The translations under genes were made by a program, and so were the position numbers. A DNA stretch of 64,000 nt from Brachybacterium alimentarium (GTDB lineage Bacteria; Actinomycetota; Actinomycetes; Actinomycetales; Dermabacteraceae), in contig NZ_NRGS01000003.1 in NCBI RefSeq assembly GCF_002332425.1, positions 90,964 to 154,963 of the forward strand, given 5' to 3'. Shown here piece after piece: positions 1 through 64,000 of the stretch (within the stretch, counting starts at the first letter, position 1; each line of letters starts with the position of its first letter). A model generated the notes under the pieces. It had not been told where the DNA came from. It saw only the letters and a list, made by a program, of their open reading frames with translations, and searched no databases.

Positions 1-78
1 CCGGTGCGCGCTCAGGACGCCGAGCAGAGCGGGTCCTCCGGGGCAGGCGCCACGACCACCGGAGGCTCGCCCGCGTGA
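1..78 (+). CDS. C-terminal end of an upstream gene (partial)
   Basis: An open frame enters from the left edge and stops at a TGA at 76-78. That stop overlaps the GTG start of the next gene at 75 in a GTGA arrangement, which is typical of translational coupling. The 25 visible residues are a Gly/Ser/Ala/Thr-rich tail with no recognisable domain. Because the next two genes encode a polymer exporter, this is probably another gene of the same surface-glycan operon, but its function cannot be read from this fragment. Confidence 0.5.
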   Translation, partial: PVRAQDAEQSGSSGAGATTTGGSPA

Positions 79-1010
79 CCGAGCACGGCGACGCCTCCCG
101 CCCGGACGCCCTGACGGTCCCCACCCGCGCCGAACAGGCGCAGGGGTGGAGGGCGCCCGGTCAGGACGCCGGCTGGCTGAACCCGATCCGGGAGCGCTTC
201 CTGCTGCGACTGCTGGTGCGCAAGGAGCTGCGGGTGCGCTATCGCGGCAGCATGCTCGGCATGCTGTGGAGCTACGTCAAGCCCGCGGTGCAGTTCATCG
301 TCTTCTACATCGCGCTGGGCGTGTTCCTGCAGCTGTCGAAGGCGACCCCCGCCTATGCGGTGTACCTGTTCAGCGGCATCGTGGTGGTCAATCTCTTCGG
401 CGAGATCTTCGGCAACGCCACGAGATCGATCTCTGGCAACGGCGCGCTGGTCGCGAAGATCTATCTGCCCAGTCAGCTGTTCCCCTGGTCCAGCATGATC
501 GTCGCCCTCGTGCATTTCGTGCCCCAGCTGCTGGTGCTGGTGGTGGGTGCGCTGCTGTTCGGCTGGCTGCCCTCGCCCACGGCACTGGTCGCCTTCGCGC
601 TGGGCATGATGATCCTCGTGATCTTCACGATGGGTCTGGGCATGCTCACGGCCGCGCTGAACGCCGCGTTCCGGGACGTGGAGAACTTCGTGGACCTCAT
701 CGTCATGGTGGCCACCTGGCTCTCCCCGGTTCTCTACCGGATCTCGATGGTCCAGGAGGCGATCGACGGCACGATCTGGTGGTGGCTGTACCAGCTCAAT
801 CCGCTCACGATCGTCGTGGAGCTGTTCCATGTCGCCTTCTGGCGGTTCTCGCCGGAGGTGGTCGAGGCGATCCCGGCGGACCCGTCGCTGGTGCTGCCCG
901 GCGAGCCCTTCGGTCTGTGGTGGGCCGGACTGCTGATCGCGGTGGCCACCTTCGTCATCGGCACGGTCGTCTTCGAGCGCTCCAAGCGGCGCTTCGCGCA
1001 GGAACTGTGA
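75..1010 (+). CDS. ABC-2 type polysaccharide/teichoic acid export permease
   Basis: A 311-residue integral membrane protein of the ABC2_membrane (TagG/Wzm) family. An N-terminal cytoplasmic stretch of about 50 residues leads into an amphipathic RFLLRLLVRKELRVRYRGS segment, followed by about six hydrophobic helices and a short basic tail. The family forms the channel that moves lipid-linked polysaccharide or teichoic acid across the membrane. The GTG start overlaps the preceding stop, and the partner ATPase begins 13 nt downstream after GAGGGGAGCAG, so the two are co-translated. The exported polymer cannot be inferred from this gene. Confidence 0.9.
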   Translation: MTEHGDASRPDALTVPTRAEQAQGWRAPGQDAGWLNPIRERFLLRLLVRKELRVRYRGSMLGMLWSYVKPAVQFIVFYIALGVFLQLSKATPAYAVYLFSGIVVVNLFGEIFGNATRSISGNGALVAKIYLPSQLFPWSSMIVALVHFVPQLLVLVVGALLFGWLPSPTALVAFALGMMILVIFTMGLGMLTAALNAAFRDVENFVDLIVMVATWLSPVLYRISMVQEAIDGTIWWWLYQLNPLTIVVELFHVAFWRFSPEVVEAIPADPSLVLPGEPFGLWWAGLLIAVATFVIGTVVFERSKRRFAQEL

Positions 1011-1023
1011 GGGGAGCAGAACG

Positions 1024-1794
1024 ATGAGCCCGAACCTCAAGGATGTTCCGGAATCCGCCGCGGTCCCCACCGACCGCGAGATGGTGCGCATCCAGCACGT
1101 GTCCAAGCAGTTCTCGCTGCGCCACGACCACTCGCTCAAGGAGCTGGTGTTCTCCGCGCTGCAGAAGAAGAAGCTCGCGGACACCTTCCTGGCGCTGGAC
1201 GATGTCGACCTGACGGTGCATGCGGGGGAGACCGTGGGCCTGATCGGTTTCAACGGCTCCGGCAAGTCCACGCTGCTCAAGACGATCTCCGGAGTGCTGT
1301 TCCCCGATCACGGCCGGGTGCTGCTGCGGGGCAGGGTCGCGGGTCTGATCGAGGTCGGTGCCGGGTTCCATCCCGATCTCTCCGGTCGCGAGAACGTCTA
1401 CCTCAACGGGGCCATCCTCGGGATGACCCGGGAGCAGATCGATGCCAAGTTCGACGAGATCGTCGCCTTCAGCGAGATCGAGGAGTTCATCGACACCGAC
1501 GTGAAGTACTACAGCTCGGGCATGTTCCTGCGCCTGGCGTTCTCGGTCGCGGTGCACACCGAGCCGGACATCTTCCTGGTCGACGAGATCTTGTCGGTGG
1601 GCGACGAGCCGTTCCAGCGCAAGTGCCTGGAACGCATCCGGGAGCTGCAGGCCGCCGGCCGCACGATGGTGGTCGTCTCGCACGAGCTGGAGATGCTCCA
1701 GAAGCTGTGCACCCGCATCGTCGTGATGCGCTCGGGGAAGGTCGTCTTCGACGGCGATCCGCGCGAGGCGGTCGCGACGCTGCGCGCCAGCTGA
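1024..1794 (+). CDS. ABC transporter ATP-binding protein for surface polymer export
   Basis: A 256-residue nucleotide-binding subunit of the TagH/Wzt type, paired with the permease just upstream. Walker A is GFNGSGKST at residues 75-83. The signature is the polymer-exporter variant YSSGM (163-167), not LSGGQ. Walker B is PDIFLVDE at 181-188, and a switch His lies in the VVSHELE segment. Only a short C-terminal extension follows the ATPase fold, so it lacks the large carbohydrate-binding domain of long Wzt proteins. It is the last gene of the polymer-export operon and meets a convergent gene after about 105 bp. Confidence 0.9.
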   Translation: MSPNLKDVPESAAVPTDREMVRIQHVSKQFSLRHDHSLKELVFSALQKKKLADTFLALDDVDLTVHAGETVGLIGFNGSGKSTLLKTISGVLFPDHGRVLLRGRVAGLIEVGAGFHPDLSGRENVYLNGAILGMTREQIDAKFDEIVAFSEIEEFIDTDVKYYSSGMFLRLAFSVAVHTEPDIFLVDEILSVGDEPFQRKCLERIRELQAAGRTMVVVSHELEMLQKLCTRIVVMRSGKVVFDGDPREAVATLRAS

Positions 1795-1815
1795 CCTCGC
1801 ATTTGGTGGGCCGAG

Positions 1816-1853
1816 GCACGGGGCGGGGCCGGTCCGCGCAGGCCCGTCCGTGC
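1816..1853. terminator. GC-rich hairpin between convergent genes
   Basis: GCACGG at 1816-1821 followed by a G/C-rich stretch pairs with the reverse-complementary segment ending in CCGTGC at 1848-1853, with a small internal bulge. It lies in the 105-bp spacer between the + strand export ATPase and the - strand TIGR03089-like gene, where a shared terminator is expected. There is no U-tract, so this is an intrinsic terminator only by position and structure. Confidence 0.4.
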
Positions 1854-1899
1854 GGACTGATCCGGCGGCGCCGCCCGCACTCGCGGCGAACGAGCTCGC

Positions 1900-2628
1900 T
1901 CAGGCGCGCCCGGTGACCGATTCGTCGGCAGCCCGGCGCTCATCCACCGCGCCGGCCGGGGCGACGATGCCGCCCCCGGCGAGCAGCGCCTCAAGGACAT
2001 TCGGCACGGCGGTGAGTCCGTCCTCCTGCGCGAGCAGACGCGGCGGCGCAGCCGCCGACGGCTCCGACGGGTCGCTCGGAGGGAGCTCCACCGACGGGGA
2101 GGGGCCGCTCCAGCCCGGCAGCGGGACTCCGAGCTGATCGGGGTGGGCGCGCACCTCGCCCACCCAGTCGTGAGCGAGCGGCGGGAGCTCGCCGTCGAAC
2201 CGGGGCGCGAGGGAGACGGGCTGCACAGCGAGCACCTCGTCCGCGTCCGCCGCGAGCGGTGAGTCCGGGCGGTCGGTGGCGACGACGCGAGGGGACGGCG
2301 GCAGAGCCGGTGAGCTCTCGGCAGCCCCGCCCTCCGGGCCGTCCTCGCCCTCCGACCCGCGGTCCAGCACGGTGACCTCGGCGCCGAGCGACCAGGCGGC
2401 CAGGGCCAGGACCAGTCGCTTCCAGTGCGGGGGCAGGTCGAGCACGACGGCGTCGCCCGGCTCCAGGGCGATCTCGTCATGGAAGTGTCCGATCGACTTG
2501 ATCACCCAGTTCGCGAGCACATGCCCGGACAGCTCGATCCGCGAGGACTCGCCGTACCAGGCGAGGGCGGGCTGGGGTCCGGTCCGCTCCAGGGCGGCGA
2601 GGAGCTGGACGCTGGTCTGGGGGGTCAT
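1900..2628 (-). CDS. TIGR03089-like conserved actinobacterial protein
   Basis: 242 residues from an ATG at 2626-2628 that overlaps the stop of cofE (TGA at 2625-2627 on the minus strand), so it is translationally coupled. The N-terminal half (about 1-80) resembles the start of AMP-forming adenylate enzymes, with PALAWYGE, a LEPGDAVVLDLPPHWKR stretch and AAWSLGAEVTVLD. The catalytic AMP-binding motifs are not seen. The family is an actinobacterial hypothetical, often annotated TIGR03089 and found beside F420-ligase and WhiB genes. Function is unknown. Residues past about 80 are Pro/Ala/Ser-rich. A longer frame upstream runs inside cofE and was not used. Confidence 0.75.
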   Translation of the reverse strand: MTPQTSVQLLAALERTGPQPALAWYGESSRIELSGHVLANWVIKSIGHFHDEIALEPGDAVVLDLPPHWKRLVLALAAWSLGAEVTVLDRGSEGEDGPEGGAAESSPALPPSPRVVATDRPDSPLAADADEVLAVQPVSLAPRFDGELPPLAHDWVGEVRAHPDQLGVPLPGWSGPSPSVELPPSDPSEPSAAAPPRLLAQEDGLTAVPNVLEALLAGGGIVAPAGAVDERRAADESVTGRA

Positions 2629-3869
2629 CGGGAGTCCTCCTGACCGTCCGGACGGACGATCTCGACAGTCAGCAGGTGCAGCGGCGCCCCGAGGGCTTCC
2701 GCGCCCAGCGCCGTCCGGATCCGTTCGGCGAGGGTGCCGGCGGCGATCCAGGCGTCGGGGCCCGTCCCTGCGGGCGTGACCAGGATACGGCCCGATCCGC
2801 TGGTGCCAGTGCCAGTGCCGGTGCCGGTGCCAGTGCCAGTGCTGGTGCCCACGCCTGTGCCTGTGCCGGCGGTGGTGCTGGTGCCGGGGTTGGAAGCGAT
2901 TCCGGCCCTCCCGTGAGAGGCGTCCTCGGGCGCTGCGGGCACCCAACGGGCCGTGGCGTCGCGGCCGGTCTCGTCCTTCCGGGGGAGTGCGGCGACCGCG
3001 AGGGCCCTCTCGATTCGCTCGGCGGCCGGCTCCGGGGACATCCGGGCGACCGGCTCCTGCGCTGCGGTGAGGCCGAGGGCGACCCAGACCGACTCCAGGC
3101 TGGGGCGTCGGAACCAGTCATCCTCCCCGGTGCGCGAGAGGGCCCGTGCGGGCACGTCGTCCGTCGTGGCCCCGGGGACGCCGCGCACGATCGCCGCCGG
3201 CACGCCGCCGGCCTTCCCTTTCACGAGGTCGGAGGCCGCGGCCAGCTCGTCGGCCAGGTTACGCACGGTCACCGTGAGCGCGCGTCCGTCGGCATCCGTG
3301 CCCCCGCGCAGGTCCTGCAGGGAGGCCACCCCTGCGGCGCCCAGGGCGATGTCGCCGACGCCGACGCGCCAGATCCGCGAGGAGGTGTCGGTCAGGAGGA
3401 CGCCGAGGCGGACGCCGAGCATCGTCACCAGTCGATCGCGCAGGTCGAGGGCGCAGCCGTCGGGGTCCTCGGGCAGGAGAAGCGGGCCGTCGGGAGCGTT
3501 GGAGGAATCGACGCCGGCGGCGGCCATCACCGGGCCCGAGGGAATCTGGACCACCGAGGTGACCAAGCGGGTGTGGCGCCGGCGGGCCACCGTGCGCACC
3601 GCGGCGGCTTCGATCGCGGCGTCGCGCTCGGCGGGGTCCACCCGCAGTCCGAGGGACTTCGAGACGATCTTGGTCGAGATGCACAGCACATCGCCGTCGC
3701 GCACCTCGAGAGCGCACAGAGAGGGTGCGAGGATGGCGGCGAGGTCGTCGCCGTGACGGATCTCGGGGATCCCGGTCACGGGAAGGACCTGGACTGTGCC
3801 TGGTCGCGTGCTCGGGGGGTCGGCGAGGCCCGATCCCGGTGGGACCTGCGATGATTTCTCGATGCTCAC
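2625..3869 (-). CDS. cofE: Coenzyme F420-0:L-glutamate ligase (CofE family)
   Basis: 414 residues starting at a GTG (3867-3869) preceded by GGAGG five bases upstream. Residues about 25-250 match the CofE/FbiB ligase core: PVTGIPEI, GDVLCISTKIVSKSLG, the LGVLLTDTSSRIWR segment with polar metal and nucleotide ligands, and VKGKAGGVPAAIVRG. The enzyme adds glutamate to F420-0 using GTP. The C-terminal part does not look like the nitroreductase domain of mycobacterial FbiB. Instead it is Ala-rich with a run of Gly-Thr dipeptides (about residues 330-357) encoded by a hexanucleotide array. It is divergent from the whiB-like gene, an order reminiscent of the whiB2-fbi region of mycobacteria. Confidence 0.85.
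   Translation of the reverse strand: MSIEKSSQVPPGSGLADPPSTRPGTVQVLPVTGIPEIRHGDDLAAILAPSLCALEVRDGDVLCISTKIVSKSLGLRVDPAERDAAIEAAAVRTVARRRHTRLVTSVVQIPSGPVMAAAGVDSSNAPDGPLLLPEDPDGCALDLRDRLVTMLGVRLGVLLTDTSSRIWRVGVGDIALGAAGVASLQDLRGGTDADGRALTVTVRNLADELAAASDLVKGKAGGVPAAIVRGVPGATTDDVPARALSRTGEDDWFRRPSLESVWVALGLTAAQEPVARMSPEPAAERIERALAVAALPRKDETGRDATARWVPAAPEDASHGRAGIASNPGTSTTAGTGTGVGTSTGTGTGTGTGTGTSGSGRILVTPAGTGPDAWIAAGTLAERIRTALGAEALGAPLHLLTVEIVRPDGQEDSR
2800..2883. repeat. Hexanucleotide array encoding Gly-Thr repeats in cofE
   Basis: About fourteen consecutive 6-nt units, mostly CCAGTG, CCGGTG or CTGGTG on the + strand, lie inside cofE. On the coding strand they give alternating Gly and Thr codons. 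The period is a multiple of three, so gain or loss of a unit keeps the frame. The tract sits in a linker-like region and not in the ligase core. Confidence 0.9.
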
Positions 3870-3927
3870 AGGATCCTCCCAGATCAGTGATTCGGTGCGG
3901 CTGGGGGCCGCGACGCGCCGGTCCCGC

Positions 3928-3958
3928 TTGACGGGCCATAACTACACGGGTGTATTTT
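3928..3958 (+). promoter_or_regulatory. Candidate promoter of the whiB2-like gene with overlapping inverted repeat
   Basis: TTGACG at 3928-3933 is followed after 17 nt by TGTATT (3951-3956), or after 19 nt by TATTTT (3953-3958). This is a good fit to a housekeeping sigma promoter in an otherwise very GC-rich region. The inverted repeat TACAC-GG-GTGTA at 3943-3954 overlaps the -10 element, where a repressor or activator could bind. The start codon is about 50 nt downstream. Confidence 0.5.
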
Positions 3959-4008
3959 AGAGCGGCAACAGGCCTTCGGTGGTCCCCGCAGCGGAAGGAG
4001 AGGTGACG

Positions 4009-4341
4009 ATGGACGAGCAACCCGTCAAGGATGACGCGCGTGCAGAGCTGTCCTTGCTCGATCTCGCCGGTCAGGATGTCAACGAGACCGGGTTCTCGTG
4101 GCAGGACGTCGAGGACGATGCCGAGCTGTCATGGCAGGAGCGCGCCCTGTGCGCGCAGACGGATCCGGAGGCGTTCTTCCCCGAGAAGGGCGGCTCCACC
4201 CGCGAGGCGAAGAAGGTGTGCGTGTCCTGCGAGGTCCGCGCAGAGTGCCTCGAGTACGCCCTCGAGAACGATGAGCGTTTCGGTATCTGGGGCGGTCTGT
4301 CCGAGCGCGAGCGTCGCAAGCTCAAGCGCCGGGCGGTCTGA
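4009..4341 (+). CDS. WhiB-family iron-sulfur transcriptional regulator (WhiB2-like)
   Basis: 110 residues from the ATG at 4009, chosen because GGAG ends 8 nt upstream; a frame to 3979 or a GTG at 4003 is also open. The four [4Fe-4S] ligand cysteines are present at 48, 71, 74 and 80 in the spacing C-x22-C-x2-C-x5-C. The G-I-W-G-G turn (92-96) and a basic C-terminal DNA-contact tail RERRKLKRR follow. The acidic N-terminal extension (residues 1-45) and position next to F420, glycosyltransferase and phosphomannomutase genes match WhiB2/WhmD/WhiB orthologues, which act in septation and cell division. Confidence 0.9.
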   Translation: MDEQPVKDDARAELSLLDLAGQDVNETGFSWQDVEDDAELSWQERALCAQTDPEAFFPEKGGSTREAKKVCVSCEVRAECLEYALENDERFGIWGGLSERERRKLKRRAV

Positions 4342-4353
4342 CATCCTTCCTCG

Positions 4354-7300
4354 GTGAGCACCCGTCACGTCACGGCTGTCGTCCTGCTGAGCGGGCCGGC
4401 TGCTGAACGTTCCCCTCAGGGCGTCATCGAGGCCGTGGCCGGGCAGACCCGGCCCCCCGACCAGCTGATAGCGGTCGCCACGTCCGAACTCTCCGCTGAC
4501 GTCCTCGGCGTGCTCGAGCAGCACGTCGGCGACGGGCGTCTCGACGAGCTCCAGACCGTCTCCGCGAGCGCCGGACGCGCCGGTGCGGTCCGCGAGGCGC
4601 TGGACCTGCTGGAGAGTCGCGCACGGTCCCAGGTCGACGAGACCGCGCAGAACAGCCCCGTCCACGGCGCCGACGGCGATGGCTCCGACGGCGACAGCTC
4701 CTCCGCCGAGGCGTCCTCCGCCGAGGCGTCCACCGCTGATAAGTCCTCCGCCGACGAGTCCGCCGTCGGCGGCACGGACCCCACCGGCGGCGACGCGCAC
4801 CGTCACGGCGCGCAGGTCGTGAGCAGCCAGGAGCGTCGCTCCTCCGGGCGCTCGGGCCGCCGTGCCCGAGCAGTGGACAGCGCGATCGTGGAACGCGAGC
4901 GCACCCAGCGGGCCGAGGACCTGGCGCGGGTCCCGCAGCGACTGCGCGAGGACCGCCACCGTCCCGGCCGCCGGATCGGTCAGGTCGCCGACGGCGAGAG
5001 CTGGCTGTGGTTCGTCGTCGCCGGAGCGACCCCCGAGCCGGATGCGCTGGAGCGTCAGCTGACGATGGCCGCGGAATCCCCGAACACCGGGGCTGTCGGC
5101 GCGAAGCGCGTGCGTCCTGTGCTCGCACCCTCCGCGCACGACGGCGTCCCGTGGGAGGACCATGCGCAAGTCGGCGCCGACGCGCTCGTCGACGTCGGCC
5201 TCACCCTGACCCACGGCGGGCGCATCATCACCGGTGTCGACCCCGGGGAGATCGACCAGGGCCAGGCCGACTGGCGCCAGGACGTCCTCGCCGTCGCGCT
5301 GCCCGGCATGCTCGTGCGCGAGGAGGTCCTCCGTGAGGTGGGCGGGCTGGATCCCGACCTTCCCGAGCCGTGGGCCGAGATCGACCTGTGCCGACGGATC
5401 TGGCGCTCCGGCGAGCGGGTCGCGGTGCAGTCCGCCGCCCGAGTGCTCTCCCCGCACCCGACGCGCCCTCGTCTGGAACGGCTGCAGGAGCAGCGCACCG
5501 GGCAGATCCTGCTCCGGCTCAAGCATCGTCCCCTGCTGATGGCGCTGCTCATGCTCGTGGCGCTGCCCGTCGCGACACTGCTGCGGATGCTCGGTGCGAT
5601 CGCGGCGTCGCAGCCGCGCAGCGCCATGATGGAGCTGCGGGCCTGGGCGGCGGCGATGCCGCGGGTGCCCAGGGTGCTGTCCCGCGGGCGAGCGGATCGT
5701 CGCCGCGCGCGCGTGCCGAGCGGACGCCTCGCGCCGCTGTACCTGCCGCTCGGGGACAGCGCCCGCCGTCGACTCGGAGATGCCTGGACGCGTCTGTTCG
5801 CCACCGATGACCACACCCGCCGCATCCGCCGCACGACCTGGGGGATCGCCGGTACCCACCATGGGGCCGACGATGCCGACTACGGCCGGCACGTGATGTG
5901 GACCGTGCTGGTGGGCCTGGTCTCGACCGTGCTCGGCCTGGTCGCGCTGCGCGGGGTGTTCGGCCGGGGCGAGCTCGTCGGGCCCGGCCTGCGCGCCCTG
6001 CCCCGGACCTGGCAGGACGGCTGGGAGGCCGCCTGGGCCAGCTGGGTCCCCGGCGGCCTCGGGGAGCGCGGCCCCGGTGACCCGCTGGTCAGACTGCTGG
6101 GTTCCCTGCCTCTCGCGGGGACCTCCTTCGTCGAGGCCGTCATCATCGCCGCCGTCCCGCTCAGCGCCCTCACCGCCTGGTGGGCGGCCGGCGCGATCAC
6201 CCGTGCCGTCGGCGCCCGCCTCACGATCGCGACCGTATGGGCTCTTGCGCCCGCCCTGATCTCCGCCCTCGCCATCGGCGCCTGGCCCCTGCTGCTCGTC
6301 CACGCCCTGCTGCCGCTGCTCGCGCTCGCCGTCGGCCGCGCCGTGGGCCTGCCCCACAAGGCCTCCCAGGCGAGCGTCTCCGGGGCTGCCGCCGGTGGTC
6401 TGCTGCTGCTCGTGCTCGGCGCCGTGGCTCCGGTGCTCGTGCCGCTGAGCGCTCTCGCGCTGGTGCTGATCGCGATAGCGGTCCCCGGTCGCCGACTGCG
6501 TCTGCTGTGGGTGCTGGTGCCGTCGCTGGCCCTGCACGCCCCTTATCTCCCCGTATATCTCGGCCACCCGGAGACCCTGCTCGCCGTGGGCGGCGTCCCC
6601 GCCCACGAGGGCGGGGCCACGACCACGGATCTGCTCTCCCTGTGGCCCGTCTCGCCGGGTCTGCAGGACCAGCTCGCGCCGCTGATGGGATCGACTGCCG
6701 CGCTGCTGCTGCCGATGCTCCCGGTGGCTCCGGTGGTCCTCGCCGCGCTCGTCTCCCCGCTGCTGGCAGGCAACGCCGGTCGTGCCGGTCGGTTCAGCCT
6801 GCTGATGGCCGCCGTCGGCCTCGTCCTGGTGCTGGTCACCCGCGCCACAGGGCTCGGTGCCGACGGCGACCAGCTCGCACCGCCCCCCGTCCATGCTCTG
6901 GTCAGCGCCGTCCAGCTGGCCCTCTCGATCGGTGCCGCGGCGAGTTTCGACGCGTTCGCCCGCCGGGACGAGACGGATGGTCGCGTGCGCCGAGGGGTCA
7001 CCGCCGTGGTCGGCGCGCTCGTCGCCGCGGTGTGCGTGGTGACGGTGACCGGGTGGACCCTGCTGCTGCCCGGTCAGCTCCGTCTCGACCGTGCCGAGAG
7101 CGGTGAGGTCTCGGCCGCCGCCGCGGACCAGGGCCGCACCGACGCCCGGTCCCGCGTCCTCGTGCTCGAGCAGCAGGACGACGCAGCGGTGCAGGCGCGG
7201 CTCGTCGTCCACGGCGGCGACAGCGTGATCCAGCACGCCGCGGTCGTCGATGCCCGCAGCGCGGAGACCGCGCGAGCCGGCGAGACCGTCGACGGCGACC

Positions 7301-7887
7301 CGGCCGACGACGCCCTGCGCGAGGCCGTCGCCCGGATGCTCTCCACCGACGCCGGCTCCAGCGGGTCCGACGAGGTCGAGCAGACCACCGAGGCCCTCGC
7401 GATCGCCTATGTCGTCGTCGAAGGGGACGTCGAGGAGCAGGCGTCGCTGATGGCGTCCCTGGATTCCTCCTCGACGCTCGAGAAGGTGACCGAGGGGACG
7501 CGCGGAGGCATGTGGCGCGTGATCGAATCGGCGCCTCGCGCCGTCGTCGTCGGCGGTGAGGAGCCTGTGGCGCTGTCCAGCGGCGTCATCGATGCCTCCG
7601 GTCACCTCCCGGCGTCGGACCAGGAGCGCACGGTGATCCTCTCCGAACGGGACGACGGGCAGTGGCGCGCCACGCTCGACGGCGCGGAGCTCACGCCGGT
7701 CACGGTCGACGGCTGGGCGCAGGGCTTCGAGGTCCCCGCCGGCGCGGAGGGCGAGATCGACCTCCATCGCGAGCAGCCCGCCCGCCTGGTCTGGCAGATC
7801 CTGCTCGGAGCCGCGCTCGCCCTGACCGCGCTGATCTCGATCCCCTGGCGGCCGCGCAGCCGGGATGCGGAGGAGATGTATGGCTGA
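4354..7887 (+). CDS. Very large membrane glycosyltransferase, GT2-like
   Basis: 1177 residues from a GTG 12 nt after the whiB stop. The N-terminus (about 1-90 and 190-370) is a GT-A family 2-like fold split by a hydrophilic Ser/Asp/Ala-rich insert (about 92-190). A first membrane helix lies near 393-412, then a polytopic region with many hydrophobic segments from about 512 to 908. An exported domain (about 910-1140) and a final helix (1145-1168) close the protein. Such proteins are conserved beside whiB2 in Actinobacteria and are thought to transfer sugars to envelope glycans. Donor and acceptor are unknown. It overlaps the next gene by 8 nt. Confidence 0.8.
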   Translation: MSTRHVTAVVLLSGPAAERSPQGVIEAVAGQTRPPDQLIAVATSELSADVLGVLEQHVGDGRLDELQTVSASAGRAGAVREALDLLESRARSQVDETAQNSPVHGADGDGSDGDSSSAEASSAEASTADKSSADESAVGGTDPTGGDAHRHGAQVVSSQERRSSGRSGRRARAVDSAIVERERTQRAEDLARVPQRLREDRHRPGRRIGQVADGESWLWFVVAGATPEPDALERQLTMAAESPNTGAVGAKRVRPVLAPSAHDGVPWEDHAQVGADALVDVGLTLTHGGRIITGVDPGEIDQGQADWRQDVLAVALPGMLVREEVLREVGGLDPDLPEPWAEIDLCRRIWRSGERVAVQSAARVLSPHPTRPRLERLQEQRTGQILLRLKHRPLLMALLMLVALPVATLLRMLGAIAASQPRSAMMELRAWAAAMPRVPRVLSRGRADRRRARVPSGRLAPLYLPLGDSARRRLGDAWTRLFATDDHTRRIRRTTWGIAGTHHGADDADYGRHVMWTVLVGLVSTVLGLVALRGVFGRGELVGPGLRALPRTWQDGWEAAWASWVPGGLGERGPGDPLVRLLGSLPLAGTSFVEAVIIAAVPLSALTAWWAAGAITRAVGARLTIATVWALAPALISALAIGAWPLLLVHALLPLLALAVGRAVGLPHKASQASVSGAAAGGLLLLVLGAVAPVLVPLSALALVLIAIAVPGRRLRLLWVLVPSLALHAPYLPVYLGHPETLLAVGGVPAHEGGATTTDLLSLWPVSPGLQDQLAPLMGSTAALLLPMLPVAPVVLAALVSPLLAGNAGRAGRFSLLMAAVGLVLVLVTRATGLGADGDQLAPPPVHALVSAVQLALSIGAAASFDAFARRDETDGRVRRGVTAVVGALVAAVCVVTVTGWTLLLPGQLRLDRAESGEVSAAAADQGRTDARSRVLVLEQQDDAAVQARLVVHGGDSVIQHAAVVDARSAETARAGETVDGDPADDALREAVARMLSTDAGSSGSDEVEQTTEALAIAYVVVEGDVEEQASLMASLDSSSTLEKVTEGTRGGMWRVIESAPRAVVVGGEEPVALSSGVIDASGHLPASDQERTVILSERDDGQWRATLDGAELTPVTVDGWAQGFEVPAGAEGEIDLHREQPARLVWQILLGAALALTALISIPWRPRSRDAEEMYG

Positions 7888-9679
7888 CGACGACACCCCC
7901 ACCCCGCAGGATCCCGGGGCGGCCCACGGGCCGCAGCCCCGACTGGGCCCGGCTCCCGAGCGCGCCCAGCGTGCCGGGAACGATCAGCGTGCCGGGAGCG
8001 ACGCGGACGACGGCTCGGGGCACGGCGCGAAGGCCGGCGCGGAAGCCGGCGGGGAGCGCAGCGACGACAGGCGGGCGAACCGGCCGCAGAGGCCGCGCGA
8101 CGAGCACCGCGGCCCGGTGCGTCCGCTGCTCGCCCTCGCCTCGCTGCTCCCGCTCGCGGCCGCCGTCGGCGTCATCGCGATGACGCCTGCCTCCGAGCCG
8201 ACCGCCGTCACCCGGGCGGAGACCGACTCCCGTCCCGGCGCGATGTCCAGCCGGTGCCCCGGGCCGCTCCAGGTGCCCGACGCCCTGCTCGAGGAAGCAG
8301 GCGATGCCGAGCTGTCCGTCGAGCCGCCCTCCACGAGCGTGGGGATCGGCTCCGTCGCCCTCGAACCCGACTCCTCCGTCCTGTTCGGGCGGGTGAGCAG
8401 CTCCGAGACCCTCCAGGAGGACGACGGCACCGTCCGCGCCCCTGTGCTCACCACAGAGGACTCCGAGGGCGACGTCGTCGAGGACACCACGGCCTCGGCC
8501 GATCTCGGCGTCGGCGTCCAGCAGGTCCCCACGCTCGAGGACTCCGCCGTGGTGCGCGCCGCCTCCGCCGAGGGGGGACGCCCGGTCGCCGATACGGCGC
8601 AGTCCACCGCGACCACCAGCGGCGACTTCCGGTCGCTCGCCCTGACCCGCTGCGCCGAACCGACCACGGACGCGTCGTTCCTCGGCGCCTCGACCGCCTC
8701 GGGCGACAGCTCCGTTCTGGTGCTGCGCAATCCGACCCAGCGCCCCGCGACGGCCTCGGTCCAGGTGTGGACCGAGGACGGGCCGGCGTCGATGGCGGGC
8801 CGCAGCCAGGTCGTCGTCGCACCCGGCGACGAGGAGCGCGTGCTGCTCGAATCCGTCGCCGGCGGGCACGAGGCCGTCGGCGTGCGGGCCTCGGTGCTCG
8901 GCGCGCCGCTGTCGATGCACATCCAGACCACCGAGCGCGACGGCCTCACCCCCGGCGGGGCCGAGATCCTCGACCCGCTCCCCGGGGCGGGCGTCGAACA
9001 GGTCATGCCGGGGGTGAACGTCCTGGGCACCGAGCCCGAGCTCGTGCTCACCAACCCCCAGGGCAGCGACACCACCGCCTCCGTCGCGGTCTCCGGGGCG
9101 GACGGCCCGATCGCCGCCGCCGGGCTCGAGGACGTCGAGGTGCCCGCGGGCACTGTGGTGCGGGTCCCGCTCACGGGGCTGAAGGACGGCTCCTACACCG
9201 TGAGCGTCACCGCGGCGGATCCCGTGCTCGCCGTGACCCGCAGCTCCGCGCTCGGCGCAGAGCTCTCGGGGGACACCCTCGGCACGCCCGTCGATTTCAC
9301 ACTGGTCTCCTCGGCTCCCGCACTGGGCACCAGCGGAGTCCTGGCCCTGCCGGCCGAGGGGGCAGCCGGTGGGCTGACGCTCACCGCCGAGACGGCCGGG
9401 TCCGTGAGCATCGTGCCGCTGGCCGCGGACGGCTCCGCCGGGACCCCGGTCGAGGTCGATCTCGCGGCGGACGCCTCGGTGTGGGTCTCCTCCCGGGCCC
9501 TCGCGGTCGATGGCGCCCCGGCCAGCGGACTCACTGTGGTCCCCGAGGTGCCGGGCGCCGTGCGGGCCTCCTGGATGCAGCGCGAGAGCGATGGCGCCGA
9601 CGGGGTGCTGCTCTCCTCGCTGCCCGTGCTGTCCGCGCAGCAGAGCGGCGAGACGCTCACCGTGCGGGTGCAGGACTGA
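7880..9679 (+). CDS. DUF5719-like exported protein
   Basis: 599 residues from the ATG at 7880, which has AGGAG at 7871-7875 and lies inside the 3' end of the glycosyltransferase gene, so the two are coupled. A disordered charged N-terminus (1-78) precedes a single membrane anchor near 81-101. The remaining residues form a long extracytoplasmic region rich in beta-strand-like Val/Thr/Ser/Gly segments. This matches the actinobacterial family DUF5719, always found with the large glycosyltransferase. No catalytic motif is visible. A role as an accessory or scaffold for the glycosyltransferase product is inferred only from context. Confidence 0.7.
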   Translation: MADDDTPTPQDPGAAHGPQPRLGPAPERAQRAGNDQRAGSDADDGSGHGAKAGAEAGGERSDDRRANRPQRPRDEHRGPVRPLLALASLLPLAAAVGVIAMTPASEPTAVTRAETDSRPGAMSSRCPGPLQVPDALLEEAGDAELSVEPPSTSVGIGSVALEPDSSVLFGRVSSSETLQEDDGTVRAPVLTTEDSEGDVVEDTTASADLGVGVQQVPTLEDSAVVRAASAEGGRPVADTAQSTATTSGDFRSLALTRCAEPTTDASFLGASTASGDSSVLVLRNPTQRPATASVQVWTEDGPASMAGRSQVVVAPGDEERVLLESVAGGHEAVGVRASVLGAPLSMHIQTTERDGLTPGGAEILDPLPGAGVEQVMPGVNVLGTEPELVLTNPQGSDTTASVAVSGADGPIAAAGLEDVEVPAGTVVRVPLTGLKDGSYTVSVTAADPVLAVTRSSALGAELSGDTLGTPVDFTLVSSAPALGTSGVLALPAEGAAGGLTLTAETAGSVSIVPLAADGSAGTPVEVDLAADASVWVSSRALAVDGAPASGLTVVPEVPGAVRASWMQRESDGADGVLLSSLPVLSAQQSGETLTVRVQD

Positions 9680-9687
9680 CTCTCCCG

Positions 9688-9714
9688 GTCCGCAGTGTCC
9701 GCAGCGTCCGCCGG
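9688..9714. repeat. Short 9-nt tandem repeat after the DUF5719 gene
   Basis: Three consecutive 9-nt units (GTCCGCAGT, GTCCGCAGC, GTCCGCCGG) lie 8 nt after the stop codon of the DUF5719 gene, in the convergent spacer. Confidence 0.6.
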
Positions 9715-9764
9715 GACCGGCAGCATCCCACCGGCACCATCCACCGGGCGTGCGGTCCGCGTCC

Positions 9765-10220
9765 CTACTCGCTCCAGGCGCCGGGGTCGACGTCCTCCGG
9801 CTCGATGTGCAGCAGGGAGCCGATCTGCTCGGAGAGCACCTGGCGCACCAGGGTCTCCAGTTCCAGATCATCTGCGCAGCGGGTCTGGATCGGGCGGCGG
9901 TACACGATCACCCGCGCCGGATGCTCGCGGCTCGGCGGCAGCGCACGGCCCAGCAGCACCGTCGCGTCCTCCCACGGGGCAGGATCCGTCGGTGGGACCT
10001 CCTCGACCAGCACCTGGAGATGGGCCAGACGACGGGGGAAGCGTTCAGCGAGGGCCGCACCGGAATCGGCGACCAGGTCGTCGAACTGCTCCCGGCGGGT
10101 GCGATACCCGGGCAGATGCGGAGGGATCAGGTCCCAGCGGCGACCACGGCCCCGTCGATCGCGACGGCGCGGACCCTGGCGCGGGCCCGGCGACCCCGGG
10201 CGGAGAGGCTCGACATCCAT
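9765..10220 (-). CDS. Zincin-like metallopeptidase-family protein with degraded motif
   Basis: 151 residues from the ATG at 10218-10220; a frame to 10388 is open, but the family begins close to this Met. It resembles the actinobacterial DUF1025/zincin-like family (Rv3259 type): RREQFDDLVADSGAALAERFP, LVEEVPP, then LGRALPPSREHPARVIVYRRPI and a C-terminal helix. Where catalytic members have HExxH the helix here reads LSEQIGSLLHI, so both the first His and the following Glu/His pair are missing and metal-dependent proteolysis is unlikely. It lies between convergent DUF5719 and divergent DUF3499 genes. Confidence 0.7.
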   Translation of the reverse strand: MDVEPLRPGSPGPRQGPRRRDRRGRGRRWDLIPPHLPGYRTRREQFDDLVADSGAALAERFPRRLAHLQVLVEEVPPTDPAPWEDATVLLGRALPPSREHPARVIVYRRPIQTRCADDLELETLVRQVLSEQIGSLLHIEPEDVDPGAWSE

Positions 10221-10308
10221 GCGTTCACAGTAGCGGTCTGCGCCACGTCCGGACCGGTCAGGGCGCGCCGCCGGAGGAGCGACGCACCTCCTGAGTAGAC
10301 TGCTGGGC

Positions 10309-10701
10309 GTGCCAGCCCGTGAATGCTCCCGAACCGCCTGCTCGCGGCCTGCCGTGAGTTCCTTGACCTTCGTGTACGAGGACTCCACCGCGGTGCTGGG
10401 CCCGTTGTCACGGGTCAGCGAACCTCATGCCTATGACCTCTGTCGCGAGCACGCGGCTGGGATGACCGCGCCGCGCGGCTGGGAGCTGCTGCGCGTGGCC
10501 GGCGGCGAGGAGGTCAGCGACGACCTGCTGGCCCTCGCCGACGCCGTGCGACCGCCCCGCGCGACCCCGCCCTCCTCACCCGCCGCCGCGTCGTCGGCGA
10601 CGACCAGACCTTCCGGGGCGTCCGGCGCGGCGCACCGTGCACGCGAGAACGCGGAGACGGGGCCGAGGCACCTGCATGTGCTCAGGGGGTCGGATGACTG
10701 A
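10309..10701 (+). CDS. DUF3499 family protein
   Basis: 130 residues from a GTG. The first 65 residues are the conserved DUF3499 module: ECSRTACSRPAVSSLTFVYEDSTAVLGPLS, then EPHAYDLCREHAAGMTAPRGWELLRV. The cysteines at about 6, 11 and 45, with a nearby His, suggest a small zinc-binding fold. The remainder is Pro/Ala/Ser-rich and poorly conserved. The family is restricted to Actinobacteria and sits next to phosphomannomutase and the zincin-like gene. Its biochemical role is unknown. The stop overlaps the start of the next gene by 8 nt. Confidence 0.8.
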   Translation: MPARECSRTACSRPAVSSLTFVYEDSTAVLGPLSRVSEPHAYDLCREHAAGMTAPRGWELLRVAGGEEVSDDLLALADAVRPPRATPPSSPAAASSATTRPSGASGAAHRARENAETGPRHLHVLRGSDD

Positions 10702-12487
10702 CCTCCGCTCCGAGCGGCCCGAGGCCGGAGGTGCCGACCTCTCGCGACTGGTGAAGGCCTACGATGTGCGCGGCATCGCCGGCGAGGAGCTGAGCGTGGA
10801 CGTCGCCCGTGCCCTCGGCGCGGCCTTCGCGGACTTCCTCGAGGCGCCCGCCGTGATCGTCGCCCACGACATGCGGGTCAGCTCGCCCGAACTGGCCGAC
10901 GCCATGATCGACGGTGCCGTACGACGCGGAGCCTTCGTCGCCGACGCAGGTCTCGCCTCGACGGACCAGCTCTACTGCGCCTCGGGGCTGCATCGCGCCG
11001 CCGGGGTGATGGTCACCGCCTCGCACAACCCGCCTGCCGACAACGGCCTCAAGCTGTGCCTGCCCGGAGCCGCTCCGATCAGCCGCGACACGGGCCTGGA
11101 CGAGATCCGCCGCCGCGCCGAGGCCTACCTCGCAACGGGCGAGATCCCCGCCACCGGCGGGGGCCGGGTCCAGGTGCTGGACACGCTGCCGGACTACGCC
11201 GGCACCCTCCACGATCTCGTCACGATCCCCTCCGAGCGTCCGCTGCGCCTCGTCGTCGATGCTGCCAACGCCATGGCGGGCCACACGGCGCCCGCCGTGC
11301 TCGGACGCCTCGATCAGCTGGAGCTGCTCCCGCTGCACTTCGAGCTCGACGGGACCTTCCCGAACCACCCCGCCGACCCCCTGAACCGTGAGAACCTCCA
11401 CGACCTGCAGGCCGCCGTGGTGCGCGAGGGAGCGGACCTCGGCCTCGCCTTCGACGGCGACGCCGACCGCTGCGTGGTGCTGGACGAATCCGGAACCCTG
11501 GTGCCGCCCTCCGCGATCACCGCGCTCATCGCCCGCCGCGAGGTGGCCCGCGCTCAGCAGGCGGGCCAGGAGCGTCCCGCCGTCGTCGCGAACCTGGTCT
11601 CCTCGCGCCATGTCGCAGAGACGGTGGCCGCAGCCGGGGGAGAGCTGGTGCGCTCACCCGTCGGCCACTCCTTGATCAAGGCGATCATGGCCGAGCACGA
11701 TGCCGTCTTCGGCGGCGAGCACTCCGCGCACTACTACTTCCGGGACTTCTTCTTCGCCGACTCCGGCATGCTCGCCGCCCTGCACGTGCTGGCAGCGCTC
11801 GCCGAGACCGACGGACCACTCTCCGCCCTGGTCGCCGAGCACGACCCCTACCCCTCGAGCGGGGAGATCAACTCCCGCGTCGAGGATGCCGTCGCGGCCC
11901 GCGAGCGGGTGCGCGCACACGTGCGCGAACTGCCCGGCGCGAGCACGGATGACCTGGACGGCCTGACCGTCGTGCACTGGGACGAGGGTGCCGCACCGGA
12001 GGACCGCTGGTGGTTCTCACTGCGGTCCTCGAACACCGAGCCGCTGCTGCGACTGAACGTCGAGGCGCAGCGCGAGTCCACGATGATCCGCATCAGGGAC
12101 GAGATCCTCGTGATCGCGCAGGACGAGGACCTCGCCCGGGCCGTCTCCGTATGGACCACCGACGGCGAGGATCCCGCGCACGACGGCGACGACGCGCCCG
12201 TCGAGGACGAGACCGGTGGGGCCGACGGCGAAGGCCTGTCCGCGGAGGGCGGTGCAGCGCGTGCCGACGGCACCGCCCCGGTGGTGGAGAAGACGGCCAC
12301 GGAGGATCCGCGCCGACTGCCGGCCGGTGCGAGCGGTGCGGACGTTCCCGCCTGGGTGCGGTCGCTGCTGCGCTGTCCGGACTGCGGCGGCGAGCTGCGG
12401 GACGTGGATGCCGCCCTGCAGTGCGAAGGCTGCGCACGATGCCACCCGGTCCAGGACGGCATCCCGGTGCTGATCGCCGGGCGCTGA
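10694..12487 (+). CDS. manB: Phosphomannomutase/phosphoglucomutase fused to a Trm112-like domain
   Basis: 597 residues from the ATG at 10694, inside the end of the DUF3499 gene. Residues about 1-480 are an alpha-D-phosphohexomutase that interconverts hexose 6- and 1-phosphates for GDP-mannose or glucan synthesis. The phosphoserine loop VTASHNP has Ser110, the metal loop is DGDADR at 254-259, and a C-terminal RSSNTEPLLRLNVEA phosphate loop is present. An acidic linker (about 490-552) joins a 40-residue zinc-ribbon-like tail, CPDCGG...CEGCARCHPVQDGIPVLI, typical of the Trm112/UPF0434 family. In many actinobacteria these are two neighbouring genes. A TGA-straddling 13-nt repeat follows. Confidence 0.88.
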   Translation: MTDLRSERPEAGGADLSRLVKAYDVRGIAGEELSVDVARALGAAFADFLEAPAVIVAHDMRVSSPELADAMIDGAVRRGAFVADAGLASTDQLYCASGLHRAAGVMVTASHNPPADNGLKLCLPGAAPISRDTGLDEIRRRAEAYLATGEIPATGGGRVQVLDTLPDYAGTLHDLVTIPSERPLRLVVDAANAMAGHTAPAVLGRLDQLELLPLHFELDGTFPNHPADPLNRENLHDLQAAVVREGADLGLAFDGDADRCVVLDESGTLVPPSAITALIARREVARAQQAGQERPAVVANLVSSRHVAETVAAAGGELVRSPVGHSLIKAIMAEHDAVFGGEHSAHYYFRDFFFADSGMLAALHVLAALAETDGPLSALVAEHDPYPSSGEINSRVEDAVAARERVRAHVRELPGASTDDLDGLTVVHWDEGAAPEDRWWFSLRSSNTEPLLRLNVEAQRESTMIRIRDEILVIAQDEDLARAVSVWTTDGEDPAHDGDDAPVEDETGGADGEGLSAEGGAARADGTAPVVEKTATEDPRRLPAGASGADVPAWVRSLLRCPDCGGELRDVDAALQCEGCARCHPVQDGIPVLIAGR

Positions 12488-12532
12488 CCTCCTGCGCTTG
12501 CTGCCAGCGCTGGTCTCCTGCGCTGACGTCCC
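12481..12532. repeat. 13-nt tandem repeat straddling the manB stop codon
   Basis: Four consecutive 13-nt units, each beginning GCGCT, start at 12481, 12494, 12507 and 12520. The manB stop TGA (12485-12487) is inside the first unit, and the fourth carries another TGA in a different frame. Units 1, 3 and 4 are most alike, and unit 2 is more diverged. Confidence 0.75.
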
Positions 12533-12610
12533 GAGCGCGTCTTCGCCCACGAGGCCTGCGGGCCCTCGGCGTGCGCTCCCGCTGACCTGCGGCCCCTGAG
12601 CCGCGCGGGG

Positions 12611-13462
12611 TCAGGCGCTGAAGGGGAACGCGCGGACTTCGTCCGCCAGCTCCTGGCGCCGGGTCTGCGCTCGGCGCAGCCGCTCCTCGTCACGGCGGGA
12701 GCGCTCGGCGAGCACTGCGGCCAGGAACTCCTCAGGAGCCGTGCCCGGTGGCGGCGCGGGAGCGACGAACGGGAGCGTGCGCCGCAGCAGATCGCGCGAG
12801 AGCTGCAGACGCGACTCGGGGTTGATCCGGGCCGCGCGGGGCAGGAACGAGCGGATGTCCTGCAGCAGCGTCACCGGAAGCCGTCCGACGTCAGCAGACT
12901 CCGCCCACGGCAGCAGGCACTCGGGCACATCGGGGCGCTGCGGCTCGAGGGCCGCCATGCGCTCCTGGATCACGATCGTCCCGGCCAGCAGGTCGCCCAG
13001 GCGACGAGACTTGCGGTCGAGCACCGCGCAGGTGAGCGCGAGCGAGCCAGCGGTCGACCAGATCTCCAGCATCGCCATCACGGCGCGCAGCAGGCTCTGA
13101 CGCACATGGACCGGCCCGCCGTCGTCCCGTACCACGCGGGTGCCCAGCGCGAGTCGGCCCACCGAGCGGCCGCGCATCAGCAGTTCGCACAGGACGGGAT
13201 AGCCGACGTAGGCGGTGACGGACACCGTGATGACCGCGGCGGTGATCAGCCCGTCGTCGAGATCCGCGCGGGCGGCGGTGGCGACCACCGCGACGGTCCC
13301 GAGCGTGAGGAGCACCAGCTGGATCGCTCCGTCGATCGCCGCCGCGAGCATGCGCGAGGGGAAGGACGCGGTGCGCAGATCCAGCAGCACGGCGTCCCCG
13401 GTGATCATCGCGTCTGCCTCGGTGCGGTGCAGGACCGGTGCGGCGGAGCCCATCGTTGCCAT
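12611..13462 (-). CDS. RDD family membrane protein
   Basis: 283 residues. The RDD core spans about 30-170: SFPSRMLAAAIDGAIQLVLLTLGTVAVVAT with the Arg and Asp of the family name, a second helix around 75-95, then LLMRGRSVGRLALGTRVVRDDGG, and a third helix near 125-145. The RRLGDLLAGTIVIQ signature closes the domain. The cytoplasmic C-terminal 110 residues are charged, ending in an Arg/Glu-rich helix. RDD proteins are of uncertain function; some act in ion homeostasis. It is divergent from the SpoIIM-family gene, a pairing that recurs in Actinobacteria beside MoxR/DUF58 operons. Confidence 0.85.
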   Translation of the reverse strand: MATMGSAAPVLHRTEADAMITGDAVLLDLRTASFPSRMLAAAIDGAIQLVLLTLGTVAVVATAARADLDDGLITAAVITVSVTAYVGYPVLCELLMRGRSVGRLALGTRVVRDDGGPVHVRQSLLRAVMAMLEIWSTAGSLALTCAVLDRKSRRLGDLLAGTIVIQERMAALEPQRPDVPECLLPWAESADVGRLPVTLLQDIRSFLPRAARINPESRLQLSRDLLRRTLPFVAPAPPPGTAPEEFLAAVLAERSRRDEERLRRAQTRRQELADEVRAFPFSA

Positions 13463-13575
13463 GACCCCATCCTGTCAGCAGCGCGCCCGGGCAGTGAGCA
13501 CCGACCGTCGGCTTCCGGAGCATCGGCCTCCGACTTTCGTCGGCGGTCGTGGGCGTGGCGAGAACCTACGCTGAG

Positions 13576-14574
13576 GTGGTGGACACCGACGCATTCATCG
13601 CCGTGCACCGACCGCAGTGGGAGCGGCTCGCGACCCTGACACGAGCCCGCCGGCTCGATGCGGCCGGCATCGACGAGCTGCTCGCCCTGTACCAGGAGAC
13701 GTCCACCCACCTGTCGACCGTGCGCTCGACGAATCCGGACCCGGCGCTCACGGCCCGGCTCTCGCTGCTGCTGCACCGGGCTCGCCTTCGCATCACGGGT
13801 GCCCGGACCCCTCTGTGGAAGCACGCCCGCACGTTCCTGTGGGAGGACCTCCCCGCCGGGCTGTACGAGGCTCGCTGGGCGGTGGCGCTCTCCGCAGCGA
13901 TCTTCCTGGTCTCGGCGGTCCTGACCGGCGTGTACTTCGGCACCGATTCCGTCGCCCGCAGCCTCGTGCTGCCCGAGGAGGCGCAGCGCTCCCTGGCGGA
14001 GCGCGATTTCGTCTCCTACTACTTCGAGGGGCAGGCCTCGGGGTTCGCCGCCCAGGTCTGGACGAACAACGCCTGGATCACCGTGCAGGCCGTGGTGTTC
14101 GGCGTGACCGGGTTCTGGCCGCTGATCATGCTGGTGCAGAACGGCCTGAACGTGGGGCTCTCCGGTGGCGTGATGGGCGCTTACGGCGGACTGGACACCT
14201 TCTTCGTGTACCTGCTGCCGCACGGCCTGCTCGAGATCACCGCGGTGCTCGTGGGTGCCGGCGCCGGGCTGCGCACCTTCTGGGCCTGGGTGCGCCCCGG
14301 CTCTCTGCCACGACGGTGGGCGCTGTCGCATGCCGCGCGGGCACTGGTGACGGTCGCGATCGGTCTGGTTCCGGTGCTGCTGATCTCCGGCGTGCTCGAG
14401 GCGTTCGTGACCCCCAGCTCGCTGCCGCCCGCCGTGCGCATCGGCCTGGGCGTTCTCGCATGGGCGGCCTTCATGGTCTTCATGCTCGGACGCGGCCGTC
14501 AGGTGCATCGTCGCGGAGTCACCGGAGACCTCTCCGAGGAGCTGGTGGGCGACAGCGTCGCCACGGCCGGCTGA
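13576..14574 (+). CDS. SpoIIM-family (stage II sporulation protein M-like) membrane protein
   Basis: About 332 residues. Two adjacent GTG codons (13576 and 13579) are plausible starts; the frame is open to 13549, and no strong ribosome-binding site decides. An alpha-helical N-terminus (about 1-90) is followed by helices near 107-127, 165-190, 205-240 and 260-300, with the family's FVSYYFEGQ, TNNAWITVQAVVFGVTGFWPLIML and LLPHGLLEI segments. In non-sporulating actinobacteria these proteins sit beside RDD and MoxR/DUF58 genes and are not sporulation-specific. The gene converges on DUF58 across a repeat-filled spacer. Confidence 0.82.
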   Translation: MVDTDAFIAVHRPQWERLATLTRARRLDAAGIDELLALYQETSTHLSTVRSTNPDPALTARLSLLLHRARLRITGARTPLWKHARTFLWEDLPAGLYEARWAVALSAAIFLVSAVLTGVYFGTDSVARSLVLPEEAQRSLAERDFVSYYFEGQASGFAAQVWTNNAWITVQAVVFGVTGFWPLIMLVQNGLNVGLSGGVMGAYGGLDTFFVYLLPHGLLEITAVLVGAGAGLRTFWAWVRPGSLPRRWALSHAARALVTVAIGLVPVLLISGVLEAFVTPSSLPPAVRIGLGVLAWAAFMVFMLGRGRQVHRRGVTGDLSEELVGDSVATAG

Positions 14575-14644
14575 CGGAGACCCGAGGCTCGCGCCGCGCC
14601 ACGCCACGGCCGGCTGACGAGTACCTGTGGCTCGCGCCGCGCCG
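14559..14644. repeat. 43-nt tandem duplication across the spoIIM-like stop codon
   Basis: The 18-nt string CGCCACGGCCGGCTGACG occurs at 14559-14576, where it includes the stop TGA at 14572-14574, and again at 14602-14619. The sequence after each copy, ending GGCTCGCGCCGCGCC, also matches with a few changes. The coding 3' end and stop codon of the gene are thus duplicated downstream with a 43-nt period. Confidence 0.8.
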
Positions 14645-14760
14645 CGCCGCGCCGCGCCGCGCTTCGCCTCGCCGCGCCGCGCTTCGCTTCGCCTCGCCGC
14701 GCCGCGCCGCGCCGCGCCGCGCTTCGCCTCGCCGCGCCGCGCTTCGCCTCGCCTCGCCGC
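14641..14760. repeat. 60-nt direct repeat built of pentamers
   Basis: Positions 14641-14700 and 14701-14760 are nearly identical, differing at one base near the end. Each 60-nt copy is itself made of 5-nt units such as GCCGC, GCTTC and GCCTC. The array fills the spacer between the convergent SpoIIM-like and DUF58 genes and ends just before the DUF58 stop codon. Confidence 0.9.
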
Positions 14761-14766
14761 AGGCTC

Positions 14767-16065
14767 TCAGAGCCGCCCGGCGGCCTTGAGGGCGAGGTAG
14801 GTGTCGGCGAGGGCCTGGGGTGCGTGGTCCGGGGCGGCATCGACGACGTGGGCACCCACCCGCTCGAAGGCGCGGGAGACCCCGGTGCGCTCGGCGCGGG
14901 CGCGCTCGGCGGCCGCGGCACGATAGACCGACTCGATGTCCCCGCGCCCCGCCGCGAGCTGCTCGAGGGCCGGGTCGGCGACGGAGGCCACCACCAGCGG
15001 ATGGTCCTTCGCGATCCGGGCGGCGACCGGAAGCAGGCCGGTGTGCATCACGGAGGCCTCCACGGGCGTCACCAGCACCACGAGGGAACCGCGCCGGGAA
15101 CGCTCGGCGATGGCGGCGGCAGCGAGCTCCCAGTCCGTCTCGACCAGCGCCGGATCCACCGCCGCGGTGGCGGCGACGACGTCGTGGAGCACCTTCGTGC
15201 GGGTCGAGCCGAGCACCGAGACGTGGGCGATGCGGTCGATGCACAGCAGATCCACGCGGTCGCCGGCCTGGCCCGCGAGGGCCGTGAGCAGCAGGGCCGC
15301 GTCGAACGCGGCGTCCAGCCGGGTGGACTCGCCCAGCCTGCTCGCCGACGTGCGGGAGGTGTCCACCACGATCAGCACATGCCGGTCGCGCTCGGGGCGC
15401 CACGTGCGTACCACCACGCTGCGGCGTCGGGCGGTGGCTCGCCAATCGATCGAGCGCACGTCGTCGCCGTCCACGAAGTCCCGCAGCGAGTCGAACTCGG
15501 TGCCCTGACCGCGCTGGTGGACCGCTGCGAGACCCTCGATCTCGCGCAGCCGCTGGACGCGGGAGGGCAGATGGCGTCGGGAGCCGAAGGGGTGCAGGGC
15601 GAGAAGACGGCCCTGGGCATCGGCCGGAGCAGTGCGTCGGGCCAGCCCCCACGGCCCGCGGGAGCTGATGAGCAGCGCGCGCGAGGAGTGCTCGCCGCGG
15701 CGGGCCGGGGTGAAGGTCTGCGCGATCGCACGGCGCTCGAGGGAGGGGACCAGCACGGTCGAGCGCTGTGCGGCGAGCCCCGCGGTGGGGTTCCAGGCAT
15801 CGCGCACCTCGAGCCGACCCAGGCGCGAGGTCGGGTTGGTCAGCAGCAGCCGGCCCGTCGCCGACCTGCCGAGCCTGACCTGCACCGGGGACTCGCGGCG
15901 CACCCGGATCGACGCCGGGTTCGCGGCACGGAAGGCGTCAACGAGCACCACGAGAGCCCACAGCACGAACATCGCCAGCAGCGTCCACCATCTCGGCCAC
16001 AGCACGATCACCGGCAGCGCCAGGAGCGCGACCAGGGCCGCGCGCGGAGTCAGGGAGATCCTCAT
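14767..16065 (-). CDS. DUF58 domain-containing protein
   Basis: 432 residues. Two adjacent N-terminal membrane helices (about 9-42) anchor a cytoplasmic region with a beta-rich part (50-180) and the DUF58 motif near 205-230, FVDGDDVRSIDWRATARRRSVVVRTW. A von Willebrand factor A-like fold follows, with HVLIVVDTSRTS as a MIDAS-type DxSxS variant. DUF58 proteins are partners of MoxR AAA ATPases. The gene follows moxR after 10 nt and ends the five-gene minus-strand operon. Confidence 0.88.
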   Translation of the reverse strand: MRISLTPRAALVALLALPVIVLWPRWWTLLAMFVLWALVVLVDAFRAANPASIRVRRESPVQVRLGRSATGRLLLTNPTSRLGRLEVRDAWNPTAGLAAQRSTVLVPSLERRAIAQTFTPARRGEHSSRALLISSRGPWGLARRTAPADAQGRLLALHPFGSRRHLPSRVQRLREIEGLAAVHQRGQGTEFDSLRDFVDGDDVRSIDWRATARRRSVVVRTWRPERDRHVLIVVDTSRTSASRLGESTRLDAAFDAALLLTALAGQAGDRVDLLCIDRIAHVSVLGSTRTKVLHDVVAATAAVDPALVETDWELAAAAIAERSRRGSLVVLVTPVEASVMHTGLLPVAARIAKDHPLVVASVADPALEQLAAGRGDIESVYRAAAAERARAERTGVSRAFERVGAHVVDAAPDHAPQALADTYLALKAAGRL

Positions 16066-16075
16066 GGACGGGGCC

Positions 16076-17163
<1,088 letters not shown>

Positions 17164-17167
<4 letters not shown>

Positions 17168-18414
17168 CGGTCGATCTCCTTCTCGAGTACGTCGAGGTCC
17201 TGCGCCAGGCGCACGAGGGACTGGTCGTCGGGGACGGGGGTGGGGCCGAGCAGCGTGCGCAGCTGCTCGGGCGAACGGTCGACATGGGGGGCCAGCGCCA
17301 TCACCAGGCCGTCGAGCGCGGATTCACGGCGCAGGCCGAGCCGGTCCGCGAGACGGGTGGCCGTGGCCGAACGCAGGGACGTCGCGGCGGCGTCCCGGGC
17401 GTCGGCCTGCTGCAGCAGCCGGGCGCGGCCCAGCACGATCTCCTGCGGGCGCACCGTCACCGGCAGCGGTTCGACGACCACCGGCCCGAAGCGGCGCGCG
17501 ACGGCGATCACCGCGATCACGGCGGTCAGCAGGAGCCACAGCAGGAGGGGACCGGCCCAGTCGGGCAGGTAGGTCAGCAGGTCCTGTCCGTCGGATCCCA
17601 AGGGGTCGCCGGCGGAGGGGACGTACCAGGTGAGCTCGCCGTCGACCCCGAGTGTGTTGAGCACCAGCGCGGAGTTGTCTCCGTTCGCGACCCCGTCGTT
17701 GGTGAGCAGATCGGCGCTGCCCAGCACGACGAGTCGATCGGCACCGGCCACGAGGCCGCCCTTCTCCGCGGCGAAGCACGACCGCGCCTCCCCGCTCGCG
17801 CGGTAGAGGCTCGAGGAGCCGCGCAGCCCGTCCTCCCCGGGCACGTGCAGCGTCCGAGCTCCCTGCGAGAGATCCCCGCACTCGGGGCCCGGGGACAGAT
17901 CGCTCGCGGTGCTCAGCGAGCCGGACCGCGTGATGTCCGGGGCGAGGGCATACAGCGCCTCGTCATCCGGTTGGACCAGCACGAGCCGACCCGGGCCCTG
18001 CTCGTGGGCCTCGGCGAGCGCGGCGAGCTGCGTCGACGAGAGCCCGCGCGGGTCGGTGACCAGCACCGTGCGGCCCGCACGCAGGTCCGCCGCAGCATCC
18101 GCGGTGTGCCGATCGACCTCCACGTCGACGCTGAGCCCTTCGAGCACCTGCACCACGGCCTTGGATCCCTGCCCGGTCGGGGCGTCCGGCTCGAGGGGGC
18201 CGTCGCGGTAGTAGCCACGGGCCACGGAGGCCAGCACCGCACCGAGCACCGCGAGAACCACCAGCACGGTCAGCCAGGGCCGACGCTGCTCGGTCTGTGG
18301 GGAGGAGCCGGCGGCGCGATCTGGCGACGGGGACGAGGCGGCAGCGCCCGCGGTCGACGCGGCTTCCGGGCCCCCGGTCGCGGCGGGGGCTGAGGGGAGG
18401 GGAGGGGTGCTCAC
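17164..18414 (-). CDS. DUF4350 domain-containing membrane protein
   Basis: 416 residues from a GTG that overlaps the DUF4129 stop. A disordered N-terminus (1-43) leads to a first membrane helix (about 46-66), an extracytoplasmic DUF4350 domain (about 70-275) with GSKAVVQVLEGLSVDVEVDR and a glutamine amidotransferase-like LVTDPRGLSSTQLAAL segment, a second helix near 283-305, and a cytoplasmic helical tail. Function is unknown. It travels with MoxR, DUF58 and DUF4129 genes in many Actinobacteria, suggesting one membrane complex. Confidence 0.82.
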
Positions 18415-19118
18415 GCGCCGACCTCGTTCCGGGTCGAGTCCTCGGGCGTCGAGTTCTCGGCGGCGACGTCGTCCGCAGTGGAGAGGTCCGGGGCGGATTC
18501 GGCGATGTACTCGGCGAGCCTCAGCAGATCGTCGGCCGCCTTCGCCGTGGCGGGCCGGTGCGAGTACGCGGCGGTGTCGAAGGCATCGGCCCCGCGCAGG
18601 AGGCGACCGCGCAGATCAGGATACGGAGCGGCGGCGCGGGCGGCCGCTTCGTGCGCGGTCATCCCGGAGGTGACGTCCAGCAGGGTGCGGACCTCGAGGT
18701 CCCTGACCAGGGCGCGCAGCGCGAGCACGGTGCCGTCGTCGAAGCGTCCGGCGTTCAGCGCCGTGCGAGCCTGCTCGCGCAGGTCGTGCGCGCTGAGCAC
18801 GGGGTCGGCGTCCAGACCGGGAGCGACGGCCAGCGTGTGGCTGCGCCGGATCAGACCGGTGCGTCGCAGCACGAGCACGACCACCACGAGGAGCACGGCC
18901 ATCAGCGCGATCGCGAGGCCCACCTGCACGGTGGAGGTGCCGTCGACGCTGTCGAAGAGGTCGGTGAGCCAGCGCTCGATCACGCCGAGCAGCCATTGGA
19001 CGAATCCGGGGGAGTCGTCGTACTCGGCCTTGGAGAGCTCATCGAAGACGCGCGAGCGCGCCTCGTCCGGATCCGGGACCGGAGGGCCTGCGTAGACCGG
19101 AGGGCCTGCGTCGATCAT
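18411..19118 (-). CDS. DUF4129 domain-containing membrane protein
   Basis: 235 residues. An N-terminal amphipathic region (1-60) with QWLLGVIERWLTDLF precedes one membrane helix (about 65-85). The cytoplasmic DUF4129 domain follows, with AHDLREQARTALNAGRFDDGTVLALRALVRDLE, the conserved LLDVTSGMTAHEAAARAA and a YSHRPATAKAADDLLRL helix. The family is often linked to MoxR operons and sometimes fused to transglutaminase domains; no catalytic residue is visible here. It overlaps both neighbours by 4 nt, so its stoichiometry is probably coupled to theirs. Confidence 0.85.
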   Translation of the reverse strand: MIDAGPPVYAGPPVPDPDEARSRVFDELSKAEYDDSPGFVQWLLGVIERWLTDLFDSVDGTSTVQVGLAIALMAVLLVVVVLVLRRTGLIRRSHTLAVAPGLDADPVLSAHDLREQARTALNAGRFDDGTVLALRALVRDLEVRTLLDVTSGMTAHEAAARAAAPYPDLRGRLLRGADAFDTAAYSHRPATAKAADDLLRLAEYIAESAPDLSTADDVAAENSTPEDSTRNEVGA

Positions 19119-20260
19119 CGGGTGCTGTCCGTCGACCAGTTCTCGCGCGAGCTGCGCATCAGGTCGATGTCCCAGGCCTCATGACGCATGCGGTTGTCCG
19201 CGTAGACCGCGGCGAATCCGGCGGAGAGGAACGGGGCCAGCAGCACGGTGGCGAGGTAGGAGCCGATCATCATGATGATCGTCATCAGGACGAGTCCCAG
19301 GACCAGGCCCTGCATGCTCGACGCCAGCAGAATCGCCACGTAGACGATCATCGCGACGACGCTGAACACGCCGGAGACCACCTGCGTGCCGAGCGTGTAG
19401 CACACGTAGAGCAGCACCCCCACGCCGAGGACCCGCCACAGCTTGCGACCGGCGGTCATGCGGAAGGATCGTGCGATGGAGCCGAACACTCCGGTGCGCT
19501 CGACCACCAGGGCGGGGATCGCCAGGAGCATGCGGGCCCAGATCCACAGGGCGAGGAGGATCCCGATCAGCACGCCGACGACGAGCGCGCCGATCGTGAG
19601 CACCGTCGGCTCCTGGAGCAGGAGGAGCGGCAGCGTGCCGAGGACGGTGGGCAGTGCGAAGGCCACCGTGCCGAGCACGCCGAGCAGCAGGCTCACGCCG
19701 ATCGCGGGCAGTGCGAGACGCCGGACCGTCGCCCACATCTGCGACGTGCTCGCGCCGCGTCCGGTCGCCTCACCGATCGCCACGTGCGTCAGCGCCACCG
19801 TGACCAGGGAGGAGGCGACCATCGTGAAGATCCCGGTGATCAAGGAGGAGACGACCGTCAGGAGCATCTGCGAGGTGCCGTAGTCGCTCGAGCCCGACGC
19901 CTCGGGATCCTCCATCAGCGCCTGCACGTCCCCGAAGACGGGGATCATCCCGGCCCCGGTGGTGGCGGTGATGAGCACGAAGGCGACCCCGTAGACGATG
20001 GCGGCCAGCCCCAGCACGGTGCGAGCCCGCAGTCGATAGATGCGCAGGGCGGCGCCGAAGACCTCGCCGACGCTGAGCGGACGCAGCGGGAACAGCGGGA
20101 TGTCCTGCACGAGCTCACGTCGGGGCCCCTGCGGCGCAGGAGCCCCCGACGGTGCTCCCTGCGACGGCGCGGGGTGCGGATCGACGGAGCCCTGGGGCGC
20201 CGTGGGGTCGGGCTGGGAGCTTCCCTCGGTCGCTCCCGGTGCGGTCCAGCCCGTGCTCAT
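19115..20260 (-). CDS. Polytopic membrane protein, GDPD membrane-domain-like
   Basis: 381 residues from the ATG at 20258-20260, which has a strong AGGAGGACAG immediately upstream. A Pro/Gly/Gln-rich N-terminus (1-55) is followed by DIPLFPLRPLSVGEVFGAALRIYRLRARTVLG, typical of proteins annotated as glycerophosphoryl diester phosphodiesterase membrane domain. Six or more membrane helices follow. The catalytic phosphodiesterase domain is absent, so enzymatic activity is not expected. It is the first gene of the MoxR operon and is divergent from mtrA, with about 185 bp between the start codons. Confidence 0.75.
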   Translation of the reverse strand: MSTGWTAPGATEGSSQPDPTAPQGSVDPHPAPSQGAPSGAPAPQGPRRELVQDIPLFPLRPLSVGEVFGAALRIYRLRARTVLGLAAIVYGVAFVLITATTGAGMIPVFGDVQALMEDPEASGSSDYGTSQMLLTVVSSLITGIFTMVASSLVTVALTHVAIGEATGRGASTSQMWATVRRLALPAIGVSLLLGVLGTVAFALPTVLGTLPLLLLQEPTVLTIGALVVGVLIGILLALWIWARMLLAIPALVVERTGVFGSIARSFRMTAGRKLWRVLGVGVLLYVCYTLGTQVVSGVFSVVAMIVYVAILLASSMQGLVLGLVLMTIIMMIGSYLATVLLAPFLSAGFAAVYADNRMRHEAWDIDLMRSSRENWSTDSTR

Positions 20261-20444
20261 CTGTCCTCCTGCTGTCCGTCGGCACCCGGGATCCGGCGGC
20301 GGCCGGTGGGCGGGATGCGATGTCCTCCAGGACAACCTACGGACTCCTGGGCCCTGCACCGATCCGACGAACGTCGATGGTCATGCGTCTTCCGGACACC
20401 CCACCATCCGGGGATGCGCTCGGAAAGTGAGTGCCGGTGGCACA

Positions 20445-21140
20445 ATGAGCCGTATGACGACGCCTTCTCGGATCCTCGTGGTTGACGACGACCAGGCGAT
20501 CGCCGAGATGGTCGGGATCGTCCTGCGCGGCAAGGGCTACGAAGTGGCCACCTCGCCCGACGGCGCCTCCGCGCTGGAGACCTTCCCGCGACTTCGGCCC
20601 GATCTGGTCCTGCTCGACCTCATGCTGCCCGGAATGGACGGCATCGAGGTCTGTCGGCGCCTGCGCAGCGAGTCCGGGGTCCCGATCATCATGCTGACCG
20701 CCCGCACCGATACCGCTGATGTGGTCGAGGGGCTCGAGGCCGGAGCCGACGACTACCTCACCAAGCCCTTCGAACCCGAAGAGCTCGTGGCACGGATCAA
20801 GGCGCGGGTGCGCCGCGTGGAGCCGCCCACCACGGAGCAGCTGGCGATCGGGGACCTCTCGATCGACGTCGACGGTCACGAGGTGCGTCGCGACGGAGAG
20901 CTGATCGCCCTCACCCCGCTCGAGTTCGATCTGCTCACCCAGCTCGCGCGCAAGCCGTGGCAGGTGTTCACGCGTGATGTGCTCCTGCGGGACGTCTGGG
21001 GCTACCGCCACAGCGCGGACACCCGTCTGGTCAACGTGCACGTCCAGCGCCTGCGCTCGAAGATCGAGCACGACCCCGAGAACCCGCGCATCGTCGTCAC
21101 CGTCCGCGGGGTCGGCTATCGCGCCGGGGGCGCGTCCTGA
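20445..21140 (+). CDS. mtrA: Response regulator MtrA
   Basis: 231 residues from the ATG at 20445; a second in-frame ATG at 20454 would give 228 residues, the usual length. The receiver domain has the acidic pocket VVDDD, the phospho-acceptor Asp58 in LVLLDLMLPGMDG, and LTARTD and Lys in LTKPF. The C-terminal winged helix is OmpR type (GDLSIDVDGHEVRRDGELIALTPLEFDLL, VNVHVQRLRSKIE). MtrA controls cell-wall, division and osmotic-response genes in Actinobacteria. mtrB starts 16 nt downstream. Confidence 0.95.
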   Translation: MSRMTTPSRILVVDDDQAIAEMVGIVLRGKGYEVATSPDGASALETFPRLRPDLVLLDLMLPGMDGIEVCRRLRSESGVPIIMLTARTDTADVVEGLEAGADDYLTKPFEPEELVARIKARVRRVEPPTTEQLAIGDLSIDVDGHEVRRDGELIALTPLEFDLLTQLARKPWQVFTRDVLLRDVWGYRHSADTRLVNVHVQRLRSKIEHDPENPRIVVTVRGVGYRAGGAS

Positions 21141-21156
21141 GAACGACGGACCGTCC

Positions 21157-22881
21157 GTGAGCACAGTGGCCGAAGGGGCGGCGGAGGTGCCCGCCTCCGT
21201 ACGGCTCGCTCGCGCCGCCGACCCGCGCGGCTGGCCGCTCGCGCTGAGGGTCGTGCTGGTCACGACGCTGCTGTCGATCCTGGCCATGCTCGCCGTCGGC
21301 GCCTATCTCTCCTCCGTGATCGCCGACGGGCTGTACGAGCAGCGGCGCGACCGGGTGCTCGAGGAGACCGTCGAGGTGCGCCGTGACCTCTCCGACAGCC
21401 TCACCCAGCTCTCCAGTGCCACCAGCACCCAGCGCCAGGATGCGGTGAACGCCTTCGTCCAGTCCGCAGGCGGCCAGGGCGGCGGTGACCGCCGGGAGGT
21501 CGCCCTGCTCCCGGTGGAGACCTCCGAGACGGTCTTCCCCGTCGCCTCCTCCGACCGCACGCTGTTCGACGAGGTCGACGACGAGTTCTCCGCCGCAGTG
21601 GCCGCGAGCCCGGACTCGGTGTCCTGGCGCTCGATCGGCCGGGAGGACCCCCAGGGGCGCACGGTGCCGGCGCTGCTCGTGGGCACCCGGGTGATGGTCC
21701 CCGGGGTCGGCTCCTATGACCTCTACCTCGTGTACTCCATGCAGGAGGAGCAGGAGACCCTCGGCTTCGTGCAGAGCGTGCTCTTCGGCGGCGGCGGAGT
21801 CCTGCTGGCTCTCGTCGTCGGCATCGCGATCGCCGTGGCCCGCCTGGTGACGACCCCGCTGAAGCATGCGGCGCGCGCGGCCGAGCGCATCGCCGGCGGA
21901 GATCTCGACAGCCGCGTCGAGGTCTCCGGGGCCGACGAGCTCGCCCGGGTGGGGGAGTCCTTCAACGACATGGCGCGCAGCCTCGCGCAGAAGGTCGACG
22001 ACCTCACGGAGCTCTCCCGCCTCCAGCAGCGGTTCGTCTCCGATGTCTCCCACGAGCTGCGCACTCCGCTGACCACGATCCGGATGGCCTCCTCCGTGCT
22101 CGACAGCCGTCGCCCCGACCTGCCCGGCGACCTGCAGCGCACGGCAGAACTCCTCTCCGCGCAGGTGGAACGCTTCGACGTGCTGCTCGCAGACCTGCTG
22201 GAGATCTCGCGCTTCGACGCCGGGGCCGCGGAACTGGAGGCGCATCGCGAGGATCTCGACGCCCTCGTGGTCCGCGCGATCGACGACGTACGGCCGCTGG
22301 CCGGAGCGCGCGGCTGTCTCCTGGATGTGCATCTGGCAGGGCGCGAGATGAGCGCGGTGGTCGACGCCCGACGGGTCGACCGGGTGCTGCGCAATCTGCT
22401 CACCAACGCGATCGAGCACGGCGCGGGCGGACCCGTCCTGGTGCAGACCTCCTCGAACGAGGACTCCGTCGCGGTGGTGGTGCAGGACTACGGCCACGGC
22501 ATCTCCCCGAAAGATGCGCAGCACGTGTTCGACCGCTTCTGGAGAGCGGACCCCTCCCGTGCTCGGACCCTCGGCGGGACGGGCCTGGGGCTCTCGATCT
22601 CCGCGGAGGACGCGCGACTGCACACCGGATGGTTGCAGGCCTGGGGCCAGGAGGGCCGCGGTGCTGTGTTCCGCCTGACCCTGCCGCGCCGACCCGGCGG
22701 CACGATCACACGGTCCCCGCTGCGTCTGGAGCGACGTTTCGACCGCGACCTGACCGGCACCTACTCGGTCACTCCGACCGGCGAGATCCCGATCGGTCCG
22801 GGCAATCTGCCCGATTTGTCCGATGTCGCGCCGGACGCCGAACCGGACGGCGAGAACCCGATGCCAGGAGGACGAGGATGA
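21157..22881 (+). CDS. mtrB: Sensor histidine kinase MtrB
   Basis: 574 residues from the GTG at 21157. A membrane helix near 30-52, an extracytoplasmic sensor region (about 53-200), a second helix near 203-228 and a HAMP linker precede the HisKA domain. The H-box VSHELRTPL carries the phosphorylated His299. The ATPase has N, G1 (QDYGHGISP) and G2 (GGTGLGLSI) boxes, followed by a divergent tail of about 60 residues. It phosphorylates MtrA. The stop overlaps the lpqB start by 4 nt, the conserved mtrA-mtrB-lpqB order. Confidence 0.95.
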   Translation: MSTVAEGAAEVPASVRLARAADPRGWPLALRVVLVTTLLSILAMLAVGAYLSSVIADGLYEQRRDRVLEETVEVRRDLSDSLTQLSSATSTQRQDAVNAFVQSAGGQGGGDRREVALLPVETSETVFPVASSDRTLFDEVDDEFSAAVAASPDSVSWRSIGREDPQGRTVPALLVGTRVMVPGVGSYDLYLVYSMQEEQETLGFVQSVLFGGGGVLLALVVGIAIAVARLVTTPLKHAARAAERIAGGDLDSRVEVSGADELARVGESFNDMARSLAQKVDDLTELSRLQQRFVSDVSHELRTPLTTIRMASSVLDSRRPDLPGDLQRTAELLSAQVERFDVLLADLLEISRFDAGAAELEAHREDLDALVVRAIDDVRPLAGARGCLLDVHLAGREMSAVVDARRVDRVLRNLLTNAIEHGAGGPVLVQTSSNEDSVAVVVQDYGHGISPKDAQHVFDRFWRADPSRARTLGGTGLGLSISAEDARLHTGWLQAWGQEGRGAVFRLTLPRRPGGTITRSPLRLERRFDRDLTGTYSVTPTGEIPIGPGNLPDLSDVAPDAEPDGENPMPGGRG

Positions 22882-24581
22882 GGCCCCCACGTCGCACCGT
22901 GCTGCACGCCGCCGGCGCCGTCACCGTCCTGGGACTCGGTGCGGCGTGCGCGCGCATCCCCACCGGCTCCCCGATCGACAGCAGGCCGCTGAGCGGTCGT
23001 GTCCAGCCCGGGGCCCCGTACGTGCAGGCGCTCCCGCCCGCGGAGGACGCCACCGCGCAGCAGGTGGTCTCCGGATTCGTGCAGGCAGGTGTGGGCTCGG
23101 AGGAGGACTTCGCCGTCGCCCGCTCCTATCTCACCGATGAGCTGAGTGCGCGCTGGCGGCCCGCCGCCGGGATCACGATCTACTCCAGCAGCCAGGAGCT
23201 CGAGGTCAAGGAGGTCGACGAGACCTCGATGGTGCTCGTGCTCCAGGTGGTCGCCGTGGTGGACGGCTCGGGTGTGCGCAGCGTCCTCTCAGGCCCTGTC
23301 TCCCAGAACGTGGAGGTCACGATGGAGCAGGTCGAGGATCAATGGCGGATCGGTGAGGTGCCGGATGGGATCTTCCTGTCCGAGGCGGCGTTCGAGACGC
23401 TCTTCGCGCCCGCACGTCTGTACTTCCTCGACGCCCGCGGTCGCCATCTCGTCCCCGACCACCGCTGGTTTTCCCTGCAGCGCGGTGCTGCCGCCGTGCT
23501 CGAGGCGCTCGTGGCAGGGCCGGCGCTCTTCCTCAAGGGCGCCGTGCGCAGCGCGGTGCCCGATGCTCCCGATGTCGCCGACGCGGTCGTCACCACCGCC
23601 GCGGACGGCACGCCGGAGGTCGACGTGCCCCGGTCGGTCCTCGCCCTGCGCCTCGAGGAGCGGGCCCAGGCCCTGGCACAGATCGAATCCTCACTGCGTT
23701 CTCTGCGCTCACTGTCGGGAATCCGCCTTGTGCGCAACGGTGAGGAGTACTCGGCCGGTGAGGAGCACACGATCGAACGGGCGCTTCCCGGACACCGCCC
23801 GATCGCGGCCGGCCCCACCGGCATCATCTCCCTCAACGATCCCAGCATGGACGCGCCGGCCGCCCAGCTGGTGCCGGACCTCGCGGAGCAGGCCCTCACC
23901 TCTCCGGTGATCGCGCAGGAGGGCGGGCTCGCCGCCGCGCTCACCGATGACGGCACCGTGGTGCTGCTCGCCTCGACCGACGGCTCGGTCCCGCCCCGAG
24001 AGGCCGCGACCGGCGGTGAGTTCGTCCCGCCGCGTGTCGATGACGCCGGGCTGGTGTGGACCTCGACCGTGCGCAGCGCGGGCGTGATGCTCGCACTGGC
24101 CGGCAGCGGGCCGGGCCAGGACGTGAAGGTCGACGTGCCGTGGCTCCGTGGCCGTGAGGTGAGGGCGCTGGACATCGCCGCCGATTCGACCCGGATGATG
24201 GTGCTCTCGACCGATTCGGCCGGATCGCAGCTGGACCTGTGCGCCGTGATCCGGGATGCGGACGGGGTGCCGAGCTCCCTCACCCAGCCGGACCAGGTGC
24301 GCACCTTCCTCTCGGACGTCACCCAGGCGAGCTGGTACGACGAGGTGGGGCTCATCCTGCTCGGCTCCGACCCGGGCACCGGGGAGCTGCGCGGGCAGAT
24401 CCTCGATCTCACCTCCGGTCGCGACCCGCTGCCCTCCGTCCGGTCGACGACCGATCGCATCGCAGGCACCGTCGTGGGGGAGACCATCTGGGCCGGGACA
24501 TCCGACGGGGATCTGCTGCGCAGTGATGGCAGCCGGTGGTCCGTCGTCGATCTCGAGGCCCACGACCCGTCGTTCTACTGA
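22878..24581 (+). CDS. lpqB: Lipoprotein LpqB
   Basis: 567 residues from the ATG at 22878 with AGGAGGACGAGG just upstream. The N-terminus MRPPRRTVLHAAGAVTVLG is a lipoprotein signal with lipobox LGAAC and acylated Cys24. A GerMN domain lies around 190-290, and the C-terminal half is a beta-propeller-like region. In mycobacteria LpqB binds the MtrB sensor domain and tunes MtrA signalling, so an extracytoplasmic role with MtrB is expected. It is followed by a heptanucleotide-repeat spacer. Confidence 0.93.
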   Translation: MRPPRRTVLHAAGAVTVLGLGAACARIPTGSPIDSRPLSGRVQPGAPYVQALPPAEDATAQQVVSGFVQAGVGSEEDFAVARSYLTDELSARWRPAAGITIYSSSQELEVKEVDETSMVLVLQVVAVVDGSGVRSVLSGPVSQNVEVTMEQVEDQWRIGEVPDGIFLSEAAFETLFAPARLYFLDARGRHLVPDHRWFSLQRGAAAVLEALVAGPALFLKGAVRSAVPDAPDVADAVVTTAADGTPEVDVPRSVLALRLEERAQALAQIESSLRSLRSLSGIRLVRNGEEYSAGEEHTIERALPGHRPIAAGPTGIISLNDPSMDAPAAQLVPDLAEQALTSPVIAQEGGLAAALTDDGTVVLLASTDGSVPPREAATGGEFVPPRVDDAGLVWTSTVRSAGVMLALAGSGPGQDVKVDVPWLRGREVRALDIAADSTRMMVLSTDSAGSQLDLCAVIRDADGVPSSLTQPDQVRTFLSDVTQASWYDEVGLILLGSDPGTGELRGQILDLTSGRDPLPSVRSTTDRIAGTVVGETIWAGTSDGDLLRSDGSRWSVVDLEAHDPSFY

Positions 24582-24600
24582 GCCGTCCCGAGCGCTGCAG

Positions 24601-24677
24601 CGTCGCTCGTCGCTCGTCGCTCTTCACTCGCCCCTTGTCTCTCGCCCTTCGCCCTTCGCCGCTCGCCGCTCGCCGCC
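24601..24677. repeat. Heptanucleotide tandem array downstream of lpqB
   Basis: Eleven consecutive 7-nt units keep one register from 24601 to 24677: CGTCGCT three times, then diverged units, then CGCCCTT twice, CGCCGCT twice and CGCCGCC. The array begins 20 nt after the lpqB stop and lies in the 217-bp spacer before comF. No gene or terminator hairpin was recognised there. Confidence 0.85.
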
Positions 24678-24798
24678 TCGTCCCGCGTCTCTTGCCTTCG
24701 TCCCGCGGCCCGGCTCGACCGTTCCTCCCCACGGGCCCGGCATCAACACTCGCGGGCAGCTCGAGCACGTGGCGCCCGCGACCTGCTGGAATCCGGTC

Positions 24799-25728
24799 AT
24801 GGACGAGCAGGGCTACGCGAACGGAGCCGGCGGCAGGGGCGAGGCCGCGGGCCGGAGCCCGACCCCGCCCACGGGCGGGCGCAGAGACCGGCGTCCGGGC
24901 AGGCGCACAGACGCATATCCGGGCAGGCGCAGAGACGGTCCTCCGGACAGGCGCCGAGCGGAGCCTCCTCTGTGGTGGGAGATCATCGCCCAGACCTGCT
25001 CGCTCATCGCTCCTCGGCAGTGTCCCTGCGGCGCGGAGGGCTCCTGGCTGTGCCCGGACTGCACCGCGCTTCTCGCAGCCCCGCCGATCCGCGTCGACTC
25101 CGCATGCGACGCCCTGCAGCATCTCACCGCCGCACGAGTCCACGAGCAGGAGCGCGACGGCCTGCTCCTGCCGGCCGGGGTGGACCATTCCCCAGTGCTT
25201 CCGGTGCTCGCTCTGGGGGAGTACAGCGGGCCCCTGCAACGGCTCGTGCTCGCCTGGAAGAACGGCGGGATGCTCCACCTCGGGGCGCCGCTGGCACGGG
25301 CCCTGGGTCCGGCGGTCGCAGCGCTTGCCGAGGACGCCGAGGTGTCCGAGCCGGCGCTGGTGCCGGTCCCGTCCCGTCTCGGCGCCCGCCTGCGACGGGG
25401 CGAGGACCATACCGTCGAGCTCGTGAGAGGCCTCAGCCGTGCGGGGAGCGGCACTCCGCTGCTGCTGCGCTCCGCACCCACCACCGCTCAGGAGGGGCAG
25501 GGTGCCCGGCAGCGAAGGACGCGGGAGATCCGCGTGACCGGTCGCAGAGCTCACCGCGCCGGGCAGAGCGCCACCTCTGTCGTCATCGTCGACGACGTCG
25601 TGACCACCGGGTCCACACTGCGCGGGACGCATGAAGCGCTCACCGAGGCGGGGATGGACGTGCTCGGGGCAGCCGTCATCGCGTCCGCAAGGATCCCACC
25701 CGCCCACAGCGCACAGCTGCCCGCCTGA
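24799..25728 (+). CDS. comF: ComF family phosphoribosyltransferase-like protein
   Basis: 309 residues from an ATG at 24799. An Arg/Pro/Gly-rich N-terminus (1-55) carries degenerate GRRxDxxPGRR-type repeats. A zinc-finger-like CPCGAEGSWLCPDC follows, then a type I phosphoribosyltransferase fold with the PRPP loop VVIVDDVVTTGSTL near 260-273. ComF proteins act in DNA uptake or metabolism of transformed DNA in competent bacteria; in actinobacteria lacking visible competence the role is unclear. It sits between lpqB and hpf, as in mycobacteria. Confidence 0.88.
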   Translation: MDEQGYANGAGGRGEAAGRSPTPPTGGRRDRRPGRRTDAYPGRRRDGPPDRRRAEPPLWWEIIAQTCSLIAPRQCPCGAEGSWLCPDCTALLAAPPIRVDSACDALQHLTAARVHEQERDGLLLPAGVDHSPVLPVLALGEYSGPLQRLVLAWKNGGMLHLGAPLARALGPAVAALAEDAEVSEPALVPVPSRLGARLRRGEDHTVELVRGLSRAGSGTPLLLRSAPTTAQEGQGARQRRTREIRVTGRRAHRAGQSATSVVIVDDVVTTGSTLRGTHEALTEAGMDVLGAAVIASARIPPAHSAQLPA

Positions 25729-25940
25729 CCATGCAGGTCGCGTCGATCCGGTCGCAGTCCCGCGAACCCGTCCCGAGGCGAGGGCATCGTGACTCCACGG
25801 GGCGCACGAGCAGACACCTCGTGAATCCACAGGACGGACCACCAGACAACTCGGAGGAAAACATGGCATGCTGACGTGACCCGGCACAGTCCGCCGGTCA
25901 TCCTCTCCCCAGGAGGTGCGCACCCCAGCCGAAGAGCCAC

Positions 25941-25965
25941 TGCGGCCGGGCTCAGAGCGGCCGCA
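25941..25965 (+). promoter_or_regulatory. Leader hairpin just upstream of the hpf ribosome-binding site
   Basis: TGCGGCCG (25941-25948) can pair with CGGCCGCA (25958-25965) across a 9-nt loop. The hairpin ends about 8 nt before the hpf ribosome-binding site GGAGGAG. The rest of the 260-bp spacer (25729-25988) shows no gene. Whether the hairpin regulates translation is untested. Confidence 0.35.
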
Positions 25966-25988
25966 CCCGGATAGGAGGAGAACACCTC

Positions 25989-26654
25989 ATGGAGATCAAT
26001 GTCGTCGGACGCCATATGGACGTCCCGGACCGATTCCGTCGTCATCTCACCGACAAGCTCGATAAGGTCACCCAGCTCGCGCCCGCAGCGCTGAGGGTGG
26101 ACGTGGAGATCTCACAGGAGAAGAACCCCCGGCAGGCCGAACTCAGCGACCGCGTCGAGCTCACCGTTCACGACAGCGGCTCCATCGTCCGTTCGGAAGC
26201 CCGCGCGGATGACCTCTACGGAGCCCTCGACATCGCTTACGGGAAGCTGCTCGAACGTCTGCGCCGCGCACGGGACAAGCGCAAGGACCACCGTCGTGGT
26301 CGGGACCGCTCTCGTCAGGGATCGGGCGAGAGCCTGCGCACCCTGCCCGCTGATCAGGAACTGCCGGCCGCGCTCCAGGAGACCCCCTCGGAGCCCGCCG
26401 CGGAGACCTCGGACCCCACCGCGCCGCACGAGACGGACCTCGCCGATTCCGGCAGCCCGGTCGTGATCCGCGAGAAGAAGCACGCGGCGAAGCCGATGAG
26501 CATCGACGACGCGCTCTACCAGATGGAGCTCGTCGGCCATGACTTCTTCCTCTTCGTCGACGGGGATTCCGGGAATCCCAAGGTGGTCTACCGCCGCAAG
26601 GGCTGGAACTACGGCGTGATCGAGCTCGACGCCGAGCTCCCGTCGTCCTCCTGA
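25989..26654 (+). CDS. hpf: Ribosome hibernation promoting factor, long form
   Basis: 221 residues from an ATG preceded by ATAGGAGGAG. The N-terminal RaiA/S30AE domain (about 1-105) has MEINVVGRHMDVPDRFRRHLTDKLDKV and DLYGALDIAYGKLLERLRRARDK. A charged linker (105-160) leads to the C-terminal dimerisation domain typical of long HPF (KPMSIDDALYQMELVGHDFF, FVDGDSGNPKVVYRRKGWNYGVIEL). Long HPF dimerises and pairs 70S ribosomes into inactive 100S particles in stationary phase or stress. It lies between comF and secA, a conserved actinobacterial order. Confidence 0.95.
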   Translation: MEINVVGRHMDVPDRFRRHLTDKLDKVTQLAPAALRVDVEISQEKNPRQAELSDRVELTVHDSGSIVRSEARADDLYGALDIAYGKLLERLRRARDKRKDHRRGRDRSRQGSGESLRTLPADQELPAALQETPSEPAAETSDPTAPHETDLADSGSPVVIREKKHAAKPMSIDDALYQMELVGHDFFLFVDGDSGNPKVVYRRKGWNYGVIELDAELPSSS

Positions 26655-26742
26655 CCCTGCTCGACCGGTCCGGGTGGGAGATGCGCACGTGCTCTCCCGC
26701 CCGGACCTCGGTCCGTCCCGATCCGACCGGAGCCCACCACTG

Positions 26743-28083
26743 ATGACCGCGACCCTCAGCTGGACGAACGCACGGCGGATAGCTCTGCGTGCCCAGGGCA
26801 TGGGACGGGCCCGACGTATGGCGCTCCCGTCCGCCGCGGTGAGCCGACGCGCACTGCGCGCCACGCTCGAACGCACCCATTTCCTCCAGATCGACTCGGT
26901 GAACATCTTCGAGCGGGCCCATCACCTGCCGGTGTTCACCCGCACTGGCAGCTGGGACACGGCCGCCCTGGAGCGCGCCTCACGACCCGGCCGATCCCGC
27001 CTGGTGAAGGAAGCGCTCGCCCATGAGGCCACCTTCGCCACCGAACACGTCCACGATCTGCTGGATTTCCGGCGGCGCGCCGCCGCGACGCGAGACTGGG
27101 GCCGCATCCGCGAGGCCGCGGCCTCCTCGCCCGACCTGTTCGCCCGGATCCTCGCTGCGTGCGACGAGCTGGGGCCGGTCAGCGCGGCCGCCCTCTCGCG
27201 GCATCTGGGGGACACCGAGCGCGGCGAGGGCTGGGGGTGGCGGCGCACCGCGAGCCAGTGGACCGTCGAGTACCTGTTCCGCGCCGGGATCCTGGACTGC
27301 GTGGGCCGCAACAGCCAGTTCGAGCGGCTCTACGTGCCGGTCCCCGGCGCCTTTCAGCGGCTCGACGAGCTCGCAGCCTTCGACCCCTCGTCCCCCACGG
27401 CGCCTCACGACCGGCAGGACCGGACGAGCCACGAGCAGCTCATGGCGCTCGCAGCCCGCTCCTCGGGCATCGCCGAGCCCGCCTCGCTCGCGGACTATTT
27501 CCGTCTTCGCCTGCGGGATGCCCGCCCCGCGATCGAGCAGCTGCTGACCTCGGGTGAGGTGACGGAGGTGCAGGTCGAGCATCCGGCAGGCCGGCGCACG
27601 ATGCTGCTGCACCGCGATGCTCCCGCTCCGACACCGCTGCGGACGGCCGCGCTGGTCAGCCCCTTCGACCCGATCGTCTTCCATCGGCCGCGCCTGGAAC
27701 GACTGTTCGACGTGGACTACCGGATCGGGATCTATACGCCCGCCGCGAAGCGGACCAGCGGCTATTACTCCCTGCTCTTCCTCCTCGGTGACGTGTTCCC
27801 CGCCCGCGTGGACCTCAAGGCGGACAGGACCCGGGGAACGCTCGAGGTGCGCGGGGTCTTCCGGGAGGAGCTTCCCCATCTGCCCACCCGCCAACGCCCG
27901 GCCGACGAGGCCGTGGTCGCAGCGCTGGCCGTCGAGCTGCGCCGTGCCGCCACCTGGCAGGGCCTGGAACGGATCGAGGTCGACGCGGCGAGTGGGGACC
28001 GGGAGCTCTCGGCCGCGCTCGCGGCCCACACCGAGGCGGCGAGCGAGCGCGGAGACGCGGCCGCGAGCCACGCGTCAGCGTGA
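26743..28083 (+). CDS. YcaQ/AlkX-type DNA glycosylase (HTH_42 family)
   Basis: 446 residues from the ATG at 26743; the frame extends to 26674 but family similarity starts here. It contains tandem winged helices of the HTH_42 superfamily. The motif FLQIDSVNIFERAHH has Gln49 and Asp51 in the Q-x-D arrangement of the AlkX (YcaQ) branch, as opposed to Q-x-Q of AlkZ. AlkX opens interstrand DNA crosslinks and excises bulky alkylated bases. The C-terminal half has the conserved LVSPFDPIVFHRPRLERLFDVDYRIGIY region. It lies between hpf and secA, with about 90 bp before it. Confidence 0.82.
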   Translation: MTATLSWTNARRIALRAQGMGRARRMALPSAAVSRRALRATLERTHFLQIDSVNIFERAHHLPVFTRTGSWDTAALERASRPGRSRLVKEALAHEATFATEHVHDLLDFRRRAAATRDWGRIREAAASSPDLFARILAACDELGPVSAAALSRHLGDTERGEGWGWRRTASQWTVEYLFRAGILDCVGRNSQFERLYVPVPGAFQRLDELAAFDPSSPTAPHDRQDRTSHEQLMALAARSSGIAEPASLADYFRLRLRDARPAIEQLLTSGEVTEVQVEHPAGRRTMLLHRDAPAPTPLRTAALVSPFDPIVFHRPRLERLFDVDYRIGIYTPAAKRTSGYYSLLFLLGDVFPARVDLKADRTRGTLEVRGVFREELPHLPTRQRPADEAVVAALAVELRRAATWQGLERIEVDAASGDRELSAALAAHTEAASERGDAAASHASA

Positions 28084-28097
28084 GGATGCGCGCACGT

Positions 28098-28120
28098 CGT
28101 CACCTCTGAGCGAGGTGACG
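28098..28120. promoter_or_regulatory. Perfect 9-bp inverted repeat upstream of secA
   Basis: CGTCACCTC (28098-28106) and GAGGTGACG (28112-28120) form a perfect stem with a 5-nt loop. It lies 14 nt after the glycosylase stop and 61 nt before the secA start. It may terminate the upstream transcript or be an operator or leader element of secA. No U-tract follows. Confidence 0.45.
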
Positions 28121-28181
28121 CTTACGATGGGTCAGGCACCAGCCGTCCGTCAGGACACATTCCAGAACTACGGGAGCACGA

Positions 28182-31098
<2,917 letters not shown>

Positions 31099-31103
<5 letters not shown>

Positions 31104-31222
31104 CCCCTCGGACCGGCGACGAGCCAAGCGCTGATGCCGGGACGGGCGGATGCGTCAAGCGTCGGCGCCGGGGACGGGCGATGAACCACGCGCTGACCGG
31201 AGGACTGGCGAGGTGAACGGCC
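31099..31222. repeat. 31-nt tandem repeat starting across the secA stop codon
   Basis: Four consecutive 31-nt units (31099-31129, 31130-31160, 31161-31191, 31192-31222) share a GCTGA..CCGG.ACGGGCGA..... pattern. The secA stop TGA (31101-31103) is at offset 2 of unit 1. Units 2 and 4 have TGA at the same offset, hence in other reading frames. Unit 3 has lost it. Confidence 0.75.
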
Positions 31223-31234
31223 CCGCCGGGTGGG

Positions 31235-31276
31235 CTGCACGTCGCCCGGCTCCCCGATTGTCCTTATGACGTGCAG
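31235..31276. promoter_or_regulatory. Inverted repeat overlapping the terminator hairpin
   Basis: CTGCACGTC (31235-31243) is the exact reverse complement of GACGTGCAG (31268-31276), with a 24-nt loop. Its right arm shares two bases with the next, larger hairpin, so the two stems could compete in a transcript from the secA side. Confidence 0.5.
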
Positions 31277-31322
31277 ACGCACGGTGCCGGCACAGGATCA
31301 TCTGTGGCGGCACCGTGCGTCT
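31275..31322. terminator. Large hairpin between convergent secA and Rv3235-like genes
   Basis: A perfect 15-bp stem (AGACGCACGGTGCCG at 31275-31289 with its complement at 31308-31322) continues after one mismatch with six more pairs, one of them G-U, to a 4-nt loop. It lies between two convergent genes and is symmetric, so a bidirectional terminator is likely. An octamer repeat rather than a U-tract follows. Confidence 0.7.
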
Positions 31323-31345
31323 CTGCGTCTCTGCGTCTCTGCGTC
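31316..31345. repeat. Octanucleotide tandem repeat
   Basis: TGCGTCTC is repeated three times from 31316 to 31339 and followed by TGCGTC. The first unit overlaps the right arm of the hairpin at 31308-31322. Confidence 0.85.
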
Positions 31346-31395
31346 GTGTGTTCGTAGTGCGTCTGTTTCTCTGTGCGTCGTCCGAACGGCTGACG

Positions 31396-31797
31396 TCACC
31401 CGATCTCGAGCACCGTGACCCGCCAGCCCGAATGGCGCAGTTCCCACCGCATCGCGAGGAAACGGGCACGGCCGGGCTCGCGCAGCACACAGCTGGCCTC
31501 GACCGTCTGCTCGTTGACCACGCAGGTGCGCACCCCGCTCACCTGCATGCGCTGAGGCGGCGCATACCCCGTGGTCGCCCGCAGGCGCCGCGTCAGCGCG
31601 GCGCGCCGCGACAGCAGCTTGCCCACGTCCGGTGTGACGATCCGGGCCAGGGCGTTCTCGGGTCGCATGTCCCGGACGATCTCCACGGCCCGCCGAGCCA
31701 CTGGAGCGACCATCCGCTCCACGATCCGCGGATCGTCGAGGTCCAGGTTCTCCGTCGACTCACCACCGGTGACGACGCGCTGATCGGTGGTGGTCAT
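31396..31797 (-). CDS. Rv3235 family protein
   Basis: 133 residues. The C-terminal 90 residues match the small actinobacterial Rv3235 family: VARRAVEIVRDMRPENALARIVTPDVGKLLSRRAAL, then VSGVRTCVVNEQTVEASCVLREPGRARFLAMRWE and the terminal WRVTVLEIG. No catalytic motif is visible and the function is unknown. Its position beside secA is conserved. The ATG overlaps the stop of the LysM-protein gene by 4 nt, so the two are co-translated. Confidence 0.8.
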   Translation of the reverse strand: MTTTDQRVVTGGESTENLDLDDPRIVERMVAPVARRAVEIVRDMRPENALARIVTPDVGKLLSRRAALTRRLRATTGYAPPQRMQVSGVRTCVVNEQTVEASCVLREPGRARFLAMRWELRHSGWRVTVLEIG

Positions 31798-32717
31798 GAC
31801 GACTCCTGAGAGGTGAGGGGTGCGGGCACGGTGAGTTCCTGTCCGGGTTCGAGATGGTCGGGGTTGTGTCCGATCACGTCGCGGTTGGCCTCGTGGAGAA
31901 GTGGCCAGGCCGCAGCGATCTCGGACGGGTCCTCCGGAGCCGGACCGAGCAGATCGTCGGTGATGCTCCAGAGTGTGTCCCCGGCGTGCACCACGACGGT
32001 GCCCGGGGAGGAGGGAGCATCGGCCTCGTGCAGAGGGCCCTGCTGTTCGGCCGATGCTTCCTGCTCGAGGGGTGCTGCGCCGGGGGTGCCGGTGCCCTCC
32101 GTGGGGTCGTCGGCGAGGTCCGCGGCGAGAGGCTGCTCCTCGGGTTCGGGCACGCCGGCGGCACTCTCACCCCAGCCGAGGCCGGGGCGCGGCGCCTCGG
32201 CATCGTCCGGGCTCACGGTGGGAGCTGAGGCTTCCGGGTCCGGATCGGATCCGACGGGCAGGGCGGGCGTCAGCTCGGAGGAGATGGCCACGGCGTCGAC
32301 GCTCCGACCCGAGCCGGCCGACGGCCCCGTGGTCGAGGCACTGGCCGGGACGAGCGCCAGACCGGTGGCCGTGGTGGCCAGGACGGTGCCGACGAGGATC
32401 CGTCGTGCCAGCTGCGGTGCGAGGATCCGCAGCGCGCCGAGCAGGGCAGTGCCTGTTCGGCTCGCCGGCCCGATCATGAGCACGAGGCCCGCCAGAGACC
32501 AGATCACTGCCAGATACAGGCACAGCGCTGCGCCCGTCGTCGCCGCCGCGACGAGCACCCAGGCGATCAACCCGGCCTGTCCGTGTCCGTCGATGGCGGC
32601 TGGCCAGAGCGCCGAGGCCGTGGCGGCCATGGCGAGTGCCCCGGCGCCTGAGAACCCTCCTCCGCACAGCGCTCTCGCCGGATGAGCGGCGCGGACCGCT
32701 TCCGTTCTGCTCTCCAT
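31794..32717 (-). CDS. Membrane protein with C-terminal LysM domain
   Basis: 307 residues. Three or four membrane helices lie between about 15 and 135, followed by a Pro/Ser/Glu-rich extracytoplasmic linker (140-235) and a C-terminal LysM domain (about 240-300) with VVVHAGDTLWSITDDLLG, HEANRDVIG and LEPGQELTVP. LysM binds peptidoglycan or chitin N-acetylglucosamine. The protein therefore probably tethers the membrane to the wall. It forms an operon with the Rv3235-like gene. The 252-bp region upstream (32718-32969) is unusually AT-rich near 32755-32815 and contains a TTTGATG direct repeat, probably the divergent promoter region. Confidence 0.82.
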   Translation of the reverse strand: MESRTEAVRAAHPARALCGGGFSGAGALAMAATASALWPAAIDGHGQAGLIAWVLVAAATTGAALCLYLAVIWSLAGLVLMIGPASRTGTALLGALRILAPQLARRILVGTVLATTATGLALVPASASTTGPSAGSGRSVDAVAISSELTPALPVGSDPDPEASAPTVSPDDAEAPRPGLGWGESAAGVPEPEEQPLAADLADDPTEGTGTPGAAPLEQEASAEQQGPLHEADAPSSPGTVVVHAGDTLWSITDDLLGPAPEDPSEIAAAWPLLHEANRDVIGHNPDHLEPGQELTVPAPLTSQESS

Positions 32718-32969
32718 CGATCCCCCTCGTCGTGCCCCTCACACCCCGCACGCTGTCATTTGATGCAGTTTGATGTCGTTGGCTTCTGAGAGAGAAAAGT
32801 AATGTGCGGTGGGTCATAACGCAAGGGGCGTCCGGAGGTGTGTGGACGAGTCGTGCGGGGGAGGAGAGGTGCGCTCCTGTCGCCGTGTCGTGCGGGTGTG
32901 GCGGGCGAGGGCACTGCCCGTTGGGGGCGAATCGGCCCTGCGCAGCAACGATGCGCCTACAGTGACGGC

Positions 32970-33515
32970 ATGCGATTCGAGCGGATCTTCGACGACCTGG
33001 AGGGTCGATTCGAGCACCAGGAGCGGGAGGAGATGCGTGCGGTTGCGGAGGATCTTGCACGCGCCGAACGTGCGCAGCTGTCCCTGGCGGACCGTCTGCG
33101 CGGCGCCGGGCGCTCGGTCCTGACTCTTCACGTCGGGACGGATCTGCGTCTCGAAGGGCTCGTCGAGGAGGTCGGAGAGGCCTGGGTGGCGTTGCGAGAC
33201 CCGGAGAGCTCTCAGAGAGCGGTCATCCCGATGCCTGCGGTCTCCTTGGTCCAGGGGCTTCCCGCGCGTGCGCGCCCGGCGGAGGAATCGCTGCTCTCTC
33301 CGCTCGGCCTGGGATCAGTGCTGCGGGCGATCGCGCGGGATCGCAGCATCGTGCGTCTGGAGACCGCAGCCGGCAGGATCATGGGACGGATCGCCGCGGT
33401 CGGCGCCGACAGCCTGGACGTGCAGTCCCTGCCCACCGGCGAGCACGGGGCGGTTCCCGGGTCGGTCAGAGTCACCGTGGCGATGGCCGCGCTGCTGGCC
33501 GTGATCCCTCGCTGA
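32970..33515 (+). CDS. Conserved actinobacterial protein of unknown function
   Basis: 181 residues from the ATG at 32970; the frame extends upstream to 32838 but the typical family start MRFERIFDDLEGRFEHQE is here. An N-terminal charged helix (1-40) with EREEMRAVAEDLARAERAQLSLADRL leads to a beta-rich region (about 48-180) of two similar halves: RSVLTLHVGTDLRLEGLVEEVGEAWVAL and RIMGRIAAVGADSLDV. Homologues are sometimes labelled Fis family regulators, but no Fis-type helix-turn-helix is visible. The neighbouring HTH gene and Tad genes are its usual companions. Confidence 0.7.
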   Translation: MRFERIFDDLEGRFEHQEREEMRAVAEDLARAERAQLSLADRLRGAGRSVLTLHVGTDLRLEGLVEEVGEAWVALRDPESSQRAVIPMPAVSLVQGLPARARPAEESLLSPLGLGSVLRAIARDRSIVRLETAAGRIMGRIAAVGADSLDVQSLPTGEHGAVPGSVRVTVAMAALLAVIPR

Positions 33516-33601
33516 GACGAGAGGGACCGTGAGATCGCACTGTGGCTGACCCGCAGCCGCGGGAACTGCTGCGGGAAATCGAGAATTCGGGACGCTGACA
33601 G

Positions 33602-33700
33602 GGGCGCGGCGGGCGCGGCGGGCGCGGCGGGGGACGGTATCGCGCGGGGAGCGGGGCCGGAACGTCGCGCGGGGAGCGGGGCCGGAACGTCGGGCGGGGA
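33602..33700. repeat. Nonamer and 25-nt tandem repeats in a convergent spacer
   Basis: GGGCGCGGC occurs three times in tandem (33602-33628). A 25-nt unit beginning GCGCGGGGAGCGG then occurs twice exactly (33642-33666 and 33667-33691), with a third, truncated copy to about 33700. The repeats lie in the 226-bp spacer between the convergent unknown gene and the HTH gene. No terminator hairpin was recognised. Confidence 0.85.
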
Positions 33701-33741
33701 ATGGGCGGCTCGGAAGCATCTGGCGCAGAAGTGGGCTCGGC

Positions 33742-33981
33742 TCAGCTCTTGCCGTCGGACTTCTGGCGCTCGAGCTCGCGCTCAGCCTCCAGGATGTGGG
33801 CCGTCGCCGCGTAGCTGCGCTCGATATAGGACTCGATCTCCGAGACCTCCACGCGCCACTGACCGCGGCCGCCTACCTTGATGGCCCGCAGTTCGCCCGA
33901 TCTGACCAGTGCATACGCCTGGGAAGCGGAGATCGAGAGCGTCTCTGCGACATCAGATAGCGGTACGAAGCGAGGAGTCAT
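33742..33981 (-). CDS. Small MerR/excisionase-like helix-turn-helix protein
   Basis: 79 residues. The first 55 form an HTH_17-type winged helix: FVPLSDVAETLSISASQAYALVRSGELRAIKVGGRGQWRVEVSEIESYIERSY. A charged helix AERELERQKSD closes the protein. This fold occurs in phage excisionases and also in chromosomal actinobacterial BldC-like regulators. Nothing nearby (no integrase or att-like repeat) suggests a mobile element, so a chromosomal BldC-like DNA-binding regulator is the better reading. It is divergent from the SAF gene. Confidence 0.8.
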   Translation of the reverse strand: MTPRFVPLSDVAETLSISASQAYALVRSGELRAIKVGGRGQWRVEVSEIESYIERSYAATAHILEAERELERQKSDGKS

Positions 33982-34191
33982 CGACGTTCCTTCCCGATCG
34001 GTTCACCTGTCACGACCCGGATAGTCTCACACCGTCCTGCGTTCTCCCGGAGAGGACGTGTGGACAACCTCGTGGGTGTCCGGCGCTCTGAGTTATCCAC
34101 AATCCGTGCGCCCCTCGACTCGCAGTCGTGACGTTCCCGTAGCCTCTGGCGGGGCGCGACGCGGGGTCGGGCACAGCAGCAGGAGGAGCGC

Positions 34192-34830
34192 GTGGCAGTG
34201 AGTGCACCAGTGATGAGACTGCGCCGGCCTCGGTGGAAGGATCCGCGGCTGATCGTGGGCGTCGTGCTGGTCGTCGCGAGTGTGCTGATGGGAGCTCTCC
34301 TGGTCTCACGGCTGGCCGAGACCACCCCCGTGCTCGTGGCCCGCTCACCGATCGTGCCGGGCGATCCGATCGATCCCGACAACCTCACCCTCGTGGAGAT
34401 GCGCCTCGGAGATCAGCACGATCTCTACCTCGGTGCGATCGAGGCGATCCCCGACGGGTCCGTCGCGACCCGCGCGGTCCAGGCCGGGGAGCTGCTCCCG
34501 CTCTCCGCTGTGGGCCAATCCGCGGACGTCCCGCTGCGCCCGATCGTCATACCCGTGGACTCGACGGTGGCGGAATCCGTCGCACCCGGGGCGAGCGTCG
34601 AACTCTGGCACACCGCCCCGGCACAGGAGAGCGGCGACGTCGAAGCCGAGCTGCTTGTGGAGCGCGGCATCGTCCGCTCGATCGACGAGGGCAGCTCGCT
34701 GGGCATGCGCTCGATGGCCGTCGAAGTGCTGGTCCCCAGCGACGATCTCGCGGCCGTCCTGCAGGTCCTCTCGCGCGACGAACGGCTCGACGTGATCGGT
34801 GTGCCCGGCGCCTATGGGGTCACCCCATGA
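34192..34830 (+). CDS. SAF-domain protein (CpaB/RcpC-like) of the Tad system
   Basis: 212 residues from a GTG after GGAGGAGCG. One membrane helix (about 22-42) is followed by a SAF domain (about 45-115: PVLVARSPIVPGDPIDPDNLTLVEMRL, AIPDGSVATRAVQAGELLPLSAVG). A second beta-rich part with SVAPGASVELWH follows. SAF/CpaB proteins stabilise the secretion channel of Tad/Flp pilus machines in Gram-negatives and persist in reduced form in actinobacterial Tad loci. Its stop overlaps the start of the CpaE-like ATPase by 4 nt. Confidence 0.75.
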   Translation: MAVSAPVMRLRRPRWKDPRLIVGVVLVVASVLMGALLVSRLAETTPVLVARSPIVPGDPIDPDNLTLVEMRLGDQHDLYLGAIEAIPDGSVATRAVQAGELLPLSAVGQSADVPLRPIVIPVDSTVAESVAPGASVELWHTAPAQESGDVEAELLVERGIVRSIDEGSSLGMRSMAVEVLVPSDDLAAVLQVLSRDERLDVIGVPGAYGVTP

Positions 34831-36080
34831 TCGACGTCGTCCTGTGCGCCTCCGGAAGCGACGAGGTGCGCATCGTCCATGACCTCGCCATCGACATGAC
34901 CCGCACCGCCCGCGTGGTGCGCCGATGCGCCGACCTCGCCGAGACGCTGGCCGTGACCGCAGCCGGCATCGGCGACGTGGTGCTCATCGATCTCACCGTG
35001 CGAGGGCTCGGGCGGGATCCGCTGGCTGCGCTGATGCGCGATGCCGCGGTGGTGGGCCTGCGCTCCGATGGAGCCTCCGAGCAGACGTCGCTCGGGCTGC
35101 GCCACGTGCTGCCTGCCGACGCACCGATCGGCGAGATCCTCACCGTGCTCACCTCCGCCGTCGCCTCCGAGGAGGACCAGGCGGACGCCTGGATGCAGGA
35201 CGCCGCCCACGAGGGCCCTCATGTCCGAGGCCGCCTGGTGGCCGTCTGGGGGCCGACGGGAGCGCCGGGACGCTCCACCGTCGCCGTGAACCTCGCCGCC
35301 GAGAGCGCGCTCGCCGGACATGAGACCGTGCTCGTCGACGCCGACACCTACGGCCCCTCCCTGAGTCAGATCCTCGGGGTCCTGGATGAGACGCCCGGTC
35401 TGGTCGCTGCCTGTCGGGCCCATGACCGGGACACTCTGGACGACGACGCGCTCGACGCCCTGCTGCCTCTGGCCCAGCCGCGGCTGCGACTGCTCAGCGG
35501 GATCGGGGTGCCGGCTCGTTGGTCCGAGGTGCGTCGCACCTCGATGGACGGTGTCTGGCAAGCACTCTCGCGCCGAGGAGGACTCGTCGTCGCCGATGTC
35601 GGGCCCGTCCTCGAAGAGGATGAGGAACTCAGCTACGACACCGCGGCGCCCCAGCGGAACGCCGCCGCCATCAGCACTCTGGAGAGCGCGGACGCCGTGC
35701 TCGCCGTGGTCTCCGCCGATCCGGTGAGCATCACCCGGCTGCTGCGTGACCATACGCGGCTCCAGGAGCTCGGTGTGGAGGAGCTGCACGTGATCGTGAA
35801 CCGGGTGGGCGCACCGATCCCCAGGGACCGGATCCGTGACCTGATCACGTCACGGATCCCAGTGGCCACGCTGCACCTTCTGCCGGACGACCCCACCACC
35901 TGCCGGACGGCGTCATGGGACGGTGCGCTGCTGGCCGAGTCCGCTCCGCGTTCGAGCCTGCGCAGAGCGCTTCGTGAGATCGCGGGTTCTGCGGCCGTGC
36001 TCGGACATGCTCCCGAGGAATCCGGGACTGCGGGTGTCGATGCCGACGCGTCAGCAGCGGCCGTCCTCGCGGCGGAGTGA
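34827..36080 (+). CDS. CpaE/TadZ/Ssd-like P-loop ATPase
   Basis: 417 residues from the ATG at 34827. Residues 1-115 are receiver-like without a clear phosphorylation pocket. A MinD/ParA-type ATPase follows at about 133-370: the P-loop GPTGAPGRST (142-151) has Arg149 where Lys is usual, then VLVDADTYGPSLSQILG (switch I), VVADVGPVL (switch II region) and VHVIVNRVGAPI-type strands. CpaE/TadZ proteins position Tad pilus machines; actinobacterial Ssd proteins affect septum placement. It is coupled to the SAF gene but is 11.8 kb from tadA. Confidence 0.78.
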   Translation: MIDVVLCASGSDEVRIVHDLAIDMTRTARVVRRCADLAETLAVTAAGIGDVVLIDLTVRGLGRDPLAALMRDAAVVGLRSDGASEQTSLGLRHVLPADAPIGEILTVLTSAVASEEDQADAWMQDAAHEGPHVRGRLVAVWGPTGAPGRSTVAVNLAAESALAGHETVLVDADTYGPSLSQILGVLDETPGLVAACRAHDRDTLDDDALDALLPLAQPRLRLLSGIGVPARWSEVRRTSMDGVWQALSRRGGLVVADVGPVLEEDEELSYDTAAPQRNAAAISTLESADAVLAVVSADPVSITRLLRDHTRLQELGVEELHVIVNRVGAPIPRDRIRDLITSRIPVATLHLLPDDPTTCRTASWDGALLAESAPRSSLRRALREIAGSAAVLGHAPEESGTAGVDADASAAAVLAAE

Positions 36081-36141
36081 GCGCACGGGAGCCGGCAGCG
36101 GCGCGGAACGGCCTCCTCGCGGGGGTGAGAAGATGACCGCC

Positions 36142-36609
36142 ATGAGGATCTATCTGCCGCTGACCGACCCCGATCGCCTCGCGCTGAGCAGTGCGAGCAC
36201 CCAGCTCGAGCTGCCGGAGGGCAGATCGGCCTGGGGCGTCACTGCCTCGGCACGCACCGACCGCCCGGACCAGGATGAGGAGGATCTCGAGTACGAGGCC
36301 ATCCAGGACGCCGTCCATGTCGCGCTGCTCGCCGGCGCTGCGGACGCCCGTGCCCTGGTGATCGCCGCCGATGCCCCCGACAACGCCTTCGAGGAGGCTG
36401 TCGAGAGCGGCGGAGCGTTCGGACTGCGCACTCGCGTGGCGACGCACGCACGGATCGCCAGCATGCACGTCACCGAGCTGGATGCCGCAGCGGCCGACGC
36501 GGATGACACCGATCCCGCTCTCCTGTGGTTCGACCCCAGCGAGACGGCCGATGCCCTGACCTATCTGGAGGGGAAGGCCCAGGATCCGGACGGCAGCGCC
36601 GCGCACTGA
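36142..36609 (+). CDS. DUF6912-like conserved protein
   Basis: 155 residues from the ATG at 36142; another in-frame ATG at 36133 is possible, but the family begins MRIYLPLT. The protein is acidic and has no membrane segment. Conserved-looking parts are MRIYLPLTDPDRLAL, AWGVTASAR, DEEDLEYEAIQDAVHVALL, ARALVIAADAP and the C-terminal LLWFDPSETADALTYL. The family is actinobacterial and uncharacterised, and usually lies beside DUF2505, Tad or HTH genes. The stop codon is the beginning of a 17-nt tandem repeat. Confidence 0.72.
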   Translation: MRIYLPLTDPDRLALSSASTQLELPEGRSAWGVTASARTDRPDQDEEDLEYEAIQDAVHVALLAGAADARALVIAADAPDNAFEEAVESGGAFGLRTRVATHARIASMHVTELDAAAADADDTDPALLWFDPSETADALTYLEGKAQDPDGSAAH

Positions 36610-36692
36610 CTCCTGCCGGACGTCGACTTCTGCCGGATTTTGAAACCTGCCGGACGCCGACTCCTGCCGGACCCTGACTCGCGCTCAGTCGG
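36608..36692. repeat. 17-nt tandem repeat spanning two convergent stop codons
   Basis: Four units with the core GACTCCTGCCGGA start at exactly 17-nt steps (36608, 36625, 36642, 36659), and a fifth, decayed unit starts at 36676. The first begins inside the DUF6912 stop TGA (36607-36609). The fifth runs into the DUF2505 stop on the other strand (36685-36687). TGA also occurs at 36641 and 36675. Confidence 0.8.
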
Positions 36693-37191
36693 AGTGCTTC
36701 GCCTGGTAGGTGGCTGCGGACTTCTCCTCGCGCCGGAGCACGGTGGAGACATAGGGGACGGCAGCCTTCTCGATGCGGGAGCCGAGCAGGGGGATCTTGG
36801 CGACGAGCTCACCATCGATCTCGACGGTGCTGGTCAGCGATCCGCTAGGGACCAGCCGCACCGAGGCCGTCAACCCGGCCGGAGTGCCGGCCACGTCGAG
36901 CGACATCGTGCCGGTGCGACTGCCATCCGGCGCCGGCGCGGACCAGGCCTGCTCCTCGCGGATCGTCACGGACGATCCCACGAAGGGCCGCACGATGTCC
37001 GGGACCCGGTCTGTGGGCATGGTGAGCTCCGTGCGTACGGTGAAGGCACCGCTCGGATCCCCGTCGACGGTCGAGTCGGCGCTGTTCGCGCCGAGCGTCT
37101 CGCGACGGATCGCGGTGTAGTCCTCGTCGGCGTACATCGTGGCGACGGCGCGCACGGGCAGGGGCAGGTTCAACGTCTCGCGGAGCTTCAT
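36685..37191 (-). CDS. DUF2505 domain-containing protein
   Basis: 168 residues, with a START/polyketide-cyclase-like fold spanning nearly the whole length: MKLRETLNLPLPVRAVATMYADEDYTAIR at the start, TELTMPTDRVPDIVRPFVG in the middle, and VEIDGELVAKIPLLGSRIEKAAVP near the C-terminus. DUF2505 members belong to the SRPBCC-type lipid/ligand-binding superfamily. No ligand is known and no catalytic residue is apparent. It is convergent with the DUF6912 gene, and its 5' end faces the PdtaS-like kinase gene about 100 bp away. Confidence 0.88.
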   Translation of the reverse strand: MKLRETLNLPLPVRAVATMYADEDYTAIRRETLGANSADSTVDGDPSGAFTVRTELTMPTDRVPDIVRPFVGSSVTIREEQAWSAPAPDGSRTGTMSLDVAGTPAGLTASVRLVPSGSLTSTVEIDGELVAKIPLLGSRIEKAAVPYVSTVLRREEKSAATYQAKHSD

Positions 37192-37289
37192 TCCTCGTCC
37201 TCCCTGGGGGATCGGTCCGCCACAGCCTAAGTCAGTGCCGACGCCGGTCGGCGTGCGCTGGCCCGATGATCGGCGTCTATCCTGATCAC

Positions 37290-38780
37290 ATGCCGAGCCT
37301 GTCCAAGTTCCTCACTGACGTCCGCGGTCTCTCCGAGAAGGAAGCCGACTGGCTGCAGCACCTGGTCGGGGATTGGAATCTGGTCTCCGACCTCCTCCGG
37401 TCCGACCTCGTGCTGTGGATCCAGACCCTGGAGGGCGCCCAGGCCGTCGCCCACTGCCGACCCGCGACCGGATCAACCGTGTACTACGAGGATCCCGTCG
37501 GGATCGTGCTGGACGAGGACACGGACTCCGAGATCCCCGCGCTGCTGAACGGGGCCGAGCCCACCCGTCGGCCGAGCACCATCGAACGGGAGGGCCGCGA
37601 GGCCTCGGGCCTGCTGGTCCCGGTGCGCAAGGACGGCCGCACCCTCGCGGTCCTGGCCACGGAGAGCCCGGTCCATGACGGCATGCGGTCCGCCAACGAG
37701 ATCCATCAGCACGACCTCGGCAGCCGGGTGCTGCGCATGCTGGAAGCCGGGGCGTTCCCGATCGAGGGCGCCCCGATCCCGCCTCGGCGCGGAGCGCCCC
37801 GCGTCGGCGACGGTGTGGTCGAGCTCGACGGCGGCGGAGTCGTGCAGTGGGCCTCACCCAATGCGCTGTCGGCGTTCCACCGCTTCGGCATCGAGGGATC
37901 GATGGAGGGGATCACCCTCGCCGAGCTCTCCACCGAGGTGCTGCAGTCCCGTTCACCCGTCGACGAGTCCCTGCCGCTGGTGCTCATGGGGCGCGCGGCC
38001 TGGCGCTCGGACATGCAGGCGCGCGGCGGAACCCTCTCGCTGCGGGCGGTCCCGCTGACCGAGCGCGGAGAGCGCACCGGCGCGATCATCCTGGTGCGCG
38101 ATGTGACCGAGCTGCGTCGTCGCGAACGGGAGCTGATCACCAAGGACGCGACGATCCGGGAGGTCCACCACCGGGTCAAGAACAATCTGCAGACGGTCGC
38201 TGCGCTGCTGCGCATGCAGTCGCGACGGATGACGTCCGACGAGGCGCGCGAGGCGGTGAACGAAGCGATGCGACGTGTGTCGACCATCGCGCTGGTGCAC
38301 GAGTCGCTGCTGCAGGGCTCCGAGGAGGCGGTCCACTTCGACGAGGTGATCGATCGCTGCCTGCGGTTGGCCGTGGACGCGGCGAGCGCCAGCGTGCATC
38401 GCGAGGGGACGCCGCGGCTCACCGAGAACCAGGTCGAGGTGCGCACCGAGAAGATCGGACGCGTGGGCACGATCCGTGCCGAGGAGGCGACGCCGCTGGC
38501 CCTGGTCGTCACCGAGCTGGCCACGAATGCTGTCGAGCACGGGCTCTCGGACTGCGGCGGCACCCTCACCGTGCGCAGCGAGCGGACGGGATCGCATCTG
38601 GTCATCACCATCGAGGACGATGGCGACGGGATGGGGATGGCCAAGCCGACCGGGCTGGGCACCAATATCGCCCTGACCCTGGTGCAGGGTCAGCTGGGCG
38701 GAACCCTGACCTGGGAGAGCCGCCCCGAGGGCGGCACCCGAGCACTGGTCGAGGTGTACCTGGACCCGCTGAGCATCTGA
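37290..38780 (+). CDS. pdtaS: PdtaS-like sensor histidine kinase
   Basis: 496 residues from the ATG at 37290. It is soluble, with no membrane helix. A GAF domain (about 10-150) and a PAS-like domain (about 165-275) precede a HisKA_2 dimerisation segment, REVHHRVKNNLQTVAALLRMQ, with His293/His294 as the phosphorylation site. An HATPase region with ELATNAVEHGL, IEDDGDGMG and GLGTNIALTLVQGQLGG follows. PdtaS phosphorylates PdtaR, an ANTAR antitermination regulator; pdtaR is not in this window. In mycobacteria pdtaS is close to whiB1, as here. Confidence 0.9.
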   Translation: MPSLSKFLTDVRGLSEKEADWLQHLVGDWNLVSDLLRSDLVLWIQTLEGAQAVAHCRPATGSTVYYEDPVGIVLDEDTDSEIPALLNGAEPTRRPSTIEREGREASGLLVPVRKDGRTLAVLATESPVHDGMRSANEIHQHDLGSRVLRMLEAGAFPIEGAPIPPRRGAPRVGDGVVELDGGGVVQWASPNALSAFHRFGIEGSMEGITLAELSTEVLQSRSPVDESLPLVLMGRAAWRSDMQARGGTLSLRAVPLTERGERTGAIILVRDVTELRRRERELITKDATIREVHHRVKNNLQTVAALLRMQSRRMTSDEAREAVNEAMRRVSTIALVHESLLQGSEEAVHFDEVIDRCLRLAVDAASASVHREGTPRLTENQVEVRTEKIGRVGTIRAEEATPLALVVTELATNAVEHGLSDCGGTLTVRSERTGSHLVITIEDDGDGMGMAKPTGLGTNIALTLVQGQLGGTLTWESRPEGGTRALVEVYLDPLSI

Positions 38781-38873
38781 TCAGTACGGGGTCGTCCGCG
38801 GACGACGGCTGGGCTGAGCGTGCGAGATTCCTGCGGCGCCGCCCCTTGCGGAGGTGCGCCGCAGGACGGCGGG

Positions 38874-39122
38874 TCAGCTGGCGCGGCGGGCGCGCGCGTT
38901 GCGGCGCTTGAGGGAGCGGCGCTCATCCTCGGAGAGGCCGCCCCAGACGCCTGAGTCCTGACCGGACTCGAGAGCGAACTTCAGGCAGGCGGTCATGACG
39001 TCGCACTTCTGGCACACCGCCTTCGCCTCCTGGATCTGCGTGATCGCCGGTCCCGTGTTCCCGATCGGGAAGAACAGCTCGGGATCATGGTTGAGGCACT
39101 CGGCACGGTGGCGCCAGTCCAT
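38874..39122 (-). CDS. whiB1: WhiB-family iron-sulfur regulator (WhiB1-like)
   Basis: 82 residues from the ATG at 39120-39122, the usual WhiB1 length; a frame to 39149 is open. Cluster-ligand cysteines are at 9, 37, 40 and 46, followed by the GVWGG turn (58-62) and a basic tail LKRRNARARR. WhiB1 binds the primary sigma factor and is essential in mycobacteria, with a nitric-oxide-sensitive [4Fe-4S] cluster. It converges on the PdtaS-like gene with only 93 bp between the stops. Confidence 0.93.
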   Translation of the reverse strand: MDWRHRAECLNHDPELFFPIGNTGPAITQIQEAKAVCQKCDVMTACLKFALESGQDSGVWGGLSEDERRSLKRRNARARRAS

Positions 39123-39461
39123 CGTCACTCTCTCTTTCCAGAACGCCACGCCTCACCCCGTGGGGCGTGACGCGGCGAGGGTCGCACCATCAAGGGGCGT
39201 TCTCGGATATCCGGCTCATCGTCGCGAATGCTGGTGCCGCGGACGAACCTGCGGATCGCGGCGTCGCGAGCGAGCCGACCTCCATTCTCTGGGGCGGTCG
39301 CGGACTCGACAAGGGCCTGGATGCCCGACCTGGGTGGCACTTCCCACACGGCTCCTCAGCGGCGTGATGCCCCGCACGGAAGCGTTGCGAAAGAGCGCCA
39401 GGAGTGCTTGGGGAGCGTCTCGTGGCGCGCCGCGGGAAGCCGGCACGGATACAGTTCCGTC
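39123..39461. other. Spacer between whiB1 and a membrane-protein gene; no gene seen
   Basis: These 339 bp separate divergent genes. A GGAAAGAGAGAG stretch reading leftwards is the likely whiB1 ribosome-binding region, and an imperfect inverted repeat ACGCC...GGCGT lies at about 39148-39168. Short open frames on both strands have no family features or ribosome-binding sites. Promoters for both genes must lie here, but I could not place them convincingly. Confidence 0.4.
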
Positions 39462-39911
39462 ATGCCCCGCAATGCCCAGCCCACCGGATCCAGCACGCCC
39501 CGTCGCGCCGACGGCCGACCCGCCGACGTCGAGGATCCCAGCCCGCGCCTGCGCCCGGCGGCGGCCGGGCTGCTCGGCATCGAGACGCTCCTGCTGCTCG
39601 CGGCGGCGACGTTCTGCTTCGTGATGGTCTCCGCCGGGAACCTGCATGCGCGCCTCGGGACAGGCCTGGGCATCTTCCTGATCATCTTCGCCGTCGGCAC
39701 TGCGCTCGCTTCGCGTTCGGTCCTGGTCAAGGGGCGTTTCGGTCTCGGCTACGGGATCACGTGGCAGATGTTCCAGGCCCTGGTCGCCTCGAGCATGCTG
39801 CGCGGCGGCATGTACTGGCAGGGTGCGCTCGGCCTGGCCCTCGCGATCGCGGTGTTCGTGCTGCTGCTGCGCCTGGTGCGCTCGACGCCGCTGCCGGATC
39901 GCGCGAGCTGA
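39462..39911 (+). CDS. Small four-helix membrane protein, unknown
   Basis: 149 residues from the ATG at 39462. A disordered Pro/Arg-rich N-terminus (1-33) precedes four hydrophobic segments (about 38-60, 65-85, 100-118 and 122-142) with short loops; GRFGLGYGITWQMFQALVASSM lies between helices two and three. It resembles small integral membrane proteins common in Actinobacteria beside whiB1, with no assigned function. The stop codon is the first three bases of a 25-nt tandem array. Confidence 0.72.
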   Translation: MPRNAQPTGSSTPRRADGRPADVEDPSPRLRPAAAGLLGIETLLLLAAATFCFVMVSAGNLHARLGTGLGIFLIIFAVGTALASRSVLVKGRFGLGYGITWQMFQALVASSMLRGGMYWQGALGLALAIAVFVLLLRLVRSTPLPDRAS

Positions 39912-40033
39912 CGCGCACCTGCAGCGCCCGGACGGACGCGAAACCGGGGCCCCGCGCCTGACGCGCAACCCGAGCCCCGTGCTTGACGCACAGCCGGAGC
40001 CCCGTGCTTGACGCGCAGCCCCGGTTCCTGTCG
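39909..40033. repeat. 25-nt tandem repeat starting at a stop codon
   Basis: Five 25-nt units start at 39909, 39934, 39959, 39984 and 40009. Units 3 and 4 are most alike, with a core of TGACGC.CA.CC..AGCCCCGTGCT; units 1, 2 and 5 are more diverged. Unit 1 begins with the TGA stop codon (39909-39911). Units 3, 4 and 5 also begin TGA, each shifted by one frame. Confidence 0.8.
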
Positions 40034-40061
40034 GGCGATGCCCGGCCGACGGTGCGCGCTG

Positions 40062-40117
40062 CCGCATCAGACAGGCCCCGCTCCGGAGCGCTCCGGAGCG
40101 GGGCCTGTCTGATGCGG
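40062..40117. terminator. Perfect 56-nt palindrome between convergent genes
   Basis: Every one of 28 base pairs around the centre at 40089/40090 is complementary, with no fixed loop. It lies 13 nt before the end of the FtsX-like permease gene and after the stop-codon repeat array of the membrane-protein gene. It contains nested CTCCGGAGCG repeats at the centre. As RNA it would form a very stable hairpin from either strand, so it is best explained as a bidirectional terminator. As DNA it could extrude a cruciform. Confidence 0.8.
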
Positions 40118-40130
40118 GGCCTGTGGCGTC

Positions 40131-42647
40131 TCAGTCCGCGTCGGCCAGGGCGGCGGCCGGAGCCGTCCGTGCGGCGGCGCGGCCCGGCAGCACCGAGGCG
40201 AGGACGCCGGCGAGGAGGGCGAGCACCAGCACGAGGCCGAGCTGGCCCCAGGGGATGGTGATCGAGACCGGGTACGTCGAGCCCAGCAGGGCATTGATGC
40301 CGAGGACCCCGTAGACGCTGCCCAGCACAATGCCGAGCACCGCCCCGACCAGGGCGAGCAGCACGCCCTCCCAGCCGAGCATCGCCCGCATCTGGCGCCG
40401 GGTGGTCCCCAGAGCACGCAGCAGGGCATTCTCCCCGGTGCGTTCGATGACGCCGAGGCTGAGCGTGTTCGCGACGCCCACGAGGGCGACCAGCACGGCG
40501 ACGGCCAGCAGCGCGATCGTGATGCCGAGCAGGATCGAGAGGATCTGCGCGTACGACTCCCGCTCCGTCCCGCCGAAGTCCGCGGAGGCCTCCGAGTAGC
40601 CCTCGCCCGAGATCTGCTGGTTCACGGCGTCGACGAGGTCCAGTGCGGTGATGCCCTCGCGCGCCGCGGTGCCCGGGTCCGCGAAATCGCCCAGCACCAC
40701 CGGATCGGTGCTCTTCCCGAGCAGCTGCTCGAGGGTCGCCGGGGTCACGAGCGACATCTGCAGGTTCGCGTCGACCTGCACCGTCAGCTCATGCTCCGCG
40801 CCGTCGGCGCCCTGGACCTGCAGGACCTCGCCATCGGTCACGTCGAAGCGCTCGGCCCGCTCCTCGCCCAGCAGGACGATGCCGTCGCTCAGCTCGTCGG
40901 CCATCTCGGGCCGATGGGAAACCTCCCGGACCGTCTCGGGGTCTGCGCCGTAGAGCGTCATGGGCTCCTCGACGTCGACGTCGATGTCTCCGCGGGCGGC
41001 GGCGTGGGCGGAGTCCATGCCGTCGATCTCCGCGGTCTTCTCCGCGGCGTCCTCCGGCATCTCGGCGGCGGAGACGACCAGGTCGATCGGTCGACGGGAG
41101 TCGAGCTCGGAGGTGAGCGTCGCCTCCGCGGTCCGCGCCCCGACGGCCATCATCGTCATCAGGGTGGTCCCGATCAGCAGCGCAGCGATGGTGGCGGCGC
41201 TGCGGCGGGGATTGCGGGCGACGTTCGCGCCGGCGATCCGCGCGGGCAGCCCGCCGAGACGTCCCACGATCCGCCCGGCGAGAGCGGACAGCGGACGGGT
41301 CGCGATCACCAGGGTCATCAGCACGCCCGTGAAGCTGAGGACGCCTCCCACCATCGCGAGCAGGATGCCGAGCGCGGCAGCATCGCTGGTCAGGGCGAGG
41401 GCGGTGCCGCCTGCCATGACGGCGATGCCGAGCACGACGGCGACCAGGCCGAGGATGCCGCGCACGCCCAGGCCGCGCTGCTGTGCAGGCGGTGCGGGAC
41501 GCAGAGCCTGCAGCGGTGCGACCTTGGTGGCGGAGCGCATCGGGGCGAAGCTCGCCCCCAGGGTGATGGCGACCCCGGCGAAGATCGGCAGCAGCACCGA
41601 CCAGAGGCTCACCGGAACGAGCACGAGACCGTCCATCCAGCCGATGCCGGCGGCAGCGGCCAGCGCCGCCTGTGCCAGGAGATGGCCTCCGAGCACGCCG
41701 AGGAGCGACCCGACCAGTCCGACCGTCAGCGATTCCCGCAGCACCACGCTGCGCACCTGCGAGCGGGTCGCACCGAGGGTGCGCAGTAGTGCGAGGCTGC
41801 GGGTGCGCTGGGCGATGGTCACGGCGAAGGTGTTCGCGATGACGACGGCGCTGGTGAACAGGGCGATCACCACGAAGACGGCGAGCACCATCGCGAGGGC
41901 ACCGAAGCCCTGCATGAACTGACCTGCGGCCTCCTCCTCGGCCTCGTCGACCGTGCGCACCGTGAGGTCGCCGGCGGAGGCGTCCGCAGCGACGTCCGCG
42001 GGGTCGGTGCCTTCCGGCACGGTGGCGAGCCACTTGTCGGTGATGGTCCCGGCCGTCGGCCCGAGGAGCGTCTGGGCATCGGCCTCGGAGACCAGGACGC
42101 GCGGGGTGCCGCCGAACGCGGCGCCGTCTGCCGTCGGTGCAATGCCGACGACGGTCAGCTCCTGCTCCGTGCCGCTGGGCGAGAAGTCGGCGGGCTGGAC
42201 GACGGTGTCGTCCAGCGTCACTCCGAGCTGATCCGCGGCAGAGGCGTCGAGCACGACCTCGGAGTCGGACGTCGCGGCTCTGCCCTCCGACAGATAGCGC
42301 TCGCCGGCGTCCCCCGGGGGGAGCATGGCGGTGGTGAGGAAGACGCCGTCACCGTCCGGTGAGTCGAGCTGGATGTAGTCCATCAGCTGAGGCCATACGG
42401 CGTCGGCGCCGGGCACCTCGGGCGGATCCAGCGGGTCCTCGGAGGACCAGTCCTCGTCGGAGAGGGGGCGTTCGATCTGGAGGTCCGCGCCGTCGAACTG
42501 CTGGGCGGCCTGGGAGCGCAGCGAGGACTGCATGAGGTTCCCGGCCAGCACCATGACGGCGACGAAGGTGCAGGACAGCGCGATGGTGAGGACGGCGGCG
42601 AAATGTCGACGCAGCGGGGTGAGCTTCACGGGGGTACGACGGGCCAT
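40131..42647 (-). CDS. FtsX-like ABC permease (MacB/LolC type), two-module
   Basis: 838 residues. An N-terminal helix (about 18-40) and a large extracytoplasmic MacB_PCD-like domain (about 45-235) precede helices near 245-270, 300-325 and 335-365 (first FtsX domain). Three or four linker helices (about 395-460) and a second extracytoplasmic domain (490-690) follow, then the last three helices of a second FtsX domain (about 700-820). Such proteins pair with an ATPase for export of peptides, lipids or drugs, or for envelope stress. Its ATG overlaps the ATPase stop codon by one base. Confidence 0.9.
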   Translation of the reverse strand: MARRTPVKLTPLRRHFAAVLTIALSCTFVAVMVLAGNLMQSSLRSQAAQQFDGADLQIERPLSDEDWSSEDPLDPPEVPGADAVWPQLMDYIQLDSPDGDGVFLTTAMLPPGDAGERYLSEGRAATSDSEVVLDASAADQLGVTLDDTVVQPADFSPSGTEQELTVVGIAPTADGAAFGGTPRVLVSEADAQTLLGPTAGTITDKWLATVPEGTDPADVAADASAGDLTVRTVDEAEEEAAGQFMQGFGALAMVLAVFVVIALFTSAVVIANTFAVTIAQRTRSLALLRTLGATRSQVRSVVLRESLTVGLVGSLLGVLGGHLLAQAALAAAAGIGWMDGLVLVPVSLWSVLLPIFAGVAITLGASFAPMRSATKVAPLQALRPAPPAQQRGLGVRGILGLVAVVLGIAVMAGGTALALTSDAAALGILLAMVGGVLSFTGVLMTLVIATRPLSALAGRIVGRLGGLPARIAGANVARNPRRSAATIAALLIGTTLMTMMAVGARTAEATLTSELDSRRPIDLVVSAAEMPEDAAEKTAEIDGMDSAHAAARGDIDVDVEEPMTLYGADPETVREVSHRPEMADELSDGIVLLGEERAERFDVTDGEVLQVQGADGAEHELTVQVDANLQMSLVTPATLEQLLGKSTDPVVLGDFADPGTAAREGITALDLVDAVNQQISGEGYSEASADFGGTERESYAQILSILLGITIALLAVAVLVALVGVANTLSLGVIERTGENALLRALGTTRRQMRAMLGWEGVLLALVGAVLGIVLGSVYGVLGINALLGSTYPVSITIPWGQLGLVLVLALLAGVLASVLPGRAAARTAPAAALADAD

Positions 42648-43438
42648 CAGCGCTGCCCTCGCAGGTCCTCGTCGTTCGCGATGCGACCGTCGGCGAGGGT
42701 GAGGATCCGGTCGGCGCGCTCGGCGGCGTCGCGCTCATGGGTGACCATTACGACGGTCTGCCCGAACTGGTCCACGGACAGCCGCAGGAACTCCAGGACC
42801 TCCTCGGTGGTCTGGGAGTCGAGGTTGCCGGTGGGCTCGTCGGCGAACACCACCTCGGGGGAGGTCACTAGGGCGCGCGCGATCGCGACCCGCTGGACCT
42901 GACCGCCGGAGAGCTGGGAGGGCAGATGCGAGAGCCGGTCGCCGATCCCGAACGCTTCGGTGATGGTCTCGAGCCAGGCGCGGTCCACGCGCTTGCCGGA
43001 GAGCTCCAACGGCAGCAGGATGTTCTGCTCGGCGCTCAGCATCGGCAGCAGGTTGAAGGACTGGAAGACGAAGCCGATGCGCTCACGGCGCAGCACGGTC
43101 AGCGCGTCGTCCGACAGGTCGGTGATCTCCGTGTCGCCGATCCGGATCGATCCGCCGTCCACGACGTCGAGCCCGGCCAGGGTGTGCAGGAGCGTGGATT
43201 TGCCCGATCCCGAGGGACCCATGATCGCGGTGAAGGCTCCACGGACGACGTCGAGATCGACGTGGTCCAGCGCCGTGACGACGCCGGCCCCGGTGCCGTA
43301 GGTGCGGGTGATGCCGCGGGCGATGATCGCGGGAGCTTCCGTGCCGGTGGCGCCGTGCGCGAGGGCGCCCGCCGCCGTGCCGGTCGAGCCGTCGGGACCG
43401 TCGGACGGGGTCGAGCTGGCGAGATGCTGGGAGGTCAT
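42647..43438 (-). CDS. ABC transporter ATPase, MacB/LolD type
   Basis: 263 residues from the ATG at 43436-43438 with AAGGA upstream; the frame runs on to 43489. Walker A is GPSGSGKST, the signature LSGGQVQRV and Walker B VVFADEPTGNLD, typical of the LolD/MacB branch, with switch His in MVTHERD. An N-terminal Ala/Gly/Thr-rich extension of about 35 residues is unusual. It energises the adjacent two-module FtsX-like permease. The nearby NarL-type kinase/regulator pair upstream is a common arrangement and may control it. Confidence 0.92.
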   Translation of the reverse strand: MTSQHLASSTPSDGPDGSTGTAAGALAHGATGTEAPAIIARGITRTYGTGAGVVTALDHVDLDVVRGAFTAIMGPSGSGKSTLLHTLAGLDVVDGGSIRIGDTEITDLSDDALTVLRRERIGFVFQSFNLLPMLSAEQNILLPLELSGKRVDRAWLETITEAFGIGDRLSHLPSQLSGGQVQRVAIARALVTSPEVVFADEPTGNLDSQTTEEVLEFLRLSVDQFGQTVVMVTHERDAAERADRILTLADGRIANDEDLRGQR

Positions 43439-43510
43439 GGGGATCCTTCGGAGGGGGTGTCGGGTCGATGTCGATCCTCTCCTGGGCAAGCTCCCGGTTC
43501 GTCAGCCTCC

Positions 43511-43539
43511 GGTCTCGTCAGGTGGCTGGTGTCGAGACC
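43511..43539. promoter_or_regulatory. Inverted repeat between response-regulator and ABC genes
   Basis: GGTCTCG (43511-43517) and CGAGACC (43533-43539) form a 7-bp stem with a 15-nt loop, in the 144-bp spacer downstream of the response-regulator gene and upstream of the ABC ATPase gene. It could terminate the regulator transcript or be an operator for the transporter. Confidence 0.35.
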
Positions 43540-43582
43540 TGAGGATGGTGCCTCGTCATACCAGGGGTGGACGACGCCGGGG

Positions 43583-44272
43583 CTACTCAGCGCCGGGGGA
43601 GACCAGGCCGGTCTCGAAGGCGATGATCACGGCCTGGACGCGGTCCCGGGCCCCGAGCTTGGAGAGCACCCGGCCCACATGGGTCTTCACCGTCGCCTCG
43701 GCGACGAACAGCTCGGCGCCGATCTCCTGGTTCGAATACCCGCGCCCCATGAGTGTGAGCACCTCGCGCTCGCGCTCGGTGAGCGCCTCGAGCATCGAGG
43801 TGTCCTTTTCCTGCGGTTCCGGGGTCGCGACGACGCGTGCGAGCAGCCGACGGGTGGCCGACGGGGCGATCACCGCGTCCCCGCTGTGGACCGTCCGGAT
43901 CGCGGCGAGCAGCTCTTCGGGCTGTGCGTCCTTGAGCAGGAAGCCGCTGGCACCGGCCCGGATCGCCGAGACCACGTACTCGTCGAGGTCGAAGGTGGTC
44001 AGCACGATGATCTTCGGAGCCCGACCCTCCGGTGCCTGGGCGAGGATGCGGGAGGTCGCCTCGATGCCGTCCATGCGCGGCATGCGCACGTCCATGAGCA
44101 CCACGTCGACCGTGCGGGCGCGCAGCTCCTCGACCGCTGCAGCGCCGTCGGCCGCCTGCGCGACGACCGACATGTCGTCCTGGGAGTCGATCACCATCGA
44201 GAATCCTGCACGCACGAGAGGCTGGTCATCGACCAGGACGATGCGCAGGGGACGGTCCAGCGGTGCAGTCAT
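43583..44272 (-). CDS. NarL/LuxR-family response regulator
   Basis: 229 residues. The receiver domain has the DD pair in IVLVDDQPLV, the phospho-acceptor Asp61 in VVLMDVRMPRMDGIE, Thr in VLTTFDLDEY and Lys in FLLKDAQPEEL. The C-terminal LuxR/GerE helix-turn-helix has LTEREREVLTLMGRGYSNQEIGAELFVAEATVKTHVGRVLSKLGARDRVQAVIIA. It is the partner of the histidine kinase encoded immediately upstream, 73 bp away. The likely target is the ABC exporter downstream, an inference from position only. Confidence 0.93.
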   Translation of the reverse strand: MTAPLDRPLRIVLVDDQPLVRAGFSMVIDSQDDMSVVAQAADGAAAVEELRARTVDVVLMDVRMPRMDGIEATSRILAQAPEGRAPKIIVLTTFDLDEYVVSAIRAGASGFLLKDAQPEELLAAIRTVHSGDAVIAPSATRRLLARVVATPEPQEKDTSMLEALTEREREVLTLMGRGYSNQEIGAELFVAEATVKTHVGRVLSKLGARDRVQAVIIAFETGLVSPGAE

Positions 44273-44345
44273 CGGAGAACTCCTCGGTGAGGGTGGGGAA
44301 GGGGATCAGGGGGGGGGCGAGGGTCGGGTGATCCGCGGGATCGGA

Positions 44346-45629
44346 TCAGAAGGGCGGTGGGGAGCGAGGAGGGTCATCATCGCCGGGGGAGGGCGCTCCG
44401 GCAGCATCGAGGGGGACCGTGGCGAGAACGCGATATCCGCGGCCCGGCAGAGGAGCGGCCTGCAGGGTCCCCCCGAACACGGACATCCTCTCGCGCATAC
44501 CGGTGATCCCGTGACCCAGCCCGTCGGACTCGGGATCGGTGCCCTGTCCGTCATCGAGCACCTCGATCTCGAGACGCCCGGCGGCGCGGGAGATCCGCAC
44601 TGCGGCGGAGGCGCCGGGGCCGGCATGCTTGAGCGTGTTCGTCAGCGACTCCTGGACCAGGCGGAACACGGACATGCCGAGGGCCTGGGGGAGATCCTCC
44701 AGCGGCTCCTCGATCTCGAGCGTCACGTCGAGCCCGGCCGCTCGCACCCGTTCGAGGAGGTCGTCGAGCATCTCCGGGCCGGGCTGGGGTCCGAAGCTGG
44801 TCTCGTCCTCCTGGCGCAGCACCCCCAGCAGGGACCGCATGTCCGCGAGCGCCGCGCGGCCGGTCTCCCCGATCGTCCCGAGGACCTCGACGGCCATCTC
44901 GGGCTTCTGGGAGGCGACGAACCTCCCGCCGTCGGCCTGGGCGATGATCACCGAGAGCGAATGGGCGACGACATCGTGCATCTCGCGGGCGATGCGGGCG
45001 CGCTCGTCGGCGACGGCGAGCGCCGTGCGCTGCTCGCGCTCCCGGACCGCCTGCTCTGCGCGGTCACGCGTGAGGGCGAGCTGGCGGACCCGTGCCCGCT
45101 GGAGGTTCGCCAGCGCCCAGACGGCGACGATGGTGATCGTGCCGACCACGCACAGCCCTCCGAAGGTCAGCGCGGCTTGGAGCGGGCCGCCGTACTCGTC
45201 GAAGAAGGTGACGATGCTCCAGTACCCGGCCTGCGCCAGCACTCCGAGGAAACCGGCGCCGACGCCGATCGCGTGCACCGCCGGCCCGCCGTAGGCGACG
45301 GCGCAGAACATCGCATAGAAGGTCATGATGTCGCCGCCGACGACGGGCACACCCAGCAGCATGTGGGAGATGGCGAGCACTCCGATGACGATCACGCCGA
45401 TCAGCGGGCGCACCCGGCAGATCGCGGCGGCCGCGATCATCGGGACCGTGAACAGCGTCCACCAGCCGAAGCTGCCCGTCCAGACGCCGAAGGCGAAGGT
45501 GAGGAAGGCCAGCCCGCCGAAACCGATCAGATCGACGGTGCCGGGGTTCTCGATGATCCAGCGGAATGGGTCGGAGCGCCGGACGGGCCCGCTCGGCTCC
45601 TCCGGGCGTGCATCGGATCCGGTGGTCAT
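44346..45629 (-). CDS. NarL-type sensor histidine kinase (HisKA_3)
   Basis: 427 residues from an ATG at 45627-45629 (a GTG two codons upstream is also in frame). Four or five membrane helices occupy about 28-160. A coiled segment then leads into the HisKA_3 domain with REMHDVVAHSLSVIIAQADGG carrying the phosphorylated His. The HATPase domain has RLVQESLTNTLKHAGPG, VLDDGQG and DGLGHGITGMRERM. A Pro-rich tail of about 15 residues follows. It phosphorylates the LuxR-type regulator encoded next. With few exposed loops, it probably senses a membrane or envelope signal. Confidence 0.9.
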   Translation of the reverse strand: MTTGSDARPEEPSGPVRRSDPFRWIIENPGTVDLIGFGGLAFLTFAFGVWTGSFGWWTLFTVPMIAAAAICRVRPLIGVIVIGVLAISHMLLGVPVVGGDIMTFYAMFCAVAYGGPAVHAIGVGAGFLGVLAQAGYWSIVTFFDEYGGPLQAALTFGGLCVVGTITIVAVWALANLQRARVRQLALTRDRAEQAVREREQRTALAVADERARIAREMHDVVAHSLSVIIAQADGGRFVASQKPEMAVEVLGTIGETGRAALADMRSLLGVLRQEDETSFGPQPGPEMLDDLLERVRAAGLDVTLEIEEPLEDLPQALGMSVFRLVQESLTNTLKHAGPGASAAVRISRAAGRLEIEVLDDGQGTDPESDGLGHGITGMRERMSVFGGTLQAAPLPGRGYRVLATVPLDAAGAPSPGDDDPPRSPPPF

Positions 45630-45768
45630 GGGCACGAGCGTACGGGGGAGAGGGCTCCGCGTGCGTCAGACCGCGGTCTGACCCGCGGGTGGGACCGGTC
45701 CGACGCAGGGTGCGGGTGCCGGTGCGGATCTGCCGGGAGGCACCCGGTCGCCGCAGGCGCCGGCACGG

Positions 45769-46515
45769 TCAGAGCAGGCGCAGCGGCGCTTCGAGCAGCT
45801 CGGGGCCGTCGTTGCCGACCGCACCGACTGCGGGATCCACCTCGCGGATCTCGAGCGCGGCATCGTCCAGCAGGTGGGTGTCGTCCAGGATCCACTCCTG
45901 GGCGGCGTGCCGGTCATCCATCGAGCTGTCGAGCCACACATCGAGCTCGCTGCGGCGCAGCATCACCGGGGTGCGGTCGTGGAGGTCGCGGAGCTCCCCG
46001 ACGGCCTCGCGGGTGATGATCGTGGCGCTGAGCAGGAAATCGCCGTCCTCGCTGGCGGCCGGGCCCGCGTGGTGCCCGGGCCCCTTCCACCAGGAGACCA
46101 GCGCCGCCATGTACAGCGGGGAGCCGTCGGCCGGGGCGATGAAGTGCGGCTGCCCGCGCCTGCCCTGCTCGTCGCGCACCCACTCGTAGTACCCGTCCAT
46201 CGGGACGATCGCACGCCAGCGGCCGAGGCTCCCGCGGAGGCTCGGCTTCTCTGCGAGGGTCTCGCGGCGGGCGTTGAAGGTGCGTGAGGAGAACGAGGAG
46301 TCCGTCGCGAACGGGGGCAGCAGGCCCCAGCGGGCGACACGCAGCGCGCGGGTGATCGTCCGGGAGCCCGGGTCGATCGATTCGGTGACCACGTGGATCG
46401 GCGCCGTCGGCGGGATGTTCCACCGGCTGCGCAGCTGCGGATCCGCGAGGTCGACGGCCCCGAGGTCGTCGACCAGCGGATCGATCTCCTGGAAGAACGC
46501 GAAGCGCCCGCACAT
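45769..46515 (-). CDS. SOS response-associated peptidase, HMCES/YedK family
   Basis: 248 residues beginning MCGRF, so Cys2 becomes the N-terminal catalytic Cys that forms a thiazolidine crosslink with abasic sites in single-stranded DNA. The conserved WGLLPPFA, FNARRETLAEKPSLR, IVPMDGYYEW (with the active-site Glu) and the DRTPVML His/Arg region are present. The family protects replication forks from abasic-site damage. A short C-terminal extension of about 40 residues is less conserved. It ends 139 bp before the kinase gene and starts one base after the YihY gene stop. Confidence 0.92.
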   Translation of the reverse strand: MCGRFAFFQEIDPLVDDLGAVDLADPQLRSRWNIPPTAPIHVVTESIDPGSRTITRALRVARWGLLPPFATDSSFSSRTFNARRETLAEKPSLRGSLGRWRAIVPMDGYYEWVRDEQGRRGQPHFIAPADGSPLYMAALVSWWKGPGHHAGPAASEDGDFLLSATIITREAVGELRDLHDRTPVMLRRSELDVWLDSSMDDRHAAQEWILDDTHLLDDAALEIREVDPAVGAVGNDGPELLEAPLRLL

Positions 46516-46516
46516 G

Positions 46517-47713
46517 TCAGGAGCCCTTCGGATCCTCGGTGGGCTCGCCGGTGGTGGCCTGATCGGCGGTGGGGCCCTCGCTGCCGTCGACGGAAGCGGG
46601 ATCGACCGTCGGCACGCCGTGACGCGGGGTGAGGCGGGCGTCCTCGCCGGTGTAGGCCTCGGCGTCGCGGTGGAAGTTCTTCAGCCTGATGTCGCGGCCC
46701 TGATCGATGATGTCCTCGCGCTTGGCCTCGGCCTTCTCCGCCGCCTTCGAGTCACGCATCGGGAGGGTGAGGTCGTCCTCGGCGGGCTTGCCGGACTCCA
46801 GCTCGCGAGCTCGCTCGAACTCCGCGTCCACCTCGGCACCGAGGATGATCACGATGTTGATGATCCACAGGGCGAACAGGACGGCCATGATGCCGCCGAT
46901 GGCGCCGTAGCTCGAGTACCCGGCCACGGTGCCCATGTAGATCGACAGGGCGACCGCGGCGATGGCGATGCCGATGATCGCGAACACACCGCCGGGGGAG
47001 ATGAGGCGGAACGGCTTGGCGATGTTCGGGGCGCCCCAGTACAGCAGCGAGATCAGTGCGAAGGCGATCACCAGGATCACGGGCCACTTCACCCAGGCCC
47101 AGACGGGCAGGAACGATCCGGTCAGGAAGGTGAGCACGCCCTGGGCGCCGAAGGCGGAGGCGATCGGGCCCAGCAGCCCGTCCACGAGCGACTGGTTCAG
47201 CAGGATCGACACGAAGATCAGGAGGATGCCGAGGATCATGGCGATCGTCAGCCCGAGCATCGAGAGGATCAGGCGGACCGGTCCTCGGCCCTCAGGGATC
47301 TCGTAGACCTGGTTGGCGACGCGGCCGAACGCCTTGATGTACCCCGAGGCGGACCACAGGGCGGTGGCGATACCGATGATCAGCGCGACGGTGCCGCCGG
47401 TCGCCGAGCCCATGAGGGACTCGACGGTCGACGCGACCGCATCGCCGGCACCGAGCTCGGAACCGCTCGCGGCAGACTCGATCGCATCGGTGATGAGCGC
47501 GGCGATCTGGTCCTTGACCGGGGCGAGCAGGAGCGTGGCCAAGGAGAACAGCGCCAGCAGCGTCGGAGCGATCGACAGCACCATGAAATAGGTGAGCTTC
47601 GCGGCCTGGTCCGTGCCCCCATCGCGGGAGAACTCCGAGAGCACACGTTTCGCCATGTACTTCACGGTGGGGCGGCTGAGGCGCGAGGAGGACGGATCGG
47701 GGGAGTCGGCCAT
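46517..47713 (-). CDS. YihY/virulence factor BrkB family membrane protein
   Basis: 398 residues from an ATG with CAGGAG upstream. The YihY/BrkB core (about 35-305) has six hydrophobic segments and characteristic DQAAKLTYFMVLSIAPTLLALFSLATLL, ATALWSASGYIKAFGRVANQVYEIPEGR and GAEVDAEFERARELESGK parts. The C-terminal 90 residues are charged and disordered. Members were once misannotated as ribonuclease BN; they are membrane proteins of unknown transport function. It is divergent from tadA across about 200 bp and may be co-transcribed with the HMCES-type gene. Confidence 0.9.
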   Translation of the reverse strand: MADSPDPSSSRLSRPTVKYMAKRVLSEFSRDGGTDQAAKLTYFMVLSIAPTLLALFSLATLLLAPVKDQIAALITDAIESAASGSELGAGDAVASTVESLMGSATGGTVALIIGIATALWSASGYIKAFGRVANQVYEIPEGRGPVRLILSMLGLTIAMILGILLIFVSILLNQSLVDGLLGPIASAFGAQGVLTFLTGSFLPVWAWVKWPVILVIAFALISLLYWGAPNIAKPFRLISPGGVFAIIGIAIAAVALSIYMGTVAGYSSYGAIGGIMAVLFALWIINIVIILGAEVDAEFERARELESGKPAEDDLTLPMRDSKAAEKAEAKREDIIDQGRDIRLKNFHRDAEAYTGEDARLTPRHGVPTVDPASVDGSEGPTADQATTGEPTEDPKGS

Positions 47714-47912
47714 GAGGAAGGGCTCCTGGTAGTGGGGACGATCTCTGGGACAGGCGTCACGTCATCCTGCCATGGTCGGACCCTGGGAGAGTTGTCCACA
47801 ATTCCTGACTTCGCGCGGCGCGGCACGGCTGATCCCTCTACAGTGACCGCGGATGTGCTGCGCAGCACATTGCGACTGGAGGGACCGGTCGGTCGGGTCG
47901 GGAGGGGACTGG

Positions 47913-49139
47913 ATGGAGACCGCCACCATCATCGAGGCGGAATCGCGGGAGCTGATCCGCCGTCGGGGACTGGACGTGCGTGCCGACCAGCTCGAGCCGC
48001 TGATCCGGGAGGTCGTCGCGGACTACGACTACCGCTCCTCCTCCGGAGAGGTGCCGGTGCTCCACGACGGCGACACGATGGTGGCCGAGGTAGCCGCACG
48101 CATCGGCGGTTTCGGACCGCTCCAGGAGATGCTCGACGACCCCACGGTCGAGGAGATCTGGTTGAACTCGCCGAGCCAGGTCTTCTGCGCGCGCAACGGA
48201 CGCAGCGAGCTCACCACGATCGTCCTCTCGGACGCCGAGGTCCGCGGCATCGTCGAGCGGATGCTGGTGAGCTCGGGCAGGCGCCTGGACATGAGCACCC
48301 CGTTCGTCGACGCCCTGCTGCCGGACGGATCGCGCCTGCACGTCGTGATCCCCAGCGTCACGCGCACCCACTGGGCGATCAACATCCGCAAGTTCGTCGC
48401 CAAGGCCATCGACCTCCAGGGCCTGGTCGCCCTCGGATCGCTGACCGCTCAGGCCGCGGACTTCCTCGACGCAGCGATCAGCTCGGGACTGAACGTGATC
48501 GCCAGCGGCGCGACCGGGGCGGGCAAGACCACCTTCCTGCGGTGCCTGGCGCAGTCGATCGGTGCCCGCGAACGGGTCGTCACCATCGAGGAGGTCTTCG
48601 AGCTGGATCTGGGCCTGCGCGACGTGGTCGCGATGCAGACGCGCCAGGCGAACCTCGAGGGCACAGGGGAGATCTCGATGCGCCGCTTGGTGAAGGAGGC
48701 GCTGCGCATGCGTCCCAGCCGGGTGATCGTCGGGGAGGTCCGCGAGGCCGAGGCACTGGACATGCTGATCGCGTTGAACAGCGGCCTGCCCGGACTCGCG
48801 TCGATCCATGCCAACTCCGCGCGCGACGCGGTCACCAAGCTCTGCACGCTGCCGCTGCTGGCCGGGGAGAACATCTCCAGTCGCTTCGTGGTGCCCACCG
48901 TGGCCAGTGCGATCGACCTCGTGGTGCACCTGGACATGCTCGCGGACGGGCGCCGCCGGGTGCGGGAGATCGCAGGGCTCAGCGGTCGGGTGGAGGACGA
49001 GGTCATCGAGATCTCCGAGCTGTTCACGCTGCGCGGGGATCGTCTCGTGCGCGGGGAAGGCCATCCTCCCCACGCCGAACGTTTCGCACGTGCCGATCAC
49101 GATCTCCATGCCCTGCTGGGGCGTCCGGAGGCAGCATGA
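47913..49139 (+). CDS. tadA: Tad pilus/secretion ATPase TadA (CpaF)
   Basis: 408 residues from the ATG at 47913 with GGAGGGG upstream. It has the N-terminal CpaF-type domain and a type II/IV secretion ATPase core: GFGPLQEMLDDPTVEEIWLNSPSQVF, Walker A GATGAGKT at about 199-206, the Asp box VVTIEEVFELDL, Walker B MRPSRVIVGEVREAEALDMLIAL, and His-box HANSARDAV. It powers pilin assembly or secretion together with TadB and TadC. It begins a coupled operon running to glycerate kinase. Confidence 0.92.
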   Translation: METATIIEAESRELIRRRGLDVRADQLEPLIREVVADYDYRSSSGEVPVLHDGDTMVAEVAARIGGFGPLQEMLDDPTVEEIWLNSPSQVFCARNGRSELTTIVLSDAEVRGIVERMLVSSGRRLDMSTPFVDALLPDGSRLHVVIPSVTRTHWAINIRKFVAKAIDLQGLVALGSLTAQAADFLDAAISSGLNVIASGATGAGKTTFLRCLAQSIGARERVVTIEEVFELDLGLRDVVAMQTRQANLEGTGEISMRRLVKEALRMRPSRVIVGEVREAEALDMLIALNSGLPGLASIHANSARDAVTKLCTLPLLAGENISSRFVVPTVASAIDLVVHLDMLADGRRRVREIAGLSGRVEDEVIEISELFTLRGDRLVRGEGHPPHAERFARADHDLHALLGRPEAA

Positions 49140-50008
49140 GCGACGGAGCATTCCTCGGGTTGATCGCCGGCCTCGGTCTGCTGTCGATCTGGTGGTCGCT
49201 GTGGGAGCAGGACGGTCACTCGGTGCGACGGGGACGTATCGGTCGGGCGATGGATCGGATGCGCGACGACCTGGTGACCGTCGGGCTCACCTCCGTTCCG
49301 CCGGCTGCGGTGCCGGCCCTGAGCGCAGGACTGGGCCTGGTGGTCTCGGCTGCTCTGTGGTCGCTCTCCGGCGCTGTGGTCCCTTCCGTGACCATCGGCG
49401 CGGCATCGATGGCCCTGCCCATCGTCTTCCTGCGCTCCGCGGCCCGCCGTCGCACCACTGAACTGCGCGAGGTCTGGCCCGAAGCGGTCGATCACGTCAA
49501 CTCCGCCATCAGAGCCGGCCTCTCCCTGCCCGAAGCGCTGGTCCAGCTCAGCCACAAGGGGCCGGAGGGGCTGCGGCCGGCATTCCACGAGTTCTCGCTC
49601 GACTACCAGGCCAGCGGCGACTTCGCTGCCTGCCTGGACCGACTGAAGACCCGCCTCGCCGATCCTGTCGGAGATCGGATCGTCGAAGCCCTGAGGATCA
49701 CGCGCGACGTCGGAGGTACCGATCTCGGTGGACTCCTGCGCACCTTGGCGACCTTCCTCCGCGAGGACGCCCGCACCCGCGCCGAGCTCGAGGCCCGCCA
49801 GTCCTGGACGATCAACGCGGCACGCCTCGCGCTCGTCGCCCCGTGGGCCGTGCTGGCGCTGATGTCGACCCGTCCGCAGGCAGCGCAGGCATACGACTCC
49901 CCGATGGGAATGTCGATGATCCTCATCGGAGCAGCAGTCTCTCTGGTCGCCTATCGCGTGATGCTGCGTATCGCGCGTCTGCCGCAGGACGAGAGGGTGC
50001 TGCGATGA
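49136..50008 (+). CDS. tadB: TadB-like type II secretion F-domain membrane protein
   Basis: 290 residues from the ATG at 49136, overlapping the tadA stop by 4 nt. A first helix (2-18) and a pair of helices around 60-95 lead into the T2SSF domain (about 115-245): EAVDHVNSAIRAGLSLPEALVQL, YQASGDFAACLDRLKTRLADPVGDRIVEALRITRDVGGTDLGGLLRTLATFLRED. Two C-terminal helices (about 230-275) end the protein. TadB with TadC forms the inner-membrane platform on which TadA acts. Confidence 0.9.
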   Translation: MSDGAFLGLIAGLGLLSIWWSLWEQDGHSVRRGRIGRAMDRMRDDLVTVGLTSVPPAAVPALSAGLGLVVSAALWSLSGAVVPSVTIGAASMALPIVFLRSAARRRTTELREVWPEAVDHVNSAIRAGLSLPEALVQLSHKGPEGLRPAFHEFSLDYQASGDFAACLDRLKTRLADPVGDRIVEALRITRDVGGTDLGGLLRTLATFLREDARTRAELEARQSWTINAARLALVAPWAVLALMSTRPQAAQAYDSPMGMSMILIGAAVSLVAYRVMLRIARLPQDERVLR

Positions 50009-50949
50009 CGACCTCCGGAATCGCCCTCCTGGGAGCGCTCCTCGGTCTCATGCTCGGGATCGGGCTCGCCCTGGTGGCAGGCCGCCTGCCATGGCTGCGC
50101 TCCCGCGATCTCGGCGCGCGCATCGACCCGTATCTGCGTCGTTCCCGCTCCGCCTCCCTGTTCAGCGCCCCAGCGAGCACCAGCAGGACGCGACTCGTCG
50201 CCGAGAACCTCTTCGGCCCGATCGCGCACCGCGGCCTGGGTCTGCTCGAACGCCTCACCGGCGGGGCGGACCAGCTCGAACGGCGGCTGCGCCTGGCGGG
50301 GAAACGCTCTTCCGTGGATTCGTTCCGCGTCGAGCAGGTGGTCTTCGCTGTGCTCGGCCTGCTCCTCGGCCTCGTGGTGGCGCTGCTGGCGATCAGCTCC
50401 CGCGGCGCGAGCCCCGTGCTGGGACTGTGCATCGTCGCTCTCGGCACGCTGCTCGGAGTGCTCCTGCGCGACTACCTCCTGGGACGGGAGATCACGCGCC
50501 GTGCCGCCCGGATGGCGCGGGAGTTCCCCACGGTCGCGGACCTGCTCGCGCTCGCCGTGGCTGCGGGCGAGAGCCCCATCGCGGCGATGGAACGGGTCGC
50601 GCACACCTCCACCGGCGCCCTGCCCGAGGAGTTCGCGGCCACCGTCGCGGACATCCGCTCAGGCACCTCCGTCGCCCAGGCGCTCGCTTCCCTGGGGACA
50701 CGTACGCCGTTGGCCTCGCTGGGGCGTTTCGGTGAGGGCGTCTCCGTGGCGATCGAACGCGGCACGCCCTTGGCGGACGTGCTGCGCGCCCAGGCACAGG
50801 ATGCCCGGGAGGCGTCCAAGCGCGATCTGATGGAGATCGCCGGTCGCCGCGAGATCTACATGCTGATGCCCGTCGTGTTCTTCGTGATGCCGCTCGTGGT
50901 GGTCTTCGCGATCTTTCCGGGAATCGCCGTGCTGGAGATCGCCCTGTGA
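50005..50949 (+). CDS. tadC: TadC-like type II secretion F-domain membrane protein
   Basis: 314 residues from the ATG at 50005, overlapping the tadB stop by 4 nt. Helices lie near 5-25, 110-130 and 133-150, then the F-domain MAREFPTVADLLALAVAAGESPIAAMERVAHTSTGALPEEFAATVADIRSGTSVAQALASLG. REIYMLMPVVFFVMPLVVVFAIFPGIAVLEIAL forms the last helix. The two F-domain proteins are paralogues with the same domain order. The gene is followed by a 184-bp region that may or may not encode a small protein. Confidence 0.9.
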   Translation: MTTSGIALLGALLGLMLGIGLALVAGRLPWLRSRDLGARIDPYLRRSRSASLFSAPASTSRTRLVAENLFGPIAHRGLGLLERLTGGADQLERRLRLAGKRSSVDSFRVEQVVFAVLGLLLGLVVALLAISSRGASPVLGLCIVALGTLLGVLLRDYLLGREITRRAARMAREFPTVADLLALAVAAGESPIAAMERVAHTSTGALPEEFAATVADIRSGTSVAQALASLGTRTPLASLGRFGEGVSVAIERGTPLADVLRAQAQDAREASKRDLMEIAGRREIYMLMPVVFFVMPLVVVFAIFPGIAVLEIAL

Positions 50950-51137
50950 GGGCGCCGATGCCGCCGGGAGGCGCCCGGCACCTCTCGCTGCCGGGAACTG
51001 CCCGCCGACCCCCTCCGGTCCTGCCCGTCGAGGCCGGCCGCCGGCTGCCTCTCCAGATACCTGAACGAGCACGCCCCGCACCGCCGACCCGATCCCGAAG
51101 AAACACTCCGGGATCCTTGCCGAGGAGCCAGACATGA
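50946..51137 (+). CDS. Doubtful 63-residue reading frame between tadC and the pilin-like gene
   Basis: A GTG at 50946 overlaps the tadC stop by 4 nt, and the TGA at 51135-51137 overlaps the ATG of the next gene by 4 nt, exactly the spacing used elsewhere in this operon. The product is Arg/Pro-rich with no hydrophobic segment. The second half uses codons poor in G/C at the third position (ATA, GAA, CGA, AGA, ACT), unlike its neighbours. It may simply be a spacer whose ends happen to fit. No ribosome-binding site distinct from tadC coding sequence can be required. Confidence 0.25.
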   Translation: MRAPMPPGGARHLSLPGTARRPPPVLPVEAGRRLPLQIPERARPAPPTRSRRNTPGSLPRSQT

Positions 51138-51403
51138 CCATTCACCGCACCACTCTCCACCGTCGGTCCCGCCGAGGGCGTGTCGCATACCGCGGCCCGC
51201 GGCACGGCGCAGCGGTCGAGCCGCAGAGCAGGACGTCGCAGCTCGTCGAGCGTCTGGGTTCCGATCGCGGCGACGTGCCCGGATGGGTGCTGATCACGCT
51301 CATGACTGCCGGGATCGTCGTCGCCCTCTGGGCCGTGGCCTCAGAGCAGATCGTGCAGATCTTCGAGAACGCCATGGCGCCGTTCCTCGGCGGAAGCCTC
51401 TGA
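51134..51403 (+). CDS. Flp-pilin-like small membrane protein of the Tad locus
   Basis: 89 residues from the ATG at 51134 with AGGAG 7 nt upstream. A positively charged N-terminus of about 45 residues precedes DRGDVPGWVLITLMTAGIVVALWAVASEQIVQIFENAM, one hydrophobic helix with a short tail. Position (after tadC, before TadE-like genes), size and topology match the pilin-like protein of actinobacterial Tad loci. The Glu that usually follows the prepilin cleavage Gly at +5 is absent, so processing by a prepilin peptidase is uncertain. Confidence 0.65.
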   Translation: MTIHRTTLHRRSRRGRVAYRGPRHGAAVEPQSRTSQLVERLGSDRGDVPGWVLITLMTAGIVVALWAVASEQIVQIFENAMAPFLGGSL

Positions 51404-51428
51404 TCGCCGTCGCTCCCGAGTTCTCACC

Positions 51429-51896
51429 GTGATCACCGCACCGTCCTCGACACTCGTGGCATCACCCTGCCCTCCGGCCCGACGCGGCCGATCGCGCACG
51501 GGCCCCGGTCGGCAGCTAACGCGCGACCTGCGCCGGGAGGAGGGCTCGGCGGTGGCGGAGTTCCCGATGGTCGCGGTGCTGATCATCCTCATCGCGCTCG
51601 CCGTGGTGCAGGCCGCCCTCGTCCTCCACACCCGCAACACGCTCATCGATGCCGCCGTCCAGGGCGCCCACCACGCCTCCCTGGTCGGAGCCGCCCCCGA
51701 CGACGGTGCCGCACGGGCGGAGCAGCTCGTCCAGCAGCGGTTCGGGAGCTCGTACCAGGTCGCCGCCACGGCGTCGGAGGACGCCGACGGCACCATCACG
51801 GTCCACGTGCGCGCGACCCTGCCTCTGGTGGGACTGTTCGGCCCCGCGGGGACGCTCCGCGTCGAGGGACGCGCACTGGATGAGGAGGCATGGTGA
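51429..51896 (+). CDS. tadE: TadE-like pseudopilin
   Basis: 155 residues from a GTG. A basic N-terminus (1-37) ends in the class III prepilin motif REEGSAVAEF, with Gly before a +5 Glu (cleavage G/SAVAE). It continues as one hydrophobic helix (about 46-68) followed by an exported alpha/beta domain. TadE/TadF pseudopilins help assemble Tad pili. The stop overlaps the next start by 7 nt. The unusually long N-terminal extension suggests the true start could be internal, but no better ribosome-binding site was seen. Confidence 0.75.
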   Translation: MITAPSSTLVASPCPPARRGRSRTGPGRQLTRDLRREEGSAVAEFPMVAVLIILIALAVVQAALVLHTRNTLIDAAVQGAHHASLVGAAPDDGAARAEQLVQQRFGSSYQVAATASEDADGTITVHVRATLPLVGLFGPAGTLRVEGRALDEEAW

Positions 51897-52381
51897 CGCT
51901 CGTCGCGCCCTGCGCGATCGGCCCTCGGCATCGCCGATGCAACGGCGCACGGAACCGCCTGCGCGACGAGGACGGCAACACGATCGTCGAGTTCGTGGCG
52001 CTTTCGGCCGCGCTGCTGATCCCCTCCCTCTACCTCGTGCTCACGCTCGGGTCCGTCCAGGCGGCAGTCTTCGCCGCCGACACCATTGCCCGGGACGCAG
52101 CCCGGATCCACGCCGTCGACGCCGATCCCGAGAACGCCACCGCGCGAACTTGGCAGCACACCACGATGATCCTCGAGGATTACCGCCTCCCCGTGAGCGA
52201 CGTCGTGGAGATCCGCTGCAGCGAGGACCCGTGTGCGACCGCGGGAGGGACCGTCACCGCGCGGGTACGGATCCCGGTTCCCGTCCCCGGTCTCGGCCCG
52301 ATCCTCGGTGATACCGGACCGGTCACGGTGGGATCCGCGCACGCCGTCCAGGTCGACCAGTACGGGGAGGGGGCCCCATGA
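51890..52381 (+). CDS. Second TadE/TadF-like pseudopilin
   Basis: 163 residues from the ATG at 51890 with GAGGAGGC just upstream. The prepilin-like site is DEDGNTIVEFVAL, Gly followed by Glu at +5, then one hydrophobic helix (about 35-58). The exported part contains a Cys pair (EIRCSEDPCATAGG) that may form a disulfide. It resembles the second small TadE-type protein of actinobacterial Tad loci. It overlaps both neighbours and is translationally coupled. Confidence 0.75.
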   Translation: MVTLVAPCAIGPRHRRCNGARNRLRDEDGNTIVEFVALSAALLIPSLYLVLTLGSVQAAVFAADTIARDAARIHAVDADPENATARTWQHTTMILEDYRLPVSDVVEIRCSEDPCATAGGTVTARVRIPVPVPGLGPILGDTGPVTVGSAHAVQVDQYGEGAP

Positions 52382-52953
52382 GCGGACACCACGAGCCGAC
52401 CGTGCACGGGTTCGAGGCGCCGACCGTGAACGGGACCGAAGCGCCGACCGTGAACGGGACCGAAGCGCCGACAGTGAACGGCACCGAGGACTCACGTCGG
52501 GGCCGGTGCCGGGTACTCTCCAGGCTGCGCGATCCCCGGGGGTCCATGACCATCCTGACCACGGGAGTGCTCGTCGTGATCCTCATGGTGATCGGCGTCG
52601 GCACCGCCGTCACCGGGGTCCACCTGGAGCGCAATGGCCTGCAGGCCGCTGCGGACAGCGCCGCGCTCGCCGCCTCGCAGGCGGTGGACCCCGCGCGGCT
52701 CTACACCACCGGCGACGGCAACGCCCTCCACGCCGGTTTCGCGCGTCGTGCCGCGCAGGAGCAGCTGCGCAGATATCCCCTGGACACGACCAGCACCGAG
52801 GACGTGCAGGTGCTCGACGTCTCCGTCGACGGGGACGGGACCGTCCGCGTCGTGGTCACCGCTCGCACCCATCCGCCCTTGGCAGGATGGTTCACACGAA
52901 GGACGGGGCTGTCCGTCCCTCTGACCGTTCAAGGAGAGGCCAGATCGCGATGA
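52378..52953 (+). CDS. TadG-like (Rv3660c-neighbour type) exported protein with N-terminal repeat
   Basis: 191 residues from an ATG overlapping the previous stop by 4 nt. Residues 6-38 are a cytoplasmic repeat of EAPTVNGT, three perfect copies plus a degenerate first. The helix (about 56-78) is preceded by DPRGSMTILTTGV, with prepilin-like Gly but no +5 Glu. HLERNGLQAAADSAALAASQA is the diagnostic TadG-like N-terminal segment of the mature domain. It probably associates with the Tad complex at the membrane. It ends overlapping the glycerate kinase start. Confidence 0.75.
   Translation: MSGHHEPTVHGFEAPTVNGTEAPTVNGTEAPTVNGTEDSRRGRCRVLSRLRDPRGSMTILTTGVLVVILMVIGVGTAVTGVHLERNGLQAAADSAALAASQAVDPARLYTTGDGNALHAGFARRAAQEQLRRYPLDTTSTEDVQVLDVSVDGDGTVRVVVTARTHPPLAGWFTRRTGLSVPLTVQGEARSR
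52414..52485. repeat. In-frame 24-nt repeat in the TadG-like gene
   Basis: Three 24-nt units (52414-52437, 52438-52461, 52462-52485) encode EAPTVNGT each. The first two differ at one base and the third at three. A degenerate 21-nt copy precedes them at 52393-52413. The period is divisible by three, so copy-number change preserves the frame. Confidence 0.92.
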
Positions 52954-54128
52954 CCACCCCGATCACGACCGCACTGCTCGCCCCCGATAAGTTCAAGGGA
53001 ACGCTCGGCGCCGCAGAGGTGGTCGAGGCGCTCGCCCGCGGGATCCGGGACACGGCACCCGACGTCGAGCTGCTCGCCTGCCCGATCGCCGACGGCGGCG
53101 ATGGCACCGTGGACGCCGCGCTCGCCGCCGGCGGCACGGAGCGCACGAGCCTCATCACCGGGCCGACGGGGGAGCCCCGCAGTGCGCGCTGGGCGCTCTC
53201 GGACGGGTTGGCCGTCCTCGAGCTCGCCGAGGCCGTCGGCCTCCGCGCCCTCCCCGGTGACGAACTCGCCCCCCGCGCGGCCTCCACCCGTGGTCTGGGC
53301 GAGCTGATCCTCGCCGCCGTCGCCGCCGGGGCTCGCTCGGTCATGGTCGGACTCGGCGGCAGCTCCTCGACCGACGCCGGGGCCGGTCTGCTCCAGGGCC
53401 TTGGCGGGCGGCTGCTGACCGCCGCCGGGGAGGACATCGCTGCAGGGGTCGACGGCCTGGCGACTCTCGCCTCGGTCGACCTCGCCCCGGCGCTCGAGGC
53501 GCTGGAAGGGATCGAGCTGATCGCCGCGAGCGACGTGACCAATCCGCTGCTGGGAGACGACGGCGCCACCGCGGTGTACGGACCGCAGAAGGGGATCCCG
53601 TCGGAGGACATCGCGGTGGTCGACGCGGTCCTCGGCGCCGCTGCGGAGATCCTGGACCCCGCGCATGCGTGCCGGGACGCCGCCGGTGCCGGCGCCGCCG
53701 GCGGCACCGGGTTCGCACTGTTCCTGCTCGGTGCCGCCCAGCGCTCCGGGGCCGACGCCGTGTTCGAGCTCGCCGGCGTCGAGTCCCTCCTGGCCCGCGC
53801 CGACGTCGCGGTGACGGGGGAGGGGAAGCTCGATGCACAGACGCTCCAGGGGAAGGGGCCTGCCGAGATCGCCCGTCGCGCCCATGATCTGGGGCTCCCG
53901 GTGGCGGCGGTCGCCGGAGCGATCACCCTGTCCGAGGACGAGCTGCACGAGGCCGGGATCACCAGGGCGTGGGATCTCACCTCGCGCGCCGGATCCGTCG
54001 AGAAGGCGATCGCCGATCCGGCGAGGTGGCTGGTCGAGGTGGGGCGCGACCTCGGCACCTGGCTCGTGGATGCCCCGCAGCAGGAGCATGCTGCCGCGCG
54101 CGACGGGTCGGGCGCTGCAGGCCGCTGA
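52950..54128 (+). CDS. glxK: Glycerate kinase
   Basis: 392 residues from the ATG at 52950 overlapping the TadG-like stop by 4 nt; GGAGAGG lies 12 nt upstream. It matches the bacterial glycerate kinase family (PF02595) with LLAPDKFKGTLGAAEVVEALARG, CPIADGGDGTVDAAL, VGLGGSSSTDAGAGLLQGLG, ASDVTNPLLGDDGATAVYGPQKG and GTGFALFLLG. It phosphorylates D-glycerate to 2- or 3-phosphoglycerate. There is no obvious functional link to Tad pili, so co-translation with the pilus genes is either accidental or a polar arrangement. Confidence 0.92.
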   Translation: MTTPITTALLAPDKFKGTLGAAEVVEALARGIRDTAPDVELLACPIADGGDGTVDAALAAGGTERTSLITGPTGEPRSARWALSDGLAVLELAEAVGLRALPGDELAPRAASTRGLGELILAAVAAGARSVMVGLGGSSSTDAGAGLLQGLGGRLLTAAGEDIAAGVDGLATLASVDLAPALEALEGIELIAASDVTNPLLGDDGATAVYGPQKGIPSEDIAVVDAVLGAAAEILDPAHACRDAAGAGAAGGTGFALFLLGAAQRSGADAVFELAGVESLLARADVAVTGEGKLDAQTLQGKGPAEIARRAHDLGLPVAAVAGAITLSEDELHEAGITRAWDLTSRAGSVEKAIADPARWLVEVGRDLGTWLVDAPQQEHAAARDGSGAAGR

Positions 54129-54221
54129 ACGATACCGGGAGAGCCCGGAACGCTCCCGGGGAGCCCCGGGACGGACCGATTCGTCGGCCCGGTCCAGGCT
54201 CCTGCCGTAGACTCGGGCCTC

Positions 54222-55337
54222 GTGACTTCCATCGACTTCTCCGTAGAGATCCCCCAGCTCCGCTCGACCCTGTCGTCGATCGAGCAGGTGACCGACATCG
54301 AGGCGCTCGACGCCAAGATCGCCGACCTCGAGAAGCAGGCATCGTCCCAGGACCTGTGGGACGACGTCGACAACGCGCAGAAGGTCTCCTCGTCCCTCTC
54401 CCACGCGCAGTCCGAGCGTCGACGCATCAGCCAGCTCTCCTCGCGCATCGAGGACCTCGAGGTCATGGTCCAGCTCGCCGCCGAGGAGGACGACGCTGAC
54501 ACCCTCGAAGAGGCCGAGCAGGAGCTGGTCTCGATCCACAAGACGCTCGACGAGCTCGAGGTGCGCACCCTGCTCTCGGGCGAGTACGACGAGCGCGACG
54601 CGGTCATCACGATCCGCGCCGGCGCCGGTGGCGTGGACGCCGCGGACTTCGCGGAGATGCTCATGCGCATGTACCTGCGCTGGGCGGAGCGGCACGGCCA
54701 CGCGCACAAGGTCATGGACACCTCCTACGCGGAAGAGGCGGGGCTGAAGTCGGTCACCTTCGAGATCTCCGCACCCTTCGCCTACGGCACCCTGTCCGTC
54801 GAGGGCGGCACCCACCGCCTGGTGCGCATCAGCCCCTTCGACAACCAGGGGCGTCGCCAGACCTCCTTCGCCGCCGTCGAGGTCATCCCGCTGATCGAGT
54901 CCACCGACTCCATCGAGATCCCCGACAACGACCTCAAGGTCGACGTCTTCCGCTCGTCGGGCCCCGGCGGGCAGTCCGTGAACACCACGGACTCCGCAGT
55001 GCGCATGACGCACCTGCCCACCGGGACCGTCGTCTCCATGCAGGACGAGAAGTCCCAGATCCAGAACCGTGCCGCCGCGCTGCGCGTCATGCAGTCTCGC
55101 CTGCTGCTGCTGAAGAAGGCCGAGGAGGCCGCTGAGCGCAAGGAGCTCGCGGGCAACGTGAAGGCCAGCTGGGGCGACCAGATGCGCTCCTACGTGCTGA
55201 ACCCGTATCAGATGGTCAAGGACCTGCGCACCGAGTACCAGGAGGGCAACCCCTCCTCGGTGTTCGACGGTGAGATCGACGAGTTCATCGACGCCGGCAT
55301 CCGGTGGCGCGCCGAGCAGGGCAAGCTGCAGGACTGA
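54222..55337 (+). CDS. prfB: Peptide chain release factor 2
   Basis: 371 residues from a GTG. The N-terminal helical domain (about 1-110) is followed by the codon-recognition domain with [15 protein letters not shown], whose Ser-Pro-Phe tripeptide reads UGA/UAA. The catalytic GGQ loop is [24 protein letters not shown]. The reading frame is uninterrupted, so the autoregulatory +1 frameshift of many bacterial prfB genes is absent. It releases peptides at UGA and UAA, relevant here because TGA dominates as stop codon in this window. Confidence 0.97.
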
Positions 55338-55500
55338 TCAGCGCCGTCGGGGGCCTGCAGTCCGCTGATCCACCTGGTGTGAGCACCGGCACCAGACCTT
55401 GACCAGGTTTTGACCTCGTTCACGAGTCAGCCTGCGGCGATTCGCGCGTCGGCGACCCTACTCTGGGACAGAACGCCTCCCCCGATGTGAACAGGCACCC

Positions 55501-56403
55501 GTGATCCGTTTCGACAACGTCACCAAGACGTACATGCGTGGCCAGCACCCCGCGGTGGAGAACCTCGACATCGAGTTCGCCCGCGGGGAGTTCGTGTTCC
55601 TCGTCGGCGCCTCGGGCTCCGGGAAGTCCACCATGATGCGCATGGTGCTCAAGGAGACCGCCCCCACGCTCGGCACCGTCTACGTGGCGGGCCGGGACCT
55701 CTCCCGCATCCCGTCCTGGAAGGTTCCCGCACTGCGCCGGGACATCGGGATGGTGTTCCAGGACTTCCGCCTGCTGCCGTCCAAGACGGCCTACCAGAAC
55801 ATCGAGTTCGCGTTGGCGGTGATCGGCACGCCCCGCAAGGTGGTGCGCCGACTGGTGCCCGAGATGCTCGAGATGGTGGGTCTGGAGGACAAGGGCAAGC
55901 GACTCCCGCACGAGCTGTCCGGCGGTGAGCAGCAGCGCGTCGCCATCGCCCGCGCCTACGTCAACCGACCCTCGATCCTCCTGGCCGATGAGCCGACGGG
56001 CAACCTCGACCCCTCGACCGCGGAAGGGATCCTCGATCTGCTCAGCGAGATCAACGAGCGCGGCACCACCGTGGTCATGGCCACCCACGACCACGGCGCG
56101 GTGGACCGCATGCGCCGCCGCGTGGTCGAGATGGTCGGGGGCCGCGTCGTGCGTGACGAGCGCGAGGGCCTGTACGAGAGCGAGACCCCGGTCAGCGTGA
56201 TCTCCGGGCACCTTCCCGATGACTCCGCCCACCGCTCCGAACTGCCGTCCGCGCTCCTCGTGGACGAGGGCGAGCAGCCTGCGTCAGAGGACGGGCCTGC
56301 CGGGGACGTGCTGGAGGAGGAGCTGATCGACGAGCGCGATGCGCTGCTGGAGCAGCACGAGGACGCGTTCGCCGAGGACGAGGACGGGGAGGCTCTGCGA
56401 TGA
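55501..56403 (+). CDS. ftsE: Cell division ATPase FtsE
   Basis: 300 residues from a GTG. ABC ATPase with MIRFDNVTKTY, Walker A GASGSGKST, signature LSGGEQQRV, Walker B ILLADEPTGNLDP and switch His in MATHDHGAVD. The core ends near 228. The extra 70 residues are an acidic tail (EDEDGEAL at the end) not present in E. coli FtsE, common in high-GC actinobacterial homologues. FtsE drives FtsX to activate a cell-wall hydrolase at the septum. Its stop overlaps the ftsX start by 4 nt. Confidence 0.96.
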   Translation: MIRFDNVTKTYMRGQHPAVENLDIEFARGEFVFLVGASGSGKSTMMRMVLKETAPTLGTVYVAGRDLSRIPSWKVPALRRDIGMVFQDFRLLPSKTAYQNIEFALAVIGTPRKVVRRLVPEMLEMVGLEDKGKRLPHELSGGEQQRVAIARAYVNRPSILLADEPTGNLDPSTAEGILDLLSEINERGTTVVMATHDHGAVDRMRRRVVEMVGGRVVRDEREGLYESETPVSVISGHLPDDSAHRSELPSALLVDEGEQPASEDGPAGDVLEEELIDERDALLEQHEDAFAEDEDGEALR

Positions 56404-57317
56404 GGATGCGCTACATCTCCGGGGAGATCCTCTCCGGGCTCTGGCGGAACATCGCCATGGTCATCTCCGTCGTGATCGTGACCGCGGTGTCCCTGACCTT
56501 CGTGGGCACGGGACTGATCATGCAGAAGCAGATCATGGACATGAAGGACACTCTCGTCGAGCAGTCGCAGGTGACGATCTTCCTGTGCTCACCGCATTCC
56601 ACCGCCGCCTCCTGTGCCGGCGGCGCGGCCACCGACGCGCAGATCGACTCGGTGCGCGAGGCGTTGGACGGCGACGTGCTCTCGCCCTACATCGCGTCCT
56701 ACGACGAGCGCTCCCAGGACGAGGCGCTTGGGATCTATCAGGAGCAGTTCGCCGGGGAGGGGTTCGTCTCGAACTTCACCGCCGAGGACATGCCCGTCTC
56801 CTTCCACATCACCCTCCAGGACGCCGACGAATCCGCTGCGGTCGTCGAGTTCTTCCAGGGTCGCGACGGGGTCGACGAGGTCACCGACCTCCTCAGCACG
56901 TTCGCCCCGTTCATCGATGTGCTGAACCAGTCGACCCTGTTCGCGCTCGGGCTCGCGGTCCTGATGCTGATCGCCGCGCTGCTCCTGGTGGCCACTACCA
57001 TCCGGATGTCGGTGGCGAACCGTCGCCGCGAGATCGCCATCATGCGGCTGGTCGGCGCCTCGAACCTCTTCATCCGCCTCCCGTTCCTGCTGGAGGGGGC
57101 GGTCGCCGCGATCATCGGCGGCGTGATCGCCTCCGGCATGCTGTGGCTGGGCCTGGACTACATCGTCCAGGGCTGGCTCGCGCCGACCCTCGGCAGCGAC
57201 CTGATCACGGTGGGCGTCGCCGACCTGATCTGGGCCGCGCCCGTCCTCGTCGCGCTCGGCGCGATCCTCTCGATCGCCTCGTCGGTGGTCTCCCTGAACC
57301 GCTATCTGAAGGTGTGA
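56400..57317 (+). CDS. ftsX: Cell division permease-like protein FtsX
   Basis: 305 residues. A first helix (about 20-42) precedes the extracytoplasmic loop domain (about 45-170), which contains a Cys pair (CSPHSTAASC) and the NFTAEDMPVSFHITLQD segment. Three C-terminal helices follow (about 178-202, 218-252 and 272-295). The extracytoplasmic domain in actinobacteria recruits a coiled-coil/NlpC or LytM-type hydrolase, here probably the next gene, which begins 2 nt after the stop. Confidence 0.95.
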   Translation: MRMRYISGEILSGLWRNIAMVISVVIVTAVSLTFVGTGLIMQKQIMDMKDTLVEQSQVTIFLCSPHSTAASCAGGAATDAQIDSVREALDGDVLSPYIASYDERSQDEALGIYQEQFAGEGFVSNFTAEDMPVSFHITLQDADESAAVVEFFQGRDGVDEVTDLLSTFAPFIDVLNQSTLFALGLAVLMLIAALLLVATTIRMSVANRRREIAIMRLVGASNLFIRLPFLLEGAVAAIIGGVIASGMLWLGLDYIVQGWLAPTLGSDLITVGVADLIWAAPVLVALGAILSIASSVVSLNRYLKV

Positions 57318-57319
57318 GC

Positions 57320-58654
57320 ATGTCCCCGAGCATCCTGCGCCGTCCGCTGACTCTCGCCGCGACCGTCCTGCTGGTCCTCACGCCCTCGCTTGCCGGACCG
57401 CTGTCGCCGGCCTCGGCCGAGGGCACCAAGCAGGACAAGATCGCCGAGCGCGAGACGGTCGACCAGCAGCTCGAGGACCTCCGCATCGATCTCGGCGGGG
57501 TGAACGATGAGCTCGCCGACACCTACATCGCCCTGGCGGAGACGGAACTGCTCATCCCGGAGGCGCAGCAGGATCTCGAGGACGCTCAGGCCGAGCTCGC
57601 GGCCGCCCGTGAGGACGATCGGCTCACCGGGGAGCGCCTCACGGCCGCCCAGGACGAGGAGAAGCAGCTCTCCGGAGAGGTCGAGACCGGTCAGGAAGAG
57701 GTCGACCGCAGCGACGACGAGCTGGCGCAGGTCGCTCTGGACGCCTACAAGGGCGGCGGGCTGCCCAATCCGTCGACCATCTACACCGGCGGGCAGGACC
57801 CGCAGGACGCGGTGGATCGCTCGATGAACTACCGCCTGACGATGTCCTCCCAGGGGAGCCGCCTGGACACCCTGCGCGCCGACCAGGCGGTCACGGAGAA
57901 CTCCGCGGACCGCCTCACCGCAGTGCGCGAGGAGATCGACGCACTGAAGCTCGAGTCCGAGCAGGCCGTCCAGCGCACCGCCGACGCGGAGGACGCCGCC
58001 GCCGCCGCGAAGGCCGACCTCGACGACCTCTACGCCACGCAGAAGACCCAGCGTGACGACCTCGAGGCCAAGAAGACGAAGTACCAGGAGGACGAGGCGA
58101 ACCTGGAGGATCGCAGTTCGACCCTGGACACGGAGATCGAGGAGCTCGCCCGCCAGGAGCGCGAACGCGAGCAGAAGGCGGCCGAAGCGGCCAAGAAGAA
58201 GAGCAGCAGCGGGAGCGGCACGGGCAAGAAGAGCAGCAGCGGCGGCTCCGCGAACACCGGCGGAGGCTGGAACTACCCGGTGAATTCGCGCATGAACTCG
58301 AACTACGGCTGGCGCTACCACCCGATCTACCACACGCGGAAGCTGCATGCCGGAGTCGATTTCCCGGTCGCGTGCGGGACCTCGGTGGGGGCGACCCATT
58401 CCGGTCGCGTCATCGCTCGCACGCACAACAGCGGTGCGGGCAACAAGATCATCCTCAGCCACGGCATCCACAACGGGAAACTGGTCACCAGCTCGTACCA
58501 CCACCTGCAGGGCTTCGCGAAGCCGGTGGGCGCGCAGGTCTCCGCCGGTGACACCGTCGGCTACGTGGGCACGACGGGCTCCTCGACCGGCTGCCACCTC
58601 CACTTCGAGATCCAGGAGGACGGGAACTCCGTCAACCCCGCGAACTACCTGTGA
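57320..58654 (+). CDS. Coiled-coil M23 (LytM) peptidase linked to FtsEX
   Basis: 444 residues from the ATG at 57320. A signal peptide ends at ASA/EGTK near 33. Long coiled coils (about 35-140 and 175-285) and a Ser/Gly/Lys linker (290-315) precede the LytM domain. Zinc ligands His343 and Asp347 (HAGVD) and the catalytic HLH at 426-428 are all present, so the enzyme should cut peptidoglycan cross-links. The coiled-coil plus LytM layout resembles EnvC, but EnvC lacks these residues. It follows ftsX after 2 nt. Confidence 0.93.
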   Translation: MSPSILRRPLTLAATVLLVLTPSLAGPLSPASAEGTKQDKIAERETVDQQLEDLRIDLGGVNDELADTYIALAETELLIPEAQQDLEDAQAELAAAREDDRLTGERLTAAQDEEKQLSGEVETGQEEVDRSDDELAQVALDAYKGGGLPNPSTIYTGGQDPQDAVDRSMNYRLTMSSQGSRLDTLRADQAVTENSADRLTAVREEIDALKLESEQAVQRTADAEDAAAAAKADLDDLYATQKTQRDDLEAKKTKYQEDEANLEDRSSTLDTEIEELARQEREREQKAAEAAKKKSSSGSGTGKKSSSGGSANTGGGWNYPVNSRMNSNYGWRYHPIYHTRKLHAGVDFPVACGTSVGATHSGRVIARTHNSGAGNKIILSHGIHNGKLVTSSYHHLQGFAKPVGAQVSAGDTVGYVGTTGSSTGCHLHFEIQEDGNSVNPANYL

Positions 58655-58729
58655 CGCAGAGCGGCGCGTGACCGGGCCCGCCCGCGTCGGGACGGTCGGC
58701 GTCGAGCGGGCCATATTGTCTCGCGTCCT

Positions 58730-58750
58730 GCGGTGATCACCGCGTAAGCT
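58730..58750 (+). promoter_or_regulatory. Palindrome and -10-like element upstream of smpB
   Basis: GCGGTGATCACCGC at 58730-58743 is a perfect 14-nt palindrome. It ends one base before TAAGCT (58745-58750), a plausible -10 hexamer. A factor bound there would cover the promoter. The matching -35 is weak. The smpB start codon is about 69 nt downstream. Confidence 0.45.
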
Positions 58751-58818
58751 TGGTCTTCGGTCGCGGTACGAGCCCGGCCGGCACCTGGCGCAGATCGACT
58801 GCGGAACGGAGGGACTCC

Positions 58819-59328
58819 ATGGCGGCGAAGAAGAAGACGGCGGCGAAGAAAGCCGCCAGGGAAGACGGTCCCGAGAAGAAGCTCATCGCGTCGAACAAGC
58901 GTGCTCGGCACGACTACTACATCGACGACACCTGGGAAGCGGGAATCGTCCTGTCCGGCACCGAGGTGAAGTCGCTGCGCGATCGCGGCGCCTCCCTGAT
59001 CGACGGCTACTGCTTCGTGGAGGGCCGTGAGGTCTGGATGGACGCCGTCCACATCGCCCCGTACGTCAAGGGCACCTGGACCAATCACGCAGCCCGACGC
59101 AAGCGCAAGCTGCTGCTGCACAAGCAGGAGATCGAGCGCCTGGCGAGCAAGTCCCGCGAGAAGGGCTTCACGATCGTCCCGCTGGAGATGTACTTCCTGG
59201 GCTCGCACGCGAAGGTCGTCATCGGCCTGGCGCGCGGCAAGAAGGAATGGGACAAGCGGCAGACTCTGCGCGAGCAGCAGGACCTGCGTGAGGCGCAGCG
59301 CGCCATGCGGCAGCGCGAACTCGCCTGA
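58819..59328 (+). CDS. smpB: SsrA-binding protein SmpB
   Basis: 169 residues from the ATG at 58819 with CGGAGGGA upstream. A Lys/Ala-rich N-terminus (MAAKKKTAAKKAARED) precedes the OB-fold: NKRARHDYYIDDTWEAGIVLSGTEVKSLRDRGASLIDGYCFV, LLLHKQEIERLASKS and FTIVPLEMYFLGSHAKVVIGLARGKK. The C-terminal basic helix DKRQTLREQQDLREAQRAMRQREL reads the empty mRNA channel. It binds tmRNA, whose gene is 0.9 kb downstream, for rescue of stalled ribosomes. Synteny prfB-ftsEX-smpB is conserved. Confidence 0.97.
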   Translation: MAAKKKTAAKKAAREDGPEKKLIASNKRARHDYYIDDTWEAGIVLSGTEVKSLRDRGASLIDGYCFVEGREVWMDAVHIAPYVKGTWTNHAARRKRKLLLHKQEIERLASKSREKGFTIVPLEMYFLGSHAKVVIGLARGKKEWDKRQTLREQQDLREAQRAMRQRELA

Positions 59329-59464
59329 CCTTCCTGTCGGAACGCACCGCCAGCGCTGAGGGAGGCGCTCCTCGCACGCTGAGGGTGACGGGCCGACGCG
59401 AATTCACGCGCTCCGGCCCGGACGATCACGCCGTCTGGCGCTCCGAGGCCTGTCCTGGACCTGG

Positions 59465-59995
59465 TCAGTCGTCGCGCTCGAGCCGGGCCACGGTCTGTCG
59501 GCTCGACTCCAGGATCCCCTCGTCGCCGGCACCGAGCATCTCGCGCATCACCAGCGCCCGGCGCGCATCCTCCAGGGCCAGGCCCCGAAGCCCCGTCGCC
59601 GAGACCTCCCGGCCCGAGCGCAGCTCCCGGAGACCGTGCTCGAAACGGCATTTCGCACGATGCTGGAACACCGCAGCGAGCACGGACAGCGAGGAGGGGG
59701 AGGTCGGATCCTCGAAACCGGTCTCCTCGGCGGCGAGGTCGAACTGCTCCTCGGCCGCGGTGAACGCGCCCTGCCACTGCAGCACGTGGGCATACCTGGT
59801 GCGTCGCACCGCGCGCATGAGAGGCGGCAGAGCCGGGTCCTCGAGGGAGCGCCGGGCGGCGATCGCTGCCTCGTCGAGACGACCCAGCATGCGCAGATGA
59901 GCAACGACGCGGGGATCCTCCGGGTTCTCCGTGCACCAGCGCGCGAGGGCCTCGGGATCGGCGACCACCTCCCGCAGGGTGTCGTCATCGACCAT
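59465..59995 (-). CDS. Tetratricopeptide-like hypothetical protein
   Basis: 176 residues from the ATG at 59993-59995, preferred because GGAG lies 8 nt upstream; frames to 60028 and 60133 are also open. All-helical, with repeats resembling tetratricopeptide pairs: ALARWCTENPEDPRVVAHLRMLGRLDEAAIAARRSLED, ALPPLMRAVRRTRYAHVLQWQGAFTAAEEQFDLA. No enzyme motif is visible. Such small proteins are probably partner-binding. It is convergent with smpB and divergent from ssrA. The function is unknown. Confidence 0.65.
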   Translation of the reverse strand: MVDDDTLREVVADPEALARWCTENPEDPRVVAHLRMLGRLDEAAIAARRSLEDPALPPLMRAVRRTRYAHVLQWQGAFTAAEEQFDLAAEETGFEDPTSPSSLSVLAAVFQHRAKCRFEHGLRELRSGREVSATGLRGLALEDARRALVMREMLGAGDEGILESSRQTVARLERDD

Positions 59996-60241
59996 GACCT
60001 GCACTCCTGCTGCGGTGAATCCGACCATGGGATCATGATGGGCTCTGCGGCCGCGTGCGGTCCAGGGATGACCGCTTCGCCGTGAGCTGAGGGATATTCG
60101 CTTCAGTTCGACAGGCAGTCGCGGTAGACTCAAGGAACGGCATGCGGGGAGACCCGGTGCTCGTGGCTGTTTGACAACAGAATCGTGAGTGCAAGGGCGA
60201 TCCCTCGGGATCGCCGATATCTGTGCTGCAGACCCACGCTG

Positions 60242-60612
60242 GGGGCCGATCGGTTTCGACGGTAGTTGTCCAGCAAGGGGAAGCGGGCCGAGAAGCCAGA
60301 GTCATCTCGTTAACGTCCTCTGGAAACCAATAAGTGCCGAATCCAAGCGCACTGACTTCGCTCTCGCTGCCTGATCAGCGTTAGCAGTCTGGAACCCCGG
60401 GCTTGCTCCTGACCCGGATCGTTCCATCATCTAAGGAGCCACTGCTGCCGACCCTCGTCATCGGGGAAGGATGAACACTTCAGAGTGACTGAGTCCGTCG
60501 ACGACGTGTTCGTGCGAGCGTCGGGACTGAGAAAACGATAATACGGACTGCGCCCGGAGAAGCTCTTGCTCCGCACTATCGGACGCGGGTTCGATTCCCG
60601 CCGGCTCCACCA
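60242..60612 (+). ncRNA. ssrA: Transfer-messenger RNA (tmRNA)
   Basis: The 5' end GGGGCCG (60242-60248) pairs with CGGCTCC (60602-60608), one pair being G-U, to form the tRNA-like acceptor; ACCA at 60609-60612 is encoded. GGTTTCGAC follows the 5' stem, and GGGTTCGATTCCC forms the T-arm. The tag frame starts at GCC 60336-60338 and ends TGA at 60372-60374, giving (A)AESKRTDFALAA. It rescues ribosomes on broken mRNAs with SmpB and marks the peptide for ClpXP-type proteolysis. The 246-bp region upstream holds its promoter; TAGACT at 60125-60130 and TTGACA at 60171-60176 are weak candidates. Confidence 0.97.
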
Positions 60613-60626
60613 TTGCACTCACCACG

Positions 60627-60669
60627 AAAGGCCCCCTCACCTGCGTTGCTGCGCGGGGAGGGGGCCTTT
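60627..60669. terminator. Bidirectional intrinsic terminator of ssrA and the GH3 gene
   Basis: AAAGGCCCCCTC at 60627-60638 pairs with GAGGGGGCCTTT at 60658-60669, a perfect 12-bp stem with a 19-nt loop. The T-tract TTTT at 60667-60670 follows on + and the A-tract on the other strand. It lies between ssrA (+) and the GH3 gene (-), so it should stop both transcripts. Confidence 0.9.
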
Positions 60670-60686
60670 TGCGTGCCCGGTGCCGC

Positions 60687-62717
60687 TCAGGCGACGTCGT
60701 ACGTGAGCCCGTGCCCCAGCTCGTAGCGGTTGCCGTCCGCATCGACGTAGACGTAGGGGCGGCCGTCCATGTGCCGCTCCTTGGCGTAGCCCGGCACGTC
60801 GTTGGGGGACGCGCAGCGGCCGTCCGCATCCACCGCGATCGCGTCGGCGTCGATCGGGAACGTGATCGGCAGGCGACCGCTGGGGGAGTACTCGCCCAGC
60901 ACCGCGTCGACCATCGTCTCGTAGCGGGACTCGAAGCCGACCAGCAGGCCGTCCGCCAGCGGCTCGATCGCGTCGAGCAGCCACGGGTACATGGCGTTCA
61001 GCCCGATCACCAGGGTGTCGACGCTCTCGCGGATGCGGCGCACCTTCTCGATGTCGACGTGGGAGTGGTCATCGATGGCGAGGTCGGCGACCCCCACGAA
61101 CTCGAAGTACGCGCCGACGAAGGGCTTCATGAGCACGATCGCGACGTCCGCTCCGCGATGGTCGGTGGTGAACGCGACATCCGGATGCGCCTGCTCGATC
61201 CGGGACCGCAGGGCGTCGAGCTCCTTGACCGTGAGCTCCTTGGCCATGAGCTCGACGTACACGCGCTTGCCGGTGAGGGAGGCAGGCGTGAGCGGCAGCA
61301 CGGCGTCGTGGTTCTTGGCGAGGACGACGGAGCGTCGGTGGGCATCCTCCGCCGCCGCAGCTGCCTCCGTGTTCCGGACGATGCGGTCCGCCTCGGCGGG
61401 GTCGGCGTAGGGGTTCTCGAACAGTCCGAGGGTGAACAGCTCCTCGAGCAGCAGCTGCGCCGCCTCGTCGAGCCGCGCGGAGGTGAAGAAGCCGGAGACG
61501 AAGGCATCACGCACGGCGTCGACGTCGTTGGTGTCCGCGAACATGTCGGTGCCGGCCATCACGGCCAGGCCCACCCGCTGGGCCGTGGTGAGCTCCTCGG
61601 CGCCCCAGGCCATCTTCGAGAGGATGCCCGAGTCGGAGTTGATGTAGCCGCGATGGCCCATCGACCGCAGCAGGTCCAGGATCTCCTTGTTGAAGGCGAA
61701 TCCGAGCTGCTCGAACTGCGTGACCCGACCCTGCGGGGTGGAGGACTTCTCGTCCGACGGGATCGCGTAGTAGGGCATGACCGAGGAGGTCCCGGCATCG
61801 ATCGCCGCCTGGAACGGAGGCAGGTGGTACTCCTCGAGGGACCCTGGCGTCGGGTAGATGTTGAAACGGCCCTCCGCGTAATGGGGATCCGTGCCGTTCT
61901 CCCGGGCGCCGCCGCCGGGGAAATGCTTCGTGGTCAGGGCCACGCCGTCGGCCGCGAGGCGGTCGCCGCCCTGGAAGCCGCGCACGATCGCGTCCATCGC
62001 GCGGGAGACGAACTCGGGATCCTCGCCGAAGGTTCCGTGGCCGCGGAACCAGCGCGGGTCGGTGAAGACATCGGCCATGTACATGTAGCCCTTGCGGAGC
62101 CCGGAGGCGAGCCACTCGGCCCGCGACTGGGCGGCGAAATCCTCGATGACGTCGAGCGACCCGGTGGCGGCGAGGCCGAGTGTGCCCGGCCATTGGGTGA
62201 ACGGGAGGTCCTCGGGTGTGGCGCCCATCTTGAACCCGCCGGCCTCGTTCTTGGAGTTCGCGGCGACGATCACGGGAACGCCCCATCGGGTGTCCTCCGC
62301 GATCTCGTTCATCGCGTTGATCCAGGTCGCGATCCGCGATCCGGTGGGCTCCTCGCGCATGATGAAGTGGCGCATGTGCATGCCCCGGATCATTTCGGTG
62401 GTGCCCTGGAAGGGGATGCCTGCGCTGGTGTGCGGGTCGAGCTTGAGCGGCAGATGCTGCTCGTCGACCGCCCCGTCGTGACTGGTGAGCTCCGTGTCGT
62501 GCTGCGAGATGCCCATCGGTCGCGAGCTGATCACCATCAGCCCCAGCTTCTCGTCCGGAGACATCCGCGAGACCAGGTCCGCCGCCCGCTCGGCCGGGGC
62601 CAGCCGCCAGTCCTCGAACGGGGTGAGCTCGCCGTCCCCATCGAGGTCCCGGAACTGCAGCCCGTCGACCTCGATGATCTGCTTGACGCGGCTGGAGAGG
62701 GGGACCTGCTGGGTCAT
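60687..62717 (-). CDS. Glycoside hydrolase family 3 protein
   Basis: 676 residues from the ATG at 62715-62717 with CAGGAG upstream. The N-terminal (alpha/beta)8 domain has the family's MSPDEKLGLMVI, KHFPGGGA (substrate-binding Lys-His) and RGYINSDSGILSKMAWGAEEL, with the Asp after Ser as probable nucleophile; many members have SDW where this has SDS. The C-terminal alpha/beta sandwich and short tail follow (VVLAKNHDAVLPL, then VGFESRYE). Substrates of GH3 include beta-glucosides, xylosides and N-acetylglucosaminides. No secretion signal is visible, so it acts inside on imported sugar. Confidence 0.9.
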   Translation of the reverse strand: MTQQVPLSSRVKQIIEVDGLQFRDLDGDGELTPFEDWRLAPAERAADLVSRMSPDEKLGLMVISSRPMGISQHDTELTSHDGAVDEQHLPLKLDPHTSAGIPFQGTTEMIRGMHMRHFIMREEPTGSRIATWINAMNEIAEDTRWGVPVIVAANSKNEAGGFKMGATPEDLPFTQWPGTLGLAATGSLDVIEDFAAQSRAEWLASGLRKGYMYMADVFTDPRWFRGHGTFGEDPEFVSRAMDAIVRGFQGGDRLAADGVALTTKHFPGGGARENGTDPHYAEGRFNIYPTPGSLEEYHLPPFQAAIDAGTSSVMPYYAIPSDEKSSTPQGRVTQFEQLGFAFNKEILDLLRSMGHRGYINSDSGILSKMAWGAEELTTAQRVGLAVMAGTDMFADTNDVDAVRDAFVSGFFTSARLDEAAQLLLEELFTLGLFENPYADPAEADRIVRNTEAAAAAEDAHRRSVVLAKNHDAVLPLTPASLTGKRVYVELMAKELTVKELDALRSRIEQAHPDVAFTTDHRGADVAIVLMKPFVGAYFEFVGVADLAIDDHSHVDIEKVRRIRESVDTLVIGLNAMYPWLLDAIEPLADGLLVGFESRYETMVDAVLGEYSPSGRLPITFPIDADAIAVDADGRCASPNDVPGYAKERHMDGRPYVYVDADGNRYELGHGLTYDVA

Positions 62718-62806
62718 GAAGGCTCCTGTGGGGTGGGTCCGGAGAAGGGGGCGAAAGACGGCGACGGCCACGGCACGGCATGGCCTGATGAGTGTGGCCG
62801 CTGCGT

Positions 62807-62841
62807 CGTGTGGCGTGTGGCGTGTGGCGTGTGGCGTGCGG
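62807..62841. repeat. Heptanucleotide CGTGTGG array
   Basis: Five 7-nt units, four CGTGTGG exact and a fifth CGTGCGG, run from 62807 to 62841 in the 171-bp spacer between the GH3 gene and the isomerase-like gene. No gene is visible here. Confidence 0.92.
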
Positions 62842-62888
62842 CGGTGGAGCAGCCGATGGACGGGTGGATCAGCCGCGGGACGGTCGGG

Positions 62889-63758
62889 TCAGCCGGTGAT
62901 CAGTGCGCCGAAGCCGAGCGAGACGAGGTGCTCACGGCTCATCGTGAGGGAGTCGAAGATGTCACGGCCGTAGGTCTGGTCCTGCTCGATGAGCAGGTGC
63001 TGCGCTCCGGAGGCGAGGGCCTGCTCGATGACGGGCTTCCAGTCCAGCGTGCCCTGGCCTACCTCGGCGAACTGCACGATCTCCCCGCCCCAGAAGCGGG
63101 TGAACGCGGACCGATCCCCGCCGGCGGCCGCGGCGAGCACCTCGGTCGGCGGCAGGGTGATGCGGTAGTCCTTGAGGTGGACGAGGTCCAGCACGCCGTC
63201 GAAGTCGGCAAGGGTGCGCTCGGGATCGCGGCCGCCGCGCTGCACCCAATGGCAGTCGATCTCGTAGCGCAGGTGGGGCGCCTTCTGACGGAGCTGGTCG
63301 AGCAGCGTGACGCCGCCGAGCTTCGCGAACTCGACGTGGTGGTTGTGGTAGCTGAGGCGGAGGCCCGCGTCCGCCATGCGTCGGGCATATCCGTCGGCCT
63401 CGGCGGCGAACGCGTCGAAGGCCTCCTGGGACGCCATCGCGCTCAGCGGCATCATGCCGATCCGCAGATGCTTCGTGCCCAGACGGCGGGCGTGCTCGAC
63501 GTGGAGGTCGAAGTGCTTCGCCAGCGTCAGCTCGTCGCTGTCCTCGGGCGCGGAGGTCTTCGCGGAGATCGCCGCGAAATGGATGCCGAGCTCGTCGCGA
63601 GCGGCTTCCATGCCGGCCACGTTCTCCTCGGTCATGGGGATCTGGGACACCTCGACGACCTCGAAGCCGGTGTCCTTCACACGCCTGAGCACGGGCAGGA
63701 TGCCGTCCTGGGCGACATGTTCCTTGAGCATCATGAGCTGGATACCGATTCGTGCCAT
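62889..63758 (-). CDS. Sugar phosphate isomerase/epimerase-like TIM-barrel protein
   Basis: 289 residues from the ATG at 63756-63758 with AGGAGG upstream; the frame continues to 63827. It is an AP endonuclease 2/xylose-isomerase-like barrel: MARIGIQLMMLKEHV, GFEVVEVSQIPMT, KHLRIGMMPL, RLSYHNHHVEFAKLGGVTLLDQL, YEIDCHWVQRGGRDPERTL, VHLKDYRI and LLIEQDQTYGRDIFDSL. Metal-binding residues (His-His, Glu-Asp, His, Glu) are spread as in the family. It precedes the GH3 gene in the same direction, so the two probably form a carbohydrate-use operon. Confidence 0.85.
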   Translation of the reverse strand: MARIGIQLMMLKEHVAQDGILPVLRRVKDTGFEVVEVSQIPMTEENVAGMEAARDELGIHFAAISAKTSAPEDSDELTLAKHFDLHVEHARRLGTKHLRIGMMPLSAMASQEAFDAFAAEADGYARRMADAGLRLSYHNHHVEFAKLGGVTLLDQLRQKAPHLRYEIDCHWVQRGGRDPERTLADFDGVLDLVHLKDYRITLPPTEVLAAAAGGDRSAFTRFWGGEIVQFAEVGQGTLDWKPVIEQALASGAQHLLIEQDQTYGRDIFDSLTMSREHLVSLGFGALITG

Positions 63759-63909
63759 GCGAACCTCCTGGGGTGTGTCCGGGCCGCATCGCCCGGGGGC
63801 GAGTCCTCGTCGCCCGTCGCCATCCACGCTATCCAGCGCGGGCGAGGCGTTCAGGATCTTGCCGATGGTTGCCCGGTGCGGCGGCCTCGCGGGCTCGTAG
63901 TCTGGGGCG

Positions 63910-64000
63910 ATGTCGCAGCCCGAAGCAGGACGCCTCCACCGCGCAGGATCGGCAGGCGAGGGCCCGGCTGCCCGGGCTGCGCCCCGGCCGCCCGCGGCGG
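63910..64000 (+). CDS. Start of a gene running off the right edge (partial)
   Basis: An ATG at 63910 opens a frame that stays open to the window end. The 30 visible residues (MSQPEAGRLHRAGSAGEGPA and on) are Ala/Pro/Gly/Arg-rich, a typical disordered N-terminus. It is divergent from the sugar isomerase gene with about 150 bp between starts, the usual place for a regulator of a sugar operon, but nothing in the fragment shows this. No strong ribosome-binding site is present. Confidence 0.4.
   Translation, partial: MSQPEAGRLHRAGSAGEGPAARAAPRPPAA

Follow-up and report, generated by a model that had tools for sequence, protein, structure and literature searches.

A perfect 56-nt palindrome between convergent genes of Brachybacterium alimentarium is probably a two-way transcription terminator

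The stretch of Brachybacterium alimentarium DNA analysed here (the window, 64,000 nt) is part of contig C3 of a 3.98 Mb genome assembled in 67 contigs, and it contains a palindrome of 56 nt (40062-40117) in the gap between two convergent genes. The gene on the minus strand encodes an FtsX/MacB-type ABC transporter permease (40131-42647), recognized by its open reading frame, by the Pfam families PF02687 and PF12704 and by its tblastn relatives. Its stop is placed 13 nt from the palindrome, and upstream of it lies a gene encoding an ABC ATPase (42647-43489, Pfam ABC_tran). When the permease was searched against named genomes, 20 of the 22 loci carried the label Brachybacterium and the other two belonged to an 'Actinomycetales bacterium' MAG and to Nigerium massiliense. 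The gene on the plus strand (39228-39911) encodes a conserved small protein that by eye is hydrophobic, and the gene stops 150 nt from the palindrome. This open reading frame has tblastn relatives at other loci, and since their matches begin at about residue 67-75 its true start is probably located downstream. A Pfam search of 39480-39908 gave no match for the small protein. The gap also holds, before the palindrome, a degenerate 25-bp tandem repeat on the plus strand (39935-40017; 3.3 copies by TRF, consensus GACGCGCAACCGGAGCCCCGTGCTT, family D1), with about three to five degenerate copies across 39908-40032. This part was matched weakly by relatives, at E 1e-4 or worse among the matches listed. 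The genes encoding a PdtaS-like histidine kinase (37266-38780, plus strand) and a WhiB-family regulator (38874-39149, minus strand), both assigned by Pfam, are likewise convergent.

The sequence-only reading of this DNA had described a perfect palindrome of 28 + 28 nt with no spacer, lying between convergent genes, and both statements were borne out. An inverted-repeat search gave two arms (40062-40089 and 40090-40117) of 28 nt each, 100% complementary and with 0 nt between them, and a direct check confirmed that the 56-mer is its own reverse complement; the plus-strand open reading frame ends at 39911 and the minus-strand one occupies 40131-42647. Among the best 25 of the 45 inverted pairs found in the window (arms within 100 nt) this pair is the first by length. 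A second long hairpin of the window, at 31268-31329, has 28-nt arms that are 86% complementary with 6 nt between them. Counted pair by pair with independent bases, the chance expectation of such a palindrome without spacer is 7.5e-11 in 64 kb at the GC content of the window (0.707), and about 5e-8 in 4 Mb if loops of 0-10 are allowed. The RNA fold of the palindrome has an energy of -60.9 kcal/mol, compared with a mean of -22.9 for shuffled sequences (z -11.8), and none of 200 shuffles equalled it. Either strand is predicted to give an RNA hairpin in which a 26-bp stem carries the 4-nt loop GCGC (40088-40091), which is self-complementary. Moreover, an Rfam search of 39500-40700 listed 15 matches, none of which reached its gathering cut-off (the best had 42.8 bits against 79, for a microRNA model), and membership of a known RNA family was therefore rejected; most of these matches were to microRNA models, as is expected of any long hairpin.

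The same junction was located in other genomes by tblastn anchors in the permease and small-protein genes, which gave 30 distinct loci at which the pair is convergent, the window included; they are an uneven sample, part of which was retrieved with the junction itself as query. Hairpins were sought in the gap extended by 40 nt into each gene, with loops of up to 10 nt and a score of pairs minus two per mismatch. The best hairpin scored at least 12 at 18 loci, 11 at one, 10 at three and 6-9 at the eight loci where it is poor, which places 22 of the 30 at a score of at least 10. In 19 loci it exceeded every control taken from inside the permease gene (maximum 10; 20 random stretches of the same length per locus). 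The strong hairpins (score of at least 11) sit 13-74 nt past the permease stop, and those of the 18 loci other than the window have loops of 1-10 nt. Their place is constant while the letters of the stem vary, being AGGACGGGCCCCGCTCCGGA with loop GCGA in L080, GACGGGCCCCGCACCGGAG in L008 and GAAGGGCCCGGAGGA in L084; L080 carries the same core as the window, as a 44-nt hairpin in the same place. Four further loci (L078, L090, L019 and L021; best scores 9, 7, 16 and 10) were kept outside the 30 as no partner gene was detected, and another four (L022, L026, L028 and L029) as they had no permease match. Judging from these sequences, what the genus keeps at this junction is a hairpin and not a unique sequence.

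Pairing was then counted in an alignment of 12 stems, from which L081, L082, L084 and L094 were excluded, as they have other stems and were misaligned in a version of 16 rows. In this alignment 78.5% of the cells pair, against 34-48% when the partners are slid by 1-3 columns, although the rows were picked for good hairpins that could be aligned and the percentage is thereby biased towards structure. The covariation score was 0.266 compared with 0.152 after shuffling, and 34 cells were changed on both sides compared with 21; in neither case did any of 500 shuffles reach the observed value. Two other measures showed a modest excess, namely the pairs with a change on both sides (13 of 26 against 10.8, reached by 45 of 500 shuffles) and the pair types (31 against 26.8, reached by 42 of 500). 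RNAalifold, to which no structure had been supplied, returned 18 consensus pairs, corresponding to a stem core common to the relatives (40069-40110) with the consensus GGACGGGCCCCGCACCGGA ... TCCGGTGCGGGGCCCGTC in the sense of the permease. The outer seven pairs of the stem of the window were unpaired in 51 of 83 cells of the 12-row alignment, so the extra stem length is largely the window's own.

Long hairpins were also counted in 464 kb of the same genome (the window and 20 further stretches), using a score with three per mismatch and a threshold of 12. This sample contains 30 hairpins, 12 between convergent genes, 10 between tandem genes, three between divergent genes, three inside genes and two at the edges of stretches, while three were found in a first-order random sequence of the same length, the best with a score of 12. 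The palindrome has the top score (28, the next being 22) and the longest perfect stem of them all. In 380 kb of the genome of a relative, G004, there were 22 hairpins (10 convergent, eight tandem, one divergent, two inside genes and one at an edge), against three in the control sequence with a best score of 15. In terms of gene pairs there are 12 hairpins per 65 convergent pairs and 13 per 239 other pairs in the 464 kb, and 10 per 55 and 9 per 218, respectively, in G004. The Fisher p value for the enrichment in both genomes pooled is 6e-6, and it is a rough one because gene calling relied on a crude GC3 script (the G004 copy of the junction, L063, was filed as tandem, and some 'convergent' hairpins lie more than 700 nt from any called gene), a few junctions with two hairpins were entered as two, and a palindrome was the reason for sampling the window and two stretches of G004. 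PMC1590033 also describes that, in the bacteria it examined, stem-loops favour convergent over divergent gaps; the hairpins counted here share that preference, and the palindrome differs in that no other of the 30 in 464 kb has a perfect stem as long.

We consider that the palindrome is probably a bidirectional transcription terminator, and a 3'-end hairpin, of the U-poor type with a long stem that occurs in high-GC actinobacteria. A two-way terminator had been the first choice of the sequence-only reading and is the best supported one after the present analysis, given the hairpin at the same junction in 22 of 30 loci, the stems that have been paired anew and the convergent enrichment. This interpretation is supported by the position between convergent stops 13 and 150 nt away, by the recurrence of a strong hairpin at the junction (18 of 30 loci at a score of at least 12, 19 at a score of at least 11), by the paired changes in the aligned stems, by the preference of long hairpins for convergent junctions and by the strength of the fold. 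RNA polymerase that has transcribed the ABC permease operon on the minus strand, or the small-protein gene on the plus strand, would go on to transcribe the same palindrome, and either RNA would form the 26-bp GC-rich hairpin, which would halt the polymerase and shield the new 3' end. Termination at the palindrome would prevent either convergent unit from producing long antisense RNA. We infer that transcripts of both strands end at the palindrome and that selection acts on the RNA hairpin and not on the DNA.

The palindrome does not have all the features of a canonical L-shaped intrinsic terminator. The GC-rich hairpin soon after a stop is found on the permease side, at 13 nt, but the U-rich tract directly after the stem is absent on both strands (the 8 nt that follow the stem contain two U on the plus strand and none on the minus strand), and a scan for canonical terminators returned no site. 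The strong hairpin followed by few U agrees with the U-lacking, I-shaped kind. Such terminators are expected within about 50 nt of a stop codon, to which the 13 nt of the permease conform and the 150 nt of the plus-strand gene do not. A hairpin that is predicted to form from either strand between convergent genes is also what a bidirectional terminator would have. PMC12288462 describes I-shaped terminators without poly-U in mycobacteria, as well as a scarcity of intrinsic terminators and a dominance of Rho, and its reference list contains titles for and against the need of a U-tract. The palindrome resembles those terminators in being a GC-rich hairpin without poly-U tail less than 50 nt from the permease stop, and it differs in the stop of the opposite strand, 150 nt away, and in that its termination is a prediction. 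The terminator interpretation is weakened by the absence of a U-tract on both strands, by the eight loci with a poor hairpin, by the two covariation measures that are modestly above shuffles in rows picked for good hairpins, by the distance of the plus-strand stop and by the dominance of Rho over scarce intrinsic terminators in mycobacteria.

The closest parallels come from Term-seq of Streptomyces clavuligerus, for which PMC8269248 reports 353 highly structured 3' ends lacking U, as well as bidirectional ends whose stems are longer, whose loops are shorter and which are read through less. The palindrome is like them in belonging to a high-GC actinobacterium, in its very stable stem and short loop, in having fewer than three U among the 8 nt beyond the stem and in being usable from both strands. 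The ends of S. clavuligerus were mapped on transcripts, whereas an end at the palindrome is predicted from its DNA letters. A search of the literature for Brachybacterium and terminator gave no transcription-termination title among the matches listed, by which no absence from print is claimed.

The hairpin might instead be a stabilizer or processing end of the mRNA, with transcription stopping further on (by Rho or by collision of polymerases) and a 3' exonuclease trimming the transcript back to the stem. This deserves serious attention even though we lean against it, and as it is compatible with a terminator role the likelihoods of the two overlap. The absence of a U-tract and the plus-strand stop codon 150 nt upstream are in its favour, as is the fact that PMC8269248 leaves undecided whether U-lacking structured ends are I-shaped terminators or the ends of transcripts terminated by Rho. 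Nevertheless the 13-nt distance to the permease and the convergent enrichment fit a terminator equally well.

The perfect symmetry without spacer is written in the DNA letters themselves and could suggest a DNA-level element, such as a cruciform or a site at which a dimeric protein or a recombinase binds. We regard this as very improbable, as the relatives retain a hairpin in its place while changing its sequence, the loops at the 18 other loci are of 1-10 nt, the genome holds one copy and only three of the 30 sampled long hairpins are between divergent genes. The cruciform or protein-binding site that had been mentioned earlier as a possibility therefore gained no support, sequence and loop being changed between species. 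The absence of a spacer itself is incidental, the loop being self-complementary by chance. Inner stems nearly identical to that of the window have, in the sense of the permease, the loop TCGC in L074 and L093 and GCGA in L080 where the window has GCGC (the loop of L084 is likewise TCGC), and the change of one base to a self-complementary GCGC turns a hairpin into a spacerless palindrome. As the loops of the relatives differ, perfect symmetry of the DNA is not the conserved property. According to PMC13155455, the commonest spacer of bacterial inverted repeats is 4 bp, and inverted repeats near terminators have more variants in their spacers and fewer in their arms than those elsewhere.

As to how the perfect stem arose, two copies of the 11-mer GCGGGGCCTGT are found in 40098-40124 at a distance of 16 nt, one within the stem and the other across its outer edge (40114-40124), and they might reflect template switching or a duplication. 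It is conceivable, although we hold it with more doubt than belief, that the stem was recently lengthened and perfected by template switching during replication, in which case the terminator core would be much older than the outer seven or so pairs, and the perfect pairing would be a by-product of mutation and not of selection.

A false fold-back made by the assembly is very improbable. Runs of N are present at the centre of two other inverted repeats of the sampled genome (L034:8924-8963 and L052:6185-6186), which points to breaks of the assembly at strong hairpins or to masking of such stretches, and this assembly may indeed struggle at hairpins. Nevertheless the window contains no N, the flanks of the palindrome differ and the same core forms the 44-nt hairpin of L080 in the same place.

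A dispersed mobile palindrome of REP or MITE type was rejected on searches of the genome for copies, of plasmid and phage collections and of the genus for the stem core, and is the least credible of the alternatives: the 26-mer of the arm, with up to three mismatches, matches the two arms of this palindrome alone and there are no near-identical copies; the plasmid collection gave two records (the better a weak match over the left arm in Streptomyces subrutilus, E 0.07, 85.7%) and the phage collection three (E 0.3, outside the stem), none of them significant; and the same junction has a hairpin across species. The check for further genome copies and, in the plasmid and phage collections, for a known mobile palindrome, proposed by the sequence-only reading, came out negative. 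Cores of the form AGGCCCCGC..GCGGGGCCT do occur, at 53 sites spread over 26 of 38 genomes of the genus, against 12 sites for a reversed control pattern, but there are 0-4 per genome with varied inner stems and loops, and on these sequences they appear to be a favoured stem composition and not a copied element. The looser pattern GGGCC..GGCCC was uninformative in the window's own genome (983 sites versus 1599 for its control).

Most likely, then, the palindrome is an ordinary two-way terminator with an unusually long stem and not a new kind of element. It offers a clean case of a structure that the genus retains at one convergent junction under changing letters, and as a natural hairpin with a long stem it could serve to ask whether the RNA polymerase of actinobacteria stops without a U-tract.
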